Source of the DNA: an uncultured Bacteroidota bacterium
Lineage (GTDB): Bacteria > Bacteroidota > Bacteroidia > Bacteroidales > 4484-276
Assembly (NCBI GenBank): GCA_903944895.1
Contig: CAJATL010000344.1
Span: 1 to 32,667 of the forward strand
Length of the DNA: 32,667 nt
Direction: 5' to 3'
In this document: one piece after another, positions 1 through 32,667 of the stretch
How positions within the stretch are numbered: position 1 is the first letter of the stretch
Layout: each line of letters opens with the position of its first letter
The notes under the pieces: model-generated
What the model was told of the DNA's origin: nothing
Databases searched by the model: none
Seen by the model: the letters and a program-made list of their open reading frames with translations, nothing else
Program-made: the position numbers and the translations under genes

Positions 1-174
1 GGCAGCTATTTCCGAAATCAGGCGGCAATGGCGGGTCGAATTGTGATCGGTAATCCCGATGATGTCGAGGTTTTTAATCAAAGCCTGGTTTACAATATTT
101 TTCGGACTCATCTCCAGGTCGCCACAAGGAGAGAGGACGGTGTGAATATGTAAATCAGCTTTATAAGCTTTCAT
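1..174 (-). CDS. PHP-domain phosphoesterase, N-terminal part only (runs off the window)
   Basis: The reverse complement of 174-1 begins with ATG and codes for 58 residues without a stop, leaving the window at base 1. The N-terminus contains DLHIHT (residues 7-12) and then GITDHN (about 40-45), the first two metal-binding motifs of the PHP (polymerase and histidinol phosphatase) family of metal-dependent phosphoesterases. Family knowledge: short stand-alone PHP proteins of this type sit beside DRTGG proteins, an RsbW-like ATPase and hydrogenase-like iron-sulfur proteins in many anaerobes, and that is the arrangement here. It lies on the same strand as the cluster at 508-2983 but is separated from it by about 330 bases that include a minisatellite, so co-transcription is uncertain. 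The substrate cannot be named. Confidence 0.8.
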   Translation of the reverse strand, partial: MKAYKADLHIHTVLSPCGDLEMSPKNIVNQALIKNLDIIGITDHNSTRHCRLISEIAA

Positions 175-507
175 TATTTTAAGCGTTTAAAAACCGGTTC
201 TACTAATAATTTAGTGGGTAAAAGTATTTTGTCGGAAGCCAGAAGAAGGGAGTCGGAAGCTCCCTAAAAAATAATTTTCCCTTAAATATCTGATATGATT
301 ACAATTAACTTTATTTGACTTTATGCCCATTATCTGACGGCAATAACATTTTCAAAGACACTTCGGTCTTCCAACTTCGGTCTTCCAACTTCAGTCTTCC
401 GACTTCGGACTTCCGACTTCGGACTTCGGACTTCCGACTTCAGTCTTCTGGCCGCTAAAATGTCAAATCCAATGTTATTCGCAGCAGAACCTAAAAACCT
501 ACACGAA
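175..507. other. Gene-less stretch between PHP and DRTGG genes
   Basis: I see no convincing gene here. It holds scattered GTCGGAAG-type words (about 230-260) and the short tandem repeat at 361-450. The open frame that begins at 460 on the plus strand runs antisense through the DRTGG gene and was judged a shadow. Confidence 0.6.
361..450. repeat. Short tandem repeat, (CTTCGGTCTTCCAA/GACTTCCGA)-like
   Basis: Imperfect 7- to 14-base units built from CTTCGG, CTTCCGA and CTTCCAA follow each other about ten times. On the opposite strand the unit reads AGTCGGAAG, the same word that is tandem at 5644-5703. It is an interspersed minisatellite family in intergenic DNA, with no coding sense. Confidence 0.8.
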
Positions 508-840
508 TCATTTCAACAATTCATAAATTTTTCCGGTAATTTCAAAACTTTCCAGATCAGTTCCCAGGATCGGGATTTCTTCTTCATTACTCTTTTCGAG
601 GGCGTCTGGTTCAGGCTCAAAACCTTTCACAATTACTACTGCGGCAAGGTCTTTGAGCGATGCAATGGCCATTACATTTTTATGGGTTTGCAGGGTTATC
701 CAGATGTTTCCCTGGTCGGCATGTCCCATGACATCGCTGAGGAGGTCACAAACATAGCCACCTGAAATTTCCTTTGCAAGGCCTTTTTCACCGCTAAATA
801 TTTTAAGTCCAAGCTTTTCGACAATCTCATTTACTTTCAT
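508..840 (-). CDS. DRTGG-domain-like protein (second of two)
   Basis: This is a 110-residue protein. The start at 840 (MKVNEIVEKL) matches the start of its paralogue at 2639-2983 (MTVKEICNLL) and was preferred over the upstream ATG at 894, which would add 18 unrelated residues inside the neighbouring gene. The body contains GGYVCDLLSDVMG (about residues 28-40), aligned with the paralogue's motif ASDLMSDVL. These are small DRTGG-type domains, thought to bind a ligand or act in regulation; the function is not established. The ATG lies inside the last codons of the iron-sulfur gene (14-base overlap), so the two are probably translationally coupled. It is the last gene of the operon 2983-508. Confidence 0.75.
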   Translation of the reverse strand: MKVNEIVEKLGLKIFSGEKGLAKEISGGYVCDLLSDVMGHADQGNIWITLQTHKNVMAIASLKDLAAVVIVKGFEPEPDALEKSNEEEIPILGTDLESFEITGKIYELLK

Positions 841-2209
841 CGGTTTCGTTGTTTTGATTTTTCTTTGATTCAAATTTATCACTTCCCCAAACATTTTTCA
901 TAATTTGTAATGAGTCAGAAGGTTTTAACATTCCCTTTTCCTCATAGCGCCGCTGAATAAAGATGCAGTTTTCCATCAAGCCACGACTTTGAACGATATC
1001 CTCGGCAAGGGCATAACAGCCCGGTGAACCGCATGCACCACAATCGACCATCGGCAGCATCTGTACAATTTGCCTGATCAGCTTCATTTTTTTCATCGCC
1101 TCGCCCATGTCTTCATCTAATTTCATCATCGAGCGGGGTTTTATCTCTTCAACGAAAATCATCCGGCGCAATTCGTCCTCATAATTTAAAATATCCTGAT
1201 TTTGTTCGGTTTGAGGTTGTTCGGCATTCATTTTCCTGACGCGTTTTTTTATCCGTTCAACAGTCAGGAATCGGTTTTCGGAGGTCAGCACACCACCGGC
1301 GCAGCTTTCGTCGCAGGCTCGTAATTCGAGAAAATCGAAATCAGGATTTTCTTCCTGTTCTAATTTCTCTAAAAAAGCAATCACGTTGTGAATGCCGTCA
1401 ATGGCCATTCTGCGGCCCATTGCAGTGTCCGATTCGCCGGTGGTGAGACTCCACAATACATCGTTGGAGGCGAAACCTGCGGTAACCGGAATTTGGACAG
1501 AACTATCTCCGTTTTCCTGTTTTACTTTTTGGTAAACCTTGTTAAAAGCCGAATCCATGTTGATAACGCCGGTTATCGGCGATTTCTCTTCTTCTGCCGG
1601 GCTTTTAATAGCGGCAATTTTGGCGGCGCACTGGGTAAAATAAAAAATTCCGATTTCGCTTTCATCGGCACCCTGGTTTTGAAGATGCTTCCTGAAATAT
1701 AGCGCGGCAACATCCAGAGGCGGTTTTAGCAAAGTAAAATTATGCACCAAAGCAGGGAATTTTACCTGGATAAGCCGAACTATTGCGGGGCAAAATGTCG
1801 AAATCAAAGGTTTGGTGTCATGGTCCTGACTGAGGATTTCGCGTGTGGCTTTTTTAATGATGTCCACACCGTTTTCGACTTCAAAAACATGCGTAAAACC
1901 TAAGTCTATCAAGGTTTGATAGATTTTTGAAATCGGATATTTTGAAGGAAACTGGCCAAAAAAGACAGCCGGAATCAGGGCAACGCGGTATTTGTAATTA
2001 AAAATAAGGCCAAAATCGTCCTGCTCGATCAGGATGGCGCCAACGGGGCAGATTCTGAAGCATTCACCGCAATCGATGCAGCGGTTGTTCATCAGTTTTG
2101 CTTTGCCTTTTCGCACCCTGATCGCCTTTGTGGGGCAGATATTCATGCAAAGCGAGCAACCAATACAGAGGTCGTCTACAATTTTTAGGGCATGAAGAAA
2201 GTCATTCAT
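827..2209 (-). CDS. Ferredoxin / Fe-hydrogenase large-subunit-like protein with C-terminal Fe-S domain
   Basis: This is a 460-residue, probably cytoplasmic, iron-sulfur protein. Two ferredoxin [4Fe-4S] motifs lie at the N-terminus (C15-x2-C-x2-C-x3-C and C44-x2-C-x2-C-x3-C). A [FeFe]-hydrogenase H-domain-like region follows, with TFCPA (C140), TQCAAK (C194) and ACDESC (C299, C303), so the four cysteines that hold the H-cluster [4Fe-4S] in catalytic hydrogenases appear kept. The proton-transfer Cys of TSCCPxW is Phe139. A PF04060-like Fe-S domain follows (CGACGSPGC at 390-398 plus C415). Known relatives sit with DRTGG, ATPase and PHP proteins near electron-bifurcating hydrogenases and are thought to be sensory. 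I infer a redox or H2 sensor feeding the ATPase encoded 3 bases upstream, not a catalyst. Confidence 0.85.
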   Translation of the reverse strand: MNDFLHALKIVDDLCIGCSLCMNICPTKAIRVRKGKAKLMNNRCIDCGECFRICPVGAILIEQDDFGLIFNYKYRVALIPAVFFGQFPSKYPISKIYQTLIDLGFTHVFEVENGVDIIKKATREILSQDHDTKPLISTFCPAIVRLIQVKFPALVHNFTLLKPPLDVAALYFRKHLQNQGADESEIGIFYFTQCAAKIAAIKSPAEEEKSPITGVINMDSAFNKVYQKVKQENGDSSVQIPVTAGFASNDVLWSLTTGESDTAMGRRMAIDGIHNVIAFLEKLEQEENPDFDFLELRACDESCAGGVLTSENRFLTVERIKKRVRKMNAEQPQTEQNQDILNYEDELRRMIFVEEIKPRSMMKLDEDMGEAMKKMKLIRQIVQMLPMVDCGACGSPGCYALAEDIVQSRGLMENCIFIQRRYEEKGMLKPSDSLQIMKNVWGSDKFESKKNQNNETDESK

Positions 2210-2212
2210 GGG

Positions 2213-2629
2213 TTAAGGTTTAAGAAAAACAATAATTTCTACCGAAGTTCCTTTGCCGGTTTCACTGCTGATGTTAAGAATGTCAGCATTTCTTTTGATG
2301 TTTGGAAGTCCCATTCCGGCGCCAAAACCCATCTCCCTGACTTTTTGAGTGGCGGTAGAAAAGCCCGCTTCCATAGCTTTTTCGATGTTTGGAATTCCTG
2401 GCCCCGAATCGTTTAAAACAAGCTTGATTCGTTCGGTATCAATGTCCACATCAATAATTCCTTTGTTGGCGTGTGCCACGATATTTACTTCAGCCTCATA
2501 GAGTGCCACCACAATCCTTTTTATCAGTTTGTAATCGACATTAAGCTGGTTCAGGATTTTTTTTACCTCGCTCGAGGCAGTTCCAGCCTTGCTGAAATTT
2601 CCGCCTTCAACTTCAAATTTATATTGCAT
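2213..2629 (-). CDS. RsbW-like ATP-binding protein (HATPase_c_2, anti-sigma/serine kinase family)
   Basis: This is a 138-residue GHKL ATPase. The N box is EAEVNIVAHA (residues 45-54, with E45 and N49 as Mg/ATP ligands), the G1 box is DSGPGI (74-79) and the G2 box is GFGAGMGL (101-108), all intact. Stand-alone domains of this size are usually serine kinases or anti-sigma factors of the RsbW/SpoIIAB type. No antagonist (STAS) protein and no sigma factor lie nearby. It sits between the first DRTGG gene (9-base gap) and the hydrogenase-like gene (3-base gap), a composition known from hydrogenase regulatory clusters. I infer a signal-relay kinase for a redox response, with the target unknown. Confidence 0.88.
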   Translation of the reverse strand: MQYKFEVEGGNFSKAGTASSEVKKILNQLNVDYKLIKRIVVALYEAEVNIVAHANKGIIDVDIDTERIKLVLNDSGPGIPNIEKAMEAGFSTATQKVREMGFGAGMGLPNIKRNADILNISSETGKGTSVEIIVFLKP

Positions 2630-2638
2630 TTATGGGCG

Positions 2639-2983
2639 CTAATAAATGGGTTTGAGGCCAGCCTGGTAAAGAATTCCACAGGTTTTAAAAACCGAAAAAC
2701 CGGTCTCAATCAGGAGGATCTGATTTTCGGAGGCTATATTTTTCATCTCTTCGCTCACCTTTTTCCCTCGGGCAAATACCACGACTTTAATTTCGGACAT
2801 CTCGGCAGTGCGGATGGTCTGAAGATTGGATAAACCGGTGATTAATAAAGGGTTTTCGCTGGCCAACGTTAAAACATCGCTCATCAGGTCGGAGGCAAAA
2901 GCCTCATGAACTATTGTTTCGGACCCGGTATTTCCGCATGCAATATTTGCGTCAAGTAAATTACAGATTTCTTTAACAGTCAT
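2639..2983 (-). CDS. DRTGG-domain-like protein (first gene of the operon)
   Basis: This is a 114-residue protein starting MTVKEICNLL at 2983. A start at 3019 (MRFPHYQKYL) is also possible and would add 12 residues; the much longer open frame to 3418 runs across nikR and is not credible. The motif ASDLMSDVL (about residues 29-37) matches the same region of the paralogue at 508-840, so the operon carries two DRTGG-like proteins on either side of the ATPase and iron-sulfur protein. It is divergent from nikR, with 218 bases between the starts. The domain is linked to regulation in this gene neighbourhood; its ligand is not known. Confidence 0.75.
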   Translation of the reverse strand: MTVKEICNLLDANIACGNTGSETIVHEAFASDLMSDVLTLASENPLLITGLSNLQTIRTAEMSEIKVVVFARGKKVSEEMKNIASENQILLIETGFSVFKTCGILYQAGLKPIY

Positions 2984-3040
2984 TACTTTAAGATATTTTT
3001 GATAATGAGGAAAACGCATAAACTGTGAGCCTTCCTTCAA

Positions 3041-3048
3041 CAAAAATA
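3041..3048 (-). promoter_or_regulatory. Possible -7 promoter box of the DRTGG/Fe-S operon
   Basis: On the minus strand this reads TATTTTTG, a match to the Bacteroidota TAnnTTTG box. It lies 58 bases before the ATG at 2983. I see no clear TTTG at -33, so confidence is modest. Confidence 0.4.
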
Positions 3049-3165
3049 TTATTGTTAAACGAAAAACAACCGGTTTGTTTGAAATTGACAGATCGTAAGA
3101 AATTTTATCCAATTTAAAATCGGAATAAATTCGATAATAAATTACCTGTAAACTAAAAGAACCCA

Positions 3166-3173
3166 TATTTTTG
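3166..3173 (+). promoter_or_regulatory. -7 promoter box of nikR
   Basis: TATTTTTG fits the Bacteroidota TAnnTTTG consensus, 28 bases before the nikR ATG. Its last base is the first base of the probable NikR operator, so a bound repressor would cover the start of transcription. Confidence 0.5.
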
Positions 3174-3200
3174 TGGCACGAATTTAACATAAAGTAACAC
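3173..3200 (+). promoter_or_regulatory. Probable NikR operator (GTGGCAC-N14-GTAACAC)
   Basis: The half sites are GTGGCAC at 3173-3179 and GTAACAC at 3194-3200, separated by 14 bases. The arrangement fits the GTGTTAC-N13/14-GTAACAC type described for Geobacter NikR, with two mismatches in the left half. It ends one base before the nikR start codon and overlaps the -7 box, which points to negative autoregulation by nickel-bound NikR. Confidence 0.6.
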
Positions 3201-3201
3201 G

Positions 3202-3603
3202 ATGAATGTAAAAAGATTTGGTGTTTCTCTCGAAGAAAACCTGCTCGACGACTTAGACCAACTGGTCGAAAAGCAACATTTTCCAAACCGCTCCCAGGCC
3301 ATACGTTTTTTAATAAGCCAATCGAAAGTTGACGAAAACTGGCAGGATGATGAAGAAGTTGCCGGAGCGATTGTTTTGGTTTACGATCATCATAAAAAAG
3401 ACCTTCAAAATAAATCAACCGACCTGCAACACGATTTTCACGACCTGATATTGTCGGTTCAGCATGTTCATCTCGATCATGAAAACTGCCTCGAAACCAT
3501 TGCTGTAAAAGGCAAGGCCTCGATGCTCCAATCGCTCGCCCATCAATTAATCGCCTTAAAGGGCATCAAACATGGGAAACTGGTGATGAGTTCCTGCAGC
3601 TAA
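3202..3603 (+). CDS. nikR: Nickel-responsive transcriptional regulator NikR
   Basis: This is a 133-residue ribbon-helix-helix repressor, close to the usual NikR length. The N-terminal RHH DNA-binding part is VKRFGVSLEENLLDDLDQ (residues 3-20), with the helix-turn-helix NRSQAIRFLI (29-38). The C-terminal ACT-like nickel-binding domain keeps the four high-affinity ligands in their usual spacing: H77, H88, H90 and C96, equivalent to H76/H87/H89/C95 of the E. coli protein. NikR represses nickel uptake genes when nickel is sufficient. The start at 3202 gives the RHH strand at its normal position and places the ATG right after the predicted operator. Downstream genes on the same strand include a NicO/UreH-type permease, a likely nickel importer or exporter, though the long gaps mean it need not be in one transcript. 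Confidence 0.95.
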   Translation: MNVKRFGVSLEENLLDDLDQLVEKQHFPNRSQAIRFLISQSKVDENWQDDEEVAGAIVLVYDHHKKDLQNKSTDLQHDFHDLILSVQHVHLDHENCLETIAVKGKASMLQSLAHQLIALKGIKHGKLVMSSCS

Positions 3604-3645
3604 CCCTGAATTGAAGTTTTTTAACTAATGAAATAAATAAATGAC

Positions 3646-4515
3646 ATGAAAGAATTAAAAATACTTGCACTTATCGTGCTGTTGTTTTTTGGGCAATCGA
3701 TCAGTTTGATTGCTCACGAGGAACCGGCAAAAACCAAAATGGAAGTCAGCGAAAAGCGGGCAGAGGCAAAACGCATCAGCAAACAGTGCATCAAATCATC
3801 GCTGGCTTACAAGCAAAAGTTTAGTGAGGGGAAAATGACCTCCGAAAAATTCCTTTATTTACAAACCGATTACGCCTGTAATGGTTTGATGGAATCGCTC
3901 ACACTTTATGACAGCACCGGAAAAATTGACACAAAAGTTATTTATAGCTACGATTGCGCACAAAGGATGACTGTTGACGCTGATTATGATGCAGACGAAA
4001 AACTGGTCGAGAAAATTGATTATTTCTATGATGAAGATGGCAGGTTACGTGGTTCATTCAACTATGAAGGCGAAAACCTGGATTCGAGGTTTGCGTATCG
4101 TTTCGACAAAGACAACAAATTGGTTGAATTAACGAAATTCACCTTCACCGACAGCCTCGAATACAAAATTGATTATCGTTATAAAAGAAACCCTGACAAA
4201 TCGAAGATTTCCGAAATAATCAAGTACTTACCTGGGAAAGATACTGTAATGCATGTAAAATACACTTTTTATGGTTCCAGAAAGGTTAAGGAAAAGCAAA
4301 TCTGGGGTGGCGATCATAAACTCATGTACAAGTTTATTTATCAGTATGATAGAGATAAAAACCGTTCGGAAATCACAAAAGTAATGCCGGATGGAAAAAT
4401 CGGATTCGTACAGAAATTTTCTTACGACAAAAAGAGAAATATGACCAATCAGGATATTTCATACCCCAACGAAGCTTCAGAAACTCAAATTACTTACGAA
4501 CATTTGTTTCGATAA
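3646..4515 (+). CDS. Secreted protein with YD-like repeats, function unknown
   Basis: This is a 289-residue protein with an apparent signal peptide: KELK, a hydrophobic core (ILALIVLLFF), then SLIAHEE with likely cleavage near residue 24. The mature part has repeated Y-[DE]-x-D/[DE]-G-[RK]-L elements (YDEDGRL about residue 126, YRFDKDNKL about 149, YQYDRDKN about 243, FSYDKKRN about 266), reminiscent of Rhs/YD repeats that form beta-rich extracellular folds. No catalytic motif is seen. It lies 42 bases after nikR. Secretion to the periplasm or surface is inferred. I do not recognise a named family. Confidence 0.75.
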   Translation: MKELKILALIVLLFFGQSISLIAHEEPAKTKMEVSEKRAEAKRISKQCIKSSLAYKQKFSEGKMTSEKFLYLQTDYACNGLMESLTLYDSTGKIDTKVIYSYDCAQRMTVDADYDADEKLVEKIDYFYDEDGRLRGSFNYEGENLDSRFAYRFDKDNKLVELTKFTFTDSLEYKIDYRYKRNPDKSKISEIIKYLPGKDTVMHVKYTFYGSRKVKEKQIWGGDHKLMYKFIYQYDRDKNRSEITKVMPDGKIGFVQKFSYDKKRNMTNQDISYPNEASETQITYEHLFR

Positions 4516-4573
4516 CAGTCTTTATTTTGAAAATGATCATCGAAGTCATTAACAAATCTCTCCAAAAAAAATA

Positions 4574-5644
4574 ATGGAAATCCCATACATTGGCATAGTT
4601 AAAAGTAAGTTTTCTCAACCTGCAAATCCAGGCCTGATGCGCGAACAGGAAAGTGAAATCGAGATATTTGACGAGTTTACAGAAGGATTATTTAAAGTCG
4701 AACAATCTGATTACCTCGAGATATATTTTCATTTTCACCGGGCTGAACCCTTTGAACTAAAAACATTTACGCACACCGGCGAATTTAAGGGTGTTTTTGG
4801 GACACGCAGCCCCAGCCGGCCTTCGCAAATCGGAAGTACGATTGTTAAACTCCTGCGTCGTGAAGGCAACATTTTAAAAGTGAGCGGCCTTGATGCCCTG
4901 GATGCGACTCCGGTTGTTGATGTAAAGCCGCTTCATATTCCTTTGACGGAGGAGGAAATTGATGAAAGTGAGGTTCACAGGCGAAAAAATAACCCGCGAA
5001 AGCTGATAGTATCCGACATCCGGGCAGGTAAAACCAAAAAACTGCTATTGGCTGCCGCACAAATTCACGGGCATTTTTGTCCGGGGCTGGCCATGGGCGT
5101 GATGATGGCCACCAAAGCCATGCAAATTATCCGGCAAAACGCCGATGGCCTCGAAGATTTATTGGCCATCGTTGAAACTAATAACTGCACTTCCGACGGA
5201 ATACAGTTTGTGACGGGCTGTACTTTTGGGAATAATGCGTTAATATTTAAGGATTATGGAAAAACGGCTTTCACCCTTACAAGGCGCGACGGCAGGGGAG
5301 TAAGGATTTCGGCAAAAGCCGGAGGCAGGGAATATATGCACACTGCTTTGCCACTGTTTTCGGAAAGCTATAAAAAAGTTGTTGGAGCACAAAATCACAG
5401 CGATGAAGAAATTACCCGTTTTAAAAAACTGGGTATCGAAAAAGCCTTTGCAACTTTATCCCTGGATTTTGACAAGCTTTTCAAAATTGAAGAAGTAATT
5501 GTGGAAATACCGGATTATGCACCTTCTCACGAGAGTTTTATCTGTGCAAAGTGCGGTGAACCGACGATGGAAACCAGAGCAGTCGAGTTGGCCGGTCAGC
5601 AGTTTTGCCTGCCATGCGCTGGAAAGCAGGGAAATAGTTTGTAG
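4574..5644 (+). CDS. TsaA/TrmO-like domain fused to FmdE-like domain with C-terminal zinc ribbon
   Basis: This is a 356-residue fusion. Residues 1 to about 120 have the TsaA/TrmO signature: GTRSPSRPSQIG (about 76-87, classically TRSPHRPNPIG) and ATPVVDVKP (about 111-119, classically DGTPVLDIKP). TrmO uses S-adenosylmethionine to methylate t6A37 of tRNA. Residues about 155-300 look like FmdE, named for subunit E of formylmethanofuran dehydrogenase, with the hallmark GHFCPGLAMG (about 166-175) and NNCTSDGIQ. The C-terminus has a zinc ribbon, CAKCGE...CLPC. The FmdE region is probably metal-binding; its role outside methanogenesis is unknown. The setting between nikR and a NicO/UreH-like permease suggests a link to nickel or molybdenum enzymes. 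That link is an inference. Confidence 0.85.
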   Translation: MEIPYIGIVKSKFSQPANPGLMREQESEIEIFDEFTEGLFKVEQSDYLEIYFHFHRAEPFELKTFTHTGEFKGVFGTRSPSRPSQIGSTIVKLLRREGNILKVSGLDALDATPVVDVKPLHIPLTEEEIDESEVHRRKNNPRKLIVSDIRAGKTKKLLLAAAQIHGHFCPGLAMGVMMATKAMQIIRQNADGLEDLLAIVETNNCTSDGIQFVTGCTFGNNALIFKDYGKTAFTLTRRDGRGVRISAKAGGREYMHTALPLFSESYKKVVGAQNHSDEEITRFKKLGIEKAFATLSLDFDKLFKIEEVIVEIPDYAPSHESFICAKCGEPTMETRAVELAGQQFCLPCAGKQGNSL

Positions 5645-5703
5645 TCGGAAGTCGGAAGTCAGAAGTCGGCAGTTGCCAGTCGGCAGTCGGCAGTCGGCAG
5701 TCA
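5644..5703 (+). repeat. AGTCGGA/AGTCGGC minisatellite
   Basis: Tandem 7- to 8-base units (AGTCGGAAGTCGGAAGTCAG, then CAGTCGGCAGTCGG) start at the stop codon of the TsaA-FmdE gene. It is the same family as 361-450 in the other orientation. The next 80 bases hold ATAAATCATAAATC-type words and an AGAGCGCTCT palindrome (about 5736-5745). Confidence 0.8.
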
Positions 5704-5789
5704 ATCATAAATCTAAAATCATAAATCACAAATGGTAGAGCGCTCTGCGCTAAGCGCTAAGCGACTTTCATAAATCATAAATCGCAAAT

Positions 5790-6533
5790 ATGCTACAACT
5801 TATCACAGGAATTTCGGCGGCAATAGCGCACGTACTCTCTGGTCCCGACCACCTTGCAGCAGTTACGCCTCTGGCTATCGAATCGAAAAAAAAATCGTGG
5901 TGGATCGGCATGGCATGGGGAATTGGTCACACTACCGGGATGCTGCTGATTGGGATGTTATTTCTGCTTTTCAGAGATTTTATCCCGATTGATGCGATTT
6001 CGGAACATAGCGAGCAGCTTGTTGGTTTGCTGTTGATCGGAATAGGCGCCTGGGCAATTGCTAAAGTTTTTATAAAAACTGATGTTGGAAAACACTCACA
6101 TCCTCACTTTCATAAAGTCGGAAATAGTGGTGATTTCGTTCATATTCACAAACATACCCATGGCGAAGCCCACAACCACAGCGAGGAAAGTGCACATTCG
6201 CACAATCATCAGAAAAGCCATCGCCAGAATATTAAGGCTGCACTTGGTGTAGGTATTTTTCATGGGCTTGCCGGGGTTTCACATTTAATTGCTGTATTGC
6301 CAACACTGGCGCTTCCCAGCAAAAAAGATGCTGCACTTTATCTGACGGGTTTTGGTGTCGGGACAATTTTGGCCATGGTTGTTTTTGCTGCCATTCTTGG
6401 CGCTGTTTCAGGAAAAACTTCGGCTTCGGGAAGGCCGAAAATTTATAATATGATGAGAATAGCCGGAGGTTTAATTGCGATTGGAGTTGGGATTTGGTGG
6501 ATTGTGAAATCGTTTCAAATTACTCAATTGTAA
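5790..6533 (+). CDS. NicO/UreH-type nickel(-cobalt) permease with His-rich loop
   Basis: This is a 247-residue membrane protein with about six transmembrane segments. TM1 carries HVLSGPDHLAAVTPL (residues 14-28), the H-x4-DH signature of the NicO/RcnA/UreH-like superfamily. A second internal copy of the motif is FHGLAGVSHLIAVLP. Between them lies a strongly His-rich hydrophilic loop (about residues 101-148, rich in HxH and HN) suited to binding Ni2+ or Co2+. Such proteins move nickel for urease or hydrogenase maturation, or export it as RcnA does; the sequence does not show the direction. Being downstream of nikR favours nickel. The overall fold also resembles the TauE/SafE exporter group. 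The start follows a 146-base repeat-rich gap. Confidence 0.82.
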   Translation: MLQLITGISAAIAHVLSGPDHLAAVTPLAIESKKKSWWIGMAWGIGHTTGMLLIGMLFLLFRDFIPIDAISEHSEQLVGLLLIGIGAWAIAKVFIKTDVGKHSHPHFHKVGNSGDFVHIHKHTHGEAHNHSEESAHSHNHQKSHRQNIKAALGVGIFHGLAGVSHLIAVLPTLALPSKKDAALYLTGFGVGTILAMVVFAAILGAVSGKTSASGRPKIYNMMRIAGGLIAIGVGIWWIVKSFQITQL

Positions 6534-6548
6534 AATTCATCTTAAAAA

Positions 6549-6767
6549 ATGAAAAAGATAGATACATCTAAACTTTCGAACGACGAATGCTGGGGTGTTC
6601 AAATCAATGGAACAGGGCATTGCAGGAACTGCAAATGGACCGGCATCAGTGCCTGTGAAGGGCAGCAGATAATCAAAACCGGTTACAACTCCAAAGGATA
6701 TAAAATCGGTGAATCAGGTTTAATTGTTGAGGATTTTAATCAGGAATCAGGAAAACATGAGGACTGA
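6549..6767 (+). CDS. Small four-cysteine protein, possible Zn or Fe-S binding
   Basis: This 72-residue protein starts 15 bases after the permease stop, so it is probably in its operon. Four cysteines at positions 14, 25, 28 and 36 (C-x10-C-x2-C-x7-C), with Trp15, Trp30 and glycines between them, suggest one zinc or iron-sulfur site. The C-terminal half is plain and hydrophilic. I do not recognise a named family; similar small Cys4 proteins may accompany metal-enzyme genes. No signal peptide is seen. Confidence 0.65.
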   Translation: MKKIDTSKLSNDECWGVQINGTGHCRNCKWTGISACEGQQIIKTGYNSKGYKIGESGLIVEDFNQESGKHED

Positions 6768-6825
6768 GAATACTTATTACGATATTTCACCTTTGCAATG
6801 GGTAAAACCATTTTCATCGTGGTTC

Positions 6826-6859
6826 AAAGGTTTCACCTTTTTAAAAGGTGAAACCTTTT
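6826..6859. repeat. GGTTTCACC hairpin repeat, copy 1
   Basis: Inverted arms AAAGGTTTCACCTTT and AAAGGTGAAACCTTT are separated by 2-3 bases. It is the first of five copies in the window; the T-rich right arm could also end transcription of the permease operon. Confidence 0.85.
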
Positions 6860-7036
6860 CGAACGCCAAAAGGAAATCCTGGTAAAAAATAATAAGGTTT
6901 TAAAAATCAGGGGAAAATCAGATTTGTACTAAGGTTGAGGAATGAAGAATAAGGTTTTTAGTCAAAATACCGGGCTTCCTATAGATAAAAGGAATTCATG
7001 ACCCCAGCAATCAGCCAGAAAAAATTGATTCCTTAG

Positions 7037-7056
7037 CCCCGGGCTTCAGCCCGGGG
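7037..7056. repeat. GC-rich palindrome CCCCGGGCT-TC-AGCCCGGGG
   Basis: A perfect 9-base inverted repeat with a 2-base loop. It belongs to the cluster of unrelated palindromes in this gap. Confidence 0.75.
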
Positions 7057-7080
7057 ATTAAAAAACGAATAAGATTAAAC

Positions 7081-7142
7081 AGGGCGTTTACGCCCTTCAA
7101 TCGATAAAGTTCGCGGTATCTACAAAAGGGCGTAAACGCCCT
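7081..7142. repeat. Pair of AGGGCGTTTACGCCCT palindromes
   Basis: AGGGCGTTTACGCCCT (7081-7096) and AGGGCGTAAACGCCCT (7127-7142) are the same 16-base palindrome with the central four bases inverted, about 30 bases apart. Confidence 0.75.
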
Positions 7143-7212
7143 GCCATCTTAGCTTTGGAGATTTCAGCAATCCCAAACCTGAAGGTTTGGGCTACGGAAA
7201 ATCGGATGGTTC

Positions 7213-7246
7213 AAAGGTTTCACCTTTCCAAAAGGTGAAACCTTTT
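7213..7246. repeat. GGTTTCACC hairpin repeat, copy 2
   Basis: It has the same arms as the copy at 6826-6859, with a CC loop and an extended T run. It lies about 60 bases before the promoter at 7308. Confidence 0.85.
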
Positions 7247-7307
7247 TTGCAAAGCATGAAGTAAAACCTTTCGAACTGAAAATTTATTTTCAACATCCAA
7301 ATTGCTG

Positions 7308-7315
7308 TATCTTTG
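7308..7315 (+). promoter_or_regulatory. -7 promoter box of the PD-(D/E)XK-like gene
   Basis: TATCTTTG matches TAnnTTTG. It places the transcript start near 7322 and so decides the gene start at 7335, because the open frame from 7302 would begin inside the promoter. Confidence 0.6.
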
Positions 7316-7334
7316 CATTTTAAACATTCTTAAA

Positions 7335-7943
7335 ATGGAAAACAATAATATAGCCGAAGAACCCATGGTTCCTTACAGCCAGCCGCTCGATTTTCAGCAG
7401 GTTTGGCGTATGTTTCAGGAAACCGACAGAATACTCACTGAGAAGTTTCAGGACACCGACAGGAAATTTCAGGAAACGGAAAAATTATTTAAAGAAACCG
7501 ATAAGAAAATCAGAAAACTCGACCAGCTTTTTACATCTCAGTGGGGTAAATTGGTTGAATCATTAGTTAAAGGCGATTTGATAAAATTGTTAAAACAAAA
7601 AGGTATTGGTGTCGAACGTACTACACGACGGGCTGAGGGAAATTATCAGGGTCAAAATTTTGAGTTTGATATTATTGCCATCAATGGTGCCGAAATGGTT
7701 ATTGTTGAGGTAAAGACAACACTCAGGCCTGATGATGTTGATGATTTTCATAAGAAATTATGGAAAGCTAAAACCTATATGCCCGAATACCACAACAAGA
7801 TTATTTACGGTGCAATGGCTTTCATAACAGCCGATGGCTCCAGCGACCGAATGGCCGAGAAACAGGGTTTCTTTGTTATCAGAGCTACAGGCAGCAGTTC
7901 ATCAATTGTAAATGAGCCTGGTTTTCAACCAAAGGCATTTTAA
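7335..7943 (+). CDS. Coiled-coil protein with PD-(D/E)XK nuclease-like domain (DUF3782-like)
   Basis: This is a 202-residue protein. Residues about 20-65 form an amphipathic coiled coil with a repeated F-x-[ED]-T-D-[RK] pattern (FQETDRIL, FQDTDRKF, FKETDKKI). Residues about 75-180 contain FEFDIIA (about 112-118) followed by IVEVKTTL (about 126-133), the D...ExK core of PD-(D/E)XK nuclease-fold proteins. Proteins of this shape are common as multi-copy families in Bacteroidota and cyanobacteria and have no proven role; they resemble restriction- or recombination-type nucleases. The ATG at 7335 is chosen over 7302 because of the promoter. It is a single gene between hairpin repeats. Confidence 0.78.
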   Translation: MENNNIAEEPMVPYSQPLDFQQVWRMFQETDRILTEKFQDTDRKFQETEKLFKETDKKIRKLDQLFTSQWGKLVESLVKGDLIKLLKQKGIGVERTTRRAEGNYQGQNFEFDIIAINGAEMVIVEVKTTLRPDDVDDFHKKLWKAKTYMPEYHNKIIYGAMAFITADGSSDRMAEKQGFFVIRATGSSSSIVNEPGFQPKAF

Positions 7944-7973
7944 ACCATCAAAAATGAACTGAGAGTTTTCAGT

Positions 7974-8714
7974 AAAGGTTTCACCTTTCCAAAAGGTGAA
8001 ACCTTTTCAGGACGTGGACTTTCGGATGGAATAAGTTTTTGAAAAATCAGGTTTTTTTCAGATTTGTAAGCACCAACTCCCCGTATTTTGACGCTTTATT
8101 TGATATTTGCATTTTGTTCCCGATAGCTATCGGGATGAGATTTTAAAAAGTTTATGGATTTTATCACTTTACTGCTTATTGCCATCGGGCTTTCATTCGA
8201 CACCTTCGCCGCCTCTGTATCCACAGGTTTGTCCATCAGCCACATCAGGTTCTGGCAAGGTGTGAGAGTGGCATTAATCCTGGCATTTTTCCAGTCGTTA
8301 ATGCCTTTTATTGGCTGGCTGGCCGGAAAGCAGGTAGCATCGCTGATTTCAGATTATGACCATTGGGTTGCATTTGGTTTGCTTGGTGCGCTTGGTTTAA
8401 AGATGATTTACGAAAGTTTTGAACCTGAATCAAAACAGGAAAGTGCTGATCCGCTCAGATTTACCTTCCTTGTTGGAATTGCGATTGCGACAAGCATAGA
8501 TGCCCTGGTTGTTGGAGTGAGTTTTGCTTTTATGGAGATGAATATTTACTGGTCGGTTTTTGTAATAGGGGCAGTCACATTTCTATTTTCGATGATTGGG
8601 ATGCTTTTTGGGAAGCAGGCTGGTGGATGGTTTGGTAAGAAAATGGAGATCGTTGGCGGACTGATTTTAATTGGAATCGGCCTAAAAATTCTGGTCGAAC
8701 ACACGATGAACTGA
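7974..8714. repeat. Left copy of a ~740-bp duplication (hairpin + leader + mntP)
   Basis: From the GGTTTCACC hairpin (7974-8007, copy 3) to the mntP stop, this stretch is nearly identical to 12018-12741, including the untranslated leader with GGACGTGGACTTTCGGATGG. The match ends at the stop codons. The main leader difference is a CCCGATAGCTATCGGG palindrome (8118-8135) present only here. Confidence 0.9.
8154..8714 (+). CDS. mntP: Manganese efflux pump MntP (copy 1)
   Basis: This is a 186-residue inner-membrane protein of the MntP/YebN (DUF204) family, which exports Mn2+ and has six transmembrane helices. The family motifs are present: GLSFDTFAASVSTGL in TM1 (residues 12-26) and IATSIDALVVGVSF (about 110-123) in the related second half, both carrying the conserved Asp. 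The length is normal for the family. The second copy at 12184-12741 differs by ten substitutions and one C-terminal residue, and both frames are intact. I saw no Mn riboswitch upstream; the leader instead has a GATAGCTATC palindrome (8118-8135). Confidence 0.92.
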   Translation: MDFITLLLIAIGLSFDTFAASVSTGLSISHIRFWQGVRVALILAFFQSLMPFIGWLAGKQVASLISDYDHWVAFGLLGALGLKMIYESFEPESKQESADPLRFTFLVGIAIATSIDALVVGVSFAFMEMNIYWSVFVIGAVTFLFSMIGMLFGKQAGGWFGKKMEIVGGLILIGIGLKILVEHTMN

Positions 8715-8734
8715 ATTTTATGATTCGCATTTTT

Positions 8735-8769
8735 AAAGGTTTCACCTCTCCAAAAAGGTGAAACCTTTT
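8735..8769. repeat. GGTTTCACC hairpin repeat, copy 4 (diverged)
   Basis: The arms are AAAGGTTTCACCTCT and AAAAGGTGAAACCTTTT, with one mismatch in the left arm. It lies 20 bases after mntP copy 1 and may serve as its terminator. Confidence 0.8.
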
Positions 8770-8872
8770 AGCACGGCCACAAGGTAAAACCTATCATCAC
8801 GAAAATCGCTCACCCCTTATTTAAAAAGGAAAAAAATAGCGATGTTTCGACTTTTCAAATTAAAATTCCAGC

Positions 8873-8880
8873 TAAATTTG
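8873..8880 (+). promoter_or_regulatory. -7 promoter box of the FISUMP gene
   Basis: TAAATTTG fits TAnnTTTG, 29 bases before the ATG at 8910. A TTTTC at about 8852-8856 is a weak -33 candidate. Confidence 0.5.
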
Positions 8881-8909
8881 AAACATTGTTTCACTAAAAA
8901 TCTTTTGCC

Positions 8910-11702
8910 ATGAAAAAGAGTTTATTCCTTCTTTCTTTTATCTGGTTGAGTATGATTGCATTCAGCCAGGCGCCGTTAGGCATCAATTACCAAACTGTTA
9001 TACGCGATAGCGAAGGGCAAACCATCGCCAATACAGGACTTACCCTCAAAATGACCATTCGCTTCGGTGTGCCGGATGGCAATGCGGTTTATGTGGAAAC
9101 GCACACTGTGGTTTCAAACGCCTTCGGGCTTGTGAATCTTGTGATTGGGCAGGGAACGCCACAGTTTACCGACTTTTCGGCAATCCGGTGGGGCAATGCA
9201 GCACACTACCTCGAAACTGCCATTGACCTTGCCGGCAACGGGCAGTTTACAATACTTGGCGTTACTCAGTTTGTGAGCGTACCTTACTCGCTGTATTCAG
9301 GGCAGAGTGGCGGAATTCTAAACATGAACGACCAGGAACGGGCTGCCATTCAAAATCCGCCGGCAGGGATGCAGATTTTCAATCTTTCGACTCGTTGCCT
9401 CAACTATTATGATGGTTACGACTGGTTCCAAACCTGCGGAAGCCTTATCGTTAACCAGCATCCTGAAACACCTTTCAATATTACGCCTGCCGATGGCGCT
9501 ATTAACCTGCCGTTGGAAGTTAACCTGAATTGGGGTTGCATCGACCCCGAACTTGACCCTCTGGTTTATGATGTGTATTTTGGCCTCAACTATCCGCCAA
9601 CATTGATGGAGAGTAGCTTAGGTACAACAAGTTTTTTGGTTAGCCAGCTTGAGCACTCAACACAGTATTACTGGAAAGTAGTAGCTCATGATGGTTACGG
9701 CAACACCACCGAAGGCCAGGTTTGGAGTTTCTTTACTGCTTTTTGTAATCCACCACCGGTTTTTGCAGGCCAGGATGCTACCATTTGCAGTAATGGTAGT
9801 TATTACATTCAGGAGGCCAACACAGGTGGCGCTTACAATTTTGTTTGGACAACAAGTGGTGATGGAACTTTTAGTTCGACAAGCTCATTAACCCCAATTT
9901 ATACACCCGGAATATTGGAGATTCTTAATGGACTTGCTGAACTTACACTCACTGCCTACGCCAACGATCCTTGCCCACCAATAACAGGTTCTGATATGAT
10001 GATGCTTACCATTGCACCCGATCCTACGGTTTATGCCGGACCCGACCAGACCGTTTGTGTGGGCGAGGTTGTGCAGCTTTCGGCTATTGCCACAAATTAT
10101 AACCAGGTACAATGGATTGCAGTTGATGGATCAGATGATTTTTCAAATCAATATTCCTTAACCACCGAATATTATCCAAATATTAATGAATGGAATAGAG
10201 GTTACAGCGAAATTGGAGTATTTGTAAGTCCAATAGAACCTTGCTTTAATAATGCTTTCGATTACATCTTCATTTACTATGAATCGCTGCCTGCCTGTAA
10301 TGCTGGTACTGACCAACTTAACATTGCCGGAACTACTGCATCACTGGAAGGCAACACACCACCTGTCGGAGGCTACGGCGTGTGGAGCATACAAAGCGGA
10401 ACCGGTGGAAGCTTTACCCAGCCCAACAACCCAACAAGCCAGTTTACAGGAATTGCCGGAAATACTTACACCTTGCTCTGGACACTTTACTCTTTTGATA
10501 ATTGTAACAGCACCGACGATGTACAAATCAGCTTTTTTGGCTGCGCGCCACAGGTTACTGCTGATGCTGGCCCGGATCAAACTGTTTGCTTTGGTGTGGA
10601 AGTTCAAATGGATGGTACGGCTTCTAATTACTCATACATTAATTGGGCGACTTATGACGGTTTAGGTGGTTTTCCGGATAATGGAATCGAGGATGCTGTT
10701 TACTGGCCAAGTCCCATCGACCAATTAAACGGCTGTATTCATCTCACCATGGATGCCTTGCCCATTGCCCCCTGCACCGTTTATGCCACCGACACCATGC
10801 AACTTTGTTTTTATGCCACACCCACCGCCAATGCAGGCCCCGACCAGTCAAACCATGCCGGCACAAGCACAACTTTAGCAGGCAACACCCCGCCAAACGG
10901 CGGCTACGGCGTTTGGAGCATTAGCACCGGCACCGGCGGCAGCATTGCCCAACCCAACAACCCAACCAGCGCCTTTACCGGTGTGGCCGGAAATTCGTAT
11001 TACCTGATCTGGAAGGTTTACGACCAGCATGGCTGCATGGCCGAGGATGGCGTGTCGATTAGTTTTGCCAGCAACTGGGCTTGCGGCCAAAGTTTTACCG
11101 ATACCCGCGATGGTAAATCTTACACTACCGTGCAAATTGGTACCCAGTGTTGGATGCAGCAAAACCTTGATGTGGGAACCATGATTGTTGGATCAACAAT
11201 CCAAACCAACAACGGTTCAATAGAAAAATACTGCTATAACAACAGCCAAAACAACTGCAACACCTATGGAGGCCTTTACCAGTGGGATGAAATGATGCAA
11301 TACACCACTACTGCAGGCGTAAAAGGTATTTGCCCCACCGGCTGGCACCTGCCCACCGATGCCGAATGGTGCACCATCACTACTTACCTCGATGCCACAG
11401 TAAATTGTGCAGCAATAGGGTGGAATGGTACAAATGCTGGTGGGAAAATGAAAGAAACCGGCACTACACATTGGATTTCTCCTAATACATGTGCTACTAA
11501 TAGCAGTGGATTTACAGGCCTTCCGGGTGGTTACTTCGAAATTGATTTCGGTGTACTTGGAAGCTACGGTATATTCTGGAGCTCTACTGAGTACTCTGCA
11601 ACGGCTGCCTGGAAACGCTACTTACCCTATAATGCTGCAACAGTAAACCGTAGCAACAGTATTAAAGCTGATGGTATGTCAGTTCGTTGTGTCAGGGACT
11701 AA
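8910..11702 (+). CDS. Large secreted multidomain surface protein ending in a FISUMP domain
   Basis: This is a 930-residue protein with a signal peptide (KKSLFLLSFIWLSMIAFSQA, cleavage near residue 20). Domains, roughly: 20-130, a beta-rich N-terminal region with INYQTVIRDSEGQ seen in many Bacteroidota surface proteins; 185-280, an Fn3-like domain (YWKVVAHDGYGNTTEGQVWSF); 280-725, Ig/PKD-like repeats opening with AGPDQTVC or similar. Two repeats are close duplicates sharing GNTPPxGGYGVWSI and QPNNPTS (about 480-545 and 650-715). Residues about 733-930 form a FISUMP domain (TIGR02145) with CWMQQNLD, CPTGWHLPTDAEW, WSSTEY and the terminal SVRCVRD. Many Cys pairs suit an extracellular protein. 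The ligand is unknown; adhesion or carbohydrate binding is inferred. No type IX sorting domain follows FISUMP. Confidence 0.88.
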   Translation: MKKSLFLLSFIWLSMIAFSQAPLGINYQTVIRDSEGQTIANTGLTLKMTIRFGVPDGNAVYVETHTVVSNAFGLVNLVIGQGTPQFTDFSAIRWGNAAHYLETAIDLAGNGQFTILGVTQFVSVPYSLYSGQSGGILNMNDQERAAIQNPPAGMQIFNLSTRCLNYYDGYDWFQTCGSLIVNQHPETPFNITPADGAINLPLEVNLNWGCIDPELDPLVYDVYFGLNYPPTLMESSLGTTSFLVSQLEHSTQYYWKVVAHDGYGNTTEGQVWSFFTAFCNPPPVFAGQDATICSNGSYYIQEANTGGAYNFVWTTSGDGTFSSTSSLTPIYTPGILEILNGLAELTLTAYANDPCPPITGSDMMMLTIAPDPTVYAGPDQTVCVGEVVQLSAIATNYNQVQWIAVDGSDDFSNQYSLTTEYYPNINEWNRGYSEIGVFVSPIEPCFNNAFDYIFIYYESLPACNAGTDQLNIAGTTASLEGNTPPVGGYGVWSIQSGTGGSFTQPNNPTSQFTGIAGNTYTLLWTLYSFDNCNSTDDVQISFFGCAPQVTADAGPDQTVCFGVEVQMDGTASNYSYINWATYDGLGGFPDNGIEDAVYWPSPIDQLNGCIHLTMDALPIAPCTVYATDTMQLCFYATPTANAGPDQSNHAGTSTTLAGNTPPNGGYGVWSISTGTGGSIAQPNNPTSAFTGVAGNSYYLIWKVYDQHGCMAEDGVSISFASNWACGQSFTDTRDGKSYTTVQIGTQCWMQQNLDVGTMIVGSTIQTNNGSIEKYCYNNSQNNCNTYGGLYQWDEMMQYTTTAGVKGICPTGWHLPTDAEWCTITTYLDATVNCAAIGWNGTNAGGKMKETGTTHWISPNTCATNSSGFTGLPGGYFEIDFGVLGSYGIFWSSTEYSATAAWKRYLPYNAATVNRSNSIKADGMSVRCVRD

Positions 11703-11711
11703 TGACTATTT

Positions 11712-11740
11712 TCCCGCAGAAGGCGGGACGAATTTTTTTT
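11712..11740 (+). terminator. Rho-independent terminator after the FISUMP gene
   Basis: The stem TCCCGC/GCGGGA with a 5-base loop is followed by CGAATTTTTTTT, 10 bases after the stop codon. Confidence 0.65.
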
Positions 11741-11963
11741 AAGATATGGGCACGGTTAAGAATAAGGTGATAAGGTTTTAAAAATCAGAGGGTAACGGAT
11801 TTGTACTAAGGTTGAGGAATGAAGGATAAGGTTTTTAATCAAAAAAAATGGTTTCATTCAGCGCATGAAAACCTTATTTCTTCAAAAAGCCAACCCCGAT
11901 AGCTATCGGGGACAAAACCAGGCCACATCTCTTTTCCAACCTTATTACAATCCTGGTTAAATC

Positions 11964-11996
11964 AGGGTTCCGAACTCTTCAAGAGTTCGGAACCCT
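11964..11996. repeat. Long inverted repeat AGGGTTCCGAACTCTT
   Basis: A near-perfect 16-base stem with a one-base loop. It is AT/GC balanced and lacks a T tail, so it looks like a palindromic repeat rather than a terminator. Confidence 0.75.
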
Positions 11997-12017
11997 TTCT
12001 GACAAAAGCGTTGGTTT

Positions 12018-12741
12018 AAAGGTTTCACCTTTCCAAAAGGTGAAACCTTTTCAGGACGTGGACTTTCGGATGGAATAAGTTTTTGAAAAATCAGGTTTTT
12101 TCAGATTTGTAAGCATCAACTCACCGTATTTTGACACTTTATTTGATATTTGCATTTTGTTTTTTTGAGATTTCTAATAGTTTATGGATTTTATAACTTT
12201 ACTGCTTATTGCCATCGGGCTTTCATTCGACACCTTCGCAGCCTCTGTATCCACAGGTTTGTCCATCAGCCACATCAGGTTCTGGCAAGGTGTGAGAGTA
12301 GCATTAATTCTGGCATTTTTCCAGTCGTTAATGCCCTTAACCGGATGGTTTGCAGGAAAGCAGGTAGCATCGCTGATTTCTGATTATGACCATTGGGTTG
12401 CTTTTGGTTTGCTTGGTGCGCTTGGCTTAAAGATGATTTACGAAAGTTTTGAACCGGAATCAAAACAGGAAAATGCTGATCCGCTCCGATTTACTTTCCT
12501 TGTTGGAATTGCCATTGCGACAAGCATTGACGCGCTTGTGGTGGGTGTAAGTTTTGCTTTTATGGAAATAAATATTTTTTGGTCGGTTTTTGTAATTGGA
12601 GCAGTTACTTTTGTGGTTTCGATGATCGGGATGCTTTTTGGAAAGCAGGCTGGCGGCTGGTTTGGTAAGAAAATGGAGATCGTTGGCGGACTGATTTTAA
12701 TTGGAATTGGTGTAAAAATTCTGATCGAACACACGATGTAA
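12018..12741. repeat. Right copy of the ~740-bp duplication (hairpin + leader + mntP)
   Basis: It starts with GGTTTCACC hairpin copy 5 (12018-12051) and continues to the mntP stop, collinear with 7974-8714. Direct orientation relative to the left copy brackets the FISUMP gene. Confidence 0.9.
12184..12741 (+). CDS. mntP: Manganese efflux pump MntP (copy 2)
   Basis: This is a 185-residue MntP/YebN family Mn2+ exporter with intact GLSFDTFAASVSTGL and IATSIDALVVGVSF motifs. It is identical to copy 1 over the first 50 residues. Substitutions cluster at residues 51-55 (MPFIGWL to MPLTGWF) and 127-144, and all are conservative for a membrane helix. The last Asn of copy 1 is missing because the stop comes one codon earlier. 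Divergence extends into synonymous positions, so the duplication is not brand new. It converges on the minus-strand cluster starting at 13786, with 49 bases between stops. Confidence 0.92.
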   Translation: MDFITLLLIAIGLSFDTFAASVSTGLSISHIRFWQGVRVALILAFFQSLMPLTGWFAGKQVASLISDYDHWVAFGLLGALGLKMIYESFEPESKQENADPLRFTFLVGIAIATSIDALVVGVSFAFMEINIFWSVFVIGAVTFVVSMIGMLFGKQAGGWFGKKMEIVGGLILIGIGVKILIEHTM

Positions 12742-12790
12742 CTTTATAAAAATTTGCGTTTGCGATTTTTTCGATTTCTTTAGTCGCCGA

Positions 12791-13786
12791 TCATTGGAAT
12801 TTCTTTTCATTCTCACGGGCTAAATTTACCGCATTGAAGATGTTTCTGTCGGCTGTATCAAGCCGCAAGCCACATTCGGCACTCAGAACAAATTGTTTTC
12901 CCGCAGTTTCGTTAAACAACTTACTACACTTTCTGGCAATTTCATCCTCAGTTCCATCACCCATTTCGGCAACCCTTTGAAGACCACCACACAAAATTTT
13001 TTCCGAAGAAGAAATGGCCTTAAGCAGATTTCCTGAATGATGTAATCCATGCATACTCAACATTGCTGTTGGGAAATTTTCGAAATCATCAAAATCCGGA
13101 TTATCCGAATGAAGGTGTAAAATGTTCATCCAAAGTTTACTCGCCGGTTGCAGGCAGATGTTGTCGAAGGGAACACCAAATCGGGAATATTTAAGGTTGC
13201 TGAAAACTGTAGGTGGCGCATGTTTTATAATAAAGAAAATACCATCAATTCCCGTTGCAACTGCTTTTTGGACAAAATTTGCTGTGCTTTTACTTATTGT
13301 CTCAAGCCCGGCCAAAACGGCTTCAGGAAACCTTTGTAAATGATCGTTCAGCGTTTTGTTTCCAGCCATATTTTCCATCTGCACCAGCGGATTAAAAATG
13401 GATTGAACAATTGGAACAGAATTTCCGAGCACTTTTTTTATCTTCCTCAACGCTTCAATCTGTTGGTTTAAATATTGGTTTTCAGCCTCCAGCACAGGGA
13501 GTTTGAGCCAATCATCAGGCTGGTGGATGATTGGTCGTTTATAATTTCTGATGCCAAAAGGATTCCCGAGGTATTCATCCTCAACGCCCCAGTCTTTCAG
13601 GCAAAACGACGAAGCAGGGGTAACTTTCACGAAATCGAAATCAAACTTTCGTTGCCAGGCTATCGTAGCGTTTGCGAGATTATCTGCCGACTGATCGGCA
13701 TGAGGAAAATGTCTCCAGAACGAGACCGGATTCGTTTGGATGTCTTTTCGGTAAAGGCAATTATGCATTCGCTCATGATGGGTCAT
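12791..13786 (-). CDS. URO-D superfamily protein (uroporphyrinogen decarboxylase/corrinoid methyltransferase-like)
   Basis: This is a 331-residue protein. The opening MTHHERMHNCLYRK, the WRHFP segment near residue 24, KVTPASSFCLKDWG (about 54-67) and the late SAECGLRLDT (about 302-311) follow the layout of the URO-D family TIM barrel. That family includes heme-pathway HemE and corrinoid/coenzyme M methyltransferases such as MtaA. The classical HemE N-terminal RQAGR motif is absent, so true uroporphyrinogen decarboxylation is unlikely. It starts 10 bases after the stop of the NRPS-like gene and is the last gene of that operon. I infer a methyl-transfer or decarboxylation step in the pathway, with the substrate unknown. 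Confidence 0.75.
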   Translation of the reverse strand: MTHHERMHNCLYRKDIQTNPVSFWRHFPHADQSADNLANATIAWQRKFDFDFVKVTPASSFCLKDWGVEDEYLGNPFGIRNYKRPIIHQPDDWLKLPVLEAENQYLNQQIEALRKIKKVLGNSVPIVQSIFNPLVQMENMAGNKTLNDHLQRFPEAVLAGLETISKSTANFVQKAVATGIDGIFFIIKHAPPTVFSNLKYSRFGVPFDNICLQPASKLWMNILHLHSDNPDFDDFENFPTAMLSMHGLHHSGNLLKAISSSEKILCGGLQRVAEMGDGTEDEIARKCSKLFNETAGKQFVLSAECGLRLDTADRNIFNAVNLARENEKKFQ

Positions 13787-13796
13787 TGGCTCAGGA

Positions 13797-16451
13797 TCAT
13801 TTTAGTAATGTGTTGAGTTTTTTTGCTAAATCCTGGATGTTTGGTAATCGAATCATACCCATGTGATCACCGTCGGTTTCGATGATTTTAAGACCGCCTT
13901 TAAAATACTTTTGCCAGCCATAATCAGGAAAAATACGGTTAATAATTTCCGTTTTCTTTATCCTAACCCGAATCAAAACACCTTTGCAAAAAAGCGGTGT
14001 CATGATTTGGTTTTTTAATGCTTCCCGGCGAACTATCCTAGCAAATTTCGAAAATTCTTCATAAACCATTACTTCTTTGGTTTTTGTCAGCATCGAAAAC
14101 GCCTGATTGATTTCCTCTTTTCCTAAATCCAGCCTGATTTTTTGAACTTCATTTTTTTGAGATTTTGATAATGGAAGGAGTTTTTTTAATCTTAAAATCA
14201 ATCTTTTGATGACCAGATTCGGTTTGAGATGCTGGCTAAATAATGCCATTCTTTGAAAAAGCTTTGGATAAAGCAATTTTGATTTTGTGTCGAGCATCAC
14301 GATGTTTTCGATGTCTTTGCCTGCGTTGAGTAGCTGATGGGCCACCTGAAAAGCTATAATTCCATGAAATGAATGGCCTGCCAGAATAAATTTGTCAGTC
14401 GTAATATGCTGCAAAATCAGGTTGGTGTAGATTCTGGCAAGCTTATCAAGTGTAACCTTTGCCAGATCACCTTCCCAGGCTATAACCTCGACATAATTGG
14501 GCAGTGGAAAAGCATAAACCGGCCTCGAATGATTCATTTCCTTTGCCAGATGGTAAACAAAAGCGCCTGGCCCAATAACAACAATTGGGGTTTCATTATT
14601 TGTGGCACCCAGTTTTATTACCTCAACATTGCTGCACTGCTGCTTAAGCCCGAGTATCAGCGAAAGCTTACTGATGGTCGGATTCTTAACAATCGCTGCA
14701 ATTTCGATTTTTAGATTGAGCTGTTTTTCAATTTTTCCGACCATTTTCATCATGCCCAGTGAGTCACCTCCTGCGTCAAAGAAGTTAGTTTCCGGGCCGA
14801 CATCCTCAGTTTTCAGGATTTTCTTCCAGATTCTAATCAAAATCCGGGTATTTTTTTGATGGGAACAATCTTTGGCTGATATAAACGACCTGTTCTTTTT
14901 TGGCTCAGGTAGCGCTTGCCGGTCGATTTTGCCATTTGGAACCCGTGGAAATTTATCGAGAAAAACATAAAGTGCCGGAACCATGTGAACCGGCAGTTTT
15001 TTAAGCAAAAAATCTCTTAAATCGTTTTCCTCGATTGCTTGACTTTGGTCAACCTTTACATAGGCTGTCAGAAAATCCTGGTTGTCGATCGGGCAAATTT
15101 TGACATGACATTCGCTAATTTTTGGATTTGTAAGAATAGCTGCCTCAATTTCGCCTGGTTCGATGCGAAAACCATTGATTTTCAACTGTACATCCATTCT
15201 TCCTGCAAACTCAAGATCATCGTTTGGGAGTTGCCTCACCAGGTCACCGGTTTTATAAAAACGGTCAGCTTTGCCGTCTTCATCCTTAAATGTCAGAAAT
15301 TTTTCGGATGTTAAGCTGGTTTGTCCCAAATATCCCTGTGCCAGCCCTGCGGAGCCAACAAATAATTCGCCGGTTTCTCCTTTTGTAACGGCCATCCTGT
15401 TTTCGTCGAGGATGAGTATTTTTTTGCCCTGAACTACCTTTCCTATCGGCATTTTACCCGAAGTACTTTTCAAATACTGGTCAGGTTGATAATTTTTTGT
15501 TGCGATAATGCCGGTTTCTGTTGAGCCATAAGCAACCTGAAAAATGGTATTCCTGTTACAATGTTTGAGACACAAATCCAGGTCGCTCTCGAAAACTTGT
15601 TCACCGCCACTCCGAACAATCCGGATACTTTTAAAAACATTTTCTGTTGGAAATTCCATGCAAAGATGCCTGAAGATGGTAGGCGCCGAACTGAAAATGG
15701 TGATGTTTTGCTGTCGAATCCATTTGCCTAATTCTTTCAATCCATGGTGGCGCAGGCTAAATGGCACACTCACTGCGCCACTCAAAACCGATGATGTCGT
15801 CTGAGAAAGCGAAGCTACCGACCCGGTGGGAGAAACCTGAATAAACCTGTCACCGATCCTGATATCCAGAGTAAGACTTGTAACCATTGCATCATGAAGC
15901 ACGCTTTGGTGTGTATGTTTTACACCTTTTGGCCTGCCGGTAGAGCCAGATGTGAAAATTATCGTGCAGAGATCGTCAGGCGAAATTTCGATGGGATGAA
16001 AATTCCGGTTTTCTTGCTCTGGCAGGTTATCCAAATTTAAAATTTGCTTATCACTGCCAGTAATTTCGGCTGCGATGTTTTTACAGAAATTATCGGTGCA
16101 CAACATTGCGGATTCTGAGTCGTCGAATATCAGTTTATTTCGTTCGGCAGGGTAGGTTACATCCAGCGGAACAAAAGGTCTTCCGGTTTTCAGGACGCCA
16201 ATTAACCCGGCAATTCTAAAAACCGATGGGCCAAATAAAACTGCAACCGGTGATTTTTGAGGAATATCAGCACTTTGAATTTGTGCAGCAATCCTGTCAG
16301 ACAGGCGGTCGATTTCTTCAAAAGTATAGGATCGTTGCTGATCGATTAAGGCAATAATTCCGGGGATATGGTTTACAACCGCCGCAAACCGTGCAGTGAC
16401 GGTTTGCGCAGCATCTTTCCCGTTCCAGCTTATGTAACTGACCTGCTGCAT
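13797..16451 (-). CDS. Single-module NRPS-like enzyme, A-T-TE
   Basis: This 884-residue protein has three domains. Adenylation, about 25-515: A3 IIFTSGSTGRPKG (164-176), A5 AYGSTETG (307-314), A7 YKTGDLV (399-405), A8 GRMDVQLKINGFRIEPGE (417-434), A10 NGKIDRQAL (506-514) with the catalytic Lys near 508. Carrier (T), about 530-605: DAGGDSL with phosphopantetheine Ser564. Thioesterase, about 615-884: GHSFHG with Ser694, Asp721 in MLDTKS, His863 in DGDHMGM. There is no condensation domain. In the A4 region the Asp that binds the alpha-amino group of amino-acid substrates aligns with a Val (SVASL, 211-215), so a keto, hydroxy or aryl acid may be the substrate. No phosphopantetheinyl transferase lies nearby. 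Stops flank it at 10 and 12 bases from its neighbours. Confidence 0.9.
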   Translation of the reverse strand: MQQVSYISWNGKDAAQTVTARFAAVVNHIPGIIALIDQQRSYTFEEIDRLSDRIAAQIQSADIPQKSPVAVLFGPSVFRIAGLIGVLKTGRPFVPLDVTYPAERNKLIFDDSESAMLCTDNFCKNIAAEITGSDKQILNLDNLPEQENRNFHPIEISPDDLCTIIFTSGSTGRPKGVKHTHQSVLHDAMVTSLTLDIRIGDRFIQVSPTGSVASLSQTTSSVLSGAVSVPFSLRHHGLKELGKWIRQQNITIFSSAPTIFRHLCMEFPTENVFKSIRIVRSGGEQVFESDLDLCLKHCNRNTIFQVAYGSTETGIIATKNYQPDQYLKSTSGKMPIGKVVQGKKILILDENRMAVTKGETGELFVGSAGLAQGYLGQTSLTSEKFLTFKDEDGKADRFYKTGDLVRQLPNDDLEFAGRMDVQLKINGFRIEPGEIEAAILTNPKISECHVKICPIDNQDFLTAYVKVDQSQAIEENDLRDFLLKKLPVHMVPALYVFLDKFPRVPNGKIDRQALPEPKKNRSFISAKDCSHQKNTRILIRIWKKILKTEDVGPETNFFDAGGDSLGMMKMVGKIEKQLNLKIEIAAIVKNPTISKLSLILGLKQQCSNVEVIKLGATNNETPIVVIGPGAFVYHLAKEMNHSRPVYAFPLPNYVEVIAWEGDLAKVTLDKLARIYTNLILQHITTDKFILAGHSFHGIIAFQVAHQLLNAGKDIENIVMLDTKSKLLYPKLFQRMALFSQHLKPNLVIKRLILRLKKLLPLSKSQKNEVQKIRLDLGKEEINQAFSMLTKTKEVMVYEEFSKFARIVRREALKNQIMTPLFCKGVLIRVRIKKTEIINRIFPDYGWQKYFKGGLKIIETDGDHMGMIRLPNIQDLAKKLNTLLK

Positions 16452-16463
16452 AAACCAACAAAA

Positions 16464-17258
16464 TTACTGTTTAATTCCCCCGAAAACCGCCATTCCAAAA
16501 TATTTCCAGAGTATTTCGGGGCTTCTGAATCCAGCATTTTTAAGCATTTTTATGGAATTTTCGAGGGTAGTGGGATTGTGACTATCAGCTCTGCTGTAAA
16601 ATTTGTCCTGAAGCATTTTTGGAGAAAGCATTTCTCTTTTTAAAACATTCCTGTCAAGCCATTTTTCGCGGGCAAGGTTGTAATGAACTGCCATTTCGAT
16701 GCTTTCGGGCAACACAGCATCGGCTATCCAAAAATGACCTCCCGGCTTCAGGAGATGAAAAATATGATGGATAAGCTGCTGCTTTTTGTCGTCGTCGAGG
16801 TGGTGTAGAACCAGAGAAGTAACGCATGCATCAACCGAACTTTTTTGCAGGAAATCATGTTCCAGATGTTGAATATTTTCGATATTGGCGGTGATCCATT
16901 CTACGCGGGAATGAAAACCACTTTGCATGAGCTTGTTTTTCATAAATGGAATCATACGCTCCGAATAGTCGATGCAGAGGAATCGCGCCTGACTGCATGC
17001 AGAAAGCAGTCTTGATGTAAGTTCGCCGGTGCCGCTGCCAAGTTCAAGGATAGTGCGGGTTTCGGGAGGTATAACACTGGATAGCACTTCATGCATCAGG
17101 TCGTAATAGGGCACCAACTGACGGATGCCGACATCATAATCGCCAATTTCGATAAAGGCTTCTCCTGGTAAGTACGTTTCGTTAATAACTGTCAAAGTTT
17201 TATTAAGTTTTAGGTTTGTGTATTTAAAAAGCTGATGCAAATTTGGTCTTTTTTCCAT
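16464..17258 (-). CDS. Class I SAM-dependent methyltransferase
   Basis: This is a 264-residue soluble enzyme. Motif I is ILELGSGTGELT (residues 70-81), binding S-adenosylmethionine. The acidic residue of motif II is in CIDYSE (about 94-99), the post-motif region is VTSLVLHHLDDD (about 143-154), and motif III is LLKPGGHFWIAD (about 167-178). The acceptor cannot be named. It ends 12 bases before the NRPS-like gene starts, so it is the first gene of a three-gene operon (methyltransferase, A-T-TE, URO-D protein) and probably methylates the product or its precursor. The start MEKRPNLHQL at 17258 is the only good one; no clear TAnnTTTG box is visible upstream. Confidence 0.85.
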   Translation of the reverse strand: MEKRPNLHQLFKYTNLKLNKTLTVINETYLPGEAFIEIGDYDVGIRQLVPYYDLMHEVLSSVIPPETRTILELGSGTGELTSRLLSACSQARFLCIDYSERMIPFMKNKLMQSGFHSRVEWITANIENIQHLEHDFLQKSSVDACVTSLVLHHLDDDKKQQLIHHIFHLLKPGGHFWIADAVLPESIEMAVHYNLAREKWLDRNVLKREMLSPKMLQDKFYSRADSHNPTTLENSIKMLKNAGFRSPEILWKYFGMAVFGGIKQ

Positions 17259-17393
17259 TGGCAGCGTGCTTTTTTATTGTTAAAATCAGATGCTGCTGAC
17301 CATTATCTGGCTGAGATTTCCGGGTAGCTTTTAAAATCAAAAAGCTAATTGAAATGAAAATGGAGCTGAACAGGTAAAACTACCCTGGGAGTT

Positions 17394-18314
17394 TCAGTGC
17401 GAAGTTTTATTGTTCCGGTTTCTAAAACTAATGCGATGTCCGATCACGAGAAGCATTGCGCCTGTTATCGTCAGCATGCCGCCGGCAAGCTGGTAATCGG
17501 CGGGAAATTTCCCAAAATAGAGGTACGCTCCTAAAAGGACAAAAAGGGCCGTTGTGCTTTGAACGATGGCTGCCCGTGAAGCTTCGATGTATTTAAGTGC
17601 GCTGTATTGCCCGATGGAAGTGAGGAACGGCCCGAAAAACGATCCAATCGCGATATTTATCAGGGCAGTCGTTGGAATTCTGATGCTCTGGCCGAGGATT
17701 TTTAAAAAGATTAATGCAAAAATCAGCAGAAAAATTGCCCTGTTGATGGCGAGCATGGTCGGAGTAATGGTGTGGATGTGTTTTTTTGCGATTATCGTGC
17801 GGACTCCATAAACTGTGGTTGCAAGCAGCATTAGTCCTGATGTTCCTGAAATGTAAGCGTAAAATGTTGCTCCTTTTTGATAACTGATTACAAAAGCCCC
17901 GGTGAAGGTTAGTAAAATGCCAATAATTTCGCCTCCCGTAAATCGCTCCTTGAGGAGGAACACGCCAAAAAGTGTAACAAATATATACTCCATGTTACGC
18001 AAAAACGAAGGAATAGCCGGGTTCTCGGTAATCGAAATGGCTCCATAAAATGCGGCTGTTGCAACAAGTTCGATCATTCCAAGGAAGACAAGTATTTTAA
18101 AGGAATTACCCGAAATTGGATGAAAATGACGGTGCTCGGCAGTTCGAAGCGTGAAAAGCGCGTTAAATAAAATTGCAAATGCAAACCAGTAAACCCCGAA
18201 CTGTGCAAGACTTACCTGGTTGAGTGCTGCCTTGCTGAAAATATAAACTGTCGACACAGCAACTGTGGCAAGCAAAGCGTAGGCGTATCCTTTTATTTTT
18301 GGTTGAATGATCAT
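17394..18314 (-). CDS. EamA/DMT-family transporter
   Basis: This 306-residue protein has about ten hydrophobic helices in two similar halves, the hallmark of the drug/metabolite transporter (EamA) superfamily. The first half contains FGVYWFAFAIL and the NPAIPSFLRNMEYIFVTL segment (about 97-114). The second ends with GAYLYFGKFPADYQLAGGML (about 262-281), matching the usual G-E-x3-x(n)-GG end of each EamA repeat. Such proteins export amino acids, nucleosides or drugs. It is on the same strand as the A-T-TE cluster, 135 bases upstream of the methyltransferase. I infer an exporter or self-protection role for the cluster product. Confidence 0.85.
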   Translation of the reverse strand: MIIQPKIKGYAYALLATVAVSTVYIFSKAALNQVSLAQFGVYWFAFAILFNALFTLRTAEHRHFHPISGNSFKILVFLGMIELVATAAFYGAISITENPAIPSFLRNMEYIFVTLFGVFLLKERFTGGEIIGILLTFTGAFVISYQKGATFYAYISGTSGLMLLATTVYGVRTIIAKKHIHTITPTMLAINRAIFLLIFALIFLKILGQSIRIPTTALINIAIGSFFGPFLTSIGQYSALKYIEASRAAIVQSTTALFVLLGAYLYFGKFPADYQLAGGMLTITGAMLLVIGHRISFRNRNNKTSH

Positions 18315-18331
18315 TAAATTTTATTAAGGAG

Positions 18332-18339
18332 CAAAAGTA
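18332..18339 (-). promoter_or_regulatory. -7 promoter box of the EamA gene
   Basis: On the minus strand it reads TACTTTTG (TAnnTTTG), 17 bases before the ATG at 18314. No clear -33 box. Confidence 0.5.
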
Positions 18340-18439
18340 CTTACTTTATGTGGTAAAATTAAAGGTGAACCTGCGGTACTTGTTATTATTACTTATCAAT
18401 ACTCAATTTTGAATGATTTAATAAAAAACCATTTAAATA

Positions 18440-18472
18440 TTTGTTTTACAATTTATTCTTTTTATACCTTTG
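18440..18472 (+). promoter_or_regulatory. Bacteroidota-type promoter of the first HU gene
   Basis: The -33 element TTTG (18440-18443) and the -7 element TACCTTTG (18465-18472) are spaced by 21 bases, matching the Bacteroidota consensus TTTG-N19-21-TAnnTTTG. It lies 51 bases before the ATG at 18524 and shows that the upstream in-frame ATG at 18470 is not the start. Confidence 0.7.
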
Positions 18473-18523
18473 GCGTACACTATACATTTTTTAAACAAAT
18501 TCATTAATTTAAAAACAAACAAA

Positions 18524-18904
18524 ATGGGAGTAACTTACAAATCGGTACCGAAGAAAAATCCCGGGAACCAGACTGAACCAGCAAAGTATTATGCTCAGGT
18601 AGTTTCGAGTGGCGAAATGACACTACGCGATCTGGCAAAGCAAATTTCGTTGATTAGTACGGTAAGTACCGCTGATACAATGGCAGTACTTGAAAACTTA
18701 CTCACGGTTATACCTATGGCAATGGCAGATGGGAAGATTGTTCGACTTGGTGAATTCGGCTCTTATAGCCTGACGGTTAAAAGCGATGGAACTGCTACCG
18801 CGGCCGAATTGAGTGTTAACCAGATAAAGAAGAGATCGGTTAAGTTTCGGGCAGGAAAAATCTTTATGAAAGCAATCAATGATATTGATTTTAAAAAAAT
18901 TTAG
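18524..18904 (+). CDS. HU-family DNA-binding protein (Bacteroidota HU-like), copy 1
   Basis: This is a 126-residue protein of the HU/IHF superfamily in its Bacteroidota form (HU-HIG type). It starts MGVTYKSVPKKNPG, carries YYAQVVSSGEMTLRDLAKQI (residues 25-44) for the helical dimer region, and has GKIVRLGEFGSYSL (about 72-85), the conserved beta-arm entry seen in HU as GxFxxR. These proteins bend and package DNA. The start is set by the promoter at 18440-18472 and by the paralogue at 26688-27068, which has the same length. It is monocistronic, with its own terminator, and lies immediately beside the hsd locus. Confidence 0.9.
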   Translation: MGVTYKSVPKKNPGNQTEPAKYYAQVVSSGEMTLRDLAKQISLISTVSTADTMAVLENLLTVIPMAMADGKIVRLGEFGSYSLTVKSDGTATAAELSVNQIKKRSVKFRAGKIFMKAINDIDFKKI

Positions 18905-18924
18905 GAAGGTATCATTGAGGTATT

Positions 18925-18968
18925 AAAAAGTCCGTCGGAACCAGTAAAGGTGCTGACGGACTTTTTTT
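18925..18968 (+). terminator. Rho-independent terminator after the first HU gene
   Basis: The stem AAAGTCCGTC/GACGGACTTT with an 18-base internal loop is followed by a run of seven T, 20 bases after the stop codon. Confidence 0.85.
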
Positions 18969-19157
18969 ATGCGTTTTTATTTGCTTGTTTGAAAAGACAA
19001 TTTAATTTCTTGATTTAGATAACCAACCTTATGCAAATAAAATACCCGTTAGGCCATTTCCATTTGCTGCATCCGTACCTTTAATAATATGCTGTGACAT
19101 TGAGTATGCTGTTGCTAATTAAAGGGTAGAGATAACCTGCAAAAGAAGCCCATTATG

Positions 19158-22100
19158 TTATCCTCCCGTTATTCCATTAATAAAGGTATCCACAAAATTC
19201 AATATCTTTTTCAGGATTCGGTCGCCTGTTTTCTTGCGTTCCAAAACTGTTGGTTTGTCGCCTTCGAGTAATTCCAGAATTTCGTCGCGCATAGGTTCTC
19301 TTTCGGCGTATAAATAATCTTCGATGAGTGATTGGGTTTTGTCGGCTGAGAGTTTTTCGTCTTCCACCAATTGATTAAAAGCCTTTTGTTGTTCTTCATT
19401 CCAGAACTTTTCAAATTCCTGAGGGATGTCGTCGGTATCGTCAATTGCAGGTAAATTGTCGAGGATAAATTTCTCAATCAATTCCCGTTTGCTGCGCAAA
19501 TGGGCTTCGGTGTTCAATAAATTGAAGATTTCCTTTTCAGCCTGTGTAACATTGGCCCGTACTTTCGATTTCAGTTTAATGAGCAACTGAAGGATGTAAG
19601 CAACATTGATTTCATCGCGGTGGATAAGCTCCAGTTCGAAGTCAACATCCTCCAAAATCGAAACTTTCTCTTTTTCGTGATCTTTTTTTACCTTATCGTA
19701 AAGGTCGAGATATTTGCTTTTGAAATCCTCAAAAAGCTGTTCGCCCATTTGCAGGTTTTCCCAATTGAAATCAGCAAAAGCCGTGAGGATATTCTTAATC
19801 CGCATCAGTTCCCTGAATGCTTTGATAAATTCCAGCTCGTCATTTTCGCTTTCCAGGTCGTTTACGCTGTTTACCGTTGGTGTAATTTTAAGCAAATCAT
19901 CAAACGCTTCATCGAATTTCCGTACATAATCCTCATAAGGTTTCATTAAAATAACCTCGATGGCTTCCTTGTTGCTGAATAGGGTTATCGCTTCATCGGT
20001 AGCGTTTTTCAGGTTACGGAAAACTACAATATTCCCTTGCGATTTTTGTTCGTTGAGTATCCGGTTGGTTCGCGAATAGGCCTGGATTAGTCCGTGATAC
20101 CTCAGGTTTTTATCAACATACAATGTATTGAGCGGCTTACTGTCGAAGCCCGTGAGATACATATTTACCACCAGCAGAATATCAATTTTACGTTCCTTTA
20201 CTTTCTTTGAAATGTCGTTGTAGTAGTTGTAAAATGATTCGCTGTCGCGGGTCGAGAATTTCGTTTCAAACATTTTGTTGTAATGCTCAATGTACTCATC
20301 CAATTTTTCACGGCTATGCGCATGTAAACCATACAACACTTTCGGGTCTTCGGCTACCGATAATTCTTCGGGAATAAAACCATTTGCGTCGGCATCAGCT
20401 TCGTTGGGGGTGAAACTGAAAATGGTCGCTATTTTTAGGTTGTGTTTCCCTTCTTCTTTTTTCTTTTGGAAAATATCGTAGTATTTTATCAGTGTTTCGA
20501 TACTGCTTACACAAAACAGTGCAGTAAATTCTTTGCTGTGTGTTTTGCGGTTGTGGTTGGCTAAAATGTAATTGGCAATTTTTTCTAACCGCACAGGCGA
20601 TTCCATCAACTCCTTGGTATCAATGTCTTCGACTTCAATATCAATTTCGGTGGCGGGGGTGGGGGTGGTTGTGGAGACGCCGGGGGCGTTGGTGGTGGTT
20701 GTGGAGACGCCGGGGGTGTCGGTGGTGGTTGTGGAGACGCCGGGGGTGTCGGTGGTGGTTGTGGAGACGCCCAATTGGGCGTCTCTACGGTAATAACGGC
20801 CAACATATTCGACGGAAAATTTTAATACATTTTCATCCCTGATGGCATCGGTGATGACATATTTGTGCAGACAATCGCCAAATAATTCTTTGGTGGTGCC
20901 TTTTCGTGAAGACGCGCAATTGTGCGTCTTTACAGTAACGGCATTATCGGCAAAGATTGGCGTACCTGTAAAACCGAACATTTGCGGATTATTGAAAAAC
21001 TTGTTAATCCTACCATGCGTTTCACCAAACTGCGAACGGTGACATTCATCGAAGATGAATACAATTCGTTCGTCTTTTAGCTTTTCCATTTTGCCCAAAT
21101 ACTGCTTTTTGCTGATGGCAGTATTTAGTTTTTGAATGGTGGTAACGATGAGTTTTGTATCGTCCGAAAACTGTCTGACTAAGGTTTTGGTATTGTCGGT
21201 GCCATCAATGCTGCCTTTGCTGAAACTGTTGAACTCTTTGTTGGTTTGATAATCCAGGTCTTTACGGTCAACCACGAAAACAACCTTTTTTACCTTGGGC
21301 AGATTGGTAAGAATTTGACTGGCTTTAAACGAAGTAAGCGTTTTGCCCGAGCCTGTGGTGTGCCAGATATAGCCATTGCTCCGGCTGTGCATTACCTTGT
21401 CAACAAGGGCTTCAACAGCATAATACTGATAAGGCCGCAGAACCATCAATGATTTTTCGGTTTCGTTTAACACAATGTACTTACAAATCATTTTCGACAA
21501 GTGGCATGGCTCTAAAAACTCGCTGGTAAAACCGTTCAGAATATTGGTCAGACGTTTGTTTTCCTTGTCGGTCCAGTAAAAGGTTTGTTTGAACGATTGA
21601 TACCTGTTGTTGGCGTAATACTTTGTGTTTACACCGTTGCTGATTACAAAGATTTGCAGGTATTGAAACAAGGCTGAATTTGCCCCGAACGAATGGCGTT
21701 GATAACGATTGATCTGGTTAAATGCTTCTTTCAGTTCCAGCCCGCGACGTTTTAATTCTATTTGCACCAGCGGCAAACCATTGATCAGCAAAGTAACATC
21801 GTAACGGTTTTTATATTTACCTTCGATGGCAACCTGGTGCGTAACCTGAAACTGGTTTTGGCACCAATGCTCGGTTTGGATAAACTCGAAATACAGGTTA
21901 TCTCCTGTTGTTGAGCCTGCCGAAACATCCCTTACAATATGCTGTTTTTCCCTCAGTGTTTTGGCTTTCTCGAATACGGAGCCTTTGCTCAGGATGTTCA
22001 GGACTCTTTCAAATTCCTTGTCTGAAAACTGAATGTTGTTGTGTTTCTCTAACTGGCTTTTCAGGTTGGCAATCAAATCCTTTTCGTCACGGATAATTAC

Positions 22101-22172
22101 CAGGCTGTAATTGAGCTTTTGCAGTTGCTCGACCAGTTGTTCTTCTAATATTTGTTCGGGTTGTTTAGGCAT
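19158..22172 (-). CDS. hsdR: Type I restriction enzyme R subunit (HsdR)
   Basis: This 1004-residue protein is of normal length. The N-terminal nuclease is D125...IELK (138-141), the PD-(D/E)XK core. The translocase has Walker A TTGSGKT (272-278), DECH (375-378) and FTGTPIF (401-407). The start MPKQPEQ at 22172 was chosen because the 59 residues upstream are the RAYT gene read in another frame. ATG overlaps the RAYT stop by 8 bases, suggesting coupled translation. Oddly, two REP palindromes lie inside the gene in frame: one gives TVKTHNCAS right after FTGTPIFADNA, the other gives DAQLGVST followed by a TPGVSTTTTD tandem (about 463-509) in a spot where relatives have only a short linker. Together with HsdM and HsdS it cuts DNA lacking the methyl mark. 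Whether it is active is not known. Confidence 0.93.
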   Translation of the reverse strand: MPKQPEQILEEQLVEQLQKLNYSLVIIRDEKDLIANLKSQLEKHNNIQFSDKEFERVLNILSKGSVFEKAKTLREKQHIVRDVSAGSTTGDNLYFEFIQTEHWCQNQFQVTHQVAIEGKYKNRYDVTLLINGLPLVQIELKRRGLELKEAFNQINRYQRHSFGANSALFQYLQIFVISNGVNTKYYANNRYQSFKQTFYWTDKENKRLTNILNGFTSEFLEPCHLSKMICKYIVLNETEKSLMVLRPYQYYAVEALVDKVMHSRSNGYIWHTTGSGKTLTSFKASQILTNLPKVKKVVFVVDRKDLDYQTNKEFNSFSKGSIDGTDNTKTLVRQFSDDTKLIVTTIQKLNTAISKKQYLGKMEKLKDERIVFIFDECHRSQFGETHGRINKFFNNPQMFGFTGTPIFADNAVTVKTHNCASSRKGTTKELFGDCLHKYVITDAIRDENVLKFSVEYVGRYYRRDAQLGVSTTTTDTPGVSTTTTDTPGVSTTTTNAPGVSTTTPTPATEIDIEVEDIDTKELMESPVRLEKIANYILANHNRKTHSKEFTALFCVSSIETLIKYYDIFQKKKEEGKHNLKIATIFSFTPNEADADANGFIPEELSVAEDPKVLYGLHAHSREKLDEYIEHYNKMFETKFSTRDSESFYNYYNDISKKVKERKIDILLVVNMYLTGFDSKPLNTLYVDKNLRYHGLIQAYSRTNRILNEQKSQGNIVVFRNLKNATDEAITLFSNKEAIEVILMKPYEDYVRKFDEAFDDLLKITPTVNSVNDLESENDELEFIKAFRELMRIKNILTAFADFNWENLQMGEQLFEDFKSKYLDLYDKVKKDHEKEKVSILEDVDFELELIHRDEINVAYILQLLIKLKSKVRANVTQAEKEIFNLLNTEAHLRSKRELIEKFILDNLPAIDDTDDIPQEFEKFWNEEQQKAFNQLVEDEKLSADKTQSLIEDYLYAEREPMRDEILELLEGDKPTVLERKKTGDRILKKILNFVDTFINGITGG
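20651..20760. repeat. 30-bp minisatellite inside hsdR
   Basis: There are three full 30-base units at 20671-20700, 20701-20730 and 20731-20760 (unit starting GTGGAGACGCCGGGGGTG), with a partial unit before them. Each starts with GTGGAGACGCC, the arm of the REP palindrome that follows at 20761. In hsdR it encodes a ten-residue repeat, TPGVSTTTTD. Confidence 0.92.
20761..20788. repeat. REP palindrome in hsdR (a)
   Basis: The arms are GTGGAGACGCCC and GGGCGTCTCTAC around AATT (28 bases). It is in frame in hsdR, read as DAQLGVST, at the end of the minisatellite. Confidence 0.92.
20906..20933. repeat. Diverged REP palindrome in hsdR (b)
   Basis: The arms are GTGAAGACGCGC and GTGCGTCTTTAC around AATT (28 bases). 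Same length and layout as the other copies, with paired changes. It encodes VKTHNCAS after the FTGTPIF motif. Confidence 0.8.
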
Positions 22173-22794
22173 AAAATTTATCGTCTTTCCAGTTTTGGGG
22201 GTTGTTTGCAATGTAATTCTGTATGCGTTCAAATTCGCCGGAATCACGGATAATATGGTCGTAATAACGGGTTTGCCATTCAAAACCGGCATTGATTTTA
22301 CGGGCATTAATGGTACAAATGCGTTTATATTGGTTAACAATCGAACCAATTGTATTTGGTTTCCATTTTTTTGATGCGGTGGCGGTGGTGGCGTTTTCGT
22401 TGGCGTCGGCGTTGTTGGCGTTTTCGATTGTAGAGACGCCCAATTTGGGCGTCTCTACAGGCGTTTCCATATCCACCGATTTATCAATTATCAAAATCCC
22501 ATGAACGTGATTGGGCATTACCACAAAATTGCCCAATTCGATAAACGGATAATGATTGGGTATTTCCAACCAAAATTGTTCGGCAAAATTTCCGATTTCC
22601 GTCGGTATCATCGTAGATACGCCCAATTTGGGCGTCTCTACCAATTTGGGCGTCTGTACCACGATTTCCCCAAAATAATGAACCCGGTTTTTGGTACAAA
22701 TGGTAATGAAATACGCGCCATTGCGGCCATAATCCCAGGTTTGCAACCTGGCCGATGGTATTCGGTATTTGTTTTTGTATTTATCCATTGTCAT
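22165..22794 (-). CDS. REP-associated tyrosine transposase (RAYT, Y1_Tnp/TnpA_REP)
   Basis: This 209-residue single-strand DNA transposase is of the HUH class. The metal-binding motif is MPNHVHGIL (H96, H98). The likely nucleophile is Tyr156 in IVNQYKRIC. The family ending WQTRYYDHIIRD...IQNYIANNPQNW is intact (173-202). RAYTs are domesticated IS200-like proteins that act on REP palindromes with a 5' GTAG. This gene contains REPs itself: LVETPKLGVST (about 51-61) and VETPKLGVST (113-122), followed by an Asn/Ala/Asp-rich microrepeat (124-140). The start at 22794 (or 22788) overlaps the low-complexity ORF upstream, and the stop overlaps the hsdR ATG (TTTATGCCTAA). An operon position between hsdS and hsdR is unusual. 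Catalytic activity is unproven given two inserts. Confidence 0.9.
   Translation of the reverse strand: MTMDKYKNKYRIPSARLQTWDYGRNGAYFITICTKNRVHYFGEIVVQTPKLVETPKLGVSTMIPTEIGNFAEQFWLEIPNHYPFIELGNFVVMPNHVHGILIIDKSVDMETPVETPKLGVSTIENANNADANENATTATASKKWKPNTIGSIVNQYKRICTINARKINAGFEWQTRYYDHIIRDSGEFERIQNYIANNPQNWKDDKFYA
22430..22458. repeat. REP palindrome in the RAYT gene (a)
   Basis: Perfect arms GTAGAGACGCCC and GGGCGTCTCTAC (29 bases with the centre). It is read as VETPKLGVST in the transposase. Confidence 0.93.
22613..22659. repeat. REP palindrome plus extra half in the RAYT gene (b)
   Basis: A full copy (22613-22641, left arm GTAGATACGCCC) is followed directly by another CAATTTGGGCGTCTGTAC half (22641-22658). 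It is read as QTPKLVETPKLGVST. Confidence 0.9.
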
Positions 22795-23386
22795 TTATTT
22801 TTTGTGGTTGGTATTGGTGGTTTTGGCCACCGTAACCGTGGTGGACGATTTGGCCGCGGTGACCGCGGTCGTCGCCGTGACCGCGGTGGTTGGTTTCGCT
22901 GGGGTATTCGGTTTGTCCGTGGTTGATGATTTGCCCGGGGTGAACGGTTTGGTCGGTTTGTCCGTGGTTGATGATTTGCCCGGGGTGAACGCGGTGGATG
23001 GTTTGGCCGCCGTAACCGTGGTGGACGATTTGCCCGGGGTAATTGGATTGCCCGCGGTAATTGGTATGGCCGGGGTGACCGCGTGGGATGGTTTGCCCGG
23101 GGTAATTGGTTTGCCCGCGGTAATTGGTATGGCCGTGATGGACGGTTTGGCCGGGATAATTGGTATGGCCGGGGGGATCGGTAGAGACGCCCAATTTGGG
23201 CGTCTCTACGAATACGCCGTCCCCGCCGAATACGCCGTCCCCACCGAATACGTCCCCACCGAATACGCCGCCGAACCGAAACCGAAACCGACCGAACCGA
23301 AACCATACCAATCCAATCAATCCCAATCCAATCCATCCCATCCAAACCCAATCCACAAAATCCGTATCCGTTACCATACCATTCAT
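22781..23386 (-). CDS. Doubtful low-complexity ORF between hsdS and RAYT
   Basis: This 201-residue open frame begins 4 bases after the hsdS stop and ends overlapping the RAYT start, so the spacing looks operonic. Its content is repeats: a Trp/Gly-rich opening (DWVWMGWIGLGLIG), a Gly/Phe stretch (FGGDGVFGGDGVF), one REP copy (VETPKLGVST), then six-residue units such as PGQTNY/RGQTNY and HHGYGGQT. The same DNA is also open for a long way in at least two other frames, as expected of GC-skewed tandem DNA without selection. I would not assign a function. It might instead be a non-coding REP/minisatellite spacer. Confidence 0.3.
   Translation of the reverse strand: MNGMVTDTDFVDWVWMGWIGLGLIGLVWFRFGRFRFRFGGVFGGDVFGGDGVFGGDGVFVETPKLGVSTDPPGHTNYPGQTVHHGHTNYRGQTNYPGQTIPRGHPGHTNYRGQSNYPGQIVHHGYGGQTIHRVHPGQIINHGQTDQTVHPGQIINHGQTEYPSETNHRGHGDDRGHRGQIVHHGYGGQNHQYQPQKINDNG
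22800..23370. repeat. Degenerate tandem-repeat block between RAYT and hsdS
   Basis: Nested 9- and 18-base units occur on the plus strand (TTGCCCGGGGTAATTGG, TTGCCCGCGGTAATTGG, GTGGTGGACGATTTG) up to about 23180. Then come a REP copy, GAATACGCCGTCCCC units (23210-23265), ACCGAAACCGAAACC (to about 23310), and ATCCAATCCAATCC-type units. It is an unusually long block of low-complexity DNA. Confidence 0.85.
23181..23209. repeat. REP palindrome in the hsdS-RAYT spacer
   Basis: Perfect copy with arms GTAGAGACGCCC and GGGCGTCTCTAC, inside the tandem-repeat block. Confidence 0.93.
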
Positions 23387-23390
23387 ATTA

Positions 23391-24515
23391 TTAACAAAAC
23401 ATCCGTTGCAACAACCCCTTTTTCCATTCCTGCGTTTTTTGTATCTGGTTTTCGGTGTGGTTTATCTTTTCATCAATGGCTGAAAGGAAATTGGCGATTT
23501 TGGTTTGTTCTTCAAATGAAGGTACACTAATTGGCATTTCAGATATCATTTCTAAACGAACGGAATCAACTGAGTTTTTCGCACTAACTCTTTTTACTCT
23601 ATCATTAAAATATGTTGAGAAATAATAAAATATGAACTTGCCACTAACATTCTGGCCAAAATTTCTTATCGAATAAACCCGTTGATGAAAATCAAATTTT
23701 CCTTTTATATAATGATAATTTTTGCCAACACCAACACCATCACCTGAAGTAAGTATTGCTTCTCCGTCGTATGAATACGAGTTTATCCTTTCAACAGTAT
23801 CAGACCTTACAAAAAATGGATAAAGCCCATCCTTTTCTCTATTCTGAGTGTCTTTATTTCCAGTTTTTATTTCAGAGATGTTCCCCAACTTCTTCTTCTC
23901 CCATTCCGGAAAATCTTTCCCATTCTCATCTTTAAACCTCAATTCCTGCGAAAAGAGTTTTTGCATTATGCCTTTTTTGTATTGCTCCAACAGGGTTTTC
24001 TTTTGTTTGAATTCGGCAATTTTCTTATCAATAGAGGTGAAAAAAGAGGCGATGCGGGTTTGTTCGGGAAGGGTGGGGAAAATATAATCTTCTACCTTTT
24101 CCAAATTTTGAATTGATAATCCTGGTTGAGCTAATCCAGTTGAATACTTATTTAAATTTAAGTTGTTAAGAACATAATACATAAAATCAGTATCTAACCC
24201 TTTAAATAAATTAACTACGACTGCGTGTTCAGTAGCATAAAATTTACCATTTGCAAGATTGATGTTTCCACAAAGAGCTCCCTGTCTTCCTATTAAGGAA
24301 TATTTACCTTCGTGGTTGTACACTTTTGCATATCCTCTAATGCCATTTCCTCCAAAACAGGGATAAAATTTATCATCAATGTTCTCAAATATTTCAGAAG
24401 CATTTATAAATTTTCCTGCTTGCATTTTGCATAATTCCCCAAGTTTCTTCTTTTCCCATTCTCCTTTAAATTCAGGGAAGCGCAATTTTGGTGTGTTTGT
24501 TTGCTTTTCCATCAT
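23391..24515 (-). CDS. hsdS: Type I restriction specificity subunit (HsdS)
   Basis: This 374-residue protein starts at 24515 through a TAATG overlap with the hsdM stop. A start at 24548 would overlap hsdM by 34 bases and is less likely. It has two target-recognition half-units: WEKKKLGELCKMQAGKF opens the first (about residue 19) and WEKKKLGNISEIKTGN opens the second (about 205). Each is followed by a long conserved helix with LPEQTRIASFFTSIDKKI (about 149) and EEQTKIANFLSAIDEKI (about 339). This is the classic two-TRD architecture that recognises a bipartite DNA site. No REP insertion is present, unlike its partners hsdM and hsdR. The C-terminus ends LLQRMFC. Confidence 0.93.
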   Translation of the reverse strand: MMEKQTNTPKLRFPEFKGEWEKKKLGELCKMQAGKFINASEIFENIDDKFYPCFGGNGIRGYAKVYNHEGKYSLIGRQGALCGNINLANGKFYATEHAVVVNLFKGLDTDFMYYVLNNLNLNKYSTGLAQPGLSIQNLEKVEDYIFPTLPEQTRIASFFTSIDKKIAEFKQKKTLLEQYKKGIMQKLFSQELRFKDENGKDFPEWEKKKLGNISEIKTGNKDTQNREKDGLYPFFVRSDTVERINSYSYDGEAILTSGDGVGVGKNYHYIKGKFDFHQRVYSIRNFGQNVSGKFIFYYFSTYFNDRVKRVSAKNSVDSVRLEMISEMPISVPSFEEQTKIANFLSAIDEKINHTENQIQKTQEWKKGLLQRMFC

Positions 24516-26227
24516 TAAAAAGGTGTCGGGATATTGAGTTCTTTGCAAAAACCGGCAATAGCCTTGTCTGTATCTTTCATTTGAGTTTCGAGTCCGACAA
24601 GCTCACCCGCCAGTTTTTCGATATCAATGCTTGTCTCAGCCTCAAAGGTATCAACATAACGCGGAATGTTCAGATTGTAATCGTTTGATTCTATGGTATC
24701 GAGAGGGCCAGATTGGGCTTCACCAGGGAGACGCCCAAATTGGGCATCAACAGGGAGACGCCCAAATTGGGCGTCTGTACGGATAAAAGCCCGTTTGCTA
24801 TATTTGGGGGTTTCGGTGCGGTTGCGGTAGGTGCTGATAATTTTATCAATATGCTCTTCCCTTAAAATATTCTGTGTTTTTACCTTGTCGAAATCGTTGC
24901 TGGCATCAATAAACAACACATCTTCGGGGTTTTCGCGGCACTTTTTAAAAACCATGATACACGTGGGAATACTTGTTCCGTAAAATATATTTGCAGGCAA
25001 GCCAATAACAGCATCTAAGTAATTTTTATCCTCAATCAGATATTTACGGATGTGCTGTTCGGCACCGCCACGGAACAAAGCGCCATGCGGTAAAACAACA
25101 GCCATGATGCCATTTTCGGCAAGGTGGTAAACCATGTGTTGCACAAAAGCAAAATCTGCCTTGCCCGAAGGGGCTAATTTGCCATATTGGCTAAAGCGGT
25201 CGTCGCTTGTAAACAATGGATTTGCGCTCCATTGTGCCGAAAATGGCGGATTGGCAACCACAGCCTCAAATTGTTTTTCGAGATGCTGCGGGTGTTCTAA
25301 AGTGTCCTCCTGCTTGATGTCGAATTTAAGATAATGCACACCGTGCAAAATCATATTCATCCGGGCAAGGTTGTAGGTGGTGCGGTTCATTTCCTGCCCG
25401 TAAAAGTTGTTTACTTCTTTTACTTCCTTTGCCACACGCAGCAACAACGAGCCCGAACCACAGGTTGGGTCGTACACCGATTTGAGTTTACTTTTTCCGG
25501 TGGTTACAATCTTTGCCAAAACCATCGAAACCTGCTGGGGTGTATAAAATTCGCCTGCCTTTTTTCCGGCTCCGCTGGCAAACTGTCCAATCAGGTATTC
25601 GTAGGCATCGCCCAATAAATCTTGCTGAGACGCAATGCGGGAATCTTCTAATTGAAAATCAATTTTGTCGAGGTGCGAAAGCACTTTTGCAATAATTTCG
25701 TTCCGGGCTTCGGGCGTTTTGCCAAGTTTGGTACTGTTCAAATCCATATCCTCAAAGAGGTTATCAAAATCCTCTTCGCTTGCCGTTCCCATTGTGCTGA
25801 GCTGGATATTAATCAGGATTTTTTGTAAATCTTCGAGGATGAAATTATTATCTGTGGAGACGCCCAATTGGGCGTCTGTACTGCCATTGCCATTGCCATT
25901 GCCTCTTTTTGCGATTTCGCTGAATAATTCGGATGGCTTCAGGAAGTATCCCAGCTTTTCGAGCGATTCTTCTTTGATGGCCTCGATGTATTCTTTGCCT
26001 GAGGAGATGCCATATATGGCCTCTGTGCTATCCCGGATGTCGCGGTATTTGATGTGGTCCTGTTTTAAGATGGAATTGGCGTAAATATCCATTTTCTCGG
26101 ACAGGTATTTATAAAAAATAAATCCGAGAATATAATCCCGGAACTCATCAGCATTCATTTTGCCCCGTAATGTGTTGGCAATGTTCCAAAGCTGTTGTTC
26201 TAATGCTTTTTTCTGGTCTTCGCTCAT
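24515..26227 (-). CDS. hsdM: Type I DNA methyltransferase subunit (HsdM)
   Basis: This 570-residue N6-adenine methyltransferase subunit is somewhat longer than usual because of inserts. The N-terminal HsdM domain (LWNIANTLRGKMNADEFRDY, 13-32) is followed by the SAM motif DPTCGSGSLL (253-262) and the catalytic NPPF (326-329). Two REP-derived inserts are in frame: STDAQLGVSTDN (116-127), and a tandem TDAQFGRLPVDAQFGRLP with a decayed third unit EAQSGPL (484-509) near the C-terminus, before NLNIPRYVD. All family motifs lie outside the inserts, so the fold may tolerate them. First gene of the operon hsdM-hsdS-(spacer)-RAYT-hsdR. Confidence 0.94.
   Translation of the reverse strand: MSEDQKKALEQQLWNIANTLRGKMNADEFRDYILGFIFYKYLSEKMDIYANSILKQDHIKYRDIRDSTEAIYGISSGKEYIEAIKEESLEKLGYFLKPSELFSEIAKRGNGNGNGSTDAQLGVSTDNNFILEDLQKILINIQLSTMGTASEEDFDNLFEDMDLNSTKLGKTPEARNEIIAKVLSHLDKIDFQLEDSRIASQQDLLGDAYEYLIGQFASGAGKKAGEFYTPQQVSMVLAKIVTTGKSKLKSVYDPTCGSGSLLLRVAKEVKEVNNFYGQEMNRTTYNLARMNMILHGVHYLKFDIKQEDTLEHPQHLEKQFEAVVANPPFSAQWSANPLFTSDDRFSQYGKLAPSGKADFAFVQHMVYHLAENGIMAVVLPHGALFRGGAEQHIRKYLIEDKNYLDAVIGLPANIFYGTSIPTCIMVFKKCRENPEDVLFIDASNDFDKVKTQNILREEHIDKIISTYRNRTETPKYSKRAFIRTDAQFGRLPVDAQFGRLPGEAQSGPLDTIESNDYNLNIPRYVDTFEAETSIDIEKLAGELVGLETQMKDTDKAIAGFCKELNIPTPF
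24700..24780. repeat. Tandem REP palindromes in the 3' part of hsdM
   Basis: Two head-to-tail copies (about 24725-24752 and 24752-24780, arms GGAGACGCCC and GGGCGTCTGTAC or GGGCATC) and a decayed third (about 24700-24722). They are read on the minus strand as three DAQFGRLP-like repeats. Confidence 0.9.
25854..25881. repeat. REP palindrome in the 5' part of hsdM
   Basis: Arms GTGGAGACGCCC and GGGCGTCTGTAC (28 bases). In hsdM it is read as TDAQLGVST. It sits next to a GCCATT microrepeat coding for GNGNG. Confidence 0.9.
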
Positions 26228-26261
26228 TTTTTAAAATCTCAAAATTCGTTTTATTAAGGCT

Positions 26262-26269
26262 CAAAAGTA
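26262..26269 (-). promoter_or_regulatory. -7 promoter box of the hsd operon
   Basis: It reads TACTTTTG on the minus strand, 34 bases before the hsdM ATG. No clear -33 box. Confidence 0.5.
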
Positions 26270-26592
26270 ACAATTTAGCGCGGGTGCGTAAGGTGGCAAG
26301 AAAAAACAAAGCAAATTCCGGTCAAAGTTGCACCGCAATATCAAAAAGATAGCCTGTAATGTTCCAATGTACAGCTCATTTAGTGCCGTATTTTTGAAAT
26401 TGATGTTTTTTTTGGCAGAAATCACAAAAGTCAAATCACAAATCACAAATTAAATCAAGGAATTATTTGGGTTTTGTCCCGATAGCCCCGATAGCTATCG
26501 GGGGGATGTTATTTGTTATTTCTGGTTTATCCAGGTTAGGTTAATGCTAAAACCTATCAACTGTTTACCTGAAACCGAAAAACCTTTCATTA

Positions 26593-26654
26593 AAAAGGCG
26601 CCCGCCTTTTACATCAAAGGCGCCCGCCTTTTGTAGTAAAGGCGCCCGCCTTTT
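26593..26654. repeat. Three tandem AAAGGCGCCCGCCTTTT hairpins
   Basis: Copies at 26593-26610, 26616-26632 and 26638-26654 have 5-base spacers. Each is a 7-base stem, AAAGGCG/CGCCTTT. They lie just downstream of the second HU gene (minus strand) and may also terminate it. Confidence 0.88.
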
Positions 26655-26687
26655 GGGTAAAAGGTATCGTTCGGTTCACCGGATGTA

Positions 26688-27068
26688 TCATAGCTTATTG
26701 TACTCAACATCCTTTACAGCCTTTTCAAAAAACTGTCCTGGCCTGAATTTGATGTTTGCGTTTTTAATGTTTTTACTGGTAAGTTCGGCAGCAGTATTTA
26801 CGCCTTCGCTGCTTACCGAGAGGCTGAAATAGCCCAATTCGGCAAGCCTGACTATTTTGCCATCGGTGAGTTTTAGGGGTATTACCTGAAGCAGTATTTC
26901 GATAACAGCAGTTACGTCGGCGATACTGAGGGTGCTGATGAGCGAAATTTCGGTTGCCAGGTCGCGCAGGTTGATGTCGCCATTGCTAACAACCTGGGCG
27001 TAGTATTTTACCGGTTCACTTAAATTGTTCGGATTAACCTTTGGCACAGCTATGTAATTGACTGGCAT
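26688..27068 (-). CDS. HU-family DNA-binding protein (Bacteroidota HU-like), copy 2
   Basis: This 126-residue paralogue of the protein at 18524-18904 has identical length. It starts MPVNYIAVPKVNPNN, carries VKYYAQVVSNGDINLRDLA (residues 19-37) and GKIVRLAELGYFSL (72-85), and ends VKDVEYNKL. The start at 27068 follows from alignment with the paralogue; the longer frame to 27113 adds an AT-rich leader. The two HU genes point towards each other from either side of the hsd locus, so they bracket the restriction island. It acts as an architectural nucleoid protein. Confidence 0.9.
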   Translation of the reverse strand: MPVNYIAVPKVNPNNLSEPVKYYAQVVSNGDINLRDLATEISLISTLSIADVTAVIEILLQVIPLKLTDGKIVRLAELGYFSLSVSSEGVNTAAELTSKNIKNANIKFRPGQFFEKAVKDVEYNKL

Positions 27069-27450
27069 AGTAAATTGTAATTTGTTTATTTTTAAATGAT
27101 TAAATAAATACAAGCAAAAATAGAAAAGATTTTGGTTTGGGAATGGAATGAGTTGGCAAAAAGGTTTCGATTGATTTTTTTAATTGAAAAACAAATCAAT
27201 GGATTTGAAAGGGGTTCGCTGGGGTTTAGTGGCTTTTGGTTGTGAAAAAAAGTGGGGTGGAGTGGTTGATTGGCAAAATGGGAGGTGATGGTTGGCGGTA
27301 TGAAATCGTTGGGCATTACGAAACGATTTCCAGTCGAGTTACACGAAAGTTGAAGAAGTCTAAGACCCTTCGCATACTACTGAAACCCTTATTACTGCTT
27401 TACTTTTTATTACCTGCTATGCTTTTTTGTGTTTGTCAACGCAAAAAACT
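27069..27450. other. Gene-less region upstream of the second HU gene
   Basis: Besides the HU promoter box (27115-27122) I see nothing convincing. The short open frames here have no recognisable content. Confidence 0.6.
27115..27122 (-). promoter_or_regulatory. -7 promoter box of the second HU gene
   Basis: TATTTTTG on the minus strand, 47 bases before the ATG at 27068, a spacing similar to the first HU gene. The -33 element is unclear. Confidence 0.5.
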
Positions 27451-28083
27451 TTAGGGTATTACTTGTCTGTTTTTATTGATGAAATTCAAAATAAATTTTG
27501 GTGGATGTTTAGTTAAAATTCCTAAAACAGGTATCAATAAATAAATTAAAACACATGCACCCCAGATAAAACCCCAAGAAAATTTTCTTTTCTCATCCAA
27601 ATAACCTGGTTCATTTTCTGAATAAAAAAATACGTAACCTATAGCTATGAAAATTATTGTAAAAATAAAACCTGCAATATCTAAAAGCAATAATTTATTA
27701 TTATCAAAACAAGAATATGTTACAATATCCCATATAAGATAAGATAGAAATAATAAAAATAAACCAGTAGCGAAAAGAGTAAGAGTGTCTAATTGAAGTA
27801 AAAACCATAATGAAAAAAGTATTGTTTGATTAAATACTCTAATATACCATTCAGATTTATGAACTGTGTCTAGTTTTTTCTGAAAATTATTATCTAGTTC
27901 TGTTTCAATTTCTGTAATATAGTAATAAATGGCATTAAAGAAAATAGCTAAAAATAATAACACCTTTATCAAATCAGGTAGTTTTGAATAAAAACTATTT
28001 TCAAATATGTATATTGTATAAATTCCTGTAAAAACAAATATTAATAAAGATGCTACAGTACTGGGTGTTGGCTTCTGTTTCAT
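27451..28083 (-). CDS. Membrane protein of unknown function in the ECF-Qng1 operon
   Basis: This 210-residue protein has about six hydrophobic segments (for example residues 11-26, 39-56, 85-99, 103-121, 133-153, 168-190) and a central polar stretch (TEIETELDNNFQKKLDTVHKSEWY, residues about 57-80). It begins 12 bases after the Qng1 stop and shares the AT-rich composition of the genes before it, so it is the last gene of that operon. I recognise no family and no motif for catalysis. An accessory part of the transport or salvage system is possible only by association. Confidence 0.65.
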   Translation of the reverse strand: MKQKPTPSTVASLLIFVFTGIYTIYIFENSFYSKLPDLIKVLLFLAIFFNAIYYYITEIETELDNNFQKKLDTVHKSEWYIRVFNQTILFSLWFLLQLDTLTLFATGLFLLFLSYLIWDIVTYSCFDNNKLLLLDIAGFIFTIIFIAIGYVFFYSENEPGYLDEKRKFSWGFIWGACVLIYLLIPVLGILTKHPPKFILNFINKNRQVIP

Positions 28084-28095
28084 ATTACAAGCAAA

Positions 28096-29052
28096 TTAAT
28101 AGGATGTTGTAATTGTTAAATGGTATGGTTTATATATTGGATTTTTAATTTGACTTATCATCCAGAGAAAATCATTAATCTGGTGCGATTCTATTGAAAT
28201 TCCAAGTTTGTTATATTCTTGTTTCATAAGTTCAACAACCCAAATTGCATGCGACCTAATTTCAATTTCTTCCTTACTTCCCTTTTCTATTTGGATTCGG
28301 TTATCAATCAATTTAATTAGTTCATTACTGTAACTAATCATTCCAAATTCTCTTAATATATAGGGGATTTTATAATCTGCACAGGCAGTTATTTTTTCTA
28401 TATTTTGTAATCCTTTTTCTCCATTTTTAATAAGTAAATAATTTAAATCAGCAGCCAGAAGTTGGGCTCTTTTATTAAAATAGACTAATTGATTGTTATA
28501 CATACTAGAATCAGTAAATGATGTAAATTCAGACAATAATATGTTTTGAAGCAAAATAGCATCAAATTTAGCGAACTTTATTAATTCATAGACATCTGAA
28601 TTAAAGCTTTTAATCATTTTAGATGCAACTTCGTTCAGTATTTTAACTCGTTCTTTTTGCAACAATAATTTAGTATCATCTTCTACTATTACATTAAAAT
28701 CTTCAATAGATAATGATTTGAGATATTTAAAGTCTAATAATGCTTTATTGTTTTCTATTGCCTTCGAGATTGCTGCAACCATGCCCCACGAGCCATCAAA
28801 TAATTTGTTTTTGTATGAAATTTGCCATTTTGGAATATGCCAAAAACAAAAACTAATTGAATTTAATAACGTTACAAATTTTAGCTTTTCATTAAAAGCT
28901 AAAGAATCAATAATATTAGGCGATGAAACTAACCAATTAATGTTATTGTCTATGTAATTGTTTTGACAAAAAAACTCAATAGCTTTTCTATTTATAGAAA
29001 TACTATTCGAGTGTGTTATTACATACTCTACTGAATCTAAGACTTTATGCAT
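28096..29052 (-). CDS. Queuosine salvage hydrolase, Qng1/DUF2419 family
   Basis: This 318-residue protein carries several hallmarks of the Qng1 (C9orf64, DUF2419) family, which releases the base queuine from queuosine 5'-monophosphate: ISFCFWH (66-72), FDGSWGMVAAISKAIE (85-100, usually YDGYWALxAALNRAL), AQLLAADLNYLL (196-207), CADYKIPYILREFG (224-237) with the conserved Asp226, EIEIRSHAIWVVELM (262-276) and NDFLWMIS (293-300). The usual length is about 300-340. The start overlaps the stop of the ECF fusion gene by 8 bases. Neighbouring ECF transporter genes suggest imported queuosine or queuine is the source. I did not find tRNA-guanine transglycosylase in the window, so the acceptor enzyme must be elsewhere. 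Confidence 0.85.
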   Translation of the reverse strand: MHKVLDSVEYVITHSNSISINRKAIEFFCQNNYIDNNINWLVSSPNIIDSLAFNEKLKFVTLLNSISFCFWHIPKWQISYKNKLFDGSWGMVAAISKAIENNKALLDFKYLKSLSIEDFNVIVEDDTKLLLQKERVKILNEVASKMIKSFNSDVYELIKFAKFDAILLQNILLSEFTSFTDSSMYNNQLVYFNKRAQLLAADLNYLLIKNGEKGLQNIEKITACADYKIPYILREFGMISYSNELIKLIDNRIQIEKGSKEEIEIRSHAIWVVELMKQEYNKLGISIESHQINDFLWMISQIKNPIYKPYHLTITTSY

Positions 29053-31099
29053 GGTTTAAAGAATTTCGTTTTAATAGTAGGTCTTCAAATTTTACTGTAT
29101 CAAGAACAATTTCTGATTTGTGCATTAAAATGAATCTACTGCACAATGATGCTAATTGATTGTCATGAGTTACAACTAATATTGTTTTACCACGAGTCAA
29201 CAGCTCTTGCATGAAGGAGTGTAGTTTAATAATATTGTATCTATCTAAATAATTAGTTGGCTCATCTAAAATGATTATACTTTTATTATATATATTACTT
29301 GATATTTCCAATAAGCGAACTTTTGAAACAGAAATATCCAAGGTTGACTGATTTTCTGTTAATTGTGACCAATTGAGCATTTCATTTGTAAATTGTTTTT
29401 GTGTTTTCTCATCAACGCCATCATTTTTTAAAGCCAATACAATTTCTTCGCTAGTGTTATCTTCCAATATTTGTTTTGAGCAATCCTGAAAAATCATTCC
29501 AATGCTTTTAAAATTTACTAAAACATCACCAACATCAGGAATCAAAACTTTTGCTAATGTTAGCAATAATGTACTTTTCCCGCTTCCATTATCACCCATG
29601 ATAGCAATACATTGGTTTTGGTAAAAATTACAACTAATATTTGATAATACTTTTTTGTTATCAAATGAAAGAGAGATGTTCCGCATTGATGCAACAGCAT
29701 CTTTATTATTTGTTGAATGGATAAACTGTTTAAGAGAAGGATACGTCAGATTAAGTTTATCAAGTATTTCAATTATTTGTCCATTGCTTGTGGTTATATC
29801 ATGTTTTATTTTACCGTTTTCAAGAAACAGAAATCTATTGATTATTCCATTGTAATAATCAGCATATTGGTCAGTAATAATTATTGTAACTTGCTTCGAT
29901 TCAACAATCTTGTTTAATGCAGTAATAAATGAACTTCTTCCTAATGGGTCAAGTTGTCCTAATGGAGATTCTAAAACTAAGAGTTTTACATTAGAGCATA
30001 ATAAAGATGCCAGAACAACCCGTGCTTGTTCTCCACCAGATAAAGTGTTTGAGTCTCGCTCCCAAAGATGAACTATATCAAGTAGTTCTGAATAATATTT
30101 AATTATTTTATCATCATTGGTTTGAGAAGATAGTTCTTGCTTTACATTTAATCCAATTATCGAATCCGCCGGATTTTCGACAATATATCTTAAATACTTA
30201 TTAATCTCCTTTAACTGAATGTTTGAATTAGGTGATATGTTTGATACTACTACTTCACCATTTATTATATACCCTTCAACTTTAGGAATGTAACCACTTA
30301 TAACTTTTAGTAAAGTCGTTTTCCCACAACCATTATTACCAGAAATAAAAACTACTTCGCCTTTCGAGATTGACAAATTTACTTTTTCAAGAATGGCTTT
30401 ACTATCATAATCATATGAGACAGTTAAATCAGTAATTTCAACTGTACCATTATTATTTTCGTTGCCCTTTTCCTTAAAATTAAAATGACTTTCTCCATTA
30501 TAAGTCATTTTACCGATATTAGTAAAAAACCTATTTAAGACAGCCTTTAAAATTATTATAAGCTGTTTGATTTTTTTTTGAGGATTCTTGGATTTTAAAT
30601 CAAAACCCCTTAGGTACATTGAATAATAAAGCAAAGTAAAATCATGCTTTAGGTTTTGAATCCATTTTAGAAAAACAATTATAGTCTTGTTAAACCTTTT
30701 AATGACATTGATAGAATTATAAACATCATATAGTGAATCAATTGAAGAAAGCCAAGCGAAAGATAAAACTATCATTGCATTCCGTTTTAAAGCACCAATA
30801 ATACCATTATGTAATCCTGTGTCGTTTATTCTAAAAAACAAATAATTATCACTTATTATGGCATTTGGTGAGAAAAGCCAATTGCCTAGAATCATGTAAA
30901 TGGAATTTATTAGTAAAACGTAAAAGAATATCTTTTTAAATACTAGTCTTCGTCCTAATAATAATATCACTATTGAAGAAATGAAAACCGCAAATGAAAT
31001 TTCAAGAGAATTAATAAAAGCAAATAAAGAAGTTGAGATTATTACAAATAATAAACTCACTTTTAGGGGTAAAAGTCTTAATCCGTATCCTTTGGGCAT
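29045..31099 (-). CDS. ECF transporter T-A-A fusion protein
   Basis: This 684-residue fusion has EcfT at about 1-205 (several TM helices, coupling motif LRGF at 163-166). NBD1 follows at about 218-445: Walker A GNNGCGKT (254-261), signature LSGGE (353-357), but Walker B LLVLES (E377-S378 where LLDE is usual) and Asp410 where the switch His is expected. NBD2 is at about 468-675: Walker A GDNGSGKS (502-509), Q538, degenerate signature ISVSK (589-593 in place of LSGGQ), intact Walker B IIILDEP with E613, and His645. The canonical ATP site is therefore NBD2 Walker A/B plus NBD1 signature, and the other site is degenerate. ECF transporters import vitamins and bases using a separate S component, here the gene 18 bases upstream. 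Confidence 0.88.
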   Translation of the reverse strand: MPKGYGLRLLPLKVSLLFVIISTSLFAFINSLEISFAVFISSIVILLLGRRLVFKKIFFYVLLINSIYMILGNWLFSPNAIISDNYLFFRINDTGLHNGIIGALKRNAMIVLSFAWLSSIDSLYDVYNSINVIKRFNKTIIVFLKWIQNLKHDFTLLYYSMYLRGFDLKSKNPQKKIKQLIIILKAVLNRFFTNIGKMTYNGESHFNFKEKGNENNNGTVEITDLTVSYDYDSKAILEKVNLSISKGEVVFISGNNGCGKTTLLKVISGYIPKVEGYIINGEVVVSNISPNSNIQLKEINKYLRYIVENPADSIIGLNVKQELSSQTNDDKIIKYYSELLDIVHLWERDSNTLSGGEQARVVLASLLCSNVKLLVLESPLGQLDPLGRSSFITALNKIVESKQVTIIITDQYADYYNGIINRFLFLENGKIKHDITTSNGQIIEILDKLNLTYPSLKQFIHSTNNKDAVASMRNISLSFDNKKVLSNISCNFYQNQCIAIMGDNGSGKSTLLLTLAKVLIPDVGDVLVNFKSIGMIFQDCSKQILEDNTSEEIVLALKNDGVDEKTQKQFTNEMLNWSQLTENQSTLDISVSKVRLLEISSNIYNKSIIILDEPTNYLDRYNIIKLHSFMQELLTRGKTILVVTHDNQLASLCSRFILMHKSEIVLDTVKFEDLLLKRNSLNHA

Positions 31100-31117
31100 T
31101 TGGCTTTGCTTGTGTTT

Positions 31118-31879
31118 TTAAAGTGAGCAAAGTCCCATCTTTCTTGCTCTTTCAGTAAAATATGCAAGCATGTACAATCCTAAGAAGCAAGATACTGTAT
31201 CTCCTAAAAACCAACCCAATCCAGTTCCTAATAATGCACCTTCCCATGTATTCCCACCTATTTTAACTCCAAGACTGCCGATGACAGCACTTATTGCACT
31301 AATAATAACACAAAATAAAGCTGCTAATAAAAAATCGCCTTTGTTGATTTTAATATTCCATAGAATAAAAGGCATTCCAACTAATAATACAAAAATGGCA
31401 ATTACATAAGCCCAAACACCTATATTGCTTATAAATAAAGGTAAAATTCCAATTCCAATCACGAACAATAGAACAATTGAAATCCGAATAACTGCTGTTT
31501 TTATAGCCTTAGTCTCTGCACCAAAATCAGGGTTTATCTTAAACCAACTAAATAAAATTGCCGGTAGCCAAGCATTAGCAATACCACCAGCAATTGGATT
31601 CATAATAATGTCAACTAAGCCCCATCCTCCATAAGCGATTATTCCAGCTGCATATGCACCTAACCCACCAGCTAAAAGACCCCTTGTTGGACCAAACCAA
31701 ACACCTGCAATAAGTTGTAATGCGGCAGGTATCCATAGCATTGCTGCACCTTTCATCTGAGGGCTGCTGGTTAATGTCATCATAAAAGCACCAATTACTG
31801 CTATCAATACAGCAAAAACTATTGCACCATAAGTTTTCATGCTTTCATCTCTGTTCGGATTAACTTTTGTTCTTTCCAT
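31118..31879 (-). CDS. ECF transporter substrate-binding S component (possible queuosine/queuine type)
   Basis: This 253-residue membrane protein has about six helices. GAIVFAVLIAVIGAF near the N-terminus and AALQLIAGVWFGPTRGLLAGGLGAYAAG (about 52-79) recall the S-component fold, which holds a small substrate within the membrane. The open frame continues upstream to a TTG at 31897, but ATG at 31879 (MERTKVN) was chosen because the TTG overlaps a promoter-like box. Neighbour order (S, T-A-A, Qng1) points to queuosine or a related base as substrate, as in the reported Qrt transporters; the sequence alone does not prove this. Other vitamins remain possible. Confidence 0.7.
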   Translation of the reverse strand: MERTKVNPNRDESMKTYGAIVFAVLIAVIGAFMMTLTSSPQMKGAAMLWIPAALQLIAGVWFGPTRGLLAGGLGAYAAGIIAYGGWGLVDIIMNPIAGGIANAWLPAILFSWFKINPDFGAETKAIKTAVIRISIVLLFVIGIGILPLFISNIGVWAYVIAIFVLLVGMPFILWNIKINKGDFLLAALFCVIISAISAVIGSLGVKIGGNTWEGALLGTGLGWFLGDTVSCFLGLYMLAYFTERARKMGLCSL

Positions 31880-31894
31880 GATATTCTTTTTTTT

Positions 31895-31902
31895 CAAAAT
31901 TA
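31895..31902 (-). promoter_or_regulatory. Possible -7 promoter box of the ECF-Qng1 operon
   Basis: TAATTTTG on the minus strand, 15 bases before the ATG at 31879. It gives a very short leader and no clear -33 box is seen; if real, no upstream riboswitch would be transcribed. Confidence 0.35.
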
Positions 31903-31947
31903 CAAATCTTTTTTCAAACTATTCATTCTTTACAGAGCTGTTTTTTT

Positions 31948-32307
31948 TTAGCGTTGAAGGTAACTTGTAAACAGCTGGAGATACATGTTACTTTTTGCCA
32001 TTAATTTCAAAATTAGATTGGTGTTATCAAAACCCCGGGCAAAAAGTACAAACCCAACCCCAGGTTTTGTTGAAGAATAATTAAGTATTTCGGTTCTAGT
32101 GGCGGTTACTGTTTTCCATTGGTAGTTTTCACTGTTGCAATCAACCCACAGGCAATCGCCGGCAAAACTAAGCGTGCAATAGGGCTTTGGCCTAATCTGG
32201 TTCAGGATTTTATCATACCTGGAACCAATCCCGGTAAGGAATCGGTTTTTAAGCAGCATTTGATAAACAGTAAGCATTTTGGAAACCATAAATTTTTTGA
32301 ACGTCAT
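31948..32307 (-). CDS. Hypothetical protein, doubtful
   Basis: A 119-residue open frame with a plausible amino-acid composition. The middle (PKPYCTLSFAGDCLWVDC, about residues 41-58) has two Cys pairs and aromatic residues. Internal ATGs at several places (MVSKMLTVYQM) leave the start open. No domain is recognised, and no promoter box or operon partner is seen. It could be a fragment of a lost gene. Confidence 0.35.
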   Translation of the reverse strand: MTFKKFMVSKMLTVYQMLLKNRFLTGIGSRYDKILNQIRPKPYCTLSFAGDCLWVDCNSENYQWKTVTATRTEILNYSSTKPGVGFVLFARGFDNTNLILKLMAKSNMYLQLFTSYLQR

Positions 32308-32494
32308 TTTAAAGAAGTGGCAAAGCTATGTTTGATTTTTGGGAATAACAAGTATTGTTTGGAAAAAGTGAAGAAATGTTTTGGTTTGGGGAGTACAATC
32401 GTTATCCTTTCTGGTAATCAATAGCTTTGCACTATCAGGCAAGAACCACTCTTTGAGCGGCCTGGGATAAAAACATCTAATTTTTAAACGAAAA

Positions 32495-32535
32495 AAAACC
32501 TGACCAGTTTTTGTCTCCGGCCAGGTTTTAATTTT
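32495..32535. terminator. Probable bidirectional terminator hairpin
   Basis: AAAACCTG pairs with CAGGTTTT across a 17-base loop with inner CC/GG pairs. A-rich and T-rich flanks make it usable from both sides. Confidence 0.5.
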
Positions 32536-32563
32536 AAATGGTTTGTGTACGGTTAAATTTTTT

Positions 32564-32591
32564 AGATTCCTCACTTCGTTCGGAATGACAC
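32564..32591. repeat. CCTCACTTCGTTCGGAATG dispersed repeat
   Basis: This word (reverse: CATTCCGAACGAAGTGAGG) is a familiar dispersed element in Bacteroidota intergenic DNA; translated, it gives the false peptide VIPNEVRNL. One copy here. Confidence 0.6.
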
Positions 32592-32619
32592 AGTATTTGG
32601 AGTATTTTGGGAGGGAGGG

Positions 32620-32648
32620 GGTTGGCGGCGGCGAAGCCGCCACCAACC
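32620..32648. repeat. GC-rich palindrome
   Basis: GGTTGG-GGCGGC-GAA-GCCGCC-CCAACC layout with one or two unpaired bases. It is flanked by G-rich and C-rich tracts. Confidence 0.7.
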
Positions 32649-32667
32649 CCCACCCAAAACAACGATA

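Follow-up and report, generated by a model that had tools for sequence, protein, structure and literature searches.

A foreign-composition cassette encoding a Qng1 family protein and a putative single-chain ECF transporter motor in an uncultured Bacteroidota genome

Import of queuosine (Q) precursors by ECF transporters is an already described process. QueT and QrtT are known ECF S (substrate-binding) components that import such precursors. In a survey of the gene neighbourhoods of TGT, Qng1, and QueK, ECF S components adjoin Q-salvage genes, QPTR and QrtT dominate 5/7 clusters where present, and the transporter candidates include QrtT and the untested ABC family PF00005 (PMC11130926). For C. 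difficile, ECF S components that carry Q precursors have been demonstrated by experiment, and the A, A', and T proteins are described as separate polypeptides in the available sections of that study (PMC11570991).

The locus analysed here lies in a 32,667-nucleotide stretch of DNA from an uncultured Bacteroidota bacterium (the whole stretch is referred to as the window). It resembles the C. difficile queuosine hydrolase/ECF-S/queuine lyase system in that an ECF-type motor is encoded beside a queuosine glycosidase gene, presumably for the same task. It differs from that system in that its hydrolase is Qng1 rather than QueK, in that no queuine lyase is encoded in the cassette, and in that T and two ATPase domains form one chain (T-A-A). 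Annotated plasmid operons (L132-L135) likewise combine S, T, and tandem ATPases; in the cassette, however, T is fused to A-A and one ATP site is degenerate. ECF importers of Q are therefore a known kind of system, and the cassette varies on it in three respects: an S protein without a known family, fusion of T to A-A in one chain, and ATP sites that differ from each other. A sequence-only reading of the locus had called its arrangement little described. ECF S components near Q-salvage genes are, however, already published (PMC11130926).

Layout and base composition of the cassette

The cassette consists of four co-directed genes with intact frames, which encode, in gene order, a putative S component, T-A-A, Qng1, and a protein with six hydrophobic segments (Table 1). 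The start of the S gene was placed at the ATG at 31879; the TTG at 31897 proposed by the ORF lister is situated six codons (18 bases) upstream. The gene order and the tight junctions of the sequence-only reading were confirmed, with a gap of 18 bases between S and T-A-A and an overlap of 8 bases between T-A-A and Qng1; the gene for the six-helix protein follows Qng1 after 12 bases.

Table 1. Positions of the cassette and its genes and domains in the window, with the basis of each assignment.
Feature	Position	Strand	Basis
S component of ECF type (putative; substrate-binding), 253 aa	31118..31879	-	First gene; gene order, size
T-A-A protein, single chain, 684 aa	29045..31099	-	T plus tandem ATPases
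T (EcfT/CbiQ-like) domain of T-A-A	30440..31099	-	220-residue stretch scanned; PF02361 match under cut-off
Tandem ECF-type ATPase domains of T-A-A	29045..30439	-	TIGR04520, E 1.8e-56
Qng1, member of the queuosine 5'-monophosphate glycosidase family (DUF2419); 318 aa	28096..29052	-	PF10343, E 1.7e-57
210-aa protein, six hydrophobic segments	27451..28083	-	Without family match over cut-off
Four-gene cassette, foreign composition	27451..31879	-	GC3 and GC compared with the rest of the window

By base composition, the cassette is foreign to its host. GC3 values of its four genes were 0.15, 0.21, 0.22, and 0.23, as compared with 0.31-0.49 for the 11 other window genes measured, and the GC content was approximately 0.26-0.30 across most of the cassette, with a sharp step. 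Together with the 8-base overlap of T-A-A and Qng1, the low GC3 shared by all four genes suggests that they form a single unit of single origin, and they are probably co-expressed. The GC step is also one of the observations in favour of another organism's DNA having been joined to the host contig by misassembly, as are the start of the cassette at 788 bases from the contig end and the estimated contamination (4.21%) of the host MAG, which comprises 7.17 Mb in 424 contigs and is estimated to be 96.39% complete. Against such an origin, the ORFs that flank the cassette showed GC3 values of 0.42 and 0.46.

No preQ1 riboswitch was detected at 26000-32667. Upstream of S, only a -7-like box, TAATTTTG at 31902-31895, was found; the two-box motif of Bacteroidota-type promoters was absent there, and the single box occurred no more often in the window than in shuffled sequence, so that a promoter of this type before S was rejected. 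Short direct repeats across the cassette were judged, without a control, not to exceed what chance would give in DNA this rich in AT.

Putative S component and ATPase asymmetry in T-A-A

The first cassette protein had no match over cut-off among Pfam and NCBIfam models and no PDB match. PF12822, the model that represents QueT/QrtT, was absent among its matches up to an E value of 10, a range in which the HMMER filters drop most matches above approximately 0.1; other Pfam models for QueT did not match either. In alignments with four ECF S components, 2/500 block-wise shuffles scored as well for one of the four, and 83, 112, and 191/500 for the others. A simple hydrophobicity scan showed four clear segments, as compared with the six helices of an S component. 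The AlphaFold model made from the single sequence was poor (pLDDT 55), and the best match in a fold search with this poor model had an E value of 0.33. Among 295 relatives (E to 0.1) and 47 Qng1 genomes (E to 1), nothing above 16.7 bits was found besides the window; viral contigs yielded one 47-residue match only and plasmids none. By these searches, the protein is outside known families. The S label follows from gene order, size, and a single weak alignment among the four; the first gene would thus encode a putative S component, and it is the position of the gene that suggests a substrate of queuosine type.

The first 220 residues of T-A-A matched the CbiQ/EcfT model PF02361 with an E value of 8e-5 and 22.8 bits over 176 residues (cut-off 25), and a search with this part against PDB returned no useful chain. 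When it was aligned with the T proteins of the four plasmid ECF operons, reading of the coupling helices by eye placed an Arg in the first X-R-X site (LRG) and a His in the second, a site at which the E. faecalis reference likewise has no Arg (Lys). For the remainder of the chain, the best NCBIfam models were TIGR04520 (ECF_ATPase_1; Table 1) and TIGR04521 (ECF_ATPase_2; E 2.3e-55), with scores of 191.6 and 187.6 bits, respectively, as compared with equivalog cut-offs of 315 and 330 bits. Judged by these profiles, the A-A part is an ECF-type ATPase pair to which a T-like domain is fused. The proposal of an ECF importer in the sequence-only reading consequently stood for the ATPases and the T-like domain; for S, no known family was recovered, and its substrate was derived from gene position.

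The two ATPase domains differed in their motifs. NBD1 has kept the signature LSGGE, has LLVLES as its Walker B, and has lost the H-loop His, and NBD2 has kept its Walker B (IIILDEP) and VTHD, with ISVSK as its signature. In the three tandem ECF proteins aligned for reference, each of the six ATPase domains showed a Walker B DEP, an [LI]S[GH]GQ signature, and the H-loop His. The E. faecalis tandem ATPase, which was left out of the NBD alignment because its second Walker A escaped the pattern by which domains were excised, showed by motif pattern DEP in both Walker B motifs and one of two signatures. A Bipolaricaulota tandem ATPase (L011) yielded one signature and no Walker B with the motif pattern, which gives no control value either way. 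If the domains associate head-to-tail, as inferred from ABC architecture, the pair would form one degenerate and one consensus composite ATP site. Degenerate nucleotide-binding sites are described for type I ABC exporters (PMC7756269, PMC9898250), which share this division into a consensus and a degenerate composite site. They are exporters, however, and the cassette has the architecture of an ECF importer; the likeness is one of mechanism, and no kinship is claimed.

In the characterised L. delbrueckii ECF module, mutation of either Walker B glutamate alone reduced ATPase activity to no higher than background and abolished transport, according to the available sections of that study (PMC10368641). 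That module requires the glutamate in both of its ATPases; T-A-A has an intact Walker B motif in NBD2 (IIILDEP) and LLVLES in NBD1. Intact Walker B glutamates are not a formal mark of ECF membership, and the difference bears on mechanism. The T-A-A motor would either work with one hydrolytic site or be dead. The former is favoured because one ATP site has taken all of the losses, a pattern that resembles co-adaptation rather than the random decay expected of a non-functional insertion, for which the motif loss and the essential glutamates of the L. delbrueckii module (PMC10368641) would otherwise argue. In the partially covered literature, A-A fusions are described, and neither a T-A-A fusion nor a degenerate ECF ATP site was encountered; no claim of priority is made. 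A naturally degenerate T-A-A ATPase provides a test case for whether ECF transport needs two hydrolytic sites.

Qng1 and the queuosine pathway of the host

Identification of the third cassette protein as Qng1/DUF2419, as given in the sequence-only reading, was confirmed. Its score against PF10343 was 195.6 bits (cut-off 25; E value in Table 1), and searches against PDB recovered the Sphaerobacter thermophilus enzyme (7u07, E 4e-43) and the human enzyme (7ugk, E 3.3e-31). K194 and D226, the equivalents of Sphaerobacter K199 and D231, which are the residues mutated in PDB entries 7u5a and 7ulc, are both kept. Across 44 other Qng1 rows, 42 columns were at least 90% conserved, and 36 of these, including every fully invariant one, are kept in the window protein. 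The AlphaFold model from a 32-row alignment had a pLDDT of 93.9, and its top Foldseek match was 7u91, a complex with queuosine 5'-monophosphate (TM 0.92, rmsd 1.8). Likeness to Sphaerobacter Qng1 thus extends over the whole fold, the K199/D231 equivalents, and all fully invariant columns, at a sequence identity of 28% to 32%. Profile, sequence, invariant residues, and predicted fold together firmly place the protein in the Qng1 family, and its predicted activity is release of queuine from queuosine 5'-monophosphate. Qng1 is reportedly most active on the 5'-monophosphate, and the cassette would therefore need a nucleotide substrate or a kinase, which counts against the preferred explanation set out below.

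Genes for Q metabolism were also searched for in the host. The genome encodes one TGT (tgt), two QueA proteins, QueG, and a QPTR transporter with a score over its cut-off, as well as QueE-like and QueD-like proteins with scores below the equivalog cut-offs. QueC and QueF had no match in the genome. Among 12 family members, full-length QueC was found in none, with weak partial matches in four, and QueF over cut-off in none, with weak matches in seven; among 40 relatives, the corresponding numbers were 9 for full-length QueC and 11 for QueF over cut-off. De novo queuosine synthesis in the host is unsupported in view of the missing QueC and QueF matches. The host check proposed in the sequence-only reading, presence of tgt and absence of queC, queD, queE, and queF, was borne out for tgt, queC, and queF, and the queE-like and queD-like genes remain. 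A preQ1-salvaging variant with queA, queG/H, and tgt has been published (PMC6593275), and the host gene pattern (queA, queG, and tgt, no queC or queF) fits it, so that the host is a predicted preQ1 salvager. Given QueA, QueG, QPTR, and the QueE-like and QueD-like proteins, its preQ1 salvage would be expected not to depend on the cassette.

The TGT of the host has the pocket GGLSVG together with FDECTP, which is of the preQ1 type. Queuine-salvaging TGTs carry GG[LS][AS]G and the E. coli-type site reads GGLAVG, as stated in the available text of one study (PMC11570991). The host pocket does not follow the queuine-salvage pattern and no second TGT was found in the genome, which leaves no clear user of released queuine. 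Because the cassette also encodes neither a TGT nor another base-using enzyme, its description as self-contained in the sequence-only reading was not supported.

TGT pockets of other genomes with Qng1 were compared. A TGT match was present in 43/47 genomes with fetched Qng1 loci, and pockets were read in 41 of these 43, although not in every copy; G592, with no readable frame, and G625 were left out. In 13/41, one or more of the TGTs read had a shortened loop, for instance GGSLG. In 10/47 fetched loci a TGT gene followed Qng1, and all ten of these TGTs had the shortened loop. The GGLSVG loop was also found in many Qng1 genomes, that of Sphaerobacter included, so that a preQ1-type loop does not exclude the use of queuine. 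The host TGT keeps the Cys of the FDECTP site, which is missing in the Sphaerobacter and Thermomicrobium relatives. The six genomes placed closest in the Qng1 tree gave three readable TGTs and an unreadable one, with no TGT match in the other two; none of the three has a short loop (two odd, diverged motifs, one GGLSVG). Loose TGT specificity has been shown for B. henselae at high concentration (PMC11570991), and the host TGT may likewise accept queuine. The host thus poses the question of how a bacterium with a preQ1-type TGT would use queuine.

Distribution, origin, and candidate functions

PF10343 proteins were rare among the relatives of the host. Qng1 was found in 1/197 relatives and in 1/395 sampled phylum genomes, each time in this genome alone, and the composition of the cassette is foreign, so that the sequence-only description of a Bacteroidota arrangement was not upheld. 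The phylum samples around genomes G630 and G620, which were probably shared since the same non-centre genomes were listed, each contained PF10343 in 1/392, the centre genome itself. The closest Qng1 sequences (40-42%) came from MAGs labelled Moraniibacteriota, Peregrinibacteria, Nanoarchaeota, and Woesearchaeota, to which the window sequence was sister in the Qng1 tree with a support of 97/87 and a branch length of 1.5. This position is unsure because the branch is long and the row was flagged by the program for length and letter make-up. Exact peptide patterns recovered no close relatives of this Qng1, and a wider scan with two peptide patterns produced 47 loci, which are a sample and not a census.

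At an E value of 1e-3, neither S nor the six-helix protein had a relative in any of these 47 loci, many of which are cut by contig ends. ABC-type matches to T-A-A occurred in five of them (L011, L017, L021, L033, and L046) and covered the ATPase part only, with no match to the T part in any of the 47. Plasmid ECF ATPases matched at most 66% of the length of T-A-A among 20 of 21 records listed. There is, accordingly, no conserved linkage of S, T, or the six-helix protein with Qng1 to rely on. By these searches the cassette, with its ATPase-only matches to T-A-A and no S or six-helix match in the 47 loci, is a singleton among the genomes sampled, of foreign composition. A mobile-element, phage, or plasmid carrier was rejected, as Qng1 had no match in plasmids, phages, or viral contigs.

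The observations are best explained by horizontal acquisition of a cassette for the uptake and hydrolysis of queuosine-type nutrients, to which a probability of roughly 0.58 was assigned. It is favoured by the firm Qng1 identity, the ECF-type A and T domains, the overlap and common GC3 of the genes, the host pathway gaps, and the published ECF S components for Q precursors. Beside the preference of Qng1 for the 5'-monophosphate, the preQ1-type pocket of the one TGT found, the lack of kinship between S and PF12822, the missing linkage in the 47 loci, the missing preQ1 riboswitch at 26000-32667, and the degenerate ATP site weigh against it. In this explanation, S would capture a compound of the queuosine family (queuosine, queuine, or a nucleotide form), import would be powered by T-A-A as a dedicated one-chain motor that hydrolyses ATP at one site, and Qng1 would cut the N-glycosidic bond to yield queuine. 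Queuine could then be inserted into tRNA by the host TGT at low efficiency, or after conversion to preQ1 by another enzyme (a lyase). As an ECF system linked to Qng1 whose putative S component belongs to no known family, the cassette is a concrete candidate for a Q importer. A narrower version can be put forward only tentatively, as it is rather improbable in all its parts: an ECF importer with one hydrolytic ATP site and T-A-A' in one chain, with an S component that founds its own family, with queuosine or its monophosphate as the dedicated cargo, and with coupling to Qng1. Were it true, the division into consensus and degenerate ATP sites known from ABC exporters would extend to ECF transporters, and a new class of Q importers would be defined.

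It is unlikely, though to be weighed ahead of other alternatives, that the importer carries another micronutrient or a purine, with Qng1 as a passenger or on another route and the linkage accidental. The lack of an S match to a Q-type family, a linkage seen once and in 0/47 other Qng1 loci, and a host that already has a QPTR transporter and a preQ1-type TGT are consistent with such an importer. The 8-base overlap of T-A-A and Qng1 and the foreign composition common to the four genes argue for a co-inherited unit instead, and an ECF S component beside Q-salvage genes is a published pattern (PMC11130926). Still less probable than a different cargo is a cassette without function, as an insertion that is decaying or arrived recently, or one that consists of another organism's DNA joined by misassembly, since, beside the evidence on composition and ATPase motifs discussed above, the absence of close relatives in the collections searched is set against four open frames and a Qng1 that keeps every fully invariant residue.

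The last cassette gene encodes a protein of 210 aa with six hydrophobic segments, for which Pfam, NCBIfam, and PADLOC gave no match over cut-off, PDB a best E value of 0.18, and plasmids and viral contigs no match. A defence role of the four proteins was rejected, as no PADLOC match was obtained beyond generic ATPase matches to T-A-A. Downstream of the cassette, the window contains an HU-like gene and a type I restriction-modification locus (hsdM, hsdS, and hsdR).

Queuosine genes of the host genome

The metagenome-assembled host genome retained QueE-like and QueD-like proteins of the de novo queuosine pathway (loci L085, L088 and L089), while a genome search gave no match to QueC or QueF. Among 12 searched members of the host's family, none encoded a full-length QueC and none a QueF scoring over the cut-off. 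The QueE-like and QueD-like proteins, present without QueC and QueF, possibly serve formation of a different product or operate with a replacement step. A second QueA-like protein was also detected in the host genome (table below). Inspected by eye, the host TGT seemed not to have the cysteine motif that makes up the zinc site in E. coli TGT, an absence that may be usual for its phylum.

Qng1 genes at other loci

At ten loci in other genomes (L012, L013, L015, L018, L020, L021, L023, L025, L027 and L034), a TGT whose pocket loop is shortened (GGSLG, GGSVG or GGALG, versus GGLSVG in the host TGT) came after Qng1. Judged from sequence, Qng1 and short-loop TGT may constitute a two-gene queuine unit that recurs across these loci.

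Loci L005-L010 carried closely similar Qng1 proteins in metagenome-assembled genomes labelled Patescibacteria and DPANN archaea, with terminal branches of 0.02-0.15 in the Qng1 tree; this likeness across labels reflects either cross-domain transfer or binning error.

The remote Qng1-like protein at locus L002, which gave no match in an NCBIfam search, had a cysteine-rich tail. An ORF upstream of its gene appears to resemble a xanthine-dehydrogenase-type molybdenum enzyme.

Surroundings of the cassette

A restriction-modification locus, containing a transposase ORF, lies downstream of the cassette. Between the HU-like gene and hsdM, a unit containing GGCGCCCGCC occurs in 3 copies at a spacing of 22 bases.

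Coordinates of features in the window and at other loci
Feature	Position	Remarks
Remote Qng1-like protein	L002:1207-2301	PF10343, 26 bits (cut-off 25)
Host TGT	L003:1471-2601	
Second QueA-like protein	L084:1138-2364	408 aa; exceeds cut-offs of two NCBIfam QueA models
Type I restriction-modification locus	window 19158-26227	hsdR, hsdS, hsdM
IS200-like transposase ORF	window 22165-22794	overlaps listed hsdR ORF start
Three-copy repeat	window 26583-26664
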